Origin: Microscillaceae bacterium
GTDB taxonomy: Bacteria > Bacteroidota > Bacteroidia > Cytophagales > Microscillaceae
Reading direction: 5' to 3'
Length of the DNA stretch: 60,529 nt
Assembly (NCBI GenBank): GCA_011390205.1
Contig: JAABSX010000022.1
Location: 1 to 60,529, forward strand
Below, in pieces: positions 1-60,529 of the stretch. A program made the translations under genes and the position numbers. Numbering within the stretch: the first letter of the stretch is position 1; each line of letters opens with the position of its first letter. A model generated the notes under the pieces. That model searched no databases. It was not told the DNA's origin and worked only from the letters and a program-made list of their open reading frames with translations.

Positions 1-1
1 C

Positions 2-625
2 TACGCCTTCTGCTCAGGTGGTGACCAAAATGTGAGGGATGCCCAAGGCTACAAAGGTGAAGACGGAGTGGCAAGGCTCAACATCCTTGAGGTGCAGCGG
101 CTCATTAGATTTATGCCCAAGGTGGTCATCGCGGTAGTGCCTGGCTGGGCAGTAGGAGGGGGGCATAGCCTGCATGTGGTCTGTGATTTGAGCATTGCCA
201 GTAAAGAGCACGCTATTTTCAAACAGACAGATGCAGATGTGGCCAGTTTTGATGGGGGCTACGGCTCGGCCTACCTCGCCAAACAAATCGGACAAAAAAG
301 AGCTAGAGAGATTTTCTTTTTGGGCAGAAACTACAGTGCCCAAGAGGCCTTTGAGATGGGCATGGTCAATGCCGTAGTACCTCATGAGCAGCTAGAAGAG
401 GTGGCGTATGAGTGGGCTCAAGAGATTCTTACCAAAAGCCCTACTGCCATCAAGATGATTAAATTCGCCTTTAACCTTGCCGATGATGGGTTGGCAGGGC
501 AGCAGGTTTTTGCAGGAGAAGCCACCCGACTCGCCTACATGACCGAAGAGGCAAAAGAAGGAAGAAATGCCTTTTTGGAGAAAAGAAAGCCTGATTTTGA
601 TAAATTTACCAAGACAAGTAGTTAA
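2..625 (+). CDS. menB: 1,4-dihydroxy-2-naphthoyl-CoA synthase (MenB), 5' truncated
   Basis: MenB closes the second ring of the menaquinone head group, converting o-succinylbenzoyl-CoA to 1,4-dihydroxy-2-naphthoyl-CoA in the cytoplasm. The reading frame is open to the window edge, so the start is missing; about 207 residues of a usual ~275 are present. The visible part begins in the crotonase oxyanion-hole segment AFCSGGDQ, continues with [14 protein letters not shown], and has the MenB signature SFDGGYGS followed by the conserved [11 protein letters not shown] block. A normal basic C-terminal tail ends at TAA 623-625. It implies menaquinone-based respiration, as usual for Bacteroidota. It converges on recN. 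The family assignment is secure. An internal ATG at position 32 is not the start, because conserved MenB sequence lies upstream of it. Confidence 0.95.
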
Positions 626-635
626 TACTTGTCTT
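611..635 (+). terminator. hairpin over the menB stop codon
   Basis: A perfect 10-bp inverted repeat (611-620 with 626-635) has a 5-nt loop that contains the menB TAA. T-rich sequence follows. It probably ends or protects the menB transcript. Confidence 0.5.
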
Positions 636-637
636 CT

Positions 638-667
638 TATTCTGTAATTAGCCCATTTCTAGCAGTT
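638..667. repeat. 30-bp copy of the recN 3' end
   Basis: Positions 638-667 match 721-750 with two mismatches. The second copy covers the stop and last codons of recN (minus strand). The first lies between menB and the intergenic terminator and is not part of a gene. Confidence 0.7.
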
Positions 668-672
668 TTTTA

Positions 673-703
673 GATGTAGCACTTTTTTGAGAAGTGCTAC
701 ATC
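673..703. terminator. bidirectional terminator between menB and recN
   Basis: A 12-bp perfect inverted repeat (673-684 with 692-703) encloses a 7-nt T-rich loop and sits between two convergent genes. T-rich sequence flanks it on the plus side. Confidence 0.6.
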
Positions 704-730
704 TTGCTTTATTTACCTTTTATTCTGCAA

Positions 731-2386
731 TTAACCCATTTCTAGCAGTTCCTTAGCACTTAAGATAGCACTTTCGGAGGGTTGGGAGCCGCTAATCATT
801 TGGGCTATTTCTTGGATACGCTCGTCATCTGCCAGTTGGCGGATTCGGCTAATGGTGCGTTCGCCTGAGTCATCTTTATACACAAAATAGTGGTGATTGC
901 CTTTTGCAGCGATTTGGTGCAGGTGTGAGATGGCGATAATCTGGTGTTTTTGGGTCATTCCCTTGAACATATTGCCCATTTTGAGGGCGATTTCACCCGA
1001 AATGCCTGTGTCTATCTCATCAAAAATAATGGTAGGCATGGCGGTTTTTCCAGCCAAAATGTATTTAAGGGCAAGCATCAGCCTCGAAAACTCACCCCCT
1101 GAAGCCACTTTAGCGATTTCTTGGGGAGCGATGCCTTTATTAGCACTAAACAAGAAATTGACCAAATCAAGCCCTTCTGCCGTAGGGCTGATGGGCTCGC
1201 AAGTAATCTGAATCGTAGCATTGGGCATTCCTAGGTCAGCCAAGAGGTTTTTGATTTCTTGGGCAATTTGTGGCGCTACTGCCCTGCGGGTGTCTGAGAG
1301 GGCTTTGCCTTCAGTACGCATTTTTTGCTCAGTCTCGTCTAGTTTTTTTTTGAGCTGGGAGATTTCCTCATCAAAATTAGCGACTAGGTTCACTTTTTCT
1401 TCCAAATCTGTCTGAATTGCCAGCAGCCCAGCAATGGATTTCACTTGGTGCTTTTGCTGCAAATTGTAGAGGAGGCTTAACCTGCCTTGCACTTCTTCTA
1501 TGCGTTCGGGGTTAAATTCTACCTTTTCTTCTTCACGCTCTAGCTCCTGTGCGATGTCTTTCATCTCTAGCAAGCAGCTTTCTAGGCGTTCTTTGAGCTG
1601 TGCATATTCGGGCAAAAAATGCGAGATTTGCCCAAGCACATTTACTTTGACCCTTAGCTCATCATTGACGGCTAGTTCAGAATGAGATAAAAAAGCAAGC
1701 ACTTCATTGAGCTTGAGTTTTACCTCTTCGGAGCTTTCTAAGAGTTGTATTTCTTTCTCGAGTTCTTCTTGTTCATCTTCACGCAGGGCAGCTTTTTTGA
1801 GCTCATCTAAGAGGAAACTATGGTAATCAAATTCTTTTTTTGAGCGTGCAAACTCATCTTGGCGCTTTTTGTATTCGCTCACAAGGCTGGCGAATTGCTT
1901 GTATGTTTTTTGGTATTGAGTTTTGAGTGCGTGGTTGTGTGCATAGACATCTACAAGGTTGAGCTGGTAGAGGTGATCACCTAGCAGCAGGTTATCATGT
2001 TGGGAGTGAATATCTAGCAACTTTACGGAGATTTGCCTGAGGATGTCTAGTGTAACTGGGGTATCATTGATAAAAGCCCTTGATTTTCCTGAGGGGGCTA
2101 TTTCTCTTCTGATAGAGGTTTGGTCGGCGTAGTCTAGGTCAAATTTTTCGAAGAGTGCCTGCAAGTGATATGCTTTGAGCATAAAAGAAGCCTCCACCAC
2201 GCATTTTTGTTCGGTATTGAAGAGTGCCTTGAGGTCGGCACGGTTGCCCATGAGCAGCCCTATGGCTCCGAGCATGATAGATTTTCCTGCCCCTGTTTCA
2301 CCTGTAATGATATTGAGTGATTCGTGGGGTTTCATCTTAAGTTGCTCGATGAGTGCGTAGTTTTTTATTAATAAATCAGTAAGCAT
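731..2386 (-). CDS. recN: DNA repair protein RecN
   Basis: RecN is an SMC-like ATPase that acts early in double-strand-break repair, tethering DNA ends for recombination. The 551-residue protein has the family's usual length. Walker A (GETGAGKS) is at residues 29-36. A long central region is rich in charged heptads, as expected for the coiled-coil arm. The ABC signature ASGGEFSRLMLAL is near residues 428-440, and Walker B (TIIFDEIDTG) follows near 452-461. The start is ATG 2384-2386. The next gene upstream on the same strand (2453-2680) is 66 bp away, so co-transcription is likely. The last codons are duplicated in the intergenic region at 638-667. Confidence 0.95.
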   Translation of the reverse strand: MLTDLLIKNYALIEQLKMKPHESLNIITGETGAGKSIMLGAIGLLMGNRADLKALFNTEQKCVVEASFMLKAYHLQALFEKFDLDYADQTSIRREIAPSGKSRAFINDTPVTLDILRQISVKLLDIHSQHDNLLLGDHLYQLNLVDVYAHNHALKTQYQKTYKQFASLVSEYKKRQDEFARSKKEFDYHSFLLDELKKAALREDEQEELEKEIQLLESSEEVKLKLNEVLAFLSHSELAVNDELRVKVNVLGQISHFLPEYAQLKERLESCLLEMKDIAQELEREEEKVEFNPERIEEVQGRLSLLYNLQQKHQVKSIAGLLAIQTDLEEKVNLVANFDEEISQLKKKLDETEQKMRTEGKALSDTRRAVAPQIAQEIKNLLADLGMPNATIQITCEPISPTAEGLDLVNFLFSANKGIAPQEIAKVASGGEFSRLMLALKYILAGKTAMPTIIFDEIDTGISGEIALKMGNMFKGMTQKHQIIAISHLHQIAAKGNHHYFVYKDDSGERTISRIRQLADDERIQEIAQMISGSQPSESAILSAKELLEMG

Positions 2387-2452
2387 ATTGGGCTGATATT
2401 TAATCGAATTTAACCATTTCTAGGATTTTGTCTTTTTAGGACCAGGGATATT

Positions 2453-2680
2453 TTACCAATCACTTTTTTCATCTTTGAGGATTTGGCTGAGCTCAGCGAT
2501 TGGGATTGTGTGTTTTCTCAGGATCATATCTTTGAAGACAATGTGTTGGGTTTCTATTTTTAGGATGATACCGTGTAAAGTTACATTATTTTTCAAAATT
2601 AGGTGAATCTCTTGTCCTAAAAGCTTGGGTAAATGCGTTTGGATTTGTGCTTCAAAAATCCGAGTGAGTCTTTTACCCAT
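2453..2680 (-). CDS. small Sm-like (LSm-fold) protein, function unknown
   Basis: This 75-residue basic protein is not one I can name. After an N-terminal helix-like segment it has a strand pattern resembling an Sm1 motif: GQEIHLILKNN, then a turn Gly (LHGIILKI), then alternating hydrophobics (HIVFKDMIL) and a final strand/helix (IPIAELSQIL). In Sm/Hfq proteins such a strand pattern forms the RNA-binding ring, so an RNA role is possible but is inference only. The start is ATG 2678-2680. It lies 66 bp upstream of recN on the same strand and probably shares its transcript. There are no Cys residues, signal peptide or membrane segment. The alternative is a lineage-specific small beta-barrel protein that does not bind RNA. 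Confidence 0.7.
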   Translation of the reverse strand: MGKRLTRIFEAQIQTHLPKLLGQEIHLILKNNVTLHGIILKIETQHIVFKDMILRKHTIPIAELSQILKDEKSDW

Positions 2681-2796
2681 TGTATTTTTTTTGGTTTGTT
2701 GGTTTTATTTTTTTGCAAAATTTAGCGTAAAATCTGGTATTGCCAAATAATAAGTGATTTTTGTTTAAAAATTTAGTAACAGGATGGTTTTTTGGC

Positions 2797-4044
2797 TTAT
2801 TTTTTTTCTAATTGGGTGAGTTTACTTTCTATTTCTGCCAATTTCTCACTCATTTTGAGACGTTTGTAGATTTGTGCGAGGCTTTTCAAGACGATGACAT
2901 TGCTGGCATCAAGTGTATAAAGTTTTTCGAAGTGTATTTTGCTATCCTGAAAAAAGCCATCGGCTTGTTTTTCTATTTTATCTCCTACTTTTTGATATTC
3001 TGTGAATGTGAGTTTATCTATTTCTTTGAGTTTTTTGATTCCTTGGTTGTAATAAATCCCTGCTGTATTGTAGATGGCTGTAAAGTTAGAGGGGTCTAAT
3101 CGGATACACTGCTCGTAATTGTCTAGGGCTTCGTATGTTTTTTCGAGTCTTTGATAGACGATGGCAAGGTTAAAGTAATTATTAGGGTCGGAGGGGCTGG
3201 CTTTTACCCGTGCTTTTGCATCATTGAGTAGTTTTTCATCATTTGTGCCGAGAGCCTCTTGCAGAGCGATGCGTGCCTCGAGAAATTTTTCATCATTGGG
3301 GAAGTCTTGGAGGGCAAGGTCTAAGACCAGAAGTGTTTCTTTAGTATCATTGATGACATCTCTGCAAGTAGCGATGAGGTTTTCGTAGTGTTCATATTTA
3401 ATTTTCGGATTGTCTAAGATTCTTATGAGGTCTTTTACAGTCTGGATATAATTGGGGTAATCTTGGCTCAGGAATGCAGCATAGGCGGCTATGCTGTGGG
3501 CAAGGGTATCTTTTGCATCAAGTTTTTTGGCGAGTTGTGCAGTTCGAAAAGCGATTTTATACATGCTGTTGGTTTGCAGGTCTTTGGAAGCCCCGATTTC
3601 TCTGGTCATTTTGTAAGCTTTTTTGTAGTATTTTCCTGCGATGTTGAGGGCAGTACTTTGCAAGCTATCAAGCCCTATTTTGCTGCTATCTGTGTAGCTA
3701 TTTTGCACATCTTTCATCTGAATGACTTCTTGATAGGCTTGGTAAGCTTTAAAAAGTGCGATGGTATCTTGCCCTGAGAAAGTGCCTCTGATATCACTGG
3801 CGATGAAGGCATAGGTTTTGGCTTTTAAGAATCCAATCTCTGTCTGCTGTTTGGGGTCATTTGTTTCATTTTCTTGGAGTAGCTCCAGTACTTGTCTGGC
3901 GGCTTCATAGCGTTGCTCATTGATGGCGATGTAGGCATCTTGTAGTGTTTGTGCCTGCAGGTGATTATATTGGAAAGAGAACAAGATTCCAAAAAAGACA
4001 AAAAGAAGATGTATCTGGAAAAATTTCATAGAGTTTATTTTCAT
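2797..4044 (-). CDS. exported tetratricopeptide-repeat protein
   Basis: The 415-residue protein has an N-terminal signal peptide (hydrophobic segment ending near QAQ, residues 30-32), so it should be periplasmic. The rest is helical with TPR-like units; the clearest is SDPNNYFNLAIVYQRL followed by YEALDNYEQCIRLDP and FTAIYNTAGIYYNQG. TPR proteins act as protein-binding scaffolds; no partner can be inferred. The first ATG is at 4042-4044; an internal ATG five codons later gives an equally good signal peptide. Its C-terminal half resembles that of the next gene upstream (4205-5395): both share an 'FEKLY...LAQIY' layout after a charged linker. The two probably arose by tandem duplication. Confidence 0.85.
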   Translation of the reverse strand: MKINSMKFFQIHLLFVFFGILFSFQYNHLQAQTLQDAYIAINEQRYEAARQVLELLQENETNDPKQQTEIGFLKAKTYAFIASDIRGTFSGQDTIALFKAYQAYQEVIQMKDVQNSYTDSSKIGLDSLQSTALNIAGKYYKKAYKMTREIGASKDLQTNSMYKIAFRTAQLAKKLDAKDTLAHSIAAYAAFLSQDYPNYIQTVKDLIRILDNPKIKYEHYENLIATCRDVINDTKETLLVLDLALQDFPNDEKFLEARIALQEALGTNDEKLLNDAKARVKASPSDPNNYFNLAIVYQRLEKTYEALDNYEQCIRLDPSNFTAIYNTAGIYYNQGIKKLKEIDKLTFTEYQKVGDKIEKQADGFFQDSKIHFEKLYTLDASNVIVLKSLAQIYKRLKMSEKLAEIESKLTQLEKK

Positions 4045-4151
4045 GGAAAAACGTGCAAAAGAGCTTGATTTGGATATATAAGGATAGGCTTGTGGTTATT
4101 TTATATTTTATCTATCTTTATTTTATTTACCAATATTTCATTTCACAAAAA

Positions 4152-4181
4152 AAAAGCCAAGTCTGCAAGGACTTGGCTTTT
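4152..4181 (-). terminator. intrinsic terminator after the 4205-5395 TPR gene
   Basis: A perfect 12-bp inverted repeat (4152-4163 with 4170-4181) has a 6-nt loop. On the minus strand it is followed by a run of T (plus-strand A at 4147-4155). It separates the two TPR genes transcriptionally. Confidence 0.75.
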
Positions 4182-4204
4182 GTTGGGGAGACGCTTCTTG
4201 AATA

Positions 4205-5395
4205 CTACTCATCAAGAGACTCTAGCTCATCAGTTAGTTTTTCAGCTGTTTTTGTATCTCCTGTGATTCTGTAAATCTGGGCAAGGGGTCCGATTACTCT
4301 TGCTGTCTTGCCTTCGGGCATTTTGTATAATTTTTCAAAATAAGGGAGTGCTTTTTTAAATTCTACGGCAGCTTTTTCTTCTACGGCAGCTCCTTTTTTG
4401 TTGTATTCATCTAGGGTCATTTGATCCACTTCTTTTTTGATTTCTACGGCTTTGTTAAAGAACAGTGCCCCTGAGTTAAACAGTGCATCATAGTTAGGCA
4501 GGATGGCATTGCTTTTATCATAATAAGAGAGAGCTGTTTCATTGTCTCCTTTTTTCTCATAAAGCACCCCTAGGTTAAAGTTAAAAAGAGATTTGTCTTC
4601 ATCAGTAGTAGCATTGCTTAGGCTTTGCTCTATCCCTGTGATGGCTTCATCTACTTTGTTAAGGTCAAGATACAACTGTAGGGCGATGGACTGCATTTGC
4701 TTGTAAGACTCAGGGTCAGTGTTTGGGTCTAGTTTTAGTCCTTTTTCTGCGATTTCGAGTGATTTTTCTTTGTCTTCTTTTTCTTTCAAGAGGTAAAAAG
4801 AATAAAGCATAAAATAGCGAGTTTTGCCCTCAAAATTCATTTCTAAGGCTTTCGTAACAGACTTTTCAAAGTCTTCAAAGCGTTCTTGGCCGTAGGCAAG
4901 GTCGGCAGCATACATAAAGGGGATAGTATCCTGTGGGTTGGTAGTCTGGGCAATCAAAAAAGCATCTAATGCCCCGCCGAGGTCATCGGCTTGGTATCTT
5001 CCTACACCATAGTTAATGACGATTGGGTGGATACCAGCAAGCTCCTGTTCAGCATTTTTGTAGATGCCTCCTTTTTTGTCTTTTTCTTTGTCATAGTCTA
5101 GCTCTTTGGCTTTGGCAAAAGACTCCATGGCAATGTTAATAGGGTCATCGGAGAGCGAGGAGTAAACACCTGTTTGGTCTGCTGCGATTCTGGAATAGAT
5201 CTGCCCTCTGACCAGCCATGTTTTGGCTTTTGAAACAGCTTTTTCATCCTTGATGGCTTCGTCTATTTTTTCTTTTGCCTTGTCAAGTGTACCCGCATCC
5301 ATAGCAAGCACGGCTGCACCTACTTGTGCAAATGTATGGGTATGTGCTGCAGCCAGTAGAAAGGTTGCCAATAATAGTAATTTTATTGTCTTCAT
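4205..5395 (-). CDS. exported tetratricopeptide-repeat protein
   Basis: The 396-residue protein has a clear signal peptide (LLLLATFLLAAAHTHTFAQ) and a helical body with repeated ~34-residue units, including LDAFLIAQTTNPQDTIPFMYAADLA-like blocks and a canonical TPR (LFNFNLGVLYEKKGDNETAL then YYDKSNAILP). It should act in the periplasm as a protein-interaction scaffold. The start is ATG 5393-5395, just before the signal peptide. It is related to the downstream gene 2797-4044, but a strong terminator lies between them. No catalytic motif is seen. Confidence 0.87.
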   Translation of the reverse strand: MKTIKLLLLATFLLAAAHTHTFAQVGAAVLAMDAGTLDKAKEKIDEAIKDEKAVSKAKTWLVRGQIYSRIAADQTGVYSSLSDDPINIAMESFAKAKELDYDKEKDKKGGIYKNAEQELAGIHPIVINYGVGRYQADDLGGALDAFLIAQTTNPQDTIPFMYAADLAYGQERFEDFEKSVTKALEMNFEGKTRYFMLYSFYLLKEKEDKEKSLEIAEKGLKLDPNTDPESYKQMQSIALQLYLDLNKVDEAITGIEQSLSNATTDEDKSLFNFNLGVLYEKKGDNETALSYYDKSNAILPNYDALFNSGALFFNKAVEIKKEVDQMTLDEYNKKGAAVEEKAAVEFKKALPYFEKLYKMPEGKTARVIGPLAQIYRITGDTKTAEKLTDELESLDE

Positions 5396-5461
5396 AAATT
5401 CTTGTTTTTTTACTAAAAAAAGTTTTTTTGTTTACAAATATCCAAAGATATTCCCAAAAAG

Positions 5462-5499
5462 CAATAAATAGTGCTGAGTTCGCTCAGAAATATTTATTG
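5462..5499 (-). terminator. stem-loop downstream of gyrA
   Basis: There is an outer 9-bp inverted repeat (5462-5470 with 5491-5499) and an inner 5-bp stem with a stable TTCG/CGAA loop (5474-5487). It lies 24 bp past the gyrA stop; T-rich sequence follows on the minus strand only loosely. Confidence 0.5.
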
Positions 5500-5522
5500 T
5501 TTTTGGGGAATAGTTCAAGCTA

Positions 5523-8075
5523 CTAACGGTCATCAGTAGGTGTATTATTGTCATGCTCCTCTGATTTACTATCGAGGTCTTGTGGCTCTGTGGCATTGCC
5601 TTCTTCTTGTGGGCTGATTTCTTCTTCTTCACCTTCTACACTTTCTACCCTGGCTACAGAGGCGACTATGTCATCTTCTTGTAAGCGGATAAGTCTTACG
5701 CCTTGTGTAGCACGGCCCATGATTCTCATATTCTGGACAGAAAGTCGGATGACCATTCCTGAGCGATTTACAAGGATAAGGTCATCACTATCTACCACTT
5801 CTTTGATGGCCACAAGTTGCCCTGTTTTTTCGGTGATGTTCATCGTAATGACTCCCTTGCCACCTCTTCGGGTTACTCTGTAATCTTCTATGCTTGAGCG
5901 CTTGCCGTAGCCATTTTCGGATACTACGAGCAGATTGGCTTGTTCTCTGTTGATACAGACCATCCCGATGACCACATCATTGTCATTGTCTAGGTTAATG
6001 CCTCTTACCCCTGTGGCTGTTCTGCCCATAGCACGGACTTGGCTCTCATGAAATCTAATGGCACGCCCAGAACGCAATGCAAGGATAATGTCATTCTCTC
6101 CGTTGGTCAGCCTGACATCTAGCAATCGGTCTCCTTCGTGGAAGTTGATGGCACGGATTCCATTTTGACGTGGGCGAGAGAAGGCTTCTAGGGGAGTTTT
6201 TTTGATGACTCCCTGTTGTGTAGCCATGATGATGAAGTGGTTATTGAGGTAATCTTCATCTTGTAGATTACTTACATTGATAACTGCCTGCACTTGGTCA
6301 TCTTTATCCATCTGGATAATGTTCTGGATGGCACGCCCTTTAGCAGTTTTGCCACCTTCGGGTAGCTGGTATCCTTTTATCCAATAGACCTGCCCTGAGT
6401 GTGTGAAGATGAGCAGATAATCATGGGTAGAAGCTACAAAAATATGTGTGGTGAAGTCATCTCCCTTAGAAACCCCTCTTGAGCCTACGCCCCCACGGTT
6501 TTGGGTGCGGTATTCGTCTAGCGAATTGCGTTTTACGTAGCCTTGATGCGAGATAGTAATGACCACTTCTTCTTGCGGAATGAGGTCTTCATCCATAAAC
6601 TCTTCGGAGTTCATTTCTATCTCTGTGCGGCGGGCATCTCCGTATTTTTCGAGCATTTCTTGGAGTTCATCTTTGATAATCTGTACACGCAGCCCTTTAT
6701 CGGCAATGACAGACTCTAGATACTCAATAAGCTCAGTGATGCGCTTGTATTCTTCTACGATTTTATCACGCTCGAGGGCAGTAAGGCGTTGCAAGCGAAT
6801 ATCTAAGATGGCTTTGGCTTGAATCTCAGAGAGTTCGAATGTTTCCATCAAGCCTGTGCGGGCTGTTTCGCCATCTTTAGAGGCACGAATCAATGCAATG
6901 ACCTCATCTAGGTGGTCAAGTGCGATGAGAAGCCCTTCTAGGATATGCTGTCGGGCTTTAGCTTCTCTTAGTTCGTATTCAGTTCTTCGTAAGATAACAT
7001 CGTGTCTGTGCTCAATATAATGATGTATCAGCTCTTTGAGGTTCAGTGTATAAGGTCTTCCTTTGACGAGGCAGACATTATTGACTCCGAAGGAGGTCTG
7101 TAGGGCAGTATATTTGAATAATTGATTCAAGACTACCATAGGCACTGCATCACGGCGGAGGTCATAGACGATTCTGAGTCCATCTCTGTCAGATTCGTCA
7201 CGTATTTCACTGATTCCCTCTATCTTTCGGTCTTGGATGAGTCCAACTGTTTTCTCAATGAGTGTTGCTTTATTGACCTGATAGGGGATTTCATTGACGA
7301 TGATTTGCGTTTTTCCTGTGGGTGTATGAGTGATTTCTGCCTTTGCCCTGATGATGATTCTTCCTCGCCCTGTTTCATAGGCTTTATAAACCCCTTGATA
7401 GCCATAGATGATGCCCCCCGTGGGGAAGTCAGGTGCGGGGATGTGCTCCATCAGATCTGTAATGCTGATTTCAGGATTGTCTAAGAAGGCAAAAATACCT
7501 GCAATGACTTCGGAGATATTGTGCGGAGCCATGTTGGTTGCCATTCCTACGGCGATTCCCGAGCTACCATTGACGAGGAGGTTAGGGATTTTGCAAGGCA
7601 ATACGCTAGGTTCTTTGAGAGATTCGTCAAAGTTGGGTGTGAAGTCCACCGTTTCTTTGTTGAGGTCTGCTAAAAGTTCTTCAGAAATACGCTGTAAGCG
7701 GGCCTCGGTATATCTCATGGCTGCTGGAGAGTCACCATCTACTGAGCCAAAGTTACCCTGACCATCTACCAAAGGATAACGCATAGACCAAGGCTGTGCC
7801 AGACGCACCATTGTATCATAGACCGAAGAATCACCGTGAGGGTGATATTTTCCGAGGCACTCCCCCACGATACGGGCGGATTTTTTGTAGGGTTTGCCAG
7901 CACCTAGCCCGAGGTCAGACATACTGTAGAGCACACGGCGGTGGACGGGTTTGAGTCCATCACGGACATCGGGTAAGGCACGAGAGACGATGACAGACAT
8001 GGCGTAGTCAATGTATGCACTACGCATTTCTTCCTCAATATCAACCGGGGTGATTTGGTCGAGTGATTCTTGCAT
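5523..8075 (-). CDS. gyrA: DNA gyrase subunit A
   Basis: GyrA cleaves and rejoins DNA in the gyrase heterotetramer, introducing negative supercoils. The 850-residue protein has the catalytic tyrosine at Y122 ([10 protein letters not shown]). The quinolone-determining region reads [10 protein letters not shown], with S83 and D87 as in drug-sensitive enzymes. The C-terminal DNA-wrapping domain is present. Its first blade has an altered GyrA-box, [10 protein letters not shown], and a more canonical RRGGKG occurs later in the domain. The tail is strongly acidic (EGEEEE followed by many D/E). A ParC identity is less likely given the GyrA-box-like motifs and length. The start is ATG 8073-8075; 277 bp upstream contain its promoter. 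Confidence 0.93.
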
Positions 8076-8239
8076 TTTTATTGTACTTAATTAAGATTAT
8101 TAAAAATAGTTAGTTTATTTTTTGGGCAATCCATCCTATATATGTTGGGATTGTTTGGGTGTGTTTTGAGAAAAGCCAACATAATCTTGGTAGAGACTCT
8201 GATAGATGTGTGAGTGTCTTTTTGTTTCATTTTGTGGAT

Positions 8240-8273
8240 AATGCCTAAAAATCAAAGCCTAAAATTAGGCATT
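8240..8273 (-). terminator. possible terminator after the small lipoprotein gene
   Basis: A 9-bp inverted repeat (8240-8248 with 8265-8273) has a 16-nt loop that contains a second partial copy of one arm. It lies 80 bp downstream of the minus-strand gene 8353-8628 and upstream of gyrA. Confidence 0.35.
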
Positions 8274-8352
8274 ATTTATTAGAATTGAAAACAAAAAAGT
8301 ATTTTAACACCTTATTCAAGTACGTGATAATCAATTATTTACGAATTATTTA

Positions 8353-8628
8353 TCAGTAAGCTTCTCTGGTGTCTATTTTTCTGTATTTTCCGTCTGCTGA
8401 TTTGGCTTTGTATTTTTTTCTGAAGATGTATCTATGCCATTCTACCCCTCTATATACCCTGAGGGCTGATTTTCCTCCTTTGACAGTTTCACCGTATTTT
8501 TGGTGGTTGTGGTCAATGACAACGGCACATTGAGGCATTTTGCAGCGTGGAGGCATGCATGAGGAAGCCAGCAGCAGTAGGGAAAATAAGATAAAAAGGG
8601 GGTGTTTGATAAGTCTAAGGAATTGCAT
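8353..8628 (-). CDS. small putative lipoprotein, function unknown
   Basis: The 91-residue protein has a hydrophobic N-terminus ending in a lipobox-like LLASSC (Cys at residue 24), which suggests lipidation and an envelope location. The mature part is short, basic and rich in Tyr, Arg and Lys, with a Cys/Met/Pro-rich start (MPPRCKMPQC). I recognise no family. The start is ATG 8626-8628. Lys/Arg-rich blocks (FRKKYKAKSADGKYRK) hint at contact with an acidic surface or nucleic acid, but this is speculation. It is probably monocistronic: the next gene on the strand starts 87 bp upstream and a hairpin follows. Confidence 0.75.
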   Translation of the reverse strand: MQFLRLIKHPLFILFSLLLLASSCMPPRCKMPQCAVVIDHNHQKYGETVKGGKSALRVYRGVEWHRYIFRKKYKAKSADGKYRKIDTREAY

Positions 8629-8715
8629 TTTTTATATTTTTAGGGGTAGTGATTAATTGCTTCAATACTTCAAAAAAATAACGGGATAAGTTTGAATAAG
8701 TTGTACTTCACCTCA

Positions 8716-9501
8716 TTAGGGCAGTTCCCAGAAATCACCCCAGAGTCTTTGCCCTCCATCTGCATAGATGGTTTCTCCTGTGATGTAGCTTGCTAGGGGG
8801 CTTGCCAAGAAGAGGGCAAGTGCTGTGATTTCTTGTGCTGTGCCTAGTCGTTTGGCGGGTATTTTTTTAGGCACTTGCTCCAAGGTGTATTGCCGCACTT
8901 CATCGGGGTAGGTATCTAAGCCTGAGGTTCGGATTACGCCAGGGGCAATGGCATTGACCTGTATTCCGTATTTACTCCACTCTACGGCAAGGGTTTTGGT
9001 GAGGTTATCTACACCAGCACGGGCGGCGCCTGTGTGTATCATTCCTGGAAACCCTCGGTGTATTTGTGCGATGATATTGATGATTTTGCCTTGATTCTGG
9101 GGTATAAAGAAGGCCTTGCTGATGGCTTGGGTCATATACCAAGTTCCGTTTAGATTGTTATGGATGACGGCATCCCAGCCTTTGTTCGTGATGTCTTCGG
9201 CGGCTGCCCTGAATTGCCCTCCTGCATTGTTTATGAGGATATCAATGGTTTTGCTTTGGCTTTTGATGATTGTGATGGCTTCTTCTATCCTTTGGGGCTG
9301 CCTGATGTCTATAGAGATGTATTTACAATCTCCAATCAGGCTGAGTTTTTCTTGTGCTTTTTGAAGTTTTTCCTCATTTCGGGAGGCTATCCATACACTT
9401 GCACCATATTCTAAAAGTTGTTGAGCGATTTCATAACCTATTCCTGAGCCTCCCCCTGTGATGATGGCTATTTTGTTTTTGAATAAATCTTTTTGAAACA
9501 T
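8716..9501 (-). CDS. SDR-family enoyl-CoA reductase, PECR-like
   Basis: This 261-residue short-chain dehydrogenase/reductase probably reduces trans-2-enoyl-CoA (or 2,4-dienoyl-CoA) with NADPH. It has the nucleotide motif TGGGSGIG and NNAG. The usual YxxxK is absent: the segment reads HTGAARAGVDNLTKTLA, which matches my recollection of the peroxisomal trans-2-enoyl-CoA reductase family (HSGAARAGV). The C-terminus ends in a DGGQRLWGDFW segment. I chose ATG 9499-9501; the longer frame would need a TTG three codons earlier. No other fatty-acid gene is next to it, so the exact substrate is unproven. Confidence 0.85.
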   Translation of the reverse strand: MFQKDLFKNKIAIITGGGSGIGYEIAQQLLEYGASVWIASRNEEKLQKAQEKLSLIGDCKYISIDIRQPQRIEEAITIIKSQSKTIDILINNAGGQFRAAAEDITNKGWDAVIHNNLNGTWYMTQAISKAFFIPQNQGKIINIIAQIHRGFPGMIHTGAARAGVDNLTKTLAVEWSKYGIQVNAIAPGVIRTSGLDTYPDEVRQYTLEQVPKKIPAKRLGTAQEITALALFLASPLASYITGETIYADGGQRLWGDFWELP

Positions 9502-9545
9502 TTTTTTCAAGTTTATGGGTAGATATTTTGCGGTTTGGCTTGGTA

Positions 9546-11243
9546 TTATTGATTTTTTAGTTCATTTACTTTTTGATCTTTCTGCTTGATTTGTTCTTTG
9601 AGATTTTTAATTTGTTCTTTGTATTTTTTGATGGCTGTTCGGAGGATGTTTGCATTTGCCTCTATTTTTTTCTCTTGTATTCTGAGGGTAGTTTCTACGG
9701 TTTGGTTTTTTGCGATTTGTTCTTTAAGGTTTTTTTGGTCGTTTTCCATTTGTTGGTTTTGTTCTTTTAGGAGGGTTTGATTTTTCTCCATTTCTTCTTG
9801 TGTGGCTTGGAGTTCTTCCATATTTTGCCTCATTTCTTCTTCTTGGGCGGCTATTTCAGCATTTTTTTGTTTGAGTTCTTGTTCTATTCCTCGTGATTTT
9901 TCGAGGGCTTTTTGTAGGATAACTTCTGCTGTTTCTCTTTTTTTGTTTTGTACTTCGAGTTCTTTTTGTTTGCGGCTCATTTCTTCTTGTGTGGCTTGGA
10001 GTTCCTCCATATTTTGCCTCATTTCTTCTTCTTGGGCGGCTATTTCAGCATTTTTTTGTTTGAGTTCTTGTTCTATTCTTCGTGATTTTCCGAGGGCTTT
10101 TTGTAGAATAATTTCTGCTGCTTCTCTTTTTTTGTTTTGTATTTCGAGTTCTTTTTGTTTGATTTTCATTTCTTCTTGCGTAGCTTGAAGTTCCTCCATA
10201 TTTTGCCTCATTTCTTCTTCTTGGGCTCTGAGGGCTTCTTCTTTCTCTTGGCTATCTCTGAGAAGCTGTTTTGTTTTCTGATTATTTTGTGAGATAATGA
10301 GTGTGCTGGTGAGGCTTTCTGCTATTTTTTCGACAAACTCAATCTGATAAGGTGCAAACTCTGAGAGGGAGGCGATTTCTAATACACCTATGATTTGATC
10401 TTCTTTTTGCAGTGGCACTATCAGAAGAGCTTGAGGGCTGATGTCACCCAGTGCAGAGCTAATCTGAAGGTAATCTGTGGGCACTTCTGACAAATAAATG
10501 GTTTTGCCATTGAGGTAAGCTTGCCCTATGAGCCCTTCGGCGTGATTGTCTGTAATTTGAATGGTTTTTTCTAAGTATTTTTTTCGGTTATAAGCATAGC
10601 AGCTAATCATGTGGAGGTATTCAGTGTCTTCTTCTTTTCTATCTGTGATGAATATTCCCCCTTGTGTTGCCCCAGTGTATTCAATGATTTGAGATAGTAT
10701 TTGGTTATTGAGCATCTCAAAATCTTGGTTGTGCTCACGCATAATATCTGAGAAGAGCGTCAATCCTTCTACTGTCCAGTTTCTTTCTTTTTCGTCTTGG
10801 TTTATTTTCTGCAATCCGAGCTGCATGTTTTTGAGTGCATTGGCGAGTTGGTCATTTTGTGTTTGCTCGGTATCTTCACTTATTTGGTATTCTACGTGTA
10901 GGTCTCCCTGTTCAATGGCTTTGATAAATTCAGTGGCTTGCCGAATATTATCAGAGAGCCTATTGATGGTCTTGGCTATATTGCTCAGTTCTGTTTGTTT
11001 TTGTAGGGGGATTCGGTGTTTAATTTCTCCACGACGTATTGGCGTAGCATTTTGAGAAATCTCTATGAGTGGCATTAGGAGCTGATTTTGGGTGATTCTG
11101 TAGGCAAATAAATAGATAAAGAGCAGAATGGCGCAGGCTGCTTCATCTCCCCAGTGTGTATTATTTTGGAAGAGGGGATAAAGTGCAAGCGTAATCAGAC
11201 TGATGGCTACATACAACGAAAGTGCTTTTTGCTTGGTAGTCAA
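9546..11243 (-). CDS. membrane GAF-domain protein with long repeated coiled coil
   Basis: The 565-residue protein has two N-terminal membrane segments (about residues 9-25 and 33-48), a HAMP-like helical linker (about 50-120), a GAF domain (about 160-315, with segments GGIFITDR, GLIGQAYLNGKTIYL and ALLIVPLQ) and a ~240-residue coiled coil. The coil holds a 63-residue unit present 2.3 times, each beginning AQEEEMRQNMEELQATQEEM. No kinase, phosphatase, cyclase or receiver domain follows, so it looks like a sensor or scaffold that signals through a partner. The start is TTG 11241-11243: an in-frame stop lies eight codons upstream and no ATG is available. Similar QNMEELQATQEEM helices occur in Bacteroidota HAMP/SpoIIE proteins. 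Confidence 0.82.
   Translation of the reverse strand: MTTKQKALSLYVAISLITLALYPLFQNNTHWGDEAACAILLFIYLFAYRITQNQLLMPLIEISQNATPIRRGEIKHRIPLQKQTELSNIAKTINRLSDNIRQATEFIKAIEQGDLHVEYQISEDTEQTQNDQLANALKNMQLGLQKINQDEKERNWTVEGLTLFSDIMREHNQDFEMLNNQILSQIIEYTGATQGGIFITDRKEEDTEYLHMISCYAYNRKKYLEKTIQITDNHAEGLIGQAYLNGKTIYLSEVPTDYLQISSALGDISPQALLIVPLQKEDQIIGVLEIASLSEFAPYQIEFVEKIAESLTSTLIISQNNQKTKQLLRDSQEKEEALRAQEEEMRQNMEELQATQEEMKIKQKELEIQNKKREAAEIILQKALGKSRRIEQELKQKNAEIAAQEEEMRQNMEELQATQEEMSRKQKELEVQNKKRETAEVILQKALEKSRGIEQELKQKNAEIAAQEEEMRQNMEELQATQEEMEKNQTLLKEQNQQMENDQKNLKEQIAKNQTVETTLRIQEKKIEANANILRTAIKKYKEQIKNLKEQIKQKDQKVNELKNQ
9789..10227. repeat. 189-bp tandem repeat inside the GAF coiled-coil gene
   Basis: The same segment starts at 9789, 9978 and 10167, a period of exactly 189 bp (63 codons, nine heptads). 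The first two units are full length and nearly identical at DNA level; the third is about 60 bp. Confidence 0.9.
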
Positions 11244-11343
11244 TATCGAATCGTTTAATTTTATTTAACAAATGTTATTTAGCAAATATATTGCTAGAAG
11301 GTATGCTATTTTCTGCTTCAATGATTAATTATTTTTTAGTAAT

Positions 11344-12075
11344 CTAGCCTTCGTACCAGTTTTCCATATTTTTTTCTTTGCTTCTGAGGTCATCAAATTC
11401 TAAGAACTCTTCCCAAAATGCAGTTTGGGGGACACTTGCGACACAAATCATGCTTTCTTTTTTGATAGGGTGTTCAAAATATACTTTTCGGGCGTGCAGA
11501 TTGATATCGCCTTCGGCGTTTCCTCGGGGGTATCCGTATTTGACATCTCCTCTGATGGGGCAGCCCATTTTGGCAAGCTGTACTCTAATCTGATGCGGTC
11601 TGCCTGTGATAGGGTTTACTTCTAAAAGCCAAAGTTCATTCATTTTGCCCAATACCCTGTATTTGAGCTCCGCTTTTTGCCCTTCGGGGTGTGGGTAATC
11701 ATAGGCCGTAACTTGGTTTTTGGCATTGTCTTTTATGAGCCAGTGTGTAAGTTTTCCTTGTTTTTCGGGTGGTTTGCGGCGCACTACTGCCCAGTAGGTT
11801 TTTTGAATATCACGGGTTCTGAATAGTTCGTTGATTCGCTCTAGAGCCTTCGAGGTGCGGGCTAAAATCACCAATCCACTGACGGGGCGGTCTATCCTAT
11901 GCGGAATCCCGAGGTAAACAGCTCCAGGTTTGTCATATTTTGTTTTGATATACTCTTTGGCATAATCTGCCAGACAGCGGTCTCCTGTTTTATCACCCTG
12001 TACGAGAAGTCCACTCACTTTATTGACGATGAGCAGGTGGTTGTCTTCATAAATGACATCAAATGGGTTTTGCAT
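11344..12075 (-). CDS. RluA-family pseudouridine synthase
   Basis: This enzyme converts specific uridines in rRNA or tRNA to pseudouridine. The 243-residue protein has the RluA motif GIPHRIDRPVSGL with catalytic Asp at residue 62, an N-terminal VIYEDNHLLIVNKVSGLLV strand region and the conserved GRPHQIRVQLA block. There is no S4 domain, so it is of the short RluA/TruC-like type; which RNA site it modifies cannot be read from sequence. The start is ATG 12073-12075. It is followed after 100 bp by the GAF gene and preceded by surE on the same strand. Confidence 0.9.
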   Translation of the reverse strand: MQNPFDVIYEDNHLLIVNKVSGLLVQGDKTGDRCLADYAKEYIKTKYDKPGAVYLGIPHRIDRPVSGLVILARTSKALERINELFRTRDIQKTYWAVVRRKPPEKQGKLTHWLIKDNAKNQVTAYDYPHPEGQKAELKYRVLGKMNELWLLEVNPITGRPHQIRVQLAKMGCPIRGDVKYGYPRGNAEGDINLHARKVYFEHPIKKESMICVASVPQTAFWEEFLEFDDLRSKEKNMENWYEG

Positions 12076-12184
12076 AATTTAAGATACTTTGTAATGAGTG
12101 AATGAGTGAATTAATTATCATTGTGTTACATTAAAATTACTGAACCAAATTTTAATAATTCTCCGAGGTATTTTGTGAGTTTAG

Positions 12185-12973
12185 TTAGTTTTCTTGGGTA
12201 GATAAGTTCCATTCATTAAGGCTGCTCAATAAATGGTGTGCTGTAAGGTCGCACTGACAAGGTACTATGGAGACATAGTTGTTTTTTAGTGCCCATTCAT
12301 CGGTGTCTTGTCCTTTGTCTTGGTTCACAAATTTACCTGTAAGCCAGAAGTACCTTCTTCCGTAAGGGTCTTCACGCTCATCAAACTCCTCGCCCCAGTG
12401 CCCTAAGGTCTGCCTACAGATGCGAATGCCTTTGATAGGTTCAGCTGATTTTGCGGGGATATTTACATTCAATGCAATGCCTTTCGGGATACCTTGCTTG
12501 AGCACATTCTCCACCACTGCCTTGATAAAGGGTTTTACGTGCGACATATCCGCTTGGTGTCCATAGTCACAGAGAGAAAATCCAATGGAAGGGATACCTT
12601 CTATAGCACCTTCCATAGCGGCTGACATGGTGCCAGAGTAAATTACACTGATGGAAGAGTTGCTGCCATGGTTAATGCCACTGACCACGAGGTCGGGCTT
12701 TTTGTCTTTGAATATATAATGCTTGGCAAGCTTGATACAGTCAGCAGGAGTGCCTGAGCATTCATAGGCTTTTACCCCCTCGAATATATCGTTTTCATCC
12801 AATCTGAGTGCATTTCCGATAGTGATGGCGTGCCCCATTCCTGATTGGGGGCTGTCAGGGGCTACTACTACGACCTCTCCGATTTCTTTCATGATATTGA
12901 CAAGTGTGCGGATGCCTGGGGCAGTGATGCCATCGTCATTGGCTACTAAGATGGTGGGTTTAGAAGAACTCAT
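12185..12973 (-). CDS. surE: 5'/3'-nucleotidase SurE
   Basis: SurE is a metal-dependent phosphatase of nucleoside monophosphates and short polyphosphates, linked to stationary-phase survival. The 262-residue protein has the metal-binding NDDG (Asp 13 and 14), the loop APDSPQSGMGHAIT with the active-site Ser 44, and SGINHGSN, all classical SurE motifs. Its length is typical. The start is ATG 12971-12973. The upstream minus-strand gene (12984-13622) ends 10 bp away, so the two are probably co-transcribed. Confidence 0.95.
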   Translation of the reverse strand: MSSSKPTILVANDDGITAPGIRTLVNIMKEIGEVVVVAPDSPQSGMGHAITIGNALRLDENDIFEGVKAYECSGTPADCIKLAKHYIFKDKKPDLVVSGINHGSNSSISVIYSGTMSAAMEGAIEGIPSIGFSLCDYGHQADMSHVKPFIKAVVENVLKQGIPKGIALNVNIPAKSAEPIKGIRICRQTLGHWGEEFDEREDPYGRRYFWLTGKFVNQDKGQDTDEWALKNNYVSIVPCQCDLTAHHLLSSLNEWNLSTQEN

Positions 12974-12983
12974 TTGTTTTTAT

Positions 12984-13622
12984 TTATCTTTTTTTAGAAT
13001 TAAAATAATTAATAATGCTTGCCATGTCTTGTTTACTTTCAAAATTAACTCTATTTTCTTTAATATAAAGTTTTATATCTCTTTCTCTGTCTTTGAGCAG
13101 GTAGAGTAATCCTTTTTTAGTCCCATTGAATGGTACAATCTTGCCACTTTTGTATAAAAAGTAGAATTCTCTTTTGAGTATATTTTGCCTCATCGGGATG
13201 CCTGGGTTCATTACATAAGGGTTATTATTGACGATGGTCTGCACCACCATACTTTCTCTGCACAGCAGCGTGATGGGTTCGCCCTGCATGATTAACTCAA
13301 AATAAGTGGGTGTGGGGTAGTTAGATACTTTTGGATAGGGCAAGGCATAGTAATGCCTTTCTCTTTGCTCAAATCTATCTAAAAAATAAAAAGCTATGGC
13401 ATTTCGTGCAGTGAGGGTTTTGAGCCCTGTGGCAGTTTCTATTTGTACTACCTCATCTTGCAGGCTAAATTTAAGTGTGCCTGAGAGGGTGTCTCCTTCT
13501 TCTAAGAAAACAGTGCCTGAGTGCCAGTAGTTTTCTGCAAAAGCCTGGGCGAACGTTTCATTTTTAGAAAAAAAACAAACAATCAGTATAATTATTACAA
13601 AGTGAGCGTATTTCATAGTCAT
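12984..13622 (-). CDS. exported protein, function unknown
   Basis: The 212-residue protein has a signal peptide (hydrophobic VIIILIVCFF ending at FAQ). The mature part is rich in beta-type segments: it begins YWHSGTVFLEEGDTLSGTLKF, a pattern I associate with uncharacterised Bacteroidota envelope proteins. The C-terminal half is basic (LKDRERDIKLYIKENR). No enzymatic motif is seen. Two ATGs, at 13620-13622 and two codons later, are equally possible. It lies 10 bp upstream of surE on the same strand. Confidence 0.78.
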   Translation of the reverse strand: MTMKYAHFVIIILIVCFFSKNETFAQAFAENYWHSGTVFLEEGDTLSGTLKFSLQDEVVQIETATGLKTLTARNAIAFYFLDRFEQRERHYYALPYPKVSNYPTPTYFELIMQGEPITLLCRESMVVQTIVNNNPYVMNPGIPMRQNILKREFYFLYKSGKIVPFNGTKKGLLYLLKDRERDIKLYIKENRVNFESKQDMASIINYFNSKKR

Positions 13623-13666
13623 ATTTTAGTTTCAAATGGCAGAGCTATGTTTCAGATTCAGTGTTA

Positions 13667-13746
13667 CACTGTCATGCCGAGAAGTATCTGTTTTTTTATG
13701 ATGTATCCTTTTGGCAGGCTTTCAGATTTTTAACGGAATAACAGTG
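13667..13746. repeat. inverted pair of a TGTCATNCCG-type short repeat
   Basis: Positions 13667-13690 and 13723-13746 are imperfect inverted copies of one ~24-bp unit related to the repeats at 58516-58635. A perfect 13-bp palindrome (CAGTG-TTA-CACTG, 13659-13671) overlaps the left copy. It lies past the ribBA stop and upstream of the 12984-13622 gene, and may also terminate ribBA. Confidence 0.6.
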
Positions 13747-13768
13747 AAAAATCAACACATCTACCCTT

Positions 13769-14989
13769 TTAACCCTTCAGAATGGTATGCCCCATTTTAT
13801 CTCTTTTGGTGGCAAGGTATTTTTCATTGTGGGGGTTGGGATGGACTTCTATGGGCACAGTGTCCGTAATTTCGAGTCCATATCCTATCAGTCCAGCTCT
13901 TTTTTTAGGGTTATTAGAGATTAATTTCATTTTAGTAACGCCCAAATCACGTAATATTTGTGCACCTACGCCATAATCTCTTTCATCCATCTTGAAGCCA
14001 AGCTCTACATTTGCCTCTACGGTGTCTCTGCCCTGTTCTTGTAGTTTATAGGCTTTGAGTTTATTGAGTAGACCGATTCCTCTGCCTTCTTGGTTCATAT
14101 ACAGTACGATTCCCTTGCCTTCTTGCTCCACCATTTGGAGTGCTTTGTGGAGCTGTTCCCCACAGTCGCAGCGGCATGAGCCGAAGATATCTCCCGTAAC
14201 ACAAGAGGAGTGAACCCTGACCATGACGGGTTCGTTTTTTTCCCAAGAGCCTTTGACTAGAGCTAGGTGCATCTCATCGGTATTGAGCTGGCGGTATGCC
14301 ACCATATCAAAATCTCCATAGGTAGTGGGCATTTCTACACCTATTTCGCGCTTGATGAGTGATTCGTGCTTTAAGCGGTAGGCGATTAAATCTTCTATGC
14401 TTACGAGTTTGAGTTTGAATTTATCAGCCACTATGCGGAGGTCTGGCAGGCGCGCCATAGAGCCATCTTCATTGAGGATTTCTACAAGTACGCCTACAGG
14501 GGCTAGCCCAGCCAGCCTTGCAAAATCTACTGCGGCTTCGGTATGCCCTGTTCGGCGCAGGACTCCCCCTTTGCGTGCTTTGAGTGGGAAAATATGTCCA
14601 GGTCTTCCAAGTTCGGAGGGCTTGGTGCTAGGGTCAGTGAGTGCTTTGATGGTTTTGGCACGGTCATGCACAGAGATGCCTGTGGTGCAGCCATAGCCTA
14701 GCAAATCTACTGAGACGGTAAAAGGGGTGGCATGGGTAGCCGTGTTTTTGCCTACCATTAGGTCAAGGTCAAGCTCTTGGCATCTTTCTTCGGTGAGGGA
14801 TGTACAGATGAGCCCTCGCCCTTCTTTTGCCATAAAATTGACAATTTCGGGGGTGATGCAGTCAGCAGCACAGATAAAATCACCTTCGTTCTCACGGTTT
14901 TCATCATCTACTACGATGATGACCTCACCATTTTTGATTGCCTTGATGGCGTCTTCTATGGGGTCAAGTTTTATGGGGGTGTTATTCAT
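13769..14989 (-). CDS. ribBA: bifunctional DHBP synthase / GTP cyclohydrolase II (RibBA)
   Basis: This enzyme supplies both precursors of riboflavin: the N-terminal half makes 3,4-dihydroxy-2-butanone 4-phosphate from ribulose 5-phosphate and the C-terminal half opens GTP. The 406-residue protein has the RibB acidic loop [10 protein letters not shown] (about residues 27-36) and [16 protein letters not shown], then the RibA zinc site [18 protein letters not shown] and the [13 protein letters not shown] block. Both halves look intact. The start is ATG 14987-14989. I saw no FMN riboswitch in the 351 bp upstream. Other rib genes are not in the window. Confidence 0.95.
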
Positions 14990-15340
14990 AAGTAATTATA
15001 AATTGTATTGCTTGTGATTTTTTGTCTATCAGTTAGTTATGTTTGATGAGACCCACAAGCGCATTTTGTTTAGATGCGTATCAAAAAATAAATGTTCAAA
15101 ATATAAAAGATGTTTATTAGCATTACTAAAGCAAAGGAACATATAAAATGTTAAAGAGAAAATTAGAAATTTACCATTATGCACACAATTTAAGACCTGA
15201 GTGTAGCCTGATTTTGGAAGAGGCACCAAAGCTTCAGGAGGGCAATACACCTGTAAGTAAATTGATAATTACTCAATGTTACATCTATAACACTACCAAA
15301 TAACAATATAAACTATTTTAGTAGAGGCGTTTACTGAGAT
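14990..15340. other. 351-bp intergenic region upstream of ribBA
   Basis: This AT-rich stretch must carry the ribBA promoter. I see no conserved riboswitch core. A 51-codon plus-strand frame (15148-15303) is listed separately. Confidence 0.4.
15148..15303 (+). CDS. possible small ORF, 51 residues
   Basis: The frame runs from ATG 15148 to TAA 15301-15303 with an AAAGGA-like sequence about 10 bp upstream of the ATG. The peptide starts MLKRKLEIYHYAHNLRPECS and is mixed charged/hydrophobic rather than low complexity. I recognise no family and no neighbour supports it, so it may be chance or a relic. It is antisense to a 73-codon frame that looks like a shadow. Confidence 0.25.
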   Translation: MLKRKLEIYHYAHNLRPECSLILEEAPKLQEGNTPVSKLIITQCYIYNTTK

Positions 15341-16438
15341 TTAGTTTTTCTTTTTAAAGTAAAGCTCTTCTATTTTCTTAGTGGTGTAATACTGTGCAAA
15401 GCCAATGATTTGCTCAGCCGTGCCCAGTACTATCATTACGTCTCCTTCGGTAATCTCTGTCTGTGGTGTAGGATTGATAAGAAAGCCGTTGTCTGCATCT
15501 TTAAAGCCCATGATGTAAGCCCCTGTGATATTTCGGATACCAAGATCTAATATACTTTTATCTCTAAAATCCTCTCTAAAGTCACTGTAAGAAAATTCTT
15601 CTAGCTTAAGTTTGCCTGTGCCACTAATCATATCTAAAAACTCTACGACCTCAGGGCGGGTTACGAGGTTTGCCATATACATACCTCCGATGAGGTCTGG
15701 GCGCACAAGCCTATTTGCACCTGCTCTGAGGAGTTTGCTTTCGGCTGTGGCTTCATTGGCACGTGCTATGATTTTGATATGAGGGTTGAGCTGTCTGGCA
15801 GTCAGGGTTACAAATACATTGTCAGCATCATAGGGCAGTGTCGTAATCAGTGCAAATGCACGCTCAACCCCTGCTATTTTTAAGACATCATCTTGGGTGG
15901 CATCTCCTTCTATGTAGGCTACATCTGGATTTCGGTCAAATTCATTGGGGTTTTCTTTTAGCAGTGCTAAGTTTTTATCAATAATGACAAAAGATACTTT
16001 TTCCTTAAAAAACTCCTCACAGGTCTTTTGCCCGTTTTTGCCGAAGCCACAAATAATCACATGGTTTTTTAATCTTTTCACTTTACGATTACTGATATAA
16101 TGGCTAAAAACTTCTCTTAACTCTCCTTCCAAGATATAACTGGTCAATACAGAGGCAAACAAGGCAAACACTGCCAAGTTGATAATGATAAAAAAGGCAG
16201 TAAACAAACGCCCTTCATCAGATAGCTGATGCACCTCTGAGAAGCCCACCGTACCGATGGTAATGATGGTCATATAAAAAGCATCTGCCAAGTTCCAGCC
16301 TTCTATGCTCATGTAACCCGTTACTCCTAACAGAATGCTGAGGCACAAGATACCGACTGCCCAAAATAGTTTTGAGAGTCTTTCATCAAAATATGCTCGT
16401 AATAAAGAAGATGTATAGAAGCTTTTTTTGATGTCCAT
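15341..16438 (-). CDS. two-TM potassium channel with RCK domains
   Basis: This is a ligand-gated K+ channel of the MthK/Kch type: two membrane helices around a pore loop, then cytoplasmic RCK (TrkA-N and TrkA-C) domains. The 365-residue protein has membrane segments near 22-42 and 75-97, filter TIITIGTVGFSE (residues 58-69 or so), Rossmann motif VIICGFGKNG, and a C-terminal TrkA-C domain ending in EGDVMIVLG. The filter has TVGFS-E instead of TVGYG-D. I chose ATG 16436-16438; an upstream TTG at 16451 would add five residues. The gene starts just after a terminator hairpin, so it has its own promoter or readthrough from hslU. Confidence 0.9.
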   Translation of the reverse strand: MDIKKSFYTSSLLRAYFDERLSKLFWAVGILCLSILLGVTGYMSIEGWNLADAFYMTIITIGTVGFSEVHQLSDEGRLFTAFFIIINLAVFALFASVLTSYILEGELREVFSHYISNRKVKRLKNHVIICGFGKNGQKTCEEFFKEKVSFVIIDKNLALLKENPNEFDRNPDVAYIEGDATQDDVLKIAGVERAFALITTLPYDADNVFVTLTARQLNPHIKIIARANEATAESKLLRAGANRLVRPDLIGGMYMANLVTRPEVVEFLDMISGTGKLKLEEFSYSDFREDFRDKSILDLGIRNITGAYIMGFKDADNGFLINPTPQTEITEGDVMIVLGTAEQIIGFAQYYTTKKIEELYFKKKN

Positions 16439-16455
16439 TTTTTGGAAAATCAAAA

Positions 16456-16480
16456 ACCTGCTTTTCTCAAAAAAGCAGGT
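16456..16480 (-). terminator. hairpin with T-run just upstream of the K+ channel gene
   Basis: A perfect 10-bp inverted repeat (16456-16465 with 16471-16480) has a 5-nt loop and is followed on the minus strand by TTTTT. It lies 17 bp before the channel ATG and could end transcripts from hslU or act as an attenuator. Confidence 0.6.
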
Positions 16481-16498
16481 CTTGTATAAAAAATATGC

Positions 16499-16588
16499 TT
16501 ACTTGACGATTTTTGTGAAGAAGGTGCAGCCTCCGAGACAGCCTGAAGACTGCTCTAGGGCTTTGCTCTCACAAAAATGGTCAGAGAA
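16499..16588 (-). pseudogene. Cys-rich coding relic without start codon
   Basis: On the minus strand a 29-codon frame ends at TAA (16499-16501) and is preceded directly by an in-frame TAG (16589-16591). It contains no ATG, GTG or TTG. The peptide is Cys/Gly-rich (SSGCLGGCTFFTKIVK at its end) and more GC-rich than its surroundings. It sits between two terminator hairpins. It may be a gene relic or a small RNA; I recognise no family. Confidence 0.25.
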
Positions 16589-16594
16589 CTAAAA

Positions 16595-16611
16595 ATATTG
16601 AACTTCAATAT
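16595..16611 (-). terminator. terminator after hslU
   Basis: A palindrome (ATATTGAA, central base, TTCAATAT) lies 17 bp past the hslU stop and is followed on the minus strand by TTTT. Confidence 0.5.
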
Positions 16612-16628
16612 ATGAATTTATTTAGAAT

Positions 16629-18026
16629 TTATAAAATATATTGGCTTAAGTCTTTGTTTCTAATCAAATCTTTGAGGTATTCATCTACGGTTTCTTTGGT
16701 GATGACAATCTGTGCATTCGCCCCAATGATGTCAGGCACTTCAAATAAAAATTTATTGAGCAGGTGGCTCATCACCGTATGTAAACGGCGTGCACCGATG
16801 TTTTCTATCTCAGAATTGACCTGAAATGCGATTTCGGCAATGCGCTCAAGTGCATCATCATGAAAACTAAGTACTACCTCTTCGGAGGCAAGCAAAGCCA
16901 CATACTGTTTGGTGAGGGCGTTTCGGGGCTCTTTCAGGATTTGATAAAAATCATCTTTGGTGAGGCTATTTAGCTCTACCCTGATAGGGAATCTTCCTTG
17001 AAGCTCTGGGATAAGGTCAGAGGGTTTGGCTACGTGAAAAGCACCAGCGGCAATAAAAAGCACGTGGTCTGTCTTGACGATTCCGTACTTGGTATTGACT
17101 GAGCTACCCTCTACAATGGGGAGCAAATCACGCTGTACACCTTCTCTGCTCACATCTGGGCCTCCGCTTCCTGCACCTGAGCGGTTGGCTATTTTGTCTA
17201 TTTCATCTATAAAAATAATCCCTGAGTTTTCTGCTTTTCGGAGGGCTTCTTCTTTGACCTCATCCATGTCTATGAGTTTAGAAGTTTCTTCTTCTAGGAG
17301 TATTTTTCGGGCTTCGGCGATGCTTACCTTTCGTCTTTTATCTTTTTTGGGGAGCATCCCACTAATCATCTCTTGGATATTAATCATGGCCATTTCGTCC
17401 ATGCCTGGGCCTACCATGCCCACATTAGAGCCAGAGCTTTGATGCACACTAATCTCTATTTTGCGCTCGTCCATTTCACCATTTTTGATTTTTTCACGGA
17501 ATCGCTCACGGGTTTTTTCGTTGATTTCTTGGTCTTCTCCTCCGTTATTATCTATGGCAAAGCCCGTGAATGAGTTGCTCGTATTTCGTTTTTCTTTGAC
17601 AGGGGGGATGAGCACATCTAAGATAATCTCCTCTACAATCTGGGCAGCTTTTTCTCTTACGGTTTCTTTTTTGGCAGCTTTTACCATATTGACAGATTGC
17701 TCCACCAAATCTCTGACCATACTTTCTACATCTCTGCCCACATAGCCCACTTCGGTAAATTTAGAAGCTTCTACTTTTGTGAAAGGTGCATCTGCGATTT
17801 TGGCAAGCCTTCGGGCAATCTCTGTCTTCCCTACCCCTGTAGCACCGATGAGCAGGATATTATTCGGCACGATTTCGTTTTGCATCTCCAGAGATGCATT
17901 CATGCGTCTCCACCTATTTCTGAGGGCGATGGCTACATTTCGTTTTGCATCTTTTTGTCCTATGATGTATTTATCTAGCTCGGCCACGATTTGCTGGGGT
18001 GTTAGGGCATTTTTACTTTCTATCAT
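16629..18026 (-). CDS. hslU: ATP-dependent protease ATPase subunit HslU (ClpY)
   Basis: HslU is the AAA+ unfoldase that feeds substrates to the HslV peptidase. The 465-residue protein has Walker A GATGVGKT (residues 61-68), the pore loop GYVG (94-97), Walker B IIFIDEIDKIA and the C-terminal DLSQYIL, which in this family docks into HslV. The charged intermediate domain is between Walker A and B. The start is ATG 18024-18026. hslV is not adjacent and not in the window, so the peptidase must be encoded elsewhere. The 275 bp to the divergent gene at 18302 contain the promoters. Confidence 0.95.
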   Translation of the reverse strand: MIESKNALTPQQIVAELDKYIIGQKDAKRNVAIALRNRWRRMNASLEMQNEIVPNNILLIGATGVGKTEIARRLAKIADAPFTKVEASKFTEVGYVGRDVESMVRDLVEQSVNMVKAAKKETVREKAAQIVEEIILDVLIPPVKEKRNTSNSFTGFAIDNNGGEDQEINEKTRERFREKIKNGEMDERKIEISVHQSSGSNVGMVGPGMDEMAMINIQEMISGMLPKKDKRRKVSIAEARKILLEEETSKLIDMDEVKEEALRKAENSGIIFIDEIDKIANRSGAGSGGPDVSREGVQRDLLPIVEGSSVNTKYGIVKTDHVLFIAAGAFHVAKPSDLIPELQGRFPIRVELNSLTKDDFYQILKEPRNALTKQYVALLASEEVVLSFHDDALERIAEIAFQVNSEIENIGARRLHTVMSHLLNKFLFEVPDIIGANAQIVITKETVDEYLKDLIRNKDLSQYIL

Positions 18027-18174
18027 GTATGTATTTCTGTAAATGCAATAAATATTAAATTATAGATGAATAAAACCATTGAAATGACAAGGTATTCTCA
18101 TCTTTGATTAAGTGGTTTTTTGTTTTTGGTGGTGATTTACAACCATCTCACAAATATACAATTTTGTAATGAGA

Positions 18175-18187
18175 TTACCATTGGTAA
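18175..18187. promoter_or_regulatory. short palindrome in a divergent promoter region
   Basis: TTACC-ATT-GGTAA lies between divergent hslU and the 18302 gene. It could be an operator, but nothing else supports this. Confidence 0.2.
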
Positions 18188-18301
18188 ATGAATTACCCAT
18201 AAAACAAACCTCCAGTTTCTAAACAGAAAAAAGGATTAAATGTTAAATAGCAGACATAAGTCATACTTAAAGAATTAATCATAAGCCTAAAAATATATCT
18301 G

Positions 18302-18913
18302 ATGATACTCACCCAACCCAAAAAAATACTGCTTCTAGCCGTTCTATTATTTTTTGCAGATGCACTCATGGCACAAAACGAATCTCTGACAGGATTTAAC
18401 CAATCTCGGCAGAAAATCAATAAAATAGGCATGCTTACGCTCGGAAGCTGGGCTGTGGGCAACATGCTCACGGGAGCAGTCATGCGCAACCGCACGGAGG
18501 GGATCACCCAAAAATTTCACGAAATGAATATTTATTGGAATACTTTTAACTTGGGCTTGGCAGGTTTTGGGCTTTATAGTGCCCTCAAAAGCCCTACAGA
18601 AGGCTTGTCTGTGTTTGCATCACTCCAAGAGCAGGGCAGCATAGAAAAAACATTGCTCTTCAATGCAGGGCTAGATGTAGGCTATATCTTGGGAGGGCTC
18701 TACCTCAATGAAAGAGGCAAAAACGTAGAAAAAAACAGAGATACCTTGCAGGGCTTCGGACGCTCAGTGATGCTACAGGGAGCTTTTCTGATGGTTTTTG
18801 ATGTGAGTATGTACCTGATACACAGGCACAATGAGGGCAGACACCATACGCTGCTTGAGAATATACAGATTTCTCTCCTTCCTGATAGGGTAGGGCTACT
18901 GATGCAGTTTTAA
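18302..18913 (+). CDS. membrane protein, function unknown
   Basis: The 203-residue protein has a signal-like N-terminus (ILLLAVLLFFADALMAQ) and further hydrophobic segments near residues 44-62 (MLTLGSWAVGNMLTGAVM), 80-95 and 155-175, suggesting an inner-membrane protein with three or four spans. I believe similar proteins occur in Bacteroidota, but I cannot give a function. It has no catalytic motif. The start is ATG 18302. It is divergent from hslU and followed by another small gene 186 bp downstream. Confidence 0.78.
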   Translation: MILTQPKKILLLAVLLFFADALMAQNESLTGFNQSRQKINKIGMLTLGSWAVGNMLTGAVMRNRTEGITQKFHEMNIYWNTFNLGLAGFGLYSALKSPTEGLSVFASLQEQGSIEKTLLFNAGLDVGYILGGLYLNERGKNVEKNRDTLQGFGRSVMLQGAFLMVFDVSMYLIHRHNEGRHHTLLENIQISLLPDRVGLLMQF

Positions 18914-19003
18914 AGCAAGATTCTGCTTGATTGAGCCAGCTAATAAACAAACTAAGAATTCAGTTGGTTTATGTTTTTGAAAGTAAGCTAAGTTCTTTAT
19001 AGC

Positions 19004-19024
19004 TCTTACAAATGCTTTGTAAGA
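19004..19024 (+). terminator. possible terminator hairpin
   Basis: An 8-bp perfect stem (TCTTACAA with TTGTAAGA) has a 5-nt loop, 90 bp downstream of the membrane protein gene. There is no strong T-run. Confidence 0.3.
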
Positions 19025-19098
19025 CCTTCCTTGCCTTTTATACGTTCCTTTAAAGATTGAAAATAAAAAGTCAGTTTTAAACCCAAAACCATATTGAT

Positions 19099-19398
19099 AT
19101 GTCACAATACATGATAGAGATAGATTTACCAGAGGTGCTTTCAGAGGAGTTTATGAGTCTGGTGCCAGCACAGATTGAGAAAATAAATGAGCTCATGACC
19201 CAGAGAGTACTCAGCAGTTATACACTCAATGCAGAACGCACACGCTTATGGACTACCCTAGAGGCTGATTCTGAGACAGATGCTATTGCCATATTGAGCA
19301 GCTTCCCGATTTATCATTGGATAGAATATACCATACACGAGCTGATGTTTCACCAAGAAAGTTCTGCTTTTTTGATTCCGAGATTCTCTTTAAATTAA
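19099..19398 (+). CDS. muconolactone-isomerase/YCII-like alpha-beta barrel protein
   Basis: This 99-residue protein begins YMIEIDLPEVLSEEFMSLVPAQ, then has a helix with LMTQRVLSSYTLNAERTRLW and an ILSSFPIYHWIEYTIHEL segment. That order (strand, helix over Q, 'speed' residue R/W, second strand, ELM) is what I know from dimeric ferredoxin-like proteins such as muconolactone delta-isomerase. The substrate is not predictable. The start is ATG 19099. No neighbour suggests an aromatic pathway. Confidence 0.7.
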   Translation: MSQYMIEIDLPEVLSEEFMSLVPAQIEKINELMTQRVLSSYTLNAERTRLWTTLEADSETDAIAILSSFPIYHWIEYTIHELMFHQESSAFLIPRFSLN

Positions 19399-19566
19399 GG
19401 ATATTTGTGCTTAAATGCTTGGATACGTAACCAAACTCCTCCAAGTGCCTTTGCTCCTGAATGCTGTTTTGGGCTGAAGAGGCAAAACTGTGGACGTATT
19501 TTTGTTTTTGTACGTTCGGATAGTAGTGAGGTAAATATCATTTGGGCAATAAATTATTTTTAATTG

Positions 19567-20151
19567 ATGAGCAGCAACAATGTTCCGATGTATTTAAGCA
19601 GGTATTTCAGTCTTTCTTGTGCCATTTGGCTTGTATCAGGTCTGGTATGCCTCACCAATGCCCAAGAAAATGAGCAAACTTCCACAATTTTGAATAAGTA
19701 TCTTGGTATCAAAGAAGCCCAACAAGCCGAAAAGCTGCTCTTGAGTGAGTTTAGGTATGAGCCAGGAGCACTCAAATTTCCAAATGTGGAAGGTTATCAC
19801 CGCAAAGAACAGTATTACTCTTCTTTTAAAGACAAACAAGACTCTCAGCTAGAGCTCGTGGTGCTGCAGATAGATTCTGGAAAGATTCATTATCATATAG
19901 AGCTTTTATACAGTGCAATGGGTGAGCTGGTGTTTTGTAAAGAAAATCAAAACAATCCTAATTTCAACTATACCGAACTCAGGTTTTTCTTTCAGGAAGG
20001 AAAGCTATTGTGTGTCTATGAAGGCAATGCCATCATCACTTCCAGCCTTTTATTTTACCAAAAAAAAATTCAGTTCTTACAAGTAACTGCCCAAAATCTC
20101 TATGATAAATTCATGCATTATGCTTCCTTTCTAAAAATGAGTCCTGATTAG
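19567..20151 (+). CDS. exported protein, function unknown
   Basis: The 194-residue protein carries a signal peptide (FSLSCAIWLVSGLVCLTNAQ). Two starts fit: ATG 19567, or ATG 19588 directly before the signal core. A TTG at 19564 is less likely. The mature region has charged helices, then beta-like segments (ELVVLQIDSGKIHYHIELLYS, with a Tyr/Phe-rich ELRFFFQEGKLLCVYEG). No family or motif is recognised. A ~165-bp gap without genes precedes it. Confidence 0.7.
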   Translation: MSSNNVPMYLSRYFSLSCAIWLVSGLVCLTNAQENEQTSTILNKYLGIKEAQQAEKLLLSEFRYEPGALKFPNVEGYHRKEQYYSSFKDKQDSQLELVVLQIDSGKIHYHIELLYSAMGELVFCKENQNNPNFNYTELRFFFQEGKLLCVYEGNAIITSSLLFYQKKIQFLQVTAQNLYDKFMHYASFLKMSPD

Positions 20152-20491
20152 CACAAGGCTCAAAGCCCTACCTTGATAGAGAGAACAGGCATCATAGTAT
20201 TGGAAAATAAGTATTTTATATTCTTTTTTTATAGATACATTACATTGTAATAGTTAGGCATAGTTTTAGCTTTTGATGAAGCATCACTAAGGCTGGTAAA
20301 GAGAAAAGCCGCAGACATTCCTCACAAAGCTTGCATACTAAAATACATCTGATTATTTGTTTTACTTCACTAATATTTGTGAGTATTTTGAGCATATCTA
20401 GCTTATATTATTTTTATATAATACGTTGATAGTTAGCATATTGGCACACTGATAAATTAGTATATTTACTTATTTGGTAATAGACACCCCT
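20152..20491. other. 340-bp intergenic region upstream of the SpoIIE sensor gene
   Basis: This AT-rich stretch should contain the promoter of the next gene. I saw no convincing TTTG/TAnnTTTG pair, RNA gene or repeat. Confidence 0.4.
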
Positions 20492-23032
20492 ATGATGAGA
20501 GGAATCACTTATACACACTTTCGTAATTTTCTTAGCTTAAAAAGTATCAAATCTAAATTGATTGCGGCATTTTCATTGTTTTCAGTGTTTGTGCTTTGCA
20601 TTATCTTGGTTTTTTTCTGGGTCATTTATAGACAAAACCAGTTAGATAAGCTCAGTATTCAGCTCCAAGACATCAGCCACCAGTTTAATACCTTACAGCA
20701 GCATGAAAAAGACTTTCTTTTATTTGACCAAAAAAACATAGATTTTTTTGCCACAGGGCACAGCAATCACCTTGATTTGCACCAAAAGTACATGCAAGAT
20801 ATCAGGGCTGGATTACAAAAACTTGGCAAGAATAGCACATTGTCTTCTCCTACCGTCAAGCGAAGCATAGAGAATGCACTTGATAAATTTGATGCCTATG
20901 ATTTTATATTTGACAGCTTGGTATCACTCATCAAGCACAAAGGCTTCCAAAAATTTGGGCTAGTGGGTGAGATGGAGGGCTTTGTAGAAAAAATGGATAA
21001 AAACCAGCCGATTCGTACACGTGCTGAGTGGGTGATGCTGCGCCGTGCCGAAAAAAATTTCTTGCTTCACAAAGAGCCACAGTACATTCAGCAGTTTAGG
21101 CAAATCAATGATAGTTTATTGTATGCCGTGCAGCAATCTCCTCAAAAAGACAGTGCTCGTCAGCAAGCCATACAACTCTTAAAACTCTATCGGATTAAGT
21201 TCTTGAGGCTTGTGGCAAGTGATAAAGAAATAGGAATGACTCCTCAGCAGGGGGCCATGGGGCAGCTTGCCCGCCTCTCTCACGAGATTACGCAGGTCAT
21301 CCATCAAGTAAATCAAAAGACAACCACACAGACGCATAGCTTTGCTTTTTATCTACAAAATGTATTGGTGATTTGTCTGATGCTTTTCGTGGCACTGAAT
21401 GTATTGCTGGGTTACTTTGTGATTTACAAACTAGGCAAACCCATTAACCAGTTATCAGAATCTATCCACGAAGTCATCGCACATGATTTTGATGAAAAAA
21501 TACAGATTTATCACTCCCAAGGTCAAGATGAAGTAGGAGGTATATCTAGAGATGTGGCCTGGATGGTCAATTGTGTGCGGCAGCGTTCCAAAGAAATTAT
21601 TCAGCAAAAAGAGCAAATCAACCAAGCATACCAAAATGTAAAATTACTCAGTGACATAGGGCGTGGAATCACTGCACAACTCAATGTGCCTGATATCGTC
21701 AGGGTGGTCTCAGCACAGGTAGGCAGCTTAATGGATAGTGATGTGTTTTCTATTGGGATTTACAATGCAGAAAAAAAACGACTAGATACCCTCTCCGAGC
21801 AGCCCAATATTCATAAACTGACAGCAAGCAGAGATCTCTTAGAAGATGACAATAGCTTGGCAGCTTACTGTTTTAGGCACAATACCTCTATTCTTATCAA
21901 TGATTTTATGGAAGAGGCAGCACAATACATCGGCGAAATACCTGAGCCGCTTACACTGCCCTTGTATCAGTCTTCTATTTATATTCCGCTTATCTCATTG
22001 GATGAGTGCATAGGCGTGGTAACTGTACAATCACTGCAGAAGAATGCTTACCAGCCTTATCATTTAGACATACTTCAAAACATGGGCAACAGCATCTCTG
22101 TAGCACTTGAGAATGCAGACATTTACCAAAAACTGCATCAGAAAAACAAACGAATCGTGGATAGTATCAGCTACGCACAGCGTATTCAAGAGGCAATGCT
22201 ACCCAGTCTGAAGACCATTCAAGAGGCACTTCCTGAGTCTTTTGTGTTTTTTAAGCCCCGTGATATTGTCAGTGGTGATTTTTATTGGTTTACACAGCTT
22301 GAGCCCAAGCCCATCTATGAAGAGGTTACGGCAGATGCTGATGAGATTCGCTCAGAGTTTAAGGGCTTCCAGTCTTCCAAGACCTTCATTGCTGCCATAG
22401 ACTGTACGGGGCATGGCGTGCCTGGAGCTTTTATGTCTATGATAGGCAATGATTTGCTTGATAGCATCGTCATAGAGCAAAACATCACCCAGCCCGACGA
22501 AATCCTGAACCGAATGCACCAAGGGATTCGGACGGTGATGAAGCAAAAGAAAAGTGAAAACTCTGATGGCATGGACATTGCCCTCTGTGTGATTGATTTT
22601 GAGAATAACTACCTAGAGTATGCAGGTTCTTTTAATCCATTGGTGGTGATCCAGGAGGGAGAGATGCAGGTCATCAAAGCAGATAAAAAACTGGTAGGGG
22701 TATGGTATCAGGAGGGGGAGCAGCGTGCCTACACAAAGCACCGTATCTCACTAGACAAGCCCACTACGATTTATATTCATTCAGATGGATTTGTGGACCA
22801 ACTTGGTGGCACCAAAAAGAAAAAGTTTTTGTCCAAACGCTTGCACCGCTTACTCTATGAGATTCACCGCCGGCCTATGTTTGAGCAAAAACTTATCTTA
22901 GACAATCGCCTTCGTGAGTGGATTGGTGAGGGGGCTCAGACAGATGATGTCCTTTTGATAGGCTTTCATTTAGAGCCTCCACAATATTATGAAGATGTCT
23001 CAGAGCTAGACTTAAACCGAAATTTTAGGTAA
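20492..23032 (+). CDS. membrane sensor with HAMP, GAF and SpoIIE phosphatase domains
   Basis: This is probably a PP2C-type serine phosphatase regulating a partner-switch pathway. The 846-residue protein (from ATG 20492) has a TM helix at about 25-45, a ~240-residue periplasmic helical sensor, a second TM around 295-315 (VLVICLMLFVALNVLLGYFVIY), HAMP, a coiled segment, a GAF domain (about 390-560) and a SpoIIE domain (about 590-830). The phosphatase part shows DFYWF, AAIDCTGHGVPGAFMSMIGNDLL, DGMDIALCVID and HSDGFVDQ, including the metal-binding Asp and Gly. A TTG at 20474 could add six residues but the ATG pair is preferred. The 3' end overlaps trmB, transcribed oppositely, by 46 bp. Confidence 0.9.
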   Translation: MMRGITYTHFRNFLSLKSIKSKLIAAFSLFSVFVLCIILVFFWVIYRQNQLDKLSIQLQDISHQFNTLQQHEKDFLLFDQKNIDFFATGHSNHLDLHQKYMQDIRAGLQKLGKNSTLSSPTVKRSIENALDKFDAYDFIFDSLVSLIKHKGFQKFGLVGEMEGFVEKMDKNQPIRTRAEWVMLRRAEKNFLLHKEPQYIQQFRQINDSLLYAVQQSPQKDSARQQAIQLLKLYRIKFLRLVASDKEIGMTPQQGAMGQLARLSHEITQVIHQVNQKTTTQTHSFAFYLQNVLVICLMLFVALNVLLGYFVIYKLGKPINQLSESIHEVIAHDFDEKIQIYHSQGQDEVGGISRDVAWMVNCVRQRSKEIIQQKEQINQAYQNVKLLSDIGRGITAQLNVPDIVRVVSAQVGSLMDSDVFSIGIYNAEKKRLDTLSEQPNIHKLTASRDLLEDDNSLAAYCFRHNTSILINDFMEEAAQYIGEIPEPLTLPLYQSSIYIPLISLDECIGVVTVQSLQKNAYQPYHLDILQNMGNSISVALENADIYQKLHQKNKRIVDSISYAQRIQEAMLPSLKTIQEALPESFVFFKPRDIVSGDFYWFTQLEPKPIYEEVTADADEIRSEFKGFQSSKTFIAAIDCTGHGVPGAFMSMIGNDLLDSIVIEQNITQPDEILNRMHQGIRTVMKQKKSENSDGMDIALCVIDFENNYLEYAGSFNPLVVIQEGEMQVIKADKKLVGVWYQEGEQRAYTKHRISLDKPTTIYIHSDGFVDQLGGTKKKKFLSKRLHRLLYEIHRRPMFEQKLILDNRLREWIGEGAQTDDVLLIGFHLEPPQYYEDVSELDLNRNFR

Positions 23033-23664
23033 TTAATGTCATACCCTAGTGCCGTAAATTTCGCCTCATAGGTCGTCTTGATGCCTAGGTGGGCTTCATT
23101 CAGGGATGAGCCATACAAATCAAAAGTATATTCTAAGTCCTTGGTATTCAGGCCTTTCAGTACTTCTAATGTATAATCAAACAAAGGTCTGTTATCGGTC
23201 TTGAGGTGGATGATTCCCTCAGGCTTGATAAGTTGCTGATACATTTGCAAGAACCTAGGGTGCGTCATTCGGCGGCGTTCATCACTTTCACGTGGGCGTG
23301 GGTCAGGGAAAGTAATCCAGATTTCGCTGACTTCATCAGGGGCAAAAAACTCGTGGATATTCTGAATATAAGTCCGCAAAAAACCTACATTTTCTAAGTT
23401 TTCTTGGATGGCTACTTGGCTGCCCTTCCAGATGCGTGAGCCCTTGATGTCTATGCCTATGAAGTTTTTGTGGGGGAAGTGCTTTGCAAGCCCTACGGTA
23501 TATTCTCCTCTGCCACAGCCAAGCTCTAGCACGATGGGTTTTTCGTTTTTAAAAAAATCGCTACTCCATTTTCCTTTGATGCTTTCATATAGAGGTTTTC
23601 CTGGCTGTACTACATTGAGTGCTTTTTCATTGTCTGCAAAACGTGGCAGTTTTTTTCTTCCCAT
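22987..23664 (-). CDS. trmB: tRNA (guanine-N7)-methyltransferase TrmB
   Basis: TrmB methylates G46 of tRNA using S-adenosylmethionine. The 225-residue protein has the SAM motif LELGCGRGEYTVGLAKHFP, GIDIKGSRIWKG, and the characteristic WITFPDPRPRESDERRRMTHPRFL and LKTDN motifs. The start is ATG 23662-23664. Its last 46 bp overlap the end of the convergent SpoIIE sensor gene. Confidence 0.95.
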   Translation of the reverse strand: MGRKKLPRFADNEKALNVVQPGKPLYESIKGKWSSDFFKNEKPIVLELGCGRGEYTVGLAKHFPHKNFIGIDIKGSRIWKGSQVAIQENLENVGFLRTYIQNIHEFFAPDEVSEIWITFPDPRPRESDERRRMTHPRFLQMYQQLIKPEGIIHLKTDNRPLFDYTLEVLKGLNTKDLEYTFDLYGSSLNEAHLGIKTTYEAKFTALGYDINYLKFRFKSSSETSS

Positions 23665-23699
23665 TTTTCATTGTTTTTTTAGGCTGCAAAGTTAAATGA

Positions 23700-23728
23700 A
23701 AAAGCTGTGAAATCAGAATCTAGCTTTT
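23700..23728 (-). terminator. possible terminator after the thioredoxin-fold gene
   Basis: A 7-bp inverted repeat (23700-23706 with 23722-23728) is followed on the minus strand by a T-rich run. Confidence 0.35.
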
Positions 23729-23735
23729 CTATCTC

Positions 23736-24164
23736 TCACCGAAGGGTATCTTTTGTGCTGCTTTTGCTAGCCAAAAGTACCTGAATTTGTGCCTGTATTT
23801 CTTCCCAAGATAAATCTGGGCTGATTTTTAGGAGTGTTTGATGCTGTGCTATGTCATAGACTTGCACAAAACCGACCTCTACCTCTTGTCTGAGGAGGTC
23901 TTGCAGCCCTGTCTTTCTGATTTTTTTAGTATTTTCTTTTTGGTGAATATCATACTGGATAAATACGATGGGCTTTTGGGCAAAAGCCCAAGCTACTTTG
24001 CGCATTTTGTGGTTAAGTTCTTGGCATCGGAGGCAGTTTTGGGCTGTGTAAGTAACTGCCACGAGTTTTGTGTTTTGGTCAAACTGATTCCATTCGAGCA
24101 CATCAAAGTAGAGTACTGAGATAAGCAAAATCAGGAAAAAAATGGCTACAAATACATTTTTCAT
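23736..24164 (-). CDS. membrane-anchored thioredoxin-fold protein
   Basis: The 142-residue protein has an N-terminal membrane/signal segment (VAIFFLILLISVLYF) and a CxxC in VTYTAQNCLRCQELNHKMRK, placed where a thioredoxin active site would be, followed by VFIQYDIHQKENTKK and a VGFVQVYD strand. This suggests a periplasmic or lipid-facing redox protein of thioredoxin-like fold, but the motif CLRC is not a classical WCGPC. It starts (ATG 24162-24164) three bases after the histidine-kinase stop, so the two are translationally linked. Confidence 0.75.
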   Translation of the reverse strand: MKNVFVAIFFLILLISVLYFDVLEWNQFDQNTKLVAVTYTAQNCLRCQELNHKMRKVAWAFAQKPIVFIQYDIHQKENTKKIRKTGLQDLLRQEVEVGFVQVYDIAQHQTLLKISPDLSWEEIQAQIQVLLASKSSTKDTLR

Positions 24165-24167
24165 TTT

Positions 24168-27100
24168 TTATGACTTGTTTTCTACCTCTTTTTTGGGGTG
24201 AACGGGCAGCATGATTTTAAATTCAGTGCCTTTGCCTAGTTCACTTTCTACCTCTATTTTTCCTTGATGTTTTTCTATGATACTGTGCGTAATAGACAGC
24301 CCTAGCCCTGTGCCTTTGCCCACATCTTTGGTGGTGAAGAATGGCTCGAAAATCCTTCTTTTGACTTCTTCGGGCATGCCTAGCCCTGAGTCTTTGATAG
24401 AAATCATGACTCCAGGCTGTGCCGCAAACTGTATATTCTGTGTGCTGAGGGTAAGTGTGCCTTGCTGCTTGCTCATGGCTTGCACTGCATTGGCGATGAT
24501 GTTCATAAATACTTGATTGAGCTTGCCAGGGTAGCAGTCAATAGGAGGGATTTGCCCATAATTTTTGACAATCTCTACATGGTCTTTGTATTGGTTTCGG
24601 AGGATGGAGAGAGTAGCATCTAGGTTTTCGTGCACATCAGCCGTTTTGAGGTCATCTTCATCTAGCCTTGAGAAGGTTCGGAGGCCTTTGACGATTTCGG
24701 CGGTGCGTTCTGCACCTCTTTTGATGCTGTCAGCAAGTTCTTGCATTTCGTCTATGACTTCTTCATATTCTATGTCTTCTTTGAGCTGGTTGATTTCTTC
24801 TAGTTTTTCTTCTGCATTTTCGGGCTTAATCTCTGCATAGGCATCTAAGACCTCCAGCACATCACTGATATTGGCTTTGAGAGAGTTGATGCCTGCATAG
24901 ACGAAGTTGATGGGGTTGTTGATTTCGTGGGCAATGCCTGCGGTAAGCTGCCCGAGGGATGCCATTTTATCAGATTCTAGGAGTTGTGTTTGGGTTTCTT
25001 GAAGATTGTCAAGGGTAGCCTGTATTTCTTCTTTTTGCTGCTGAATTTGAGCCGTCTGAAGTACTACTTCTTTTTCTAGCATTTCTTCACGTTGTTTGAT
25101 TAATCGGATTCTGCGTCTGTAGGCAGTGTAAGCTGAGCCTATCACAAGGAGTGCTACCAGTGTCCAGAACCACCATGTAAGCCAGAAGGGTGGACGGATG
25201 ATGATGGTGATTTTTGTTTTTTTAGGATTCCATTCTCCGTCATTGTTGGCGGCACGCACTTCAAAGGTATAAGTGCCAGGGTATAAATTGGTATAGGTGA
25301 TGAACCTGCGGCTGGTCCGTGTCCATTTATTTTTATCAAAACCTACGAGCCTGTAGGCATATTCGTTTTTTTCGGGTCGGGTGTAGTTTAGGGCTACAAA
25401 TTCAAAAGAAAACACAGACTGAGCGTACTCTAGCCGAATGGTGTCAGTTGCCTGAATGTCTTTTTTGAGGACTTCACCGCCTGCTTTTTGGGAGATATTA
25501 AATATCTGAAAATCAGTAATGACCACAGGGGGCAGTGTGGGGTTATTTTTGATTTTATCAGGGTCAAAGACAGAGAATCCATTGATTCCTCCAAAGAACA
25601 TTTCACCTGAGGAACTTTTAAAATAAGCACCTCCATTAAATTCATTGCTCTGTAGCCCATCAAAGACATCAAAAGTTTTAAAAGCGGGTTTTTTATAATC
25701 AAATCCATCTTCAAAAAAGGCTTTATCTTGGTTGAGAAGCTCAGGGATGAACTGGGCAATCCCTTTGTTGGTGCTAATCCATAGTTTGCTTGAGTCATCT
25801 TCTAAGATTCCATAGGCTACATCATTCATAAGTCCTTCTTTTTCACCATAGGTTTTGAAGGTTTCTTTTTCTGGGTCAAAGAGGTTAAGCCCTCCCCCGT
25901 AAGTGCCTACCCAAAGTCTTTTTTGGCTATCTTCAAAAAGGCTGATGACATTGTTGTGGCTCAGGCTTTGGGGCTTTTTATCATCGTGTTTGTAGCTTTT
26001 GAAGGTTTTTTTTTGGGGGTCAAATCTATTGAGCCCCGCATCTCGTGTTCCTACCCAAAACATACCTTCTGAATCTTCTAAGATAGAATAGACTGTATTG
26101 CTGCTGATGCTTTGAGGGTTATCTTTGTCATGGAGAAAATGCTCAAATTTGCCTGTTTGTCTGTCAAGTTTGCTCAGCCCACCGCCCCGCATACCAATCC
26201 AGAGGCCGCCCTTTCGGTCTTCATAGATTACCCTCACGAAGGGGTCAAGCAGGGCATCAGGGCGAGGGTTTTTGCTGTTCTCGAGGTAGGGGTAGCGCAC
26301 AAAACTTTTACTTTGGGGTTTGTATCTATTGAGTCCAGCATTTTTAGTGCCTATCCACGTGTTGTTATCTCGGTCTTTGAAGACTACCTGAATGTCATTA
26401 TCACTGATAGAGTTGGGGTTTGTTGGGTCATGTTTAAATACTTCAAATGTACCAGCATTGATGTCAAAGAGGTTAAGCCCGCCGCCATACGTACCTACCC
26501 ATACTTTACCATCAGATTCAGTGCAAAATGAGCGTATATTGTTGCTACTGAGGCTTTTAGTGTCTTGATAATTTCGGAAGTAATGTTTAAAATTTCTATT
26601 CCTGAGGTCATATTTATTGATTCCCCCTGTGTATGTGCCTAGCCAGACGATGTCTGTATCATCTACATAAATGGTGAATATTTCGTTGGCTGTCAGTCCG
26701 TCGGGGTTTCTTACATCTTTGACGATATGCGTTACTTCTGTGTTATTCTGAGAAAATTTAGCCTTAAACAGCCCTTCATTGCTGGCTATCCAGTAGATAT
26801 TGGTTTTGTCTTGATTGATGTCAGAGATAGAGAGGTGATTGATGTTGGCATTGTTGATGACATAGGATGTCAGGTCAATAAAATTTTGTTTTTGGGGAGG
26901 GTGAGGCAGCGAGAAGACATAATGCCCAGCCCCAACCCAGAGCTTACCTTGTTTGTCTTGGTAAATGGCATTGACAGAGAGGTCATTGAGGGAATCTTTT
27001 TCACTGCTTTTGTAGAGAAATTTCTCAAATCTGCGGGTATGATGGTTATATTTTTCTAGTCCTTTGCTGTGTCCTACCCAGAGATTGCCCTTATCATCTT

Positions 27101-27656
27101 CAAATATTTTTTTCACATCAGGTTCACTTGCTTGGAGTGCTACAGTTTTAAAACTTTTGTCAGTAGGTTTTTTATTTTCTAAATCTAGGGTTTGTACGCC
27201 TTTGGGCGTGCCTATCCAGAGTGTTTTTTTATCTCGGGAGATGAGTAAAGTATTGATTTGCTTGTGTTGTAGGCCTCCCTTCGCTCCGTTTTGGGGCAAA
27301 AAAGACAAGAAAGTTTCTTGTGCAGGGTCATATTGGTTAAGCCCATTGTCAGAGCCAATCCAGATGTATTGGTTTCCCTCTGTGATGGCATGTATAAAAT
27401 TATTGCTGAGAGAGCTTGCCAGTGTCGGGTCTTTTTTATAGACGACAAAGCCGTAGCCATCATATCGGTTAAGCCCGTCTTGTGTGCCAAACCATAGAAA
27501 GCCCCTTTTATCCTTATAAATGGCATACACTGAGCTTTGGGAAAGCCCTTCTTTGAGGCTCAGGTGTCCTAGCTCCAAGACAGCTGTCTGCTGTGCACTG
27601 AGCTGCCCTGCTGTGAGCAAGTATAAAAAGATACTGAGGCAGCGTAGTCGTCTCAT
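24168..27656 (-). CDS. two-component propeller sensor histidine kinase
   Basis: This is a large hybrid-type sensor without receiver or DNA-binding domain. The 1162-residue protein has a signal peptide, a periplasmic seven-bladed-type propeller with many NxxxxI..D..G.LWIGT..GGLN repeats (to about residue 700), a Y_Y_Y domain (about 720-785), a TM helix (about 795-815), a coiled linker, and a HisKA/HATPase pair. The H-box is [12 protein letters not shown] with His 910; N-box [12 protein letters not shown] and G-boxes [10 protein letters not shown] and GTGLGL follow. I chose ATG 27654-27656, just before the signal peptide; an upstream ATG would add 26 residues. The partner response regulator is not in the window. 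Confidence 0.92.
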
Positions 27657-27831
27657 GGCTTTGATGTTTGGTTTTATGTTTTGATTATTTACGATACAGA
27701 TACAAAATGCCAAGAAACATTGATTCACAAGCATTTTTATTTTGGCAATGACTGTATGAGACCCAAAATTATTCCCAATTTCACTTTACCGCGAAAAAGT
27801 CCTAGAAATCAAGTGCTTTGCTTTCATTTTT

Positions 27832-28293
27832 TTAGCTTGCTGTGATTACAAGGTGTCCGTTGGTCCATTCTGTATCTAGGTTTGCCCCCATTTTCTTATA
27901 AAACTCGATGGCTGGCTCATTCCAATCCAGTACTTGCCAAAACATTCTGTGGCATTTTTCCTCTTTGGCGGCTTGGATAAGGGTCTGGAACAGCCTCATC
28001 CCAATGCCTTCCTGTCTGTATTCGGGATCAACATAAAAATCTTCTAAGTAAAGTGTTTTTCCTTTCCAAGTGGAGTATCTGTAAAAATAAAGGGCAAAAC
28101 CAATCACTTCCTCTTGATATTCAGCCACGAAAAGTCCATAAAGTGGGTTTTCTCCAAAACCATCTTCGAGCAGTTGGGCTTCGGTAAGTTCTACTTCGTG
28201 GAGTGCTTTTTCGTATTCTGCCAGTTGCTTGATAAGTTTGGCTACTTTGGGGATGTCTTGGGCTTTTCCTCTTCGGATGATGGTGCTATTCAT
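27832..28293 (-). CDS. GNAT acetyltransferase, diamine/thialysine type
   Basis: The 153-residue protein acetylates an amine with acetyl-CoA. Its sequence follows the spermidine/thialysine acetyltransferase pattern: LIKQLAEYEKALHEV, DGFGENPLYGLFVAE, FYRYSTWKGKTLYLEDFYVDPEYR, QEGIGMRLF (acetyl-CoA loop) and VLDWNEPAIEFYKKMGA. A polyamine or lysine-like substrate is inferred from the family. The start is ATG 28291-28293, 8 bp after the stop of the small Cys-rich gene on the same strand. Confidence 0.88.
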   Translation of the reverse strand: MNSTIIRRGKAQDIPKVAKLIKQLAEYEKALHEVELTEAQLLEDGFGENPLYGLFVAEYQEEVIGFALYFYRYSTWKGKTLYLEDFYVDPEYRQEGIGMRLFQTLIQAAKEEKCHRMFWQVLDWNEPAIEFYKKMGANLDTEWTNGHLVITAS

Positions 28294-28301
28294 AGATTTT
28301 T

Positions 28302-28481
28302 TTATGATTTAGAGTTGAGCATATTTTTTTCTATTTCTTGGGTAATTTTCTCGATGTTGGCAGTGCTACAGGTGCCGCACCCTCTGCATCCCTCTTTTCT
28401 TGTAAACTCGTGCCTGAATGTACGGATTAAGTAAATCAATGCGGCACAAAATAAAAGTACTACGATGGTATTTTGTATCAT
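28302..28481 (-). CDS. FeoB-associated-type Cys-rich membrane protein
   Basis: A 59-residue protein is encoded from ATG 28479-28481 to TAA 28302-28304; it is short, but its form is convincing. It has a membrane helix (IVVLLFCAALIYLIRTF) followed by CRGCGTC and a charged tail. This matches the small membrane proteins often found beside the iron transporter FeoB, with Cys residues after the helix. FeoB is not in the window, so the iron role is inference. It lies in an operon with the GNAT gene (8-bp gap) and is 23 bp downstream of the OmpA gene's stop. Confidence 0.8.
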   Translation of the reverse strand: MIQNTIVVLLFCAALIYLIRTFRHEFTRKEGCRGCGTCSTANIEKITQEIEKNMLNSKS

Positions 28482-28504
28482 TGTTGGATTAATTTTTAGG
28501 TATT

Positions 28505-29680
28505 TTAAGGAGATTTTGGCAAAATCACAAACTCAACCCTTCTGTTTTGTTGCCTTCCTTCTTCTTTTTCATTGCTTTGGATGGGCTTAGATTCTCCCAA
28601 GCCTTCTGCTCGCAGGCGTGTGGCGGAGATTCCTTTTTGTGTCAGGTATTTGACGACACTCTCAGCCCTTTGTCTAGAGAGCTCTGTATTTTTTTGGGCA
28701 GTACCGATGCTATCAGTATGTCCTGTAATCTGTATCTTGGTATCGTTTTGTGTCTCTAAAAAGTTCCTTAGTTTTTCTAATTCGGGCAGAGATGCTGGGA
28801 GTAATTCTGCCTTGTCAAAGTCAAAATAAATATTTTTAAGGATGACAGGTTTGCCTATTTCCAGGATTCCAAAATCACTTTGAAAAGTAATGTTTATTTT
28901 TTGGGTGAGCAGAGGAGGGCTAGTTATGGGGGCTTTTCCAAGAATACGAACAGAGACCATGTCTATATAATAATAGGCTCGGTTGTAGTTAAATTTTTTG
29001 ATGTATTCAGTGCTTTGTGTGGTCTTCTTAATTTGATGATTTTTGTAGCTCTCAAAGTTACCGATGGTGAGGTATCTTTCGCCACCTTTTGCCTCGAGGG
29101 TGTCTGTGATTTCTACCCATTGATTTTTGCTGTCGAGCCATCCTTTGGGAGCATTGATTTGAGCTTGGTGGGCTTCATTTTCTTTGATACTGTAGGGCTT
29201 GTCGGTGAGCAAAGCACTGATATTGCCTACGGCAAAGTTAGCATATTCTGAAAGTGCGACCCAAAAAGAGACCTTGTAGAGGTATCCCTGTCTGAGGCTA
29301 TCCCTGAGTTTGGTGGTGATATGCTCACGGTAGTAGAGGTCTTGCATGTTATAAATCCCAGCCTCTCCTATGCGTGCAATGATGCCCACATAGGCTTCTC
29401 CCTCGTGGGCGGGCATCTCTCCACACAGGTTTTTAGGCACTCTAAAAAGCCGCTTTCCGCAGGGGTGAAAGTAATCTGGGGTGCAGTTAGAGGGGTTTGC
29501 AAGCCAATGATAGACAATGCCTTCGGGCTTTTGGAGGCTGTAAGAACGCACGCTGCCCAGGTACTCAGGGCACTGCTCATACTCCTCAAAGCCAGGGTTT
29601 TGCACAAGGTTCTGGGCCTGAGAAGAGGGGGAGGCGAGCAGGAGTGAGAAGACAGCAAAAAAGATGGTATATGGCTTCAA
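28505..29680 (-). CDS. exported OmpA-family protein
   Basis: The 391-residue protein has a signal peptide (IFFAVFSLLLASPSSQAQ), an N-terminal beta-rich domain starting NLVQNPGFEEYEQCP, and a C-terminal OmpA domain (about 280-388) with IYFDFDKAELLP, ITGHTDSIG, LSRQRAESVVKYL and NRRVEFVI, which binds peptidoglycan. It probably anchors an envelope structure. The start must be TTG 29678-29680: an in-frame stop lies seven codons upstream and there is no ATG nearby. The TTG falls two bases after the MazG stop, which suggests translational coupling. Confidence 0.88.
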   Translation of the reverse strand: MKPYTIFFAVFSLLLASPSSQAQNLVQNPGFEEYEQCPEYLGSVRSYSLQKPEGIVYHWLANPSNCTPDYFHPCGKRLFRVPKNLCGEMPAHEGEAYVGIIARIGEAGIYNMQDLYYREHITTKLRDSLRQGYLYKVSFWVALSEYANFAVGNISALLTDKPYSIKENEAHQAQINAPKGWLDSKNQWVEITDTLEAKGGERYLTIGNFESYKNHQIKKTTQSTEYIKKFNYNRAYYYIDMVSVRILGKAPITSPPLLTQKINITFQSDFGILEIGKPVILKNIYFDFDKAELLPASLPELEKLRNFLETQNDTKIQITGHTDSIGTAQKNTELSRQRAESVVKYLTQKGISATRLRAEGLGESKPIQSNEKEEGRQQNRRVEFVILPKSP

Positions 29681-29682
29681 AT

Positions 29683-30009
29683 TTACTTGAGTTTGGGGTT
29701 ATTGGCGTGTCGATCTTTGTCTCGTTTTGTTTTCTTTTCCAAGTTCTTTTTAAGTGCTTCAGTGAGGTCTATGCCCGTCTGATTGGCAAGGCAAATGAGC
29801 ACAAACATGACATCTGCCATTTCATCTGCGAGGTCTCGGTCGGTGTCTGTATCTTTGAAAGACTGTTCACCATAGAGGCGTGCCATGAGGCGGGCTACTT
29901 CCCCTACTTCTTCCATCAAGATGGCAGTATTGGTGAGTTCGTTGTAATAGCGTATGCCTGTGGTGTTAATCCACTCATCCACTATTTTTTGTGCTTCTTC
30001 TATGCTCAT
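29683..30009 (-). CDS. MazG-type nucleotide pyrophosphohydrolase
   Basis: The 108-residue protein hydrolyses (d)NTPs to monophosphates, typically as house-cleaning. It shows the MazG metal motif as ILMEEVGEVARLM, followed by DLADEMADVMFVLICLANQTGID. The length fits the single-domain family. The start is ATG 30007-30009. The downstream OmpA gene starts two bases after its TAA. Confidence 0.88.
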   Translation of the reverse strand: MSIEEAQKIVDEWINTTGIRYYNELTNTAILMEEVGEVARLMARLYGEQSFKDTDTDRDLADEMADVMFVLICLANQTGIDLTEALKKNLEKKTKRDKDRHANNPKLK

Positions 30010-30305
30010 TGTTTTAGATGTTTTTTTCTACTCCCAAAATACACAAGAACTTTTAAAAAAAATATTTTAAGGTGTGTTTTAGTTGGCAAAGAATAGACAA
30101 AAATGCCGTACTAGATTCAGTAGAAAATATTTTTATGTACCAAAATCAGCCCTTGAAAGTACAAAGGAACAATATTTGTAATGCCATTGGTCATTTAAGG
30201 CAGCAACTTTGCGATTTTTCTGCTCACAAAAATACAAACGAAGGAATATACAAAACAAAAGCTGTATATCCTTATCTCATTCAAACAACTCTATAAAACC
30301 ATACA

Positions 30306-31394
30306 ATGAAAAAAACATTTCTTTTAACTTTGGCAATGCTGGGTCTGGTAAATCTGGCCCAGTCTCAGACAGATTCTACCAAAAACCCATTGAAAATCAG
30401 TGGATATTTAGAGACTTACTATGTGTATGATTTTGGAAATCCAGAAGACCACAATCGCCCTGATTTTTTGTATTCTTTTAATCGGCACAATGAAGTAAGC
30501 CTAAACCTTGGGTTTATTCAGGCTGCATATGATACTGACAAGGTAAGAGGCAAGCTTGCCCTGATGGCAGGCACTTATGCCAATGCCAACCTTGCGGCAG
30601 AGTCTGGGGTGATGAAGAATATCTTTGAGGCCAATGTGGGAGTAAGAATCTCTAAAACCAAAAATCTTTGGGTAGATGCTGGGATTTTTGACTCACATAT
30701 CGGTTTTGAGAGTGCCATTGGGGCAAACTGCTGGAATATGACCCGAAGTATGGTGGCCGAAAGTTCTCCTTATTATTCATCAGGGGCGAAGGTTTCTTAT
30801 ACAAGCGACAGCAAAAAATGGTTTTTGAGTGCGCTCATCTTAAATGGCTGGCAGAGAATACAAAGATTAGAAGGCAACCAGACTCCTGCCTTTGGGCATC
30901 AAATCACTTGGACACCCAGCAGCAAAATAACGTTGAATAGCAGTTCTTTTGTGGGGAGTGATACCCCTGACAGCACCCGACAGATGCGCTACTTTCACAA
31001 TTTTTATGGGCAGTTTCAGATAAGTCAAAAATTTGCACTTCTTGCTGGTTTTGACATCGGCATAGAGCAAAAGATAAAAGGCAGCAGTGCGTACAATACT
31101 TGGTACTCGCCCGTGCTGATAGCAAAATTTGCACCTACCCAAAAGCTTGCTTTTGCTGCAAGAGCAGAGTATTATTCAGATAAAGAAGAGGTGATTGTCT
31201 CTACAGACATGGCGAAGGGCTTTCAGGCATTTAGCTATTCTTTCAATATGGATTTAAACATCACAGAGAATGTACTTTGGAGATTGGAAACAAGGACATT
31301 TAACAGCCAAAGAGAGGCTATTTTCTTTGACAAAAACCAAGACCCCACAAAGAACAATTACTTTGCGGGTACATCATTGAGCATTTTCTTTTAG
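30306..31394 (+). CDS. outer-membrane porin
   Basis: The 362-residue protein has a signal peptide (LLTLAMLGLVNLAQSQ), alternating aromatic beta strands (for example SGYLETYYVYDF, YYSSGAKVSYTS, FALLAGFDIGIEQ) and ends in FF, the terminal aromatic that recruits the BAM complex. I recognise this as a Bacteroidota porin-like (BBP2-like) protein. The cargo is unknown. Its start is ATG 30306. The next gene is convergent after 44 bp. Confidence 0.82.
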   Translation: MKKTFLLTLAMLGLVNLAQSQTDSTKNPLKISGYLETYYVYDFGNPEDHNRPDFLYSFNRHNEVSLNLGFIQAAYDTDKVRGKLALMAGTYANANLAAESGVMKNIFEANVGVRISKTKNLWVDAGIFDSHIGFESAIGANCWNMTRSMVAESSPYYSSGAKVSYTSDSKKWFLSALILNGWQRIQRLEGNQTPAFGHQITWTPSSKITLNSSSFVGSDTPDSTRQMRYFHNFYGQFQISQKFALLAGFDIGIEQKIKGSSAYNTWYSPVLIAKFAPTQKLAFAARAEYYSDKEEVIVSTDMAKGFQAFSYSFNMDLNITENVLWRLETRTFNSQREAIFFDKNQDPTKNNYFAGTSLSIFF

Positions 31395-31438
31395 AGGCTT
31401 TGCTGCTCATCGGCTTGGATACATTTGCAGAAAAGATA

Positions 31439-33490
31439 CTAATTTTGAATTACCCTTTTCTCATTTGGTTTGCCATAAAAGGGACTTTTATGTTTTATCT
31501 TTTGCTCAAACTGCTCTATTTTTTGTGGCTCTGCCAGTACATAAAGTAAATCATCTAGCAAGATTTTGCTATCAAACTGCACATCGGTGATTAGGTCTTC
31601 TTTTCTTTGAATGGCCAGTAAATTGATGCCGTAGTTTTGCCTTAGTCCTATCTCACTGATGGTTTTGCCTGTAATCTCTCCATTTTCTTGCTGAATACTG
31701 ATGCAGCTCACACGGAGGTTAGGGATATCAAGCCCGTCTTTTACCTTATTAATGGCTTCTAGTGGGCGCAAGATACGGTATCGGTCAGAGCGTATTTTAT
31801 CTACCAGTTGTGTGATTTCGTCTTTTGGGAGTAGATATTTGCTCAGTACACGTGTGAAAATCTCAATAGAGCTTTCAAACTCTTCAGAGATGACCTCATT
31901 GGCGCCGAGTTTGAAGAATCTCTCCACATCCGTTACAAAACGAACCCTCACGATGATATAGACACTTTTGCACATCTTGCGCATATTTTGTGTCACCAGC
32001 TTGGCGGCCTCTTGGTCAGAAATCGCAATTACTGCGGCACGTGCCGTATGAATATTGACATAGTCTAGGATGACATCTTGTGAGGCATCTCCATAGACAA
32101 TAGGCTCACCTTTGGCAGCCTCACGCTTTACTGTTTCGGCATTAAATTCTATAATGTAATAGGGCACATTGGTATGCTTTGCCGCTTCTACTACGTGCTG
32201 CCCACTTGTGCCATAGCCCACTATGATGAGGTGGTCTTCTAGCGTACTGGCATCTCCTTCTGCAAGGCTTAAATCATTTGCAAAGTCTTTACCAGCAAAC
32301 AGCCCTCGCTTGTTTATGATATTGGGTGAGATGCGCAGTAGATATTTTGTGAGTCTATCTGCATTGAGCAACACAAAGGGCGTTACTGCCATCGTCAGGA
32401 TAGACACCGACAAGAAGTACTGATATACCTGAGTGTCTAGCAGCTTGTATTCTATGCCTGTGCGTGAAAGAATGAAGGCAAACTCACCTACCTGAAACAG
32501 TGCAAACCCTACCATAAGACTAGAGTATAATGGAAAACGAAGTATCACTGTGGCAAAAACTGCAATAAGCCCCTTAAGAAGCACTACGACAAGCACTATG
32601 GCCAAGATAAAGAATAGGTGGTTTGTCAAAAATGAAATGTCTAATAACATTCCGATAGAAACAAAGAAAAAACTCGCAAATATCTCTCTAAACGGAATAA
32701 TAATGCTTGTGGCTTGATGGCTGTATTCTGATTCTGAGATAATCAAACCCGCCAAAAAAGCACCCAGTGCAAGTGATAAGCCAATAGAAGATGTAATCCA
32801 AGTAACCAAAGCACAAGTAACGACCACAGTCAGTATAAAAAGCTCATTGTTGCGTGTGCGTGCTACTTCATACATCAGGCGAGGGTAAATATACCTTGCA
32901 CTGACATACACGCCTACCACTACCAGCAGTGCTTTTACGAGTAAATCCAATAAACTCAACACCACATTGTCAGAAGCCCCTGCTATCAAGGGCGTGAAAA
33001 GCATCATAGGCACTACAATAATGTCTTGGAAAATAAGAATACCTAATACGGCTTTGCCATGGAGGCTGTTGATGGCTGATTGCTCTTGCAAAATCTTTAA
33101 GACAATGGCCGTACTACTAAGCGAGAGCAAAAAACCCATAAATATACTCTGCTGCCAAGTATATCCAAAAAGCATCACGAGCAGCATCACTATGCCCACA
33201 GTACCAAATACCTGCACCAAGCCCCCCACAAACACGAGCTTCCGAATGGCATAAAGATTAGAAAGTGAAAACTCTAAACCAATGATAAACAAAAGTAGGA
33301 TGACACCTATCTCCGATAAAATCTCTACTTCGTGTGAAGCATCTATCAAGCCCAAACCATGAGGGCCAGCCACAACCCCCGTAAGCAAGAACCCTAGAAT
33401 GGTGGGTAGTTTTAGCCGATCGAAGAAAAAAATGACCAATACAGAAAGGCCCAACAATACAACAACGTCTTTGAGAAAGTGTATTTCCAT
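31439..33490 (-). CDS. CPA2 cation:proton antiporter with TrkA domains (KefB-like)
   Basis: The 683-residue protein has about 12 membrane spans of the CPA2 family (VLLGLSVLVIFFFDRL, TILGFLLTGVVAGPHGLG, GVILLLFIIGLEFSLSNL) and then a TrkA-N domain (LIIVGYGTSGQHVVEAA) and a TrkA-C domain (SCISIQQENGEITGKTISEIGL). It exchanges K+ or Na+ for protons and is probably ligand-gated. The start is ATG 33488-33490. A possible functional link with the RCK channel at 15341 is only thematic. Confidence 0.92.
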   Translation of the reverse strand: MEIHFLKDVVVLLGLSVLVIFFFDRLKLPTILGFLLTGVVAGPHGLGLIDASHEVEILSEIGVILLLFIIGLEFSLSNLYAIRKLVFVGGLVQVFGTVGIVMLLVMLFGYTWQQSIFMGFLLSLSSTAIVLKILQEQSAINSLHGKAVLGILIFQDIIVVPMMLFTPLIAGASDNVVLSLLDLLVKALLVVVGVYVSARYIYPRLMYEVARTRNNELFILTVVVTCALVTWITSSIGLSLALGAFLAGLIISESEYSHQATSIIIPFREIFASFFFVSIGMLLDISFLTNHLFFILAIVLVVVLLKGLIAVFATVILRFPLYSSLMVGFALFQVGEFAFILSRTGIEYKLLDTQVYQYFLSVSILTMAVTPFVLLNADRLTKYLLRISPNIINKRGLFAGKDFANDLSLAEGDASTLEDHLIIVGYGTSGQHVVEAAKHTNVPYYIIEFNAETVKREAAKGEPIVYGDASQDVILDYVNIHTARAAVIAISDQEAAKLVTQNMRKMCKSVYIIVRVRFVTDVERFFKLGANEVISEEFESSIEIFTRVLSKYLLPKDEITQLVDKIRSDRYRILRPLEAINKVKDGLDIPNLRVSCISIQQENGEITGKTISEIGLRQNYGINLLAIQRKEDLITDVQFDSKILLDDLLYVLAEPQKIEQFEQKIKHKSPFYGKPNEKRVIQN

Positions 33491-33881
33491 GAATCATGTG
33501 TTTTTGATGGATAAAAAGCCGAATGATTAATTATTAAATCTTTTAAGCTGCAAATTGTTATTTCTGTGAATAAAAAACAACTGAGTTGCCCACAGTTTGC
33601 AATGTCAGAAGTCTGTGTTTCTAATGATAAATCTGTTTTTCAAAAATAATATTTTTTTTTTACTTCTAGGGCAAGTACTGGGAAATGCTGCATATAAATG
33701 CTTGATACACAGAATACTCATAAAGAATCTTAAAAATAACATAGACTTATCAAAGGCATCAGAGCCTATTAGAAGAGTGATGCAGAGAGTTTTCAATATC
33801 ATTTGAGCATTTAATTCACTTAAAAATTTGCTTATCTCAGACATTAATCGTAATATTGCAATGAATAAATAAAGTAGAATC
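33491..33881. other. 391-bp intergenic region between the antiporter and arsR
   Basis: This stretch is AT-rich. A 69-codon plus-strand frame at 33597 looks like chance. The ars promoter/operator lies at 33827-33862. Nothing else is recognised. Confidence 0.4.
33827..33862 (+). promoter_or_regulatory. arsR promoter and operator
   Basis: TTTG (33827-33830), a 20-bp spacer and TAATATTG (33851-33858) resemble the Bacteroidota TTTG/TAnnTTTG promoter. The -7 region contains the palindrome ATTGCAAT (33855-33862), a plausible ArsR site. The start codon is 20 bp further on. Confidence 0.45.
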
Positions 33882-34211
33882 ATGGGACTGGTCAAAACAG
33901 AAATTTTTACGGAACAACAAAACGAAATCGCCCTCTTTGCAAAGGTCTTCGGGCACCCTGCAAGGGTAGCTATCTTGCAGCATTTGTTCAAAATCAATGC
34001 ATGTATCTGTGGTGATTTGGTGCAAGAAATCGGATTGGCACAGCCCACCATCTCGCAGCACCTCAAAGAACTAAAACAATTAGGATTGATTCAGGGAAAT
34101 GTAGAAGGCACAAGCGTCTGCTATTGTATCCATACCGAAAATTGGATTAAAATGAAAAAAATAATGTTCCAGTTTTTAGACCAAGACAGCCCCGAGAAGG
34201 ATTGTTGTTAG
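33882..34211 (+). CDS. arsR: ArsR-family metalloregulator
   Basis: The 109-residue winged-helix repressor should release its operator on binding arsenite. It has the ArsR/SmtB helix-turn-helix (QPTISQHLKELKQLGLI) and, at residues 41-45, CICGD, which corresponds to the metal-box CxC(x)D of ArsR. Further Cys pairs are at 80/82 (SVCYC) and at the very C-terminus (108/109, KDCC). The start is ATG 33882, right after the operator. It probably regulates the following genes. Confidence 0.92.
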   Translation: MGLVKTEIFTEQQNEIALFAKVFGHPARVAILQHLFKINACICGDLVQEIGLAQPTISQHLKELKQLGLIQGNVEGTSVCYCIHTENWIKMKKIMFQFLDQDSPEKDCC

Positions 34212-34297
34212 ACTTTTTTCAGGCATTTATCCTAAGTTTTTAAGTGCTTGACGCTACGTTGGCAAATTACCAAACTACACAATAAATAAATAGATAT

Positions 34298-34765
34298 ATG
34301 AAACTTTCAGAAGCAAAAAACAAATTAAATCAGTTGGAAAAAATCGCATTTCAGCTCCCCAGTGGTGAGCTAGTGCCCAATCACTTCCATGTAACAGAAG
34401 TAGGCAAAATCACCAAACATTTCATAGATTGTGGGGGAGTGGTTCGTAAAGAAGAAGTGGTTAACTTCCAACTCTGGAATGCCAATGACTATGACCACAG
34501 ACTGCATCCAGAAAAATTACTAAAAATTATAGAGCTTTCAGAAAAACATCTAGGAATCGGAGATTTAGAGATTGAAGTAGAATATCAGGGGCAAACCATC
34601 GAGAAATTTGGGTTGGATTTTGACGGAAAACACTTTTTACTGACCTCTAAACAGACAGACTGTCTTGCAAAAGATAAATGCGGAATCCCTGAGGAGAAGT
34701 CAAAAGTAAGGCTTTCAGCGATTCAGAGCACGAATGCTTGTACTCCTGGTGGTGGCTGTTGTTAA
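34298..34765 (+). CDS. DUF6428-like protein with Cys-rich tail
   Basis: The 155-residue protein is typical of Bacteroidota arsenic clusters as I recall. It has basic helices, then HFHVTEVGKITKHFIDCGG, and ends with ACTPGGGCC (Cys 148, 154, 155). A Cys cluster also lies at LTSKQTDCLAKDKCGIP. Arsenite binding by the thiols is inference. The start is ATG 34298, 86 bp after arsR. Confidence 0.78.
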   Translation: MKLSEAKNKLNQLEKIAFQLPSGELVPNHFHVTEVGKITKHFIDCGGVVRKEEVVNFQLWNANDYDHRLHPEKLLKIIELSEKHLGIGDLEIEVEYQGQTIEKFGLDFDGKHFLLTSKQTDCLAKDKCGIPEEKSKVRLSAIQSTNACTPGGGCC

Positions 34766-34791
34766 TTTATTTACCCAAAATACGCTTTAAA

Positions 34792-35418
34792 ATGCCATTA
34801 TTTAAAAAAATAACGGAAACCATCTCTGCACTTGACCCTAGGTCAATAGCAGAAGAACGCAAGGCAGCTCTAGAATTATTCATTGATTTTGTGCAGCATA
34901 AACTCAATGCTGGGCAAGAGATGAACATTAATTTTATATGTACGCACAACTCACGAAGAAGTCATTTGTCGCAGGTTTGGGCTCAAGTCTTGGCACATCA
35001 TTTTGGTATAAAAGACGTTTTTTGTTATTCGGGTGGGACAGAGAGCACGGCACTTTTTCCGATGGTAGTGCAGACACTTGAAGGTGCAGGGTTTGAAATC
35101 AGCAAAATAGCGGAGAGTGTCAGCAATCCTGTTTATAGCATCAAATATGCAGAGAATGCACATCCTGTCATCGGTTTTTCGAAAAAACTAGACAGTGATT
35201 TTAACCCAACATCAAGTTTCTTGGCGATTATGACCTGCTCACAAGCCGATGAAGGCTGCCCCGTGGTGCTAGGTGCAGAGAGCCGCATCCCGATTACTTT
35301 TGATGACCCCAAGGCATTTGATGGTACGCCCCAGCAAGCCGAAAAATATGCAGAAAGAAGCCTCCAAATAGCCACAGAGTGGTACTATGTTTTTTCTAAA
35401 ATTGAGCTAAAACAATGA
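34792..35418 (+). CDS. thioredoxin-type arsenate reductase / LMW phosphatase-like protein
   Basis: The 208-residue protein has a phosphatase loop CTHNSRR (Cys 50 to Arg 56, CX5R) and, later, CSQADEGC (Cys 149 and Cys 156, spaced as in the resolving Cys pair of the S. aureus ArsC). This Cys triad suggests reduction of arsenate to arsenite coupled to thioredoxin. It follows the DUF6428 gene after 26 bp; I chose ATG 34792 although an in-frame upstream start exists, because the conserved part begins at MPLFKK and the upstream part overlaps the previous gene. No ArsB/Acr3 is next to it. Confidence 0.85.
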   Translation: MPLFKKITETISALDPRSIAEERKAALELFIDFVQHKLNAGQEMNINFICTHNSRRSHLSQVWAQVLAHHFGIKDVFCYSGGTESTALFPMVVQTLEGAGFEISKIAESVSNPVYSIKYAENAHPVIGFSKKLDSDFNPTSSFLAIMTCSQADEGCPVVLGAESRIPITFDDPKAFDGTPQQAEKYAERSLQIATEWYYVFSKIELKQ

Positions 35419-35484
35419 GACATACACTAAAAATCTGACCACTTAGGTCTATTTATAGACATTTTAAGGAAGCTGTTGGGGATT

Positions 35485-35517
35485 AGGTGTGGCATTTTTT
35501 AAAAAAGAGCCACATCT
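35485..35517 (+). terminator. terminator of the ars cluster
   Basis: A 9-bp stem with one G:U pair (35485-35493 with 35509-35517) is followed by a T-rich run. It separates the ars genes from bshA. Confidence 0.6.
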
Positions 35518-35654
35518 ATCTTTCTTTTTTATGCTGTAATATTGGGTTCAGCATCCGACTTAACATTCATTTTAACATCAACTTAGGGCGTGAAAACAAA
35601 CAATTTGGGATAGAATTGATTAGTTTTACGTGTTTAAAAAAAAATGGAAAAAGC

Positions 35655-36794
35655 ATGAAAATAGGCATAGTATGTTATCCTACCTTTGGAGGTAGCGGGG
35701 TAGTGGCTACAGAGCTGGGCAAAGCCCTTGCTGACAAAGGGCATCAGGTACATTTTATTACTTACACGCAGCCTGTTAGGCTTAATTTTTACAATGAGAA
35801 TTTATTTTACCACGCTGTTTATGTCCCCAATTATCCTCTTTTTCAATATCCACCTTATGAGTTAGCCCTTGCCAGCGAAATCGTCAATGTGTTTAAATAC
35901 GAAAAACTAGATTTACTGCACGTGCATTATGCCATTCCGCATGCTTCGGCGGCTTATATGGCAAAACAAATCTTGAAGACAGAAGGCTATAATATGCCTG
36001 TGGTAACGACCTTGCACGGGACAGACATCACCCTGGTAGGCAAAGATGCCTCTTTTGAGCCCGTAGTTACTTTCAGCATCAACCAATCTGACGGTGTTAC
36101 GACTGTCTCTGAAAGTCTCAAAAAAGATACATTCGATCAGTTTAAAATTACTCAAGACATAGAGGTGATTCCTAATTTTGTAGATTTACAGGTCTTTCGT
36201 CGCCAAGAAAAAGCCCATTTCAGAACTGCCATCTGCCCCAATGGAGAGAAACTTATGATTCATACCTCTAACTTCCGCAAAGTGAAGCGAGTGCAGGATG
36301 TGATGAAGATTTTTAGTGAAGTCAGAAAGCATACCCCTAGCAAACTGCTACTCATAGGTGATGGCCCTGAGCGAATCAACATGGAGCGACTTTGCCGTGA
36401 ACTAGGTGTCTGTGATGATGTCCGTTTTTTGGGCAAGCTAGGTGCTGTAGAAGAAGTGCTTTCTATTGCAGATGTCTTTTTGATGCCCTCCGAAAAAGAA
36501 AGTTTTGGACTTGCAGCCCTAGAAGCAATGGCCTGCGAAGTGCCTGTGATTTCATCAAATACGGGCGGAATCCCCGAACTGAACTTACACGGGGTTACGG
36601 GTTTTGTGAGTGAAGTAGGAGATGTAGAAGACATGGTTAAAAACACCCTTACCTTGCTCAAAGATGAAAATTTGGACACTTTTCGCAAAAATGCCCTTGA
36701 TAGGGCCAATCATTTTCAGCTAAGCAATATCCTGCCACACTACGAGGCTTTTTATGAAAAAACCTTAGAGAAAATGAAAGCAAGTATCAAATAA
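35655..36794 (+). CDS. bshA: N-acetyl-glucosaminyl L-malate synthase BshA
   Basis: BshA catalyses the first step of bacillithiol synthesis, joining GlcNAc from UDP-GlcNAc to L-malate. The 379-residue GT4-type glycosyltransferase begins MKIGIVCYPTFGGSGVVATELGK, has THLHGTDITLVG-type and EKESFGLAALEAMACEVPVISSNTGGIPEL motifs and fits the family length. I chose ATG 35655; a longer frame adds a poorly conserved segment. Bacillithiol is expected in this phylum, and arsenate reduction next door may use low-molecular-weight thiols. Confidence 0.93.
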   Translation: MKIGIVCYPTFGGSGVVATELGKALADKGHQVHFITYTQPVRLNFYNENLFYHAVYVPNYPLFQYPPYELALASEIVNVFKYEKLDLLHVHYAIPHASAAYMAKQILKTEGYNMPVVTTLHGTDITLVGKDASFEPVVTFSINQSDGVTTVSESLKKDTFDQFKITQDIEVIPNFVDLQVFRRQEKAHFRTAICPNGEKLMIHTSNFRKVKRVQDVMKIFSEVRKHTPSKLLLIGDGPERINMERLCRELGVCDDVRFLGKLGAVEEVLSIADVFLMPSEKESFGLAALEAMACEVPVISSNTGGIPELNLHGVTGFVSEVGDVEDMVKNTLTLLKDENLDTFRKNALDRANHFQLSNILPHYEAFYEKTLEKMKASIK

Positions 36795-36916
36795 ATAAAG
36801 CATACAAACCAAGTAAACTTAGACAAGGAGATTTTAAAATACCTTACACATCTGACACAAGACAGTGAATTGAGTATATTTATTGTGCCAAAAAGCCTTC
36901 TACAAGAGAATGAATG

Positions 36917-37786
36917 TCATTCTAACTCATACAAAATACGCAGGCTAAGCACATACTGAATGCCAATAATGGGAGAAACATTGTCTATGTTTTTATCTAT
37001 TTGAGGGCTACTTTGTGCTCCTTCATAGTAAAAAGTTTTGTCCTTTCTGACTTGTTTCTTGATGTATTCTTTAGAGTAATTGGTATTGACAGAAGAGCTT
37101 TCAAATGCTTCGGAGTATTCTTTGTAACTATCTTTGGGGTAGTACACCTGAAACATATCTTGCATAATTCGGTGCTTTCCAGAGAGCTTGATATTACTGA
37201 CTTTTAGAAATCTTGCTTTTTTGTTTTCTATGATTTTGATGGATTCATCAAATAGTTGGGCATATATTTTTTCGGTATCCTCATTAAAGTATTCTACCTT
37301 CACGATGTCATAGATTTCTTGTTTAGAAGCCAGTTCTATGATTTTATCCATGAGTTCGAGGTCTTTGAACTTGAAAATAATATTTTTTCTTATTTCAAAT
37401 CCATCCAAAAACTCAGTGATGGTATTTCCTTCTATTTTGTGGTCATAGACTTTGGTTTGGGAGATGAAATCTATATAGGCATCATTGTCTTGGATGCCTA
37501 GTTTTTTGATGTCCTTCATGAACGCATTGATCCTTTGATTGAGTGCTTGGTTACAATCTGTTACGCTCTTTGCCTCTTGTTTTATCCCCACGGTAGCTAG
37601 GTAATAATCTGCTTTTTTGTTGAGAAGCACAGTAGCTTTGATGGTGAGGGTAGAATCTGTGGAGTGAATACTTGTGTTTGGGGAATTATAACTCTTGTCA
37701 TTTTGGTAGACTTGATTTCCAGCCATTTGAGCATAGATGTTTGCCGTGAATGCGAGCATCAAAACTGTGATAAAATACTTCTTCAT
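36917..37786 (-). CDS. exported SIMPL-domain (DUF541) protein
   Basis: The 289-residue protein has a signal peptide (ITVLMLAFTANIYAQ) and a SIMPL-type body with repeated alpha/beta pattern: STLTIKATVLLNKKADYYLATV, ALNQRINAFMKDIKKLGI, then FEIRKNIIFKFKDLELMDKII. Members are periplasmic proteins of uncertain role. The start is ATG 37784-37786. Confidence 0.78.
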   Translation of the reverse strand: MKKYFITVLMLAFTANIYAQMAGNQVYQNDKSYNSPNTSIHSTDSTLTIKATVLLNKKADYYLATVGIKQEAKSVTDCNQALNQRINAFMKDIKKLGIQDNDAYIDFISQTKVYDHKIEGNTITEFLDGFEIRKNIIFKFKDLELMDKIIELASKQEIYDIVKVEYFNEDTEKIYAQLFDESIKIIENKKARFLKVSNIKLSGKHRIMQDMFQVYYPKDSYKEYSEAFESSSVNTNYSKEYIKKQVRKDKTFYYEGAQSSPQIDKNIDNVSPIIGIQYVLSLRILYELE

Positions 37787-38152
37787 AATGTGTGGTGTGG
37801 TTTGGGTAATACATATAAAACTAAATATAAGTATTTTTTGGGAGATTCGGGAAAAGTTTTGTCTCTAAAATGTGCTTTGAGAATAAATATTTCTGTGGTT
37901 TTCTGACAATTCTTGTTGGTCTATCCCTCGTGAGGTACCTCACCTACGAAACTTTGGTGTCTCACCAAAATCTCTGCTAGGAAAGAGGAATAATTTTACC
38001 CACATAATACAGAGATTTTTTTCTTTAGGGTAGCTTTATAAATCAACTGCACTCTTTTGAGCAAAAAAACAGAGGCTTCATATAAAAAAGGACTTACCAG
38101 AGAAAAAGCAGCGTATAAATGGAAAAGTAATTTTTAAACTGTTAAATTTATT
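37787..38152. other. 366-bp intergenic region with palindromic element
   Basis: This region lies between divergent genes. It holds two adjacent hairpins (37930-37969) and otherwise AT-rich promoter-like sequence. Confidence 0.5.
37930..37969. repeat. tandem hairpin element
   Basis: GTGAGGTACCTCAC (37930-37943) is a perfect 14-bp palindrome. Ten bp later TTTGGTG-TCT-CACCAAA (37953-37969) forms a second hairpin. The layout resembles a REP-type element. Confidence 0.6.
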
Positions 38153-38689
38153 ATGAAAAAACTACATTTTATTACGCTATTTATTGCCTTGATAGCCTTG
38201 GGCTTTACCTCTTGCAAAGACGAAGACTCTGAGCCAAGCAATGCTTTTACGTTTGATGGAGAAACCTTCAGCCTACAGAGTGGCTACATCTATGATTATG
38301 GTGATGGTGGAGGCTTTATACATTTACAATCAGGTACTTACTCTGATGAGACTGGTTACTCTGCCAACACGACCAACTATTTAGGATTACAGTTCTATGG
38401 CTCAAGCGCAGATGCTTTTTTAGAGCCAGGTACTTACATCCTAGGTGCGGAAGTAGGCAAAGAGTTTTCACTAAGTAGCATCATTACCAATATTGCGGTA
38501 TCTCCTGACAATGCCTTCAACTGGTCTAGTTCAACATCTCATGAATTAGCACCACAGACTGGGGGTAGGGTAATCATCAGCAAAAGTGGCACTACTTATA
38601 CCATAGATATCCGTATAGAGTATGGCGAAGGGAAAGTTATGACGGGCTTTTTCAGAGGGACACTTGCACCACGGATTTTGGCAGTATAG
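38153..38689 (+). CDS. lipoprotein, function unknown
   Basis: The 178-residue protein has a signal peptide with lipobox ending GFTSC (Cys 21) followed by an acidic KDEDSEP, typical of Bacteroidota surface lipoproteins. The rest is beta-rich and Gly/Ser/Tyr-rich, with no motif recognised. The start is ATG 38153. A terminator follows. Confidence 0.82.
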   Translation: MKKLHFITLFIALIALGFTSCKDEDSEPSNAFTFDGETFSLQSGYIYDYGDGGGFIHLQSGTYSDETGYSANTTNYLGLQFYGSSADAFLEPGTYILGAEVGKEFSLSSIITNIAVSPDNAFNWSSSTSHELAPQTGGRVIISKSGTTYTIDIRIEYGEGKVMTGFFRGTLAPRILAV

Positions 38690-38711
38690 GTTTTATTGAT
38701 TCTTAAAAATG

Positions 38712-38746
38712 AAAGAAGGCACTCCTCAAAAAGGAGTGTCTTCTTT
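38712..38746. terminator. bidirectional terminator
   Basis: A 15-bp stem (38712-38726 with 38732-38746), with one mismatched or G:T pair and a short A-rich loop, lies between the convergent lipoprotein gene and the type IX cargo gene. Confidence 0.75.
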
Positions 38747-38784
38747 GTTAGATACTGAGGTAGATTTGAAAAAGACCCTTAGAA

Positions 38785-41700
38785 TCACCTCAATATAGTC
38801 AGTTTGCGGCTGTCTCTTCGGATGTTATCCTCTGTGAGCAAACGGTATTCTAGCACCACGATATAGACACCTGCAGGGGCATCTTGTCCATTCATCCTGC
38901 CATCCCACTGGTCTTCGGCCGTGAAGCCCTGAAATATAATCTCTCCCCAGCGGTTATAGATGGTCAGTTTGTAATCTACGAAATACCTCCCAAAAACCTC
39001 TAATTTATCATTCAGTCCGTCATTATTCGGAGAGAAGGCATCAGGCATAAAAATACGGGGCTCGCAATCATCTCGCTCATTGACGATGAAGGTACGCTCT
39101 TCTGTACAGTTGAGGTTGTTTAAGACTCTGACTGTATAGCTTCCAGACTGACTAACAGAGAGCCTTTGTGTAAGTGCTTCTTCTGTTTGGTTAAGCCATT
39201 CGTAAGATACATCTCGGCTAGGGTCTGAGATACCTTCGGTGGCATCGATGATTACAGGAAACTCATCTCCAAAATCTGAGCAAATATCTGAAGCAGACAC
39301 GACAATAACAGGATCTGTAGAGGCTAAGATTTCTATTTGTGTATCAATACTGGCGCAGTTGCCCGCATCTGTGTAACTTAGGGTATAAGCCCCAGCAGCA
39401 TAGAGAGCAGGGTCTAGTGTGGCGATGATATTGCCATTAAGTCTAAATGTGCCACCCGAGGGTTCGGCATTAGGCGTGACAGACCCTCCATCTTGGCAAT
39501 AGACAGGTGCTAAATCTACAAATACAGGCAAACTAGGTGTGCCAATCGTCCGTGTAATAGAATTGGTACACAATGTACTGGGGTCAGTAAAAGTATAAGT
39601 TAATTCATAACTCTGGCCAGGCTCAAGGGCTGCAGGGTCTATGCTCGTGGCAGGCTCTCCATCGAGTGTAAATGTTCCTCCTGCTCTATCTACTTTGTCA
39701 GATAGCCCAAAAGCCACATCACTAGGGCAGTATTGAGCAGCAAGATTCACAAAGTTAATGACTGGGAGAGGAGTAATGCTAAAGGTAGTACTGACCGTGT
39801 TTTGGCATTCAGAGCTTGGGTCAGTATAAATGTAAGTCAGTGCATAAGTTTGACCTCCTATGAGTGCATTGGTATTAAAATCCTGTGCCTCAGCCACAGT
39901 AAAGGGAGTCTGGGCATTTAGCTGAAAGACACCTGTTTGTGTGCTAGAGGGGCTTACTTGTGCATAAAGATCGATATTTCCAAAGTTGAGGCAGTAGTTG
40001 TTTTCTAGACCAGTAAATGCAGGTGAAGGTGGAGCCACTATGCTGATACTTTGCTCAGCAGCATTGCTACATCCTGTGCTAGGCTCTGTGTATTCATACC
40101 TGATGAGATAGCTTTGCCCTACGGTTAGTGTACTAGGGGCAAGTGTACTCAGGGCAGAGCCATCTACTGTAATGCTTCCTTGTGTGCTGCTAGATGGGCT
40201 GACAAAATCAAATAAATCAATACTTGCTCCATTTTGGCAGAGGGTATTAGGAAGATTTGGAAATGTAACTGTAGGTAGTGTATTGACTGTTACTGTCTTA
40301 GAGATTTGATTATCACAGCCTGTAGTAGGGTCAGAATAAAAGAATACTACGTCATAAATGCCTTCTCCGAGTGCAGCAGGGTCAAAAGTAGTAGCACTAT
40401 TGCCCTCTATCGTGAAGCTACTCACACTGGAGATACTTGGGCTAACCGCAGTCAGTAAATCTATGCTAGGTGCATCTATACAATAGGTATTTGCCAAGCC
40501 AGTAAAGCTAAGTACTGGAAGCGCAATTTCATTGACCACAATAGAGTTGGTAGAGCTACAGCCCACATTATTAGAAACAGTAACCGTATAAGTGCCAGGT
40601 GTACTGACTGTATTCAGGCGAGTGTTGATGCCATTAGACCAGCTATACGTAACATTTTCTCCAAAGTCCCCTGCATCTAATGCCACACTTCCGCCTGTGC
40701 AAAAAGTAGCAGTAGGGTCTCCACCAAAATCCACATTAGGATAGAGTAAGGTATTGACAGTACGGTTTACGACAATATCTCTAGTGCCGCAGCCATCTTC
40801 TACAGTAGCTGTGAGGGTGATTTGAAAGCTCCCTGGATTGGTGTACGTATGGCTTACACTGCTCCCATTTTGTTCTGGAGAGCCATCACCGAAGTTCCAA
40901 GTATAGCTTAGGGCATTCTCACCTATAGCATTAAAATCTATCTCTACACCTGTGCAGCTTTCTACGGGACCACTGGTAGTGTTGGCATTGAATTCATCTT
41001 CTATGGCGATTCTGAATTGTAGATTTTCAAAGCCTGCCCCTGCCGTGTAAGCATAGCTTTCACGCTCGCCTATGCCATAGCAGTAGGCGATAAAACCATT
41101 ATTGCACTCAACTACATGGCTGCCATTGCTGATATTAAGTCTTGCGAAAGAGTACTCTGAGCAGTTAGGGAAAGGCTCAAACTTAGAAGTATTGACTGTA
41201 GCTCCATCTAGGGTCAGGCAGCCGATATCTTCAGTTTTTAAGATGACATTGACAAAGTGGTCTGAGAGGTTATTGGTACTTACAGTATTAAACACTGCAC
41301 TTCTAACAGTCTGGTTATTGGGGTTAAGAATGAGCATAGAAGGGTCTCCTTTGGCGAGTGTGTTGCTGTCAAACTGAGGGGGAAGCCCATTGCATTCTTG
41401 TCCTTTCATGTATTGTGTTACGGAGATGGCTCCACTTGCCGAGATACAGCGTGTTGTAAAATCTAGCACATTGATTTCGTGGTAGCGTCCTTGAGGGCCA
41501 TTCCAGTTAATGGCTACACCATTTACAGTGGCAGTGGTGTTTAGTTCTTCTCTAAATATTCGGATGACATAGCCCCCCGTCTGCTCAAGTGAGAAACTAC
41601 CACTACGCCCTGCCCCGAAAGGTGTTACGAGGTATTCAGTACCCCATGTAAAAGTAGGGTATTGCTGTGTAAAAATATGGTCGCAGCGTGTGCAAGTTAG

Positions 41701-42369
41701 CGAAGGTATATTGGCACAGCCTACCCCCGAAAACACGGCAAAAGTCTTACACTCATCTGTGGTAGTGATGATGGTATTGCTTACGTCTGCTGTTTCGCCT
41801 GTCAGTTGCCCTTGGTAGGTTTGTCCTTGATTAAGGGTGATATTCTGAATAGTACCATTTGGATTGGTAATGCGTATGGGTGTGTTGTTATCAATTCCTA
41901 CGATGAGGTATCCAGAAAAAGACCCTCCACCCAGAAATGAACTCACAATATAAGTAGGCTTGATGTCTAGAGTAGCTCTTGGAAGCACCACCGTGGCATC
42001 TGTGGAGTTCGTCAGATTGTTGATGGCAAATACGGAGATGGTATCTTGCGAAATGATTCTGACGGCATTGTTTTTAATGCCCGTGCCCACACTGTGAGCA
42101 GGGTTATTGGGCAGAGTGATTTTGACTGTGCCATTCGCAGTAACATTAAAATTTCGGGTAAAGCCTGCCAATGGAATACTCACCGTGCCAGAGGTAGCCT
42201 TGCGAGAAGTAATGAATAAATCTAATGCTTCTGGGTCACCAAAATTTTGAGTGAAGCCCATCCAAAAATCTTTTCCCTCAGTGCTGAGAGATTGCCCTTG
42301 ACTGTGTTGGGGAGAGATACAAAACAGCAATAACAATAAAAACAAAAACTTGGTAAAGTACTTTTTCAT
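38785..42369 (-). CDS. large type IX-secreted (type B) surface protein
   Basis: The 1194-residue protein has a signal peptide, an N-terminal domain like the IgGFc-binding family (STEGKDFWMGFTQNF), a PKD domain (LSYTWNFGDGSPEQNG), about five related ~80-residue units (each with xNxYC, SIDLL/IDLF, then a Y.Y..P.T.C segment) and a C-terminal sorting domain. The last is the gliding-motility-associated type: PDAFSPNNDGLNDKLEVFG, then YNRWGEIIF, WDGRMNGQDAPAGVYIVVLEY and ending KLTILR. This marks it for type IX export to the cell surface. The start is ATG 42367-42369. Function may be adhesion. Confidence 0.92.
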   Translation of the reverse strand: MKKYFTKFLFLLLLLFCISPQHSQGQSLSTEGKDFWMGFTQNFGDPEALDLFITSRKATSGTVSIPLAGFTRNFNVTANGTVKITLPNNPAHSVGTGIKNNAVRIISQDTISVFAINNLTNSTDATVVLPRATLDIKPTYIVSSFLGGGSFSGYLIVGIDNNTPIRITNPNGTIQNITLNQGQTYQGQLTGETADVSNTIITTTDECKTFAVFSGVGCANIPSLTCTRCDHIFTQQYPTFTWGTEYLVTPFGAGRSGSFSLEQTGGYVIRIFREELNTTATVNGVAINWNGPQGRYHEINVLDFTTRCISASGAISVTQYMKGQECNGLPPQFDSNTLAKGDPSMLILNPNNQTVRSAVFNTVSTNNLSDHFVNVILKTEDIGCLTLDGATVNTSKFEPFPNCSEYSFARLNISNGSHVVECNNGFIAYCYGIGERESYAYTAGAGFENLQFRIAIEDEFNANTTSGPVESCTGVEIDFNAIGENALSYTWNFGDGSPEQNGSSVSHTYTNPGSFQITLTATVEDGCGTRDIVVNRTVNTLLYPNVDFGGDPTATFCTGGSVALDAGDFGENVTYSWSNGINTRLNTVSTPGTYTVTVSNNVGCSSTNSIVVNEIALPVLSFTGLANTYCIDAPSIDLLTAVSPSISSVSSFTIEGNSATTFDPAALGEGIYDVVFFYSDPTTGCDNQISKTVTVNTLPTVTFPNLPNTLCQNGASIDLFDFVSPSSSTQGSITVDGSALSTLAPSTLTVGQSYLIRYEYTEPSTGCSNAAEQSISIVAPPSPAFTGLENNYCLNFGNIDLYAQVSPSSTQTGVFQLNAQTPFTVAEAQDFNTNALIGGQTYALTYIYTDPSSECQNTVSTTFSITPLPVINFVNLAAQYCPSDVAFGLSDKVDRAGGTFTLDGEPATSIDPAALEPGQSYELTYTFTDPSTLCTNSITRTIGTPSLPVFVDLAPVYCQDGGSVTPNAEPSGGTFRLNGNIIATLDPALYAAGAYTLSYTDAGNCASIDTQIEILASTDPVIVVSASDICSDFGDEFPVIIDATEGISDPSRDVSYEWLNQTEEALTQRLSVSQSGSYTVRVLNNLNCTEERTFIVNERDDCEPRIFMPDAFSPNNDGLNDKLEVFGRYFVDYKLTIYNRWGEIIFQGFTAEDQWDGRMNGQDAPAGVYIVVLEYRLLTEDNIRRDSRKLTILR

Positions 42370-42643
42370 GGAGATTGATTTTAAATGATAGTGGAGTCAG
42401 GCAGTATCTTTTATGATGCCAATGAAATAGAGCATCTAAATAGGTTTGTAGTGTATTTAGACATAAATCGCTGCCAAATCATGAGCTACAAGATTTTACC
42501 ATTGATTATTGGAAAATCATAACTACTTACATTCACGGTGTTTTTTCTTCAAAATTAAAAATAAATTGTCATAAAATGCTTTTTGTATCATAAAATTACG
42601 TTGACATAATCTAGGACAAAACGCTTAAAGAATCAGTTTTGAT

Positions 42644-43543
42644 ATGAAAAAATGGATTAGTTTCATGGGGTTTCTTGCTTTGATGTTTCACTTCTCACAG
42701 CTGCTTGCACAGGTAAAACCCAATACAGATACCCTCAAATTTACTTACAAGAGATACACCCTCAAAAAATACCAATACAACCCTCAAGAATGGCGCATGG
42801 AAATCTATCAAGAGGCACAGAAAATCTATGCGCTTGATGCCCCCAAAGCAGGTCATTTACAGTTTGTGAGTGTCAATAATCTTACAAGTTATGATATTGA
42901 CCAAGACGGACATGCCAACCTAATTTTACAAAAATACAGCCCACAAGAGGGCGAGGCGATTACTTGGTATATCCTCTCATTAGAAGCCAATCATTTCAAA
43001 GAAATCACCCAAGTCAAAACCCTCTATGATACGCCTTGGCTGGCTGATTATGACAAAGACGGGGTTTTTGAAATCGTAGTCAAAGATTATACTTTTGCTT
43101 ACTGGAATGCCGCTTTTTTGGATGCTCCTTACCAGACAGTACCACTCAAAATGAGTGGGGGAGGGTATCAGCCCGCACTCGGGTTGATGAAAAAAAAATT
43201 ACCCAATGACCTTTCTCAGAGGGCAAATAAAATAAGAGAAGCAATGCTGCATTTTTATCAAAAAGCGAAAAATACGTATCCCTACGAGGTCAATGTGCTC
43301 GGGGGGGAGGTGCATCAAAGATGGGGTTTTATTCCTCCTGATTTGTGGGCAACTTTGCTAGAATTATACTACACAGGCAATGCCAGTGTTGCAAAAGACT
43401 TTTTAGAGCAATCTTGGTATGAAAATTTAGAAGGCAGAGAAGCCTTTTGGCAAGATTTTCAAAAGCAAGCAGCCAAAAGCCCTTATTGGAGATACATCAG
43501 CACTTGGGATACAAACAGCGAGCAGGCTGGAGCAGAAGAGTAA
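42644..43543 (+). CDS. exported protein with FG-GAP-like repeats
   Basis: The 299-residue protein has a signal peptide (FLALMFHFSQLLAQ) and two Ca-binding-like loops: YDIDQDGHANLILQKY and WLADYDKDGVFEIVVKDYTF. The rest is rich in Trp/Tyr and charged helices. It could bind sugars or a partner, but the evidence is only the DxDxDG loops. The start is ATG 42644. It is upstream of the efflux adaptor gene on the same strand (87 bp). Confidence 0.75.
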   Translation: MKKWISFMGFLALMFHFSQLLAQVKPNTDTLKFTYKRYTLKKYQYNPQEWRMEIYQEAQKIYALDAPKAGHLQFVSVNNLTSYDIDQDGHANLILQKYSPQEGEAITWYILSLEANHFKEITQVKTLYDTPWLADYDKDGVFEIVVKDYTFAYWNAAFLDAPYQTVPLKMSGGGYQPALGLMKKKLPNDLSQRANKIREAMLHFYQKAKNTYPYEVNVLGGEVHQRWGFIPPDLWATLLELYYTGNASVAKDFLEQSWYENLEGREAFWQDFQKQAAKSPYWRYISTWDTNSEQAGAEE

Positions 43544-43630
43544 ATCCTAGTATATGTTAAAAGACTGTAAATAATTTGTTTTTGTGCTCGAAATTATCTT
43601 TTTTAGGGAAAATCATTCATCAAAACCACC

Positions 43631-44929
43631 ATGAAAAAACGAATTTATATTCTACTCGGCATCATTATCTTACTTTCAATAGCAGGTTATTTCTTCTGGA
43701 ATCAAGGCGGAGGAAAACAAGAAGAAATCTTTGTGAAAGTAAAAAAAGGGGAGTTTAAAATCACCGTAGAAAACTCTGGAGAGTTATACGCCAAAAAATC
43801 AGTAGATATCAGAGGACCAGAAGGTTTGCGTAATGCACAGATTTGGCAGGTAAAAATCGCCAACATCATCCCCGAAGGGCAACAAGTAAAAGAAGGAGAT
43901 TTTGTCGCTTCGCTTGACCGCTCCGAACTCGTCGATAAACTTCGCACCAAGCAAGCTGACCTTGACAAAGCCAACTCACAATACACACAAACCAAGTTAG
44001 ACACCACCCTCGAGCTCAGAGAAGCAAGAGATAACATGGTCAATTTGCGTTTTTCGCAGCAAGAAAAAAGATTAGAGTTACAGCAATCACAATACGAGCC
44101 ACCTGCCACCATCAAAAAAGCTGAAATAGACCTCGAAAAATCTGAAAGAGCTTACAACCAAGCCTTAGAAAATTACCTTATCAAGCAAAGAAAAGCTGTA
44201 GCCCGTATGCAAGAAGCGGCTGCTACCCTCTCACAAGCCCAGCAAACCGTAGATTTTTTGCAGAGTTTGTTAGATGATTTTGAAATCAAAGCCCCCGAAG
44301 CAGGGATGGTCATCTATGCCCGTGATTGGGGAGGGGAGAAAAAGCGTGAAGGCTCAAGCATCAGTGGCTGGGATCCCATCGTGGCTACTTTGCCCGATAT
44401 GTCGGTGATGGTTTCTCGGACTTACATCAATGAAGTAGATATTCGCAAAATAAAAACTGGACAAAAAGTAACCATAGGTTTGGATGCTTTTCCAGAAAAA
44501 AAATTGACAGGCAAAGTCATAGAAGTAGCCAATGTAGGCGAGCAAAGACCCAAATCTGACGCAAAAGTTTTTGAGGTCAATATAGAAATTAATCAGAGAG
44601 ATACACTCCTGATGCCCTCTATGACTACCAGCAACCTGATATTGACTGAGGCAATCCCTACGGCTTATTATGTGCCTCTAGAAAGCCTCAATACCTTGGG
44701 AGACTCGCTTACCTACGTGTTCAAAAAAACAAATACGGGCTTGGTCAGGCAGCAAGTAAAAATAGGAAAAGCCAATGCCAACGAAATCCAGGTACTAGCT
44801 GGACTTAGCGAAGAAGATGAGGTATTGATTTCTCGTCCTTCTAAGCCAGATGCTTACAGATTGGTCAAGCTTAGCCCCGCTGAGCTAAAAGAGGACAAAG
44901 CAAAATCGAAAAACATTACGCAGAAGTAG
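43631..44929 (+). CDS. HlyD/MacA-type periplasmic efflux adaptor
   Basis: The 432-residue protein has a TM anchor (IYILLGIIILLSIAGYFFW), a lipoyl-like segment (IIPEGQQVKEGDFVASLDRSE), a coiled-coil hairpin (about 95-210), and a beta-barrel region (PDMSVMVSRTYINEVDIRKIKTGQKVTIGL). It links an inner-membrane permease to an outer-membrane channel. It lies upstream of the MacB-like permease with one gene between. No outer-membrane factor is in the window. Confidence 0.9.
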   Translation: MKKRIYILLGIIILLSIAGYFFWNQGGGKQEEIFVKVKKGEFKITVENSGELYAKKSVDIRGPEGLRNAQIWQVKIANIIPEGQQVKEGDFVASLDRSELVDKLRTKQADLDKANSQYTQTKLDTTLELREARDNMVNLRFSQQEKRLELQQSQYEPPATIKKAEIDLEKSERAYNQALENYLIKQRKAVARMQEAAATLSQAQQTVDFLQSLLDDFEIKAPEAGMVIYARDWGGEKKREGSSISGWDPIVATLPDMSVMVSRTYINEVDIRKIKTGQKVTIGLDAFPEKKLTGKVIEVANVGEQRPKSDAKVFEVNIEINQRDTLLMPSMTTSNLILTEAIPTAYYVPLESLNTLGDSLTYVFKKTNTGLVRQQVKIGKANANEIQVLAGLSEEDEVLISRPSKPDAYRLVKLSPAELKEDKAKSKNITQK

Positions 44930-44957
44930 AGCTTTGTTCTGAAATAAAAACATCCAG

Positions 44958-45710
44958 ATGAAAAAAAGACAAACTATGCAATTAACCATTCCCAAACCCT
45001 GCTCAGAAGATTGGTCTGCAATGGCTTCTTCGGATATGGGAAGATACTGCAATAGTTGTGAAAAAACAGTCATCGATTTTACTAAAATGACCGATCAAGA
45101 ACTCAAAGATGTTTTTAACAAAATAGGCAAGGAAAAAGTATGTGGACGATTTAGAGAAAATCAATTAGATAGAACCATTACAGACCCTACGCTCACTGCA
45201 AAGCGTACTTGGATTCCTTCGGCATTATTGAGCGTTTTTCTGATGTTTGGTCAATACGAAATAGCTTCTTCACAAGAAAATAGAACAATTCAAACAGTCA
45301 AAATTCCTTCTAAACAGGCTTCTCAAAAAGAAGAAGATAAGACTGTTTCTTCTAATAATAAGTCTTCTATAATAAAAGGTCGTGTGATTGACTTTGAAAC
45401 TGAAGAAGGTGTTCCTGGTGTAACAGTAGCTTTAAAAAATACGGAGATTAAAGTACTTAGTGATCCAAAAGGCTTATTTTCCTTAGAAATCCCAGAAAAT
45501 AGGTCAAATCAGTCATTCATTATCATATTTAGGGCTATCGGATATCAAAGTAAAGAATTAGAAATTGATACTCAAGATATTGCCTCTATGGTAGTCTTAA
45601 AACTTGAGATTGATACAACAACTCTATCAGAAACGGTAATAGTAGGAGGTGCTTGTAGAGCCTCCATTTTTAGAAGATTCTTCAATTTATTTAGAAAAAA
45701 ACACAGATAA
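44958..45710 (+). CDS. zinc-ribbon-like protein with carboxypeptidase regulatory domain
   Basis: The 250-residue protein has four Cys (15, 31, 34, 62) in an N-terminal PKPCSEDWSAMASSDMGRYC and SCEKTVIDFTKMT pattern that may bind metal. A TM segment follows (about 85-105), then a carboxypeptidase-regulatory (beta-sandwich) domain: IIKGRVIDFETEEGVPGVTV, LSDPKGLFSLEIPEN. The C-terminal tail is basic (FRRFFNLFRKKHR). Such proteins occur in Bacteroidota but no function is known. It sits between the adaptor and permease genes; its start is ATG 44958, 28 bp after the adaptor stop. Confidence 0.8.
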   Translation: MKKRQTMQLTIPKPCSEDWSAMASSDMGRYCNSCEKTVIDFTKMTDQELKDVFNKIGKEKVCGRFRENQLDRTITDPTLTAKRTWIPSALLSVFLMFGQYEIASSQENRTIQTVKIPSKQASQKEEDKTVSSNNKSSIIKGRVIDFETEEGVPGVTVALKNTEIKVLSDPKGLFSLEIPENRSNQSFIIIFRAIGYQSKELEIDTQDIASMVVLKLEIDTTTLSETVIVGGACRASIFRRFFNLFRKKHR

Positions 45711-45744
45711 TAAAATTACATTCAATCACCTTCAATAAAAAAAT

Positions 45745-47097
45745 ATGTGGAATAGATACCTTTCTAACCTTGCCATTGCTTGGGATGCCATCTTAGCCAA
45801 TAAACTCAGGGCTGCACTGACTACCCTCGGGATTATCTTCGGAGTAGCAGCTGTGATAGCGATGCTTGCCATCGGCAACGGTGCTCAGCAAGAGATTCTG
45901 ACGCAAATAAAGCTAGTGGGAGTAAATAATATCGTGGTTACGCCCATCTTAACTTCCTCCAATGACAATGAAGACGGAGAAAATGCAGGAAATACTAAAA
46001 AAGTAGCTTCACAATTCTCAAGTGGACTGACCCTTGCAGATGCCCGCAGCATCGCTCAGATTCCTACCGTAACGCAGGTAAGCCCCGAGATAGTCATAGA
46101 AACCAACGTAATCTACGAAGGAGCAGCCCTTAAAACCAAACTTGTAGGCATAGAACCAGCTTATTTTGATTTGATAGCCTTTGAGATAGAGCGTGGAAGG
46201 ATGTTTTCTGACAGAAATATAGAGCTAGGAGACAGGGTCTGCATCATAGGACAAGAAATTGCAAGTCGTTTTTTTGCAGGTAAAAACCCCATAGGGCAAT
46301 CCATCAAATGCGAAAATCATTGGCTCGAGGTCATAGGCGTTTTAGAAAGACGCAATGTATCCGAAAGCAGCATCGAAAACCTAGGCATCCGAAATTATGA
46401 CAGAGATATTTATATCCCGACCCAGACAGCACTTTTACGCTATCGCAATAGAAGCCTCGTAACCAAAAGCCAAATCAAAAGAGCCGACCAAGAACGCCAA
46501 GAAGAAAATGAAAATGCCGAACCGAGTGCCAAAACACCTGTAAATTATCATCAGCTAGACCGCCTAGTAGTCCAAATCTCTGAAACCGAAAAGCTAAAAA
46601 GCTCACAAGAAATCTTAGCCAGAATGCTCAACCGCCGCCATAATGGTGAAATAGACTATCAAATCGAAATCCCCGAACTTCTTCTCAAACAACAGCAACG
46701 CACCAAAAGCATTTTCAATTTAGTATTGGGAGTGATTGCGGGCATTTCTCTGTTGGTAGGCGGCATCGGGATTATGAACATCATGCTTGCCTCTGTCTTG
46801 GAGCGAATCCGTGAGATAGGGCTTCGCCTTGCGATGGGTGCCCAAAAGAAAGACATCGTGCTTCAGTTTATGTTCGAGGCTGTTTTGATAAGTCTTTTTG
46901 GAGGAATTGCAGGGATTATTTTGGGGGTAGTGATGGCAAATGTGATTGCACAAGTTGCGGAGATTCCTACCATTATTTCATTTCTTTCTATCTTCTTATC
47001 TTTCTTTGTATCGGCTACTGTGGGGCTGATTTTTGGAATAGCACCTGCCCGTCGTGCTGCCAAGCAAGACCCTATTGCCTCGCTGAGGTATGAGTAA
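45745..47097 (+). CDS. MacB/FtsX-type ABC transporter permease
   Basis: The 450-residue permease has TM1 near residues 21-43 (LRAALTTLGIIFGVAAVIAML), a periplasmic MacB_PCD domain, and three C-terminal TM helices (LVLGVIAGISLLVGGIGIMNIML, EAVLISLFGGIAGIILGVVM, IFLSFFVSATVGLIFGIAPARRAA). It ends DPIASLRYE, as in MacB. It should export a substrate with the adaptor at 43631. There is no ATPase domain in this protein and no ABC ATPase gene in the window. Confidence 0.92.
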   Translation: MWNRYLSNLAIAWDAILANKLRAALTTLGIIFGVAAVIAMLAIGNGAQQEILTQIKLVGVNNIVVTPILTSSNDNEDGENAGNTKKVASQFSSGLTLADARSIAQIPTVTQVSPEIVIETNVIYEGAALKTKLVGIEPAYFDLIAFEIERGRMFSDRNIELGDRVCIIGQEIASRFFAGKNPIGQSIKCENHWLEVIGVLERRNVSESSIENLGIRNYDRDIYIPTQTALLRYRNRSLVTKSQIKRADQERQEENENAEPSAKTPVNYHQLDRLVVQISETEKLKSSQEILARMLNRRHNGEIDYQIEIPELLLKQQQRTKSIFNLVLGVIAGISLLVGGIGIMNIMLASVLERIREIGLRLAMGAQKKDIVLQFMFEAVLISLFGGIAGIILGVVMANVIAQVAEIPTIISFLSIFLSFFVSATVGLIFGIAPARRAAKQDPIASLRYE

Positions 47098-47107
47098 AGG
47101 GATGAAG

Positions 47108-47133
47108 GAGTTTGTACGTTGGAGTGTCTGATT
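47108..47133. repeat. 26-bp direct repeat, left copy
   Basis: It matches 47869-47894 with four mismatches. The two copies bracket the small membrane-protein gene 47264-47782. Confidence 0.6.
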
Positions 47134-47263
47134 TTTATTTGCATGTCCAGGGAAATTAAGTTCGTGTTTTGGTGTTTTTCTCAAACTTATGTACTTTTAA
47201 CAGTAAGTGTCTAAACATCTTATTTTCATAGAGTTTGATATTGTATTTAATCAAAATGAAATT

Positions 47264-47782
47264 ATGAGAGAATTTTTTAAAAAAATGAAGTTAATTGACT
47301 TTTTAACAACTGAAGTTGAAATTCAAAAAGATGAGTTTGTATCAATCTTCAAAACAAAGGTAGAAGAAGGTCGCATAGGTTTATTATCAGAGGTTTTTGA
47401 TGGTTTTACTTCAAGTAAATATAAATTTAAGGGGCATGTAGGTTTTGATGAGTTTAAAATCAAAAGAAGGGTTCTTGGAAGACGCTTTGATGCTACGGTT
47501 GTCAGTGGCAATTATAGACAGAAAAACGAGAAACTACTCATTGAAGCAGAAATAAATGGGCTCGATATGGTGAAGAACTCATACTTTAGCAGTTTTATCT
47601 TTTACATTATCTTCGTTGGGTGGTCTATTACTGTTGGAGGAGATACTGATAAGTTTATGCTCCTAGTTTTTCTTATTCTTGGTATATTTACGTTTTTTGT
47701 TCCATATTTTACAATGAGAGGAAATGTAAAGAAAATGAAGAAGGAACTGGAGCAGGAATTTTATAACATGACTAAAAAATAA
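47264..47782 (+). CDS. small membrane protein, function unknown
   Basis: The 172-residue protein has a soluble N-terminal half (MREFFKKMKLIDFLTTEVE, then beta-like VGFDEFKIKRRVLGRRFDATVVSG) and two TM helices near the C-terminus (SSFIFYIIFVGWSITV and FMLLVFLILGIFTFFVPYF), then a basic tail. I chose ATG 47264; a GTG at 47207 would add 19 residues of less convincing sequence. No family recognised. It lies in a repeat-rich block. Confidence 0.65.
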   Translation: MREFFKKMKLIDFLTTEVEIQKDEFVSIFKTKVEEGRIGLLSEVFDGFTSSKYKFKGHVGFDEFKIKRRVLGRRFDATVVSGNYRQKNEKLLIEAEINGLDMVKNSYFSSFIFYIIFVGWSITVGGDTDKFMLLVFLILGIFTFFVPYFTMRGNVKKMKKELEQEFYNMTKK

Positions 47783-47797
47783 GTACTTATCTCACCT

Positions 47798-48014
47798 AGT
47801 CCAAGCATGAGCGAAGCGGTGCTTGGACTATCAATTACCAGAAACGTCCGCTTCTCACCGAAGGTGCAGGAGTTGGTATGCTGGAGTGTTTGATAAAGGT
47901 GAAGATATTTATGTTTTTTCGGTAGCTTGGTAGTTCAAAGTCCTTCGCCTTCGGCGGAAAGCGGACGCTTTCGGAAATAAATGGTGCAAGCATAAGCGAA
48001 GCGATGCTTGCACC
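47798..48014. repeat. composite stem-loop repeat element
   Basis: Two stem-loops with 10-bp stems and 12-nt loops of the form N-AGCGAAGCG-N lie at 47798-47829 and 47983-48014. Between them are an inverted pair (CGTCCGCTT at 47845-47853 with AAGCGGACG at 47959-47967), a short hairpin CGCC-TTC-GGCG and the right copy of the 26-bp repeat (47869-47894). It is non-coding. Confidence 0.75.
47869..47894. repeat. 26-bp direct repeat, right copy
   Basis: It matches 47108-47133 with four mismatches and lies inside the composite element. Confidence 0.6.
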
Positions 48015-48040
48015 AGAAGGGTTTATCGTTGGTTTAACGT

Positions 48041-48493
48041 TCATTCTGGCTTATTTTCTATGACCTTGATAGCCAGTTTATTAAAAGGTTCTTTTTCAAG
48101 TATAGCATTTGCGAGTTCTTTGGCGAGTTCTTCACCCAGTATCCCACCATCATAAAAACTAAGTGCATACTCTTTTAAGAGCCAATCTTCAGGGGCAAGT
48201 TTAATTGCTTCTAAGATATGGTACAGCCCCGCATTGTTGCCTTGCTCTATGTGTTCGAGAGATTCTGCAATCACAAAAGCTGCTACTCTGTGCCAAAAAG
48301 CAGTTTGATGTCTGGCTATCATGTGGTTCACAAAGGTATAAGCCAAGATGCCCGCACCTTTTTCTATTACTCGGTGTAATGTACGTGTAAGTTCTTGAGG
48401 GCTTACATTCTGCTCAAGCAGCATTTCTGCTTTTTCAAACTGAAAATCTTTCAGTGCCTGAAGCAGTGTTTCGTGTAGTTGTGTTTCACGCAT
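48041..48493 (-). CDS. helical protein, function unknown
   Basis: The 150-residue protein is predicted to be all helical with TPR-like spacing (HRVIEKGAGILAYTFVNHMIARHQTAF, ESLEHIEQGNNAGLYHILEAIKLAPEDWLLKEYAL). It may be a scaffold. No signal peptide or catalytic motif is visible. The start is ATG 48491-48493. A hairpin of the composite element lies 27 bp past its stop. Confidence 0.7.
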   Translation of the reverse strand: MRETQLHETLLQALKDFQFEKAEMLLEQNVSPQELTRTLHRVIEKGAGILAYTFVNHMIARHQTAFWHRVAAFVIAESLEHIEQGNNAGLYHILEAIKLAPEDWLLKEYALSFYDGGILGEELAKELANAILEKEPFNKLAIKVIENKPE

Positions 48494-48689
48494 GTTATCG
48501 GATATTTTTTTTGGTTTTTGAGTATGTTCTTTATTAAGTTACTTATTTTTTTACTAATAACAAATATTTACTAATATCAATCTAAATTATTTTCATTAAA
48601 AATAGAACTTTTAATTTATAAAATAAAAGAATTTTTCTTGTTTGCTTCAAAAGATGTAATTTAGCAGTAAAAATAACCTAATAAACATC

Positions 48690-49949
48690 ATGTACTGGAT
48701 CAAAAAAATCACAAACCTATTTGTATTCTTAAGCTTGATATTACTGCTGCCTGTTTGCTCGGGCAGCTCTGAGAGTAATCAATCTCAAGACACTACACTG
48801 CCTGACTCTTTAGATGGCACAAACACGGCTAAAAAAGAGGAGGGTTCACAAAAACCATCTGAACCAAAGACAGACCGAAAGTTCAATGATCTTGCTAGAT
48901 TTATTGCAGGTCTTCCCGCCGAAGAGGGCAGTGAATATGCCCAATACAGCCAAAATACTGCTTGGCAAGGCTTTGCCCAACAAACCGAAAAGCAATGGGC
49001 CAACATCAACGCCAACAAACTCCCCAAAATGATAGAATGGAGTAAACAAGAGCTGCAAGCACCCAATGAGGCTAAAGGCACTGTGTTTTATCCATTCAGT
49101 GGGCCCGACTTTATGCATGCTTCAGTGTTTTTCCCAGAAGCTGACGGTGTAGTGATGATTGGACTTGAGCCTATCGGCAACCTTCCTGATTTTGAGAAAA
49201 TCAATAAAAAATCTATTGCAGGATATTTTAATGGCATTCAACGGACGCTTTATTCTATCTTAAGTGTGAGCTTTTTTAGAACCATCTCTATGGCAGATGA
49301 TTTTACGGGACGGGTAGTCAGTGACATTGATGGCACATTGCCCGTCTTGTTTTTCTTTATGGCACGCACCAATCATCGAGTGCTTTATTACGAAAAAATA
49401 GCCATTAGCCCAGAAGGCACGGTAGTCCCCGCAGAAGAAGCAAAAACAGACTCTACTTACTATGGCTCTAAAATCACTTACCAACGAAATGACAAACCCA
49501 ACGAATACAAAACCCTTTATTATTTTGCTGCCAATCTGCAAGACAGCCCTTACTCCTCTAGAAGCGGACTCACAGAAGGCGGATTGGCACAGAGGAGTGA
49601 TTTCCGAAAATACCTAGAAAATCTGGACATCACCAGCACTTATATCAAGTCTGCCTCTTACCTGATGCATAGAGATACTTTTGGCATTATCCGAAACTTA
49701 ATCTTGGATAAAAGCAAATATTACCTCCAAGATGATTCGGGGATGCCTATCAAAATGATAGATAGAAGCAAATGGGATTTGACTTTTTATGGGAGTTATG
49801 TAGCGCCTATTTCCCTTTTTAGTGTCAGATACCAAGCTGACCTACGTCAAGTCTATCAAAAAGGAACAGAAGTAAAGCCCTTGCCTTTCGGGATTGGCTA
49901 CCAATACCAAGCAGGTACTTCTAACCTCATGCTGGGTGTAAAAAAATAA
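48690..49949 (+). CDS. lipoprotein, function unknown
   Basis: The 419-residue protein has a lipobox-like LLLPVC (Cys 23), a Ser/Thr/acidic low-complexity linker (residues 24-62), and a folded domain with KGTVFYPFSGPDFMHASVFFPEADGVVMIGLEPIG. I recall similar blocks in uncharacterised exported proteins; no function is known. A single start, ATG 48690, follows a very AT-rich upstream region. Confidence 0.82.
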   Translation: MYWIKKITNLFVFLSLILLLPVCSGSSESNQSQDTTLPDSLDGTNTAKKEEGSQKPSEPKTDRKFNDLARFIAGLPAEEGSEYAQYSQNTAWQGFAQQTEKQWANINANKLPKMIEWSKQELQAPNEAKGTVFYPFSGPDFMHASVFFPEADGVVMIGLEPIGNLPDFEKINKKSIAGYFNGIQRTLYSILSVSFFRTISMADDFTGRVVSDIDGTLPVLFFFMARTNHRVLYYEKIAISPEGTVVPAEEAKTDSTYYGSKITYQRNDKPNEYKTLYYFAANLQDSPYSSRSGLTEGGLAQRSDFRKYLENLDITSTYIKSASYLMHRDTFGIIRNLILDKSKYYLQDDSGMPIKMIDRSKWDLTFYGSYVAPISLFSVRYQADLRQVYQKGTEVKPLPFGIGYQYQAGTSNLMLGVKK

Positions 49950-49991
49950 TTTGAACTATCTCCATCAAAAATACCTTTCATTTTTAGGTCA

Positions 49992-50021
49992 GATGAGCTA
50001 CTTTCTCAAAAGTAGCTCATC
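49992..50021 (+). terminator. hairpin between the lipoprotein and TlpA genes
   Basis: A perfect 13-bp stem (49992-50004 with 50009-50021) has a CTCA loop. The T-run is weak. Confidence 0.55.
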
Positions 50022-50054
50022 CATTTATACATCATCACAAGCAATCAAAAAAAC

Positions 50055-51206
50055 ATGCGATTTTCTTATTTATTTCTCACATCTATATTTTTTTTATTAT
50101 TTGCTTGCCAATCAGAGCAAGACAGTAAAAAACAAGAAAATACAGACTCAGACAGCCCCAAAGGTACACTCATTGCCCTTAAAGGGACTACAAATAGTGC
50201 TCAAAAGGGACTGATTATTCTCAAAAAAATGCAAGATGGGCAGCTCATAAACATAGACTCTGCTGAGGTCAATGGCACTTCATTTAGCTTAGAGGCATAT
50301 GTTACTGAGCCTGATTTCTTTGCCCTGAATGTATTTGGGCAAAAAGATGTCCCCCTTGTCATCTCACCCGAAGACAAAAATATCAGTATCGTGTTAGATA
50401 CAAAAAAACCTGATTTTGGGGTAGAAATCTCGGGTTCAAAAGCGACTGATGAGTACTATGCCTTTGAAAAAATCTTACAAGACTTTACGACAAGATTCCA
50501 AGCACTCGAGAAAAAATACGGTGAGCAGCCTGCCGAGCTACAAAAATCTTACACTGCATTACAGCAGGAAAGCGTACAGAGGGTTAAAGTATTTATAGAT
50601 TCCATAGGGGCGAGCATTGTCTCTGTGCGGGCTGCCAGTGTGCTAGAGTCTGATACGGAGTTTGAGTTTCTGGAAGCCCTCCATAAAAAAATGCAGACTG
50701 TACTACCTGACTCAAAATATACGGAGCAACTAGGATTAAAAGTCAAGGCAATTGCCGAAGAGTTAGAAGCTACCCAACATCTGCAAGTAGGAAAACCTGC
50801 CCCTGAGATTAGCCTTGCCACGCCAGAGGGTAGCAAATTAGCACTCTCATCTCTCAAAGGAAAGGTCGTTTTGATTGATTTTTGGGCATCATGGTGTGGC
50901 CCTTGCCGACAAGAAAACCCCAATGTACTCAAAATGTATAATCAGCACAAAGGCAAAGGATTTGAAATCTATGGAGTCTCTCTAGATAGAAAAAGAGAAG
51001 ATTGGCTTGCTGCCATCGCCCAAGACCAGCTCTCTTGGAAGCACGTATCTGACCTCCAATTCTGGCAATCAGAAGCAGCTCAGACTTACCATGTCAGGGC
51101 GATTCCTGCTACTTACCTCATCGGGCGTGATGGCACTATCATCGCCAAGAACCTCAGAGGCCCAGCACTGGAGGCAAAACTGGCCGAGGTGATGGAAAAA
51201 ATGTAG
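50055..51206 (+). CDS. TlpA-family disulfide reductase lipoprotein
   Basis: The 383-residue protein has a lipobox LLFAC (Cys 18), a DUF4369-type N-terminal domain (about 35-130: LIALKGTTNSAQKGLIILKKM), a helical linker, and a TlpA/AhpC domain with WCGPC at residues 280-284. It should reduce disulfides in the periplasm. The start is ATG 50055. It converges with trxA. Confidence 0.9.
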   Translation: MRFSYLFLTSIFFLLFACQSEQDSKKQENTDSDSPKGTLIALKGTTNSAQKGLIILKKMQDGQLINIDSAEVNGTSFSLEAYVTEPDFFALNVFGQKDVPLVISPEDKNISIVLDTKKPDFGVEISGSKATDEYYAFEKILQDFTTRFQALEKKYGEQPAELQKSYTALQQESVQRVKVFIDSIGASIVSVRAASVLESDTEFEFLEALHKKMQTVLPDSKYTEQLGLKVKAIAEELEATQHLQVGKPAPEISLATPEGSKLALSSLKGKVVLIDFWASWCGPCRQENPNVLKMYNQHKGKGFEIYGVSLDRKREDWLAAIAQDQLSWKHVSDLQFWQSEAAQTYHVRAIPATYLIGRDGTIIAKNLRGPALEAKLAEVMEKM

Positions 51207-51234
51207 CCTCGAGATATTCAAATGAATTTTAAAT

Positions 51235-51274
51235 AAAAAAGCACAAAGATTTTTAAAAACCTTTGTGCTTTTTT
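51235..51274. terminator. bidirectional terminator between tlpA-like gene and trxA
   Basis: A 14-bp stem (51235-51248 with 51261-51274) has A and T runs at its ends, so it works in both directions. Confidence 0.8.
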
Positions 51275-51290
51275 TAGTTATAGAGCGAGA

Positions 51291-51620
51291 TTAACCTACC
51301 AGACTTGCATCTAGCTTCTGTGCTAAGACGCTCTTAGGCACTACGCCTATTTGTTTATCTACTACTTGTCCGTCTTTGAATACCAATAACGTAGGGATGC
51401 TACGCACATTAAACTTGGCAGAGATTTCAGGGTTATCATCTACGTTGAGTTTTCCGATGATTGCCTTGCCCTCATATTCTGCAGCAAGTTCTTCTACTAC
51501 AGGAGTGAGCATTTTACAAGGGCCACACCATTCAGCCCAAAAATCCACTAGAACAGGTCTATCGGAGTTTTTTACTAGTTCTTCAAAATTTGCATCAGTG
51601 ATTTCTACTGCATTTGCCAT
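51291..51620 (-). CDS. trxA: thioredoxin
   Basis: The 109-residue protein reduces disulfides in the cytoplasm. WCGPC is at residues 31-35 within VDFWAEWCGPCKM; the cis-Pro segment is RSIPTLLVF. Length is classical. The start is ATG 51618-51620. It could serve the arsenate reductase at 34792. Confidence 0.95.
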   Translation of the reverse strand: MANAVEITDANFEELVKNSDRPVLVDFWAEWCGPCKMLTPVVEELAAEYEGKAIIGKLNVDDNPEISAKFNVRSIPTLLVFKDGQVVDKQIGVVPKSVLAQKLDASLVG

Positions 51621-51754
51621 GATTCAATGTTTTAAGATGATTAATAAAAACGAACACAAAAATAAAAATTCTTATGTATTTACACAAAAACAGTGCAAAA
51701 GGTTCAGATTTGTGTCAAGGTATGCTGATACGGGCATTCATTTATCTTGATGCC

Positions 51755-52870
51755 CTAAGCATTTGCTTTTACTATTTGTTGAATATGCTCCGCATCATAA
51801 GATTGGGCTTGCCATGCTTCTAGGCGTTTGTCCATCACCCTAAACCAGAGAGGCGGCACCAATGACATCAAAATCATGACAGGATATCCAAAAGGCAACT
51901 GTGGGCTTTCATCAAAATGCCTCAAAACTTGGTAAGGACGGGCAGCATAGGCATGGTGGTCTGAGTGCCTTTGTAGCTGAAAAAGCATCAAATTGCTCAC
52001 CAAATGGTTAGAGTTCCAAGAGTGTAAAGGATTCACTCGTTCATAACGTCCAGGGGCTATTTCTCGTCTTTGTATGCCGTAATGCTCTATGTAATTCACA
52101 GCTTCTAAAGAGGAAAATGCCATATAACTCTGGGCAAAGAAAAAAACAGGCACTGCCCACGCAAAAGCTCCACTTGTGATGCTAAACAGCACAGTAAGTG
52201 CTATCACAAAAAGCAACGGAAAAATGATATACTGAAGCATTTGATTATGAACAGGATTCCAAAGAGATAAGTCAGCACGTTGAAGGCGGCGTTTTTCTAT
52301 ATTCCAAGCACTCCGCCAGCTTCCTACTACAGTCTGAAACCAAAAGGCATAAAATGTCTGTCCCTTTTTACTTGTGGCAGGGTCATGCGGCGTAGCCACA
52401 TTGACATGGTGCCCCTTGTTATGTTCTATATAAAAATGCATGTAACAGACAGTCATCAGATTGAGTTTGCTGTGAAACTTTGCCCACGCATTTTGCTTGT
52501 GCCCCAGCTCATGGGCTATGTTAATGCCTCCACTTGTGAAAGTCATCAGACTCAGCAAAAAGCCCACAGTCTCCACAAACGTAAGCGAAAACTCCGAAAC
52601 CACATAAGCCCCCCAGACAATCAAGGCGAGTTGTATATAAACCATAGAATACACAATGACCTCAAAATAACGATCATTGACAATGCTGTCTATCTCATCA
52701 TGGCTGATATTTTCGGGGTCTTTTCCGATGATTTCATCAAAAATCGGAATCAAAATGTATGCAAATACAAAAGCAGAAAACATCCACCAGCCGCCCCCAT
52801 AATAGCCTAATACGATGAGGCAGGGAATGATGTAAGAAGCCAAAAAGCCCAATTTTTTTAGTACACTCAT
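51755..52870 (-). CDS. AlkB-type alkane 1-monooxygenase (membrane di-iron hydroxylase)
   Basis: The 371-residue integral membrane protein has the histidine boxes of AlkB: HELGHK (residues 120-125), EHNKGHH (149-155), NYIEHYG and LQRHSDHH, and about six TM helices. It should hydroxylate terminal C-H bonds of alkanes or fatty chains using O2 and rubredoxin. No rubredoxin or rubredoxin reductase is adjacent. The start is ATG 52868-52870. Confidence 0.92.
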   Translation of the reverse strand: MSVLKKLGFLASYIIPCLIVLGYYGGGWWMFSAFVFAYILIPIFDEIIGKDPENISHDEIDSIVNDRYFEVIVYSMVYIQLALIVWGAYVVSEFSLTFVETVGFLLSLMTFTSGGINIAHELGHKQNAWAKFHSKLNLMTVCYMHFYIEHNKGHHVNVATPHDPATSKKGQTFYAFWFQTVVGSWRSAWNIEKRRLQRADLSLWNPVHNQMLQYIIFPLLFVIALTVLFSITSGAFAWAVPVFFFAQSYMAFSSLEAVNYIEHYGIQRREIAPGRYERVNPLHSWNSNHLVSNLMLFQLQRHSDHHAYAARPYQVLRHFDESPQLPFGYPVMILMSLVPPLWFRVMDKRLEAWQAQSYDAEHIQQIVKANA

Positions 52871-53039
52871 AATCTTAAAGGTTATTTTATTGAATTATAA
52901 AGCGAATAAACAAAATTATTTTTATAAATCAAACTATTTAGTTAAAAATAGTTCAGTTTTTTATTTTTGGAACACACTCCTGTCAAATTTTGGGGTCAAA
53001 TTTAGGAACGGCATTGTGAGGCTTTCCAAAAATCTTCTG

Positions 53040-53047
53040 TAATTTTG
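53040..53047 (+). promoter_or_regulatory. possible -7 promoter box (TAATTTTG)
   Basis: A perfect match to the Bacteroidota TAnnTTTG box lies 43 bp before the ATG at 53090. No TTTG at the right distance upstream is clear. Confidence 0.35.
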
Positions 53048-53089
53048 GTGGACAAGCAAAGCACAGTTCTTTAAATTTAAAACAAAAAA

Positions 53090-53623
53090 ATGAAATTATT
53101 TTACGTCATCCTTGGGGCTACTCCTCAGGGCAGAAACACCGAGCAGCACGATGTCTTTTTTGGAATAGCAGAAGATATACAAAGCCTTGTGCCTGCCATG
53201 AAGGCATTCTGGCACGATGCCAAGATTCATATTGATGCTTACCAAGAAGTGGCCTTTGCAGATGGCTACCAAATAGAGATTGTAGAAAAAGAAGCAAACA
53301 CAGCCGAAGAGCAGCTTTTTTTTATCAACTTGGGGGGCTACAAGCAAGGGTATTTTGAAGAATTTCACGAGCAGCACCTCATGGTGGGCAAATCTCTAGC
53401 AGCGGTCATTGCCCGTGTAAAACAAACAGATTTTTATAAAACGATGGGTTTCAAAACTGCCGAAAGCCACATAGATGACAAGCACGGCGTGGACATTGAT
53501 GATATTTTTAAAGTCAATGACATCCTCCCTTCAGAAATGAAAGAAAAATATAGCCTCCGCCTGAGCAGAAGCACAGATACTCCCCAAGAGAATGTGCTCA
53601 AAGTAGGCTACATCAAAGTATAA
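53090..53623 (+). CDS. DUF1543 protein
   Basis: The 177-residue protein begins MKLFYVILGATPQGRNTEQHDVFFGIAEDI, the hallmark of DUF1543, and has a second half with LFFINLGGYKQGYFEEFHEQHLMVG that mirrors the first. Its role is unknown. The start is ATG 53090. It converges with the BNR protein. Confidence 0.88.
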   Translation: MKLFYVILGATPQGRNTEQHDVFFGIAEDIQSLVPAMKAFWHDAKIHIDAYQEVAFADGYQIEIVEKEANTAEEQLFFINLGGYKQGYFEEFHEQHLMVGKSLAAVIARVKQTDFYKTMGFKTAESHIDDKHGVDIDDIFKVNDILPSEMKEKYSLRLSRSTDTPQENVLKVGYIKV

Positions 53624-53631
53624 AAAGCATT

Positions 53632-53669
53632 AAAAAATCCCCTTGTCATCAACTGCAAGGGGATTTTTT
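53632..53669. terminator. bidirectional terminator
   Basis: A perfect 14-bp stem (53632-53645 with 53656-53669) is flanked by A and T runs between convergent genes. Confidence 0.8.
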
Positions 53670-53695
53670 AAAACATTCTATGTACTAACCTTTAT

Positions 53696-56600
53696 TTAGG
53701 GCTTACGCTCTATAGGCTTGTATTCTTTAAAAAGAGAAAACTTTGATTCTTCTACTGCTTTTTGGTAGTTTTTCCAGTCTTCTGCAAAGAAAGCATTGAC
53801 TTTTTTCAAAAATGCTTCAAGGGCTTTTTGGGCTTGCTCGGCACGAATCATTTGTGTAGTATTAGGCTCTTCCCAAGTAGATTGGGCAAAACCGAATGCA
53901 CCTCTTATTTTGGCAGTAATCTGATCAGGATTTCTGACGATTCCTTGCACCTCTTCTTTGCCATTGGCTTCTTCTAGCAGTTTCTGGATACTCTTCTTGA
54001 TTTCTGCACTTTGCTTGCGTAAGTCTTTGGTAGCTTCCTCTTTCGCATCTAAATTGCCTGTGATGAGGTTATTTGTTTTTTGGGCTTCTTTGAGCTGCAA
54101 AATGGCCTTGCGAGTGGTTTCTGTATCTTCCATCAGCTGGTCTATCAGCTTATTTTTTGCCATTCTATCGGCAAGGGAGATTTGCTCACGAGGGTCAGCC
54201 ACTACTTTTATTTTGGTAGAATCTTTGTCTTCTCCATAGGTAAACCTTACCCAATATTCACCTGGCAATACCTCTGGCCCGCTTGGTTCTGAGGCATCGT
54301 CATCTTTAGGCTCTGGGGCGTTGGGGCTGCGGACTCCTTTTCGGTCAAGCCTCCATCTCATACGGTTGATGCCTGGCTTGGGCGTGTCTTGCAATGTGCG
54401 GATGACCTCCATTTTCTCATTTAGAATTTCTACTGTGATTTTGAGGGTGTCTTTAGAAATAGGTTTGGCTGCCTTGCTAAGTTCTTGCATGCCTGTTTTG
54501 CTAGGCGAGCTGGTTGCTTTTTCCTTGCTTTCTCCTTCTTTTTTCTTCTCTTTGAATTTCACTTCTTTGATAGAATAGCTTAACATCGCTCCTGAGGGAC
54601 GGTTTTCACCCTCAAAAACACCTTGTGCTGAGAACCTTGCACCACCGCCACGTCTGTAATTGGCAAGCACGGCTTCGGGTGCTTCAAAGGCTGCCACAGG
54701 TTTGTCTAATAATTTAGCTCCTTGCTGTGCCAATGCCCTGAGCGGACGAATATCATCTAAGACATAGACTGCCCTGCCGAATGTGCCTATCACGAGGTCG
54801 TGCTCTTTGGGATGAATGACCATATCCATGGTAGAGACCGTGGGGTAGCCTTGAGTCCATTTTGTCCAAGTAGTGCCATAATCAATGCTAACATACAAGC
54901 CAAATTCAGTCCCTAAGAAAAGTAAATTAGAAGCAATCGGGTCTTGGACTACCGAAAGGGCATAGCCCCAAACCTTGCTTTCGTCAATGAGTCTTTTCCA
55001 AGTCTTCCCAAAATCTTGAGTATGGTAGAGATAAGGCGACCAATTATTGCGGCGGTGGTCTTCTAGCACCACAAAGGCTTCTCCTGCTTTGTGTGTAGAG
55101 GCTTGAATCTGTGGAATCCAAGTGCCTGCGGGTACACCTTTGAGGTTTTTATAAACATTTGTCCAAGTCTTGCCTCCGTCTTGGGTAAGCTGAAGGTAGC
55201 CATCATCTGTGCCTACCCAGATGACTTTCTCGTCTTTGGGGCTTGGGGCAATGCTCATAATGGTGGTATAATTTTCTGCACCTGTGGCATCATAAGTGAG
55301 TCCGCCACTGTCTCCTTGCTTTTGTTTGGTGGTATCATTGCTGGTGAGGTCAGGGGAGATAATCGTCCAGTTGTAGCCATTGTCTTTGCTATAATGCACA
55401 AATTGGCTTCCGTAGTAAATGGCTTTCGGGTTAAAAGGGTCTTGAGCAAGGGCAGAGTTCCAGTTAAACCTTAGCTCTGTGCCCTCTGGATGTGCAGGCT
55501 GTATCGCCTTAGATTGCCCCATTTTGAGGTGGATTCTTGCCAAATTTCCTTGCTGAGACATGGCATAGGCATATTCAGGGTTGCTGGCATCGGGCATAGC
55601 ATCAAAGCCATCTCCAAATAAGATTTCTTCAAATACATCATTGCGTAAGCCATTGGCACTCCAGTCATACGCAGGGCCATACCAAGAGCCATTGTCTTGC
55701 ATGCCTCCATAGACATTATAAGGAGTCTGGGTATCTACATTGATGTGATAAAACTGCCCTACGGGAAGTGCATCTACAAATTGCCAAGTCTTGCCACCGT
55801 CTCGGGTGATGTTCATGCCGCCATCATTGCCATTGAGCATAAAGTCAGGATTGAGAGGAGAAATCCACCATGCGTGGTGGTCGGGGTGTACTCGGTTGCC
55901 ATAGTCGGCGATGGTTTCCCAGGTGCGTCCACCGTCTTCACTTTTAGAGACATAAGACCAAAGGCTGTAAAGTAGGTTTTCGTTTTTGGGCGAAACATAA
56001 ATCTCTGAATAATAAAAAGGGCGGTTTCCGAAATCACCTTTGTCAGTTACTTTTTTCCAGCGAAAGCCTCCATCTTCTGAGGCATAGATGGCATTTTTTT
56101 TAGATTCTATAATTGCATAGATTTTATTGGCGTTGCTAGGAGCGATGGCGATGCCGATGCGTCCTAAATCTCCTTCGGGCATGCCCTCTTCAGAAGTGCG
56201 TTTTTTCCAAGATTTACCACCGTCTAGGGTAACATATAAACCAGAGGTTTCACCACCAGATTTAAAAAACCACGGCTCTCTGAAATGCTCCCACATTGCC
56301 ACAAGCAGTTTATCAGGATTGCTAGGGTCTATGACCATATCAGCCGCACCCGTTTTTGTGCCGAGGTAGAGGATTTTTTCCCAAGTCTTGCCGCCGTCAG
56401 TGGTTTTGAATACACCCCGCTCAGGATGCTCACCCCAAGGCGAACCGATGGCAGCAACCCATACGATGTCAGGGTTATTGGGGTGAATGATGATTCGGTG
56501 AATGGCTTGGGTCTTTTCTAAGCCCATGGCTTGCCAAGTGCGACCAGCATCTAGGCTTTTATAAATCCCGTAGCCCATGGTGCAGCTATTGCGTGGATTT

Positions 56601-56962
56601 CCCTCACCAGTGCCCACCCAGATGATGTCAGGGTTGGCTTGGTAAATCTTGACTGCCCCGATAGAAGCGGCTTTTTCATTGTCAAAGATGGGTTTCCAGC
56701 TAATGCCTTCATTGATAGACTTCCATAAGCCGCCCGAGGCAGCGCCAGCATACATAATCTGAGGATGGTCATTAACGGCATCTAGTGCCGTAATCCGACC
56801 GCTCATGCCAGCAGGCCCGATGGCACGGGGCTTCATACCTGAGAACTTTGCCATGTCTAGTGTCTGTGCCAGCAGTGTGCTGCTGCTGCTTGCTACCTGT
56901 AAGGCAAAAAGCACAAGGACAAACCAAGCTAGATTTTGTGTTTTGGGTAATTTTTGTCGCAT
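53696..56962 (-). CDS. exported BNR/sortilin-repeat glycosidase-like protein
   Basis: The 1088-residue protein has a signal peptide (VLVLFALQVASSSSTLLAQ) and a long beta-propeller body of BNR-type repeats, for example SINEGISWKPIFDN, TTDGGKTWEKILYLG and DFGKTWKRLID. After about residue 765 come a Lys/Glu-rich low-complexity linker and a helical C-terminal domain. Propellers of this type bind or hydrolyse carbohydrate or protein; Bacteroidota members are annotated as glycosyl hydrolases without proof. The start is ATG 56960-56962. It is divergent from the PagL-like gene. Confidence 0.88.
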   Translation of the reverse strand: MRQKLPKTQNLAWFVLVLFALQVASSSSTLLAQTLDMAKFSGMKPRAIGPAGMSGRITALDAVNDHPQIMYAGAASGGLWKSINEGISWKPIFDNEKAASIGAVKIYQANPDIIWVGTGEGNPRNSCTMGYGIYKSLDAGRTWQAMGLEKTQAIHRIIIHPNNPDIVWVAAIGSPWGEHPERGVFKTTDGGKTWEKILYLGTKTGAADMVIDPSNPDKLLVAMWEHFREPWFFKSGGETSGLYVTLDGGKSWKKRTSEEGMPEGDLGRIGIAIAPSNANKIYAIIESKKNAIYASEDGGFRWKKVTDKGDFGNRPFYYSEIYVSPKNENLLYSLWSYVSKSEDGGRTWETIADYGNRVHPDHHAWWISPLNPDFMLNGNDGGMNITRDGGKTWQFVDALPVGQFYHINVDTQTPYNVYGGMQDNGSWYGPAYDWSANGLRNDVFEEILFGDGFDAMPDASNPEYAYAMSQQGNLARIHLKMGQSKAIQPAHPEGTELRFNWNSALAQDPFNPKAIYYGSQFVHYSKDNGYNWTIISPDLTSNDTTKQKQGDSGGLTYDATGAENYTTIMSIAPSPKDEKVIWVGTDDGYLQLTQDGGKTWTNVYKNLKGVPAGTWIPQIQASTHKAGEAFVVLEDHRRNNWSPYLYHTQDFGKTWKRLIDESKVWGYALSVVQDPIASNLLFLGTEFGLYVSIDYGTTWTKWTQGYPTVSTMDMVIHPKEHDLVIGTFGRAVYVLDDIRPLRALAQQGAKLLDKPVAAFEAPEAVLANYRRGGGARFSAQGVFEGENRPSGAMLSYSIKEVKFKEKKKEGESKEKATSSPSKTGMQELSKAAKPISKDTLKITVEILNEKMEVIRTLQDTPKPGINRMRWRLDRKGVRSPNAPEPKDDDASEPSGPEVLPGEYWVRFTYGEDKDSTKIKVVADPREQISLADRMAKNKLIDQLMEDTETTRKAILQLKEAQKTNNLITGNLDAKEEATKDLRKQSAEIKKSIQKLLEEANGKEEVQGIVRNPDQITAKIRGAFGFAQSTWEEPNTTQMIRAEQAQKALEAFLKKVNAFFAEDWKNYQKAVEESKFSLFKEYKPIERKP

Positions 56963-57224
56963 ATTTTAGTGATTAAGAAATTTAAAATTTGTCCTAAATA
57001 AAATATTTTTTGGCAAAAAATGACTTTTCACTTGTGATAAATGCTGCTATGTTGCTTCTTTTAACAAATGACTAACAGAAGTAAGCTCAGAGATTTCTGG
57101 TAGGCGAATCTGTGTCTGTCTGCATACTTTGCTTGTTTTGGTATTTTGCTCAAAAATATTTGGTAAAATGAAGTAACATTCTATATTTCTTTCAGTTTTA
57201 GCAAATAGTAATACTATTAAATTG

Positions 57225-58331
57225 ATGAAAGATATGCCTAAATTTTGTGTATTCTTGTCTTTTTTCCTCTTTGTGGTTGCTGCTGTGTTGGCTCAGACTG
57301 ATGAGCTTCCGAAGCCCAAGACACCCTTGGCACTCGGTTTTAGGGGGCATCACGGGTTTATTATCCCTCACTCAGATGCCATCAGGGCACAGGCAAATTC
57401 TAACCCTTGGGGTTTTGAGCTAGATGCTTCTTTGCATTTAATTGATGAAAAATCTTGGAAAAATTTTGCTTCTTTTCCGAGGGTTGGGGCTATTTTGAGC
57501 TATGTTAATTTTGACAATCCTGAGATTTTGGGCAGTGCCCTTAATCTAGGGGCATACTTTGAGCCCAGTATTGCGGTACGGAATCGGCTCAATTTTTCTT
57601 TTAGATTGGGTGTGGGGCTTTCTTACCTCAACCGTGTCTTTGATACAGAAACCAACCCTGAGAATCAGTTTTATAGCACTCCGATTAGTTTTTTGCTGGT
57701 CGCCAATGGCATGGTCAATTACCGAATCCGCCCCGAACTGCAAGTACGGGCTGGCTTTTTTTACAATCATATTTCTAATGGAGGCATCAAACAGCCCAAC
57801 AAAGGGATTAACTTTCCTACGGCGAGCCTCGGTATAGAGTATATTTTAAATCCTTATAATTTCAAATCTAGAAAGAAAGAAGACTGGAGGCAGCTACATC
57901 CAGATAGATTCAAGGTGAAGGCGGCCATTTTTGGTACTGCCAAGACGCTCAACAATGAGGACAATCGTAGGTTTGGGATTATCGGGGCTACAGTCTATGG
58001 CAGCTATGTGGTGGGCAGGATGAGTGCCTTGACTGCGGGGCTAGAGTGGGTTTTTGATTATTCTTTGCGTGAGAGGCTCAGGCGGACAGGTTTAGAAAAT
58101 GATTTTCAGAAAGGAAGTCTAAACATAGGGCATGATTTGCTTTTGGGCAAGTTTATTTTCTCTCAGCAATTTGGGTTTTATTTGTATAGAGATTTTTTTG
58201 ACAAGCCTTTTTACTATCAGCGCTACGGGCTTGCCTATCAGCTTAGCCCACACCTCTTTGCGGGCATACAGCTCAAAGCCCATGCGGATGTGGCAGATTT
58301 TATGGATTTTAGAGTGGGTTATGTTTTTTGA
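57225..58331 (+). CDS. PagL-like acyloxyacyl hydrolase
   Basis: The 368-residue protein has a signal peptide (VFLSFFLFVVAAVLAQ) and a beta-barrel body with the catalytic motif NHISNGG (His 182 and Ser 184), as in lipid A 3-O-deacylase PagL. It is longer than classical PagL (about 170-190 residues): a C-terminal half adds strands such as KFIFSQQFGFYLYRDF. It probably modifies lipid A in the outer membrane. ATG 57225 is preferred over TTG 57222; ATG 57234 is also possible. Confidence 0.85.
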   Translation: MKDMPKFCVFLSFFLFVVAAVLAQTDELPKPKTPLALGFRGHHGFIIPHSDAIRAQANSNPWGFELDASLHLIDEKSWKNFASFPRVGAILSYVNFDNPEILGSALNLGAYFEPSIAVRNRLNFSFRLGVGLSYLNRVFDTETNPENQFYSTPISFLLVANGMVNYRIRPELQVRAGFFYNHISNGGIKQPNKGINFPTASLGIEYILNPYNFKSRKKEDWRQLHPDRFKVKAAIFGTAKTLNNEDNRRFGIIGATVYGSYVVGRMSALTAGLEWVFDYSLRERLRRTGLENDFQKGSLNIGHDLLLGKFIFSQQFGFYLYRDFFDKPFYYQRYGLAYQLSPHLFAGIQLKAHADVADFMDFRVGYVF

Positions 58332-58515
58332 GGCTGGGGAATCCGTCCTAAAAGTCTGTTGTGATGAATTTGATTTAGAGGGATCTTTGATTCTTCCTTC
58401 GGAGCTTCCCTTTTCCGAAGCTGGAGCTTCGTGCTACAAATGAACCTTGTTCGCTATGGAAAAATACAAATCTTCTGCTCCTGAGTCGAGAGTGCAAATG
58501 CCGACTAAGCATTAC

Positions 58516-58635
58516 GCCCTTTTTTCACGCCTTCAGATTCCTGCGGAATGACAAATACGACGTTGTCATTCTGTAAGAATCCGCTGTACTGCGTAGCCTT
58601 TTTTCACACCTTCAGATTCCTACGGAATGACAAAT
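58516..58635. repeat. cluster of TGTCATTCCG-type repeats
   Basis: Two ~40-bp direct copies (58516-58556 and 58596-58635) have a third, inverted and diverged copy at about 58563-58585 between them. The first and third can pair. Confidence 0.75.
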
Positions 58636-58676
58636 CTTTAATACTGCCCGAGCCAGAGGCTCAGGCTACTTTAGGG

Positions 58677-58748
58677 AAAATTCTTTCTCACATCGCTTTT
58701 TGGGTGCTGCGTCCCTTGCACCCTCCAAGCGATGCCAGAAAGAATTTT
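58677..58748. repeat. 72-bp nested inverted repeat
   Basis: Three nested stems: a perfect 12 bp (58677-58688 with 58737-58748), 8 bp (58691-58698 with 58727-58734) and 6 bp (58702-58707 with 58718-58723). It lies 47 bp past the stop of the LRR-SUMF1 gene and may be a terminator or cruciform. Confidence 0.85.
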
Positions 58749-58795
58749 TATATCTTAGCTCAAATGATGTAACGAAATGAAACAAGCAAAGCAAA

Positions 58796-60529
58796 CTATA
58801 GAGAACAAACAAGGCGAAAGCCGAAGCTGCTGTTACGGCGGTCTGGTGCGTCGTAGTCGCGAAAAGCCACACGACAGTAAGCGGCGTAGTCGCTCCAAGA
58901 GCCACCGCGCAAAACACGGAACGAGGCCCGATGATTATCTATCCAAGCAGCACCATCACTAGGAACTCCCTCATAGTTGTTATGCCAATCATCTTCGCAC
59001 CATTCCCATACATTACCACTCATGTCATATAAGCCTAACTCATTGGGCTTTAGTAATCCTACAGGCTGCGTCTTGTCGTTTGAGTTTTCTTCATACCAAG
59101 CCACTTCGTTTATGTCATTACTCCCTGCATATTCATAGTCTTGGCTTTTTTGTCTACCTTTTGCAGCATATTCCCATTGGGCTTCAGAGGATAGGCGAAA
59201 CAGCCCCCTGCCTCCCGAAGGGAGAAGTTCCTTGAGTTTTTTTATAAAGGTTTGTGCATCATTCCAACTTACCATTTCTACTGGGTTTTGTGGGTTTCCT
59301 TTAAAATGAGAGGGATTCTTACCCATCACAGCCCCATAAAGTTCCTGCGTTACAGGGTATTTTGCCATATAAAAACTCTCTAAGGTAATTTGTGTGGGGG
59401 GTTGCTCGCTTTTATTCCCCTTGGCAGAACCTATGGTAAATGTGCCCCCCTCTACCCATATCATCTCAAAGGATACGCCGTTGATGGTTTGGGTGAAGTT
59501 TTTAGATGTTTCGGGTTCAGGGGTAAATTGTTGGAATTTTTGGGTTTGTTGTTGGCTTTCTTGCTGTTGGGAAGTTTGTTGAGTGAGTGGTTGTGGGGTT
59601 TGCTGTTGTGATTGTGCTAAGTAGTTTTTTACACTTTCCAAACAATTCCCATCAAAATCGAAGACTTCTTTGGGTAGGTTTTCTATGGGGTTGCCTTGTA
59701 GGTAGAGTTCTTTGAGGTTGGGGAGTTTATCTAGTAAGTCTGTAGGGAAATGGGTGATTTGGTTGTCCTCTAGACGTAGTATTTCAACATAAGTGATATC
59801 GTATTTTTCAAGTACTTCAGTCGTTAAATCTACAATTCCCTGATTGGATAAGTCTAGGATTGAATTTTTTGCCTGAATTTTTTGATTTATTTTACCATCC
59901 CTAATGATTCTTTCAATAATTATGAGCGGTTCATTATTTTCAAGCCATTCATCACTGATGGCAAAATTATTTCTTGAAAGCCTTAGTCCTTTATTATCCC
60001 ATTTTTTGGTTTCATTAGAACTCAATTGTAAACTGAGAAATGATTCAGGCAGACTTGTAAGTTTATTTCCACTTACATCTAGAAATCTCAAAGATGATAA
60101 ATATCCTAATTCTTCAGGGAGATATTCTAGTTGATTATCTTCAACCCCAAGTACCCTCAATCCTTTTAGATTTCCGATTCTTGGTGAGATAGTGATGAGT
60201 TGATTATTTGTTAAAAATAATCGTCTCAAATCCTCCAATTCAAATAAAGCATCAGGCAATGTTTTAAGTCCTCGCCCTCTCAAGTCTAGCTCTCTTTGTC
60301 CAGAATTACTAGCTTGCGTAATAAGCTCTAAGGCTTCAAGGTAGTTTTGTATATCTTCTAAACAATTCCCCTCAAAATCAAATACTTCTTCAGGCAAATT
60401 CTTAATCGGATTGCCATACAATTGAATCTCATTGAGATTGGATAGTTTATCCAGTAATTCAAGAGGAAAATAAGTGATTTTATTTTCTTGCAGGTACAGT
60501 CTAGCGATATGTGTATAGTCGAAAATGGG
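58796..60529 (-). CDS. leucine-rich-repeat protein with SUMF1-type C-terminal domain, 5' truncated
   Basis: The reading frame is open through the window end, so the start is missing; about 577 residues are present. The visible N-terminal part holds leucine-rich repeats (LRRLFLTNNQLITISPRIGNL-type units), with two copies of a block ending NLPxEVFDFxGNCLE. A Gln/Thr/Pro-rich linker follows, then a formylglycine-generating-enzyme-like (SUMF1) domain: MIWVEGGTFTIGSAKGN, MAKYPVTQELYGAVMG, LSSEAQWEYAAKG, MSGNVWEWCEDDW and RVLRGGSW. The C-terminal ~38 codons are GC-rich (see the next entry). The domain could be a catalytic or a C-type-lectin-like binding module; LRRs suggest ligand binding. Confidence 0.9.
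   Translation of the reverse strand, partial: PIFDYTHIARLYLQENKITYFPLELLDKLSNLNEIQLYGNPIKNLPEEVFDFEGNCLEDIQNYLEALELITQASNSGQRELDLRGRGLKTLPDALFELEDLRRLFLTNNQLITISPRIGNLKGLRVLGVEDNQLEYLPEELGYLSSLRFLDVSGNKLTSLPESFLSLQLSSNETKKWDNKGLRLSRNNFAISDEWLENNEPLIIIERIIRDGKINQKIQAKNSILDLSNQGIVDLTTEVLEKYDITYVEILRLEDNQITHFPTDLLDKLPNLKELYLQGNPIENLPKEVFDFDGNCLESVKNYLAQSQQQTPQPLTQQTSQQQESQQQTQKFQQFTPEPETSKNFTQTINGVSFEMIWVEGGTFTIGSAKGNKSEQPPTQITLESFYMAKYPVTQELYGAVMGKNPSHFKGNPQNPVEMVSWNDAQTFIKKLKELLPSGGRGLFRLSSEAQWEYAAKGRQKSQDYEYAGSNDINEVAWYEENSNDKTQPVGLLKPNELGLYDMSGNVWEWCEDDWHNNYEGVPSDGAAWIDNHRASFRVLRGGSWSDYAAYCRVAFRDYDAPDRRNSSFGFRLVCSL
58815..58928 (-). other. candidate variable region of the SUMF1 domain
   Basis: This 114-bp 3' segment is about 61% GC, well above the rest of the gene. 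Between the conserved RGGSW and GFRL motifs thirteen residues use NNC codons (AGC, GAC, TAC, GCC, AAC and TTC). That is the pattern left when template AAC codons are mutated in diversity-generating retroelements. No template repeat or reverse transcriptase is in the window. Confidence 0.45.
59630..60496. repeat. diverged LRR-encoding direct repeat, 720 bp apart
   Basis: The segments 59630-59776 and 60350-60496 encode related LRR blocks and share runs such as AACAATTCCC at 59641 and 60361. They are imperfect and lie in the same gene. Confidence 0.7.

Follow-up and report, generated by a model that had tools for sequence, protein, structure and literature searches.

The C-terminal end of an LRR-SUMF1 gene at the edge of contig C39 is probably the variable repeat (VR) of a diversity-generating retroelement (DGR) target, written from another, diverged template repeat (TR) that is lost or unassembled, and the flank behind it seems to preserve the target-side component of a bipartite recognition system. 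The window, that is, the whole stretch of DNA analysed, is contig C39 at its full length of 60,529 bp, from a genome of 4.51 Mb in 124 contigs. In related, mostly Bacteroidota DGRs a stretch that ends some 30 nt past the VR recurs, as its reverse complement, in the 14-20 nt immediately 3' of the TR, and this flank complementarity is a more interesting result than the orphan status of the window gene.

The LRR-SUMF1 gene and the codon signature of its tail

The features of the window gene and of its 3' flank are:

58796-60529, minus strand: LRR-SUMF1 open reading frame (ORF), 577 codons present, open at the contig end with its 5' end beyond the contig
59675-60529 (approximate bounds), minus strand: leucine-rich repeat (LRR) part, matched by PF13855, PF12799 and other LRR models
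58808-59467, minus strand: SUMF1/FGE-sulfatase domain, residues 355-574 (PF03781, E 7.7e-51)
58796-58918, minus strand: VR, from RVLRGGSW to the stop codon, with the NNC signature; second in the genome, after the TR on contig C5, as a match to a TR-like peptide
58758-58775, minus strand: target-side stretch TCGTTACATCATTTGAGC, whose end lies 38 nt past the stop codon; in related systems the corresponding stretch is complementary to the TR 3' flank
58677-58748, minus strand: hairpin 3' of the VR, DNA fold of -25.3 kcal/mol (z -8.56; 0/200 shuffles)

The initial annotation had described a GC-rich tail on an AT-rich gene, set between the conserved motifs of a SUMF1 fold and preceded by LRRs, and this description is borne out. 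Positions 58815-58928 are 61% G+C (70/114) in a gene with 38% GC upstream of the tail, RVLRGGSW and GFRL of the Pfam FGE-sulfatase/SUMF1 domain flank the segment, and the Pfam LRR models match upstream of that domain. The best bounds of the VR proper are 58796-58918, and the last 40 residues of the ORF are RVLRGGSWSDYAAYCRVAFRDYDAPDRRNSSFGFRLVCSL. A C-terminal VR within a SUMF1 domain, as PF03781 places it here, is the arrangement expected of DGR targets.

Thirteen exposed NNC codons had also been claimed; the signature is real, with a corrected count of 12/13, the exception being GCA. NNC codons occupy 12/13 exposed columns compared to 7/23 other columns (Fisher p = 0.00038), and the codon use of the gene itself predicts 3.56 of 13 (P(>=12) = 1.1e-6), for a 13-column set that was picked after viewing the sequence. 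A 10-column set fixed by the C5 TR, comprising the columns that are strictly AAC or AAT there, gives 9/10 NNC in the window (P = 3.9e-5). The tail thus has the exposed codons of AAC-template type that are expected of DGR targets. When 41 gene tails and 3 TRs from the source genome and relatives are tabulated (44 rows), the third-position C excess of the window tail over its own gene is the joint highest, tied with a tail from genome G019. Elsewhere in the source genome, NNC is rich in the SUMF1 tails on contigs C43 (9/13) and C4 (10/13), with contrasting tails on C80 (5/13) and C48 (3/13).

The DGR on contig C5 and the search for a template

One DGR was found in the genome, on the 5,721-bp contig C5, with the following parts:

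1075-2169: SUMF1 target
2264-2710: HRDC protein (PF00570, E 2.5e-13)
2694-3698: reverse transcriptase (RT), with motifs GNLTSQ and YMDD
3709-3825: TR, RVFRGGSWLNFATYCRVAYRNNNNPANRNNNNGFRLSL

The motifs GNLTSQ and YMDD are what we take to be the marks of a DGR RT. The only matches to PF00078 in the genome are on C45 and C5; there is therefore no RT on the window contig, in line with the annotation's remark that none is adjacent. The C5 locus has the core of a DGR, an RT beside a TR and a VR that differs from it at TR adenines, with 12 of the 16 differences in 108 nt between TR and cis VR falling at TR adenines (p = 5.6e-7). The four non-adenine differences that are left are all in the 5' part, which suggests drift there. 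It also has the two characters of the HRDC-type clade, an HRDC accessory protein and a TR downstream of the RT; the HRDC domain was assigned by Pfam in C5, and the HRDC-like tails of related loci were judged by eye. A caspase-like gene (Peptidase_C14) lies downstream of the TR at 3998-5194 of the same contig.

Comparison of the window VR to the C5 TR over 108 nt reveals 32 differences, 14 at the 23 TR adenines and 18 at the 85 other positions, an enrichment at adenines (p = 0.00044). Eight constant codons differ synonymously between the two, and the ends after GFRL also differ. The window VR is thus not identical to the C5 TR outside the TR adenines, as a DGR target strictly defined would be, and since 18/85 non-adenine positions differ, the C5 TR in its present form is not the writer of the window segment. 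A search of the genome for a cognate TR by DNA similarity returned, besides the segment itself, only the C5 cis VR and three short matches at chance level; among seven matches to a TR-like peptide in the genome, a TR was present only at C5. The reading of the segment as a DGR variable region therefore survives in part: the segment is DGR-like, and elsewhere in the genome C5 carries a DGR RT accompanied by an HRDC protein, a TR and a cis target. The near copy with adenine-only differences that the annotation had looked to was not found, as the C5 TR, the sole TR detected, carries the 18 non-adenine differences.

Three other accounts of the tail bear on this result. It is improbable that the segment is an ordinary SUMF1 tail, in which the RGGSW...GFRL motif coincides with local GC-rich codon use and no retroelement takes part. 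The motif does occur in the signature-free SUMF1 tails of C80 and C48, and the same 3' motif and hairpin stand in some flanks of genes lacking the signature, for example that of C80; but compositional chance does not account well for NNC in all but one of the exposed codons (P = 1.1e-6) while the constant codons are mixed, nor for a C excess that is joint highest in the table, and a DGR is present in the genome. Even less probable is that the C5 DGR now drives the window target in trans with its own TR. An RT and a TR in the same genome, the adenine enrichment of the differences and a 3' motif common to the C5 and window targets would all fit such an arrangement, yet the 18 non-adenine differences, including the synonymous changes in constant codons, the different 3' end and a flank pairing of 12/18 argue against it. 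With NNC kept at the exposed codons and the constant codons diverged, the simplest reading is therefore a different, missing template. That this template is not lost, and that the target is active, its cognate TR, and perhaps a second RT, lying in an unassembled part of the genome, is a real possibility, although we lean slightly away from it. The assembly is a draft in 124 contigs (96.86% complete), C5 is 5.7 kb long and the window gene is cut by the end of its contig, which suggests that repeats break the assembly here, and the exposed codons have kept their NNC form; on the other side, the NNC-rich tails of C43 and C4 are also without a matching TR and such tails occur in relatives in which no C5-type RT was detected, both of which fit loss of the core.

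The window gene is thus most likely an orphan (remote) DGR target in this assembly, its writer TR being lost or unassembled, and targets of this kind are already known. Leftover targets of lost DGR types are described in Treponema denticola (PMC4891356) and trans-driven DGR targets in Thiohalocapsa (PMC10907252). In G013, a relative of the same family, TR and VR are on different contigs and 14/14 differences between them fall at TR adenines; on contig C129 of that genome an LRR gene with a stretch that by eye resembles a Roc GTPase (L017, 1-1059) adjoins a DGR RT. No second genome of the same genus was among the relatives searched for comparison.

Raised third-position C was also seen in the SUMF1 tails L204 (G006, contig C127), L205 (G014, C81), L213 (G009, C77) and L233 (G019, C28), each with TGAGC in its 3' flank. 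A C5-type RT query against genomes G006, G014, G009 and G019 found nothing at E <= 0.001, so that orphan targets are perhaps common. On contig C80 (L012), TTTTGAGC and a hairpin with the loop AAGGGACGCAGC lie 3' of the SUMF1 gene, which is perhaps a decayed or never used target.

Complementary flanks of template and variable repeats

The flank of the window VR carries TTTGAGC plus a hairpin and is of the kind seen in related DGRs, and the hairpin found 3' of the VR in DGR targets is thus present here. TTTGAGCTAAGANATAAA occurs with zero mismatches at two sites in the genome, starting at +24 after the stop codon of the C5 cis target and at +32 after that of the window gene. The VR-side stretch of C5, GCCATTCTTTGAGCTA, is the exact reverse complement of the C5 TR border plus flank, and the same relation between VR flank and TR flank, in other letters, is seen in G013 and G004. 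Between the C5 TR flank and the window flank there are 12/18 pairs, mostly in the common TTTGAGC core. Hairpin folding behind four targets gave z values of -8.56 in the window, -4.35 in C5, -6.30 in G013 and only -0.80 in G009. The loop AAGGGACGCAGC was considered as a dispersed repeat and set aside, with only four occurrences in 15 genomes: two in the source genome and one in G009, all behind SUMF1 genes, and one in G018. An Rfam search of 58400-59100 returned a single match, mir-234, at 20 bits compared to a gathering score of 58, and was likewise discounted. Further behind the target gene, two near copies of GTCATTCCG(C/T)AGGAATCTGAAGG were noted by eye on the minus strand at 58527-58640.

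Relatives of the RT were taken from genome contigs, viral contigs and genomes of the class, and TR/VR pairs were detected by adenine-specific mismatch, with the G013 pair identified by its sequence. The near group was defined by an RT identity of at least about 44%, with G004, whose RT is known from a 50-residue fragment only, and G013 (56%) added as family members. In a 50-row RT tree, 20/21 near rows fall in one group (97/95), while L132 pairs with the distant L136. The far group comprises 11 systems, ten with the TR downstream of the RT and one (L138) with the TR upstream. Four loci were dropped before the counts, L121 because its TR is cut by the contig end and L123, L132 and L277 because no pair was found, and in L127 a microsatellite match was set aside in favour of another TR/VR pair. 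A scan of viral contigs for further near-clade members yielded none above about 41% RT identity among the kept loci (80, 1 and 80); viral loci were therefore used as a contrast group, in which removal of repeated systems reduced 68 pairs to 59, 58 of them with the TR upstream. With the RT as query, no match in plasmids or phages reached 60% identity.

In a first pass, flank complementarity exceeded the 99th percentile of mismatched pairs in 11/35 systems with the TR downstream of the RT, compared to 4/108 with the TR upstream. The idea of pairing was formed after this pass and before the genomes yielding L278-L281 were retrieved; all four of these later TR/VR pairs fit the complementarity, and a fifth genome (L277) gave no pair. 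Across the 18 near systems, the best ungapped match of the VR 3' flank to the reverse-complemented TR 3' flank averaged 14.64 for own partners and 7.51 for mismatched ones, the own partner being the row maximum in 16/18, and 0/20,000 permutations reached the own mean. The 5' flanks of the same systems, used as a control, gave the row maximum in 0/18, with 13,863/20,000 permutations. When the comparison was fixed to the TR border and mismatched partners were given the same maximisation as true ones, true partners had 14.33/18 Watson-Crick pairs and mismatched partners 9.75 (0/100,000 permutations). Within columns 6-14, at least 7/9 pairs are formed in 13/17 systems compared to 2/272 mismatched cells, the latter not re-maximised, and six of these nine columns use all four Watson-Crick types; L133 was excluded from this count and included in the unanchored and anchored tests. 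The letters therefore vary between systems while the pairing is kept. It is strong in 13/18 near systems and weak or unanchored in five, namely L127, L128, L129, L135 and L133, in which the anchor rule failed.

Outside the near group the signal fades. The 11 more distant systems retain only a trace (8.18 compared to 7.13; 182/20,000), and the 58 further viral pairs with the TR upstream of the RT have no flank complementarity (7.12 compared to 7.07). Direct-orientation similarity of the 3' flanks is also raised in the near group (10.94 compared to 7.12; 23/20,000; row maximum in 3/18), which probably reflects VR/TR homology left in the flank windows of L278 and L280. Beyond the pairing stretch, CGGAT(A/G) or TGGATG and, further on, TGAAC were noted by eye in many TR 3' flanks of near systems, and these may belong to a conserved, structured portion of the template RNA.

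The position of the complementary stretches bears on what they are. The pairing starts at the TR border, with AG|CTYA in 16/18 systems, and on the target side it ends 28-35 nt after the VR in 11/18 systems and 38 nt after it in the window. Instead of serving recognition, the stretches might be the inverted repeats at the ends of a mobile HRDC-RT-TR cassette, or might belong to a terminator or to antisense control; we consider this unlikely. In cis systems the two stretches do bracket the HRDC gene, the RT and the TR, and hairpins follow them, both of which would suit such readings. The stretch is, however, also present behind VRs that do not bracket the core, which is evidence against terminal repeats of a cassette: it is found behind the three VRs of L124 (16/18 pairs each), L279 at 3240 (17), L126 at 15207 (14), a VR of G004 (16) and the trans VR of G013 (17). 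The regular spacing after the VR and the start of pairing at the TR border likewise argue against such repeats and for a role in recognition of the target.

The pairing rule predicts the flanks of missing templates, and the TR of the window gene is predicted to be followed by GCTCAAATGATGTAACG. A search with this predicted flank found, in the source genome, only the window site itself; in other genomes it gave matches at 1-2 mismatches, and a reversed control gave the same order of matches.

A proposed mechanism and its relation to known systems

For the window gene, we propose that the exposed loop residues were written from AAC-type TR codons by adenine-specific, error-prone reverse transcription, the writer having been not the C5 TR in its present form but a different, diverged TR that would now be lost or unassembled. 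In the HRDC-type clade, the target half of recognition would be a stretch ending in TGAGC followed by a hairpin; its partner in complete systems would be the RNA that adjoins the TR on the 3' side, whose sequence is the reverse complement of the target stretch. The TR RNA would then base-pair with the sense strand of the target behind the VR, and this pairing might tether the RNA-cDNA complex at the target or supply the RT with a 3' end that is extended straight into the TR. From the covariation of the flanks we infer that pairing occurs; the nucleic acid that acts as partner, and the choice between priming and tethering, are likewise put forward from sequence. More tentatively, and with some reserve, we suggest that direct base-pairing is how a clade of chromosomal DGRs, most of them from Bacteroidota, locates its targets: a guide or primer-binding site of 14-20 nt immediately 3' of the TR would co-evolve with a site behind each cis or remote target, and the sense strand of the target (DNA nicked at the hairpin foot, or mRNA) would prime the mutagenic cDNA. 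As a sequence rule, the covarying pairing of TR and VR flanks helps to assign genes to templates within a genome.

According to a 2026 paper (PMC12875486), the route by which mutagenised DGR cDNA locates and enters its target is incompletely understood. No account of TR/VR flank complementarity was met in the open-access literature, as covered in part in PMC3240598, PMC4891356, PMC10907252, PMC12875486, PMC3521204, PMC8144416, PMC4372165, PMC7159879 and PMC8867640; novelty is not established. The closest described systems are the HRDC-type DGRs with SUMF1-like targets of Treponema denticola (Wu et al., 2016; PMC4891356), which share an HRDC accessory gene that overlaps that of the RT, together with remote targets and leftover targets of lost DGR types; in the main text of that paper the words hairpin, inverted and complementary are absent. 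Four spirochaete loci are among our distant ones, and the three with a TR/VR pair (L137, L138 and L141) have no flank complementarity.

The BPP-1 DGR of a Bordetella phage shares adenine mutagenesis and a hairpin 3' of the VR that is needed for efficient homing, and differs in having Avd instead of HRDC and its TR upstream of the RT (PMC3240598, PMC12875486). The DGRs examined here that have the TR upstream lack the flank complementarity. The primer of BPP-1 cDNA is an adenine in the TR RNA spacer (PMC12875486); priming from the target would therefore be a departure from this system, while tethering would not.

A further likeness is to a prime-editing guide RNA. There, a primer-binding site complementary to the target strand directly follows the template RNA, and in the DGRs described here the order would be the same, a template RNA and then a target-complementary stretch, as read from sequence only. 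The two would differ in their product, as the strand made by extension would here be the complement of the VR itself, and it would need a further step, folding back or transfer. Should the stretch 3' of the TR serve as a primer-binding site, the DGRs of this clade would resemble in action a natural, adenine-mutating prime editor.
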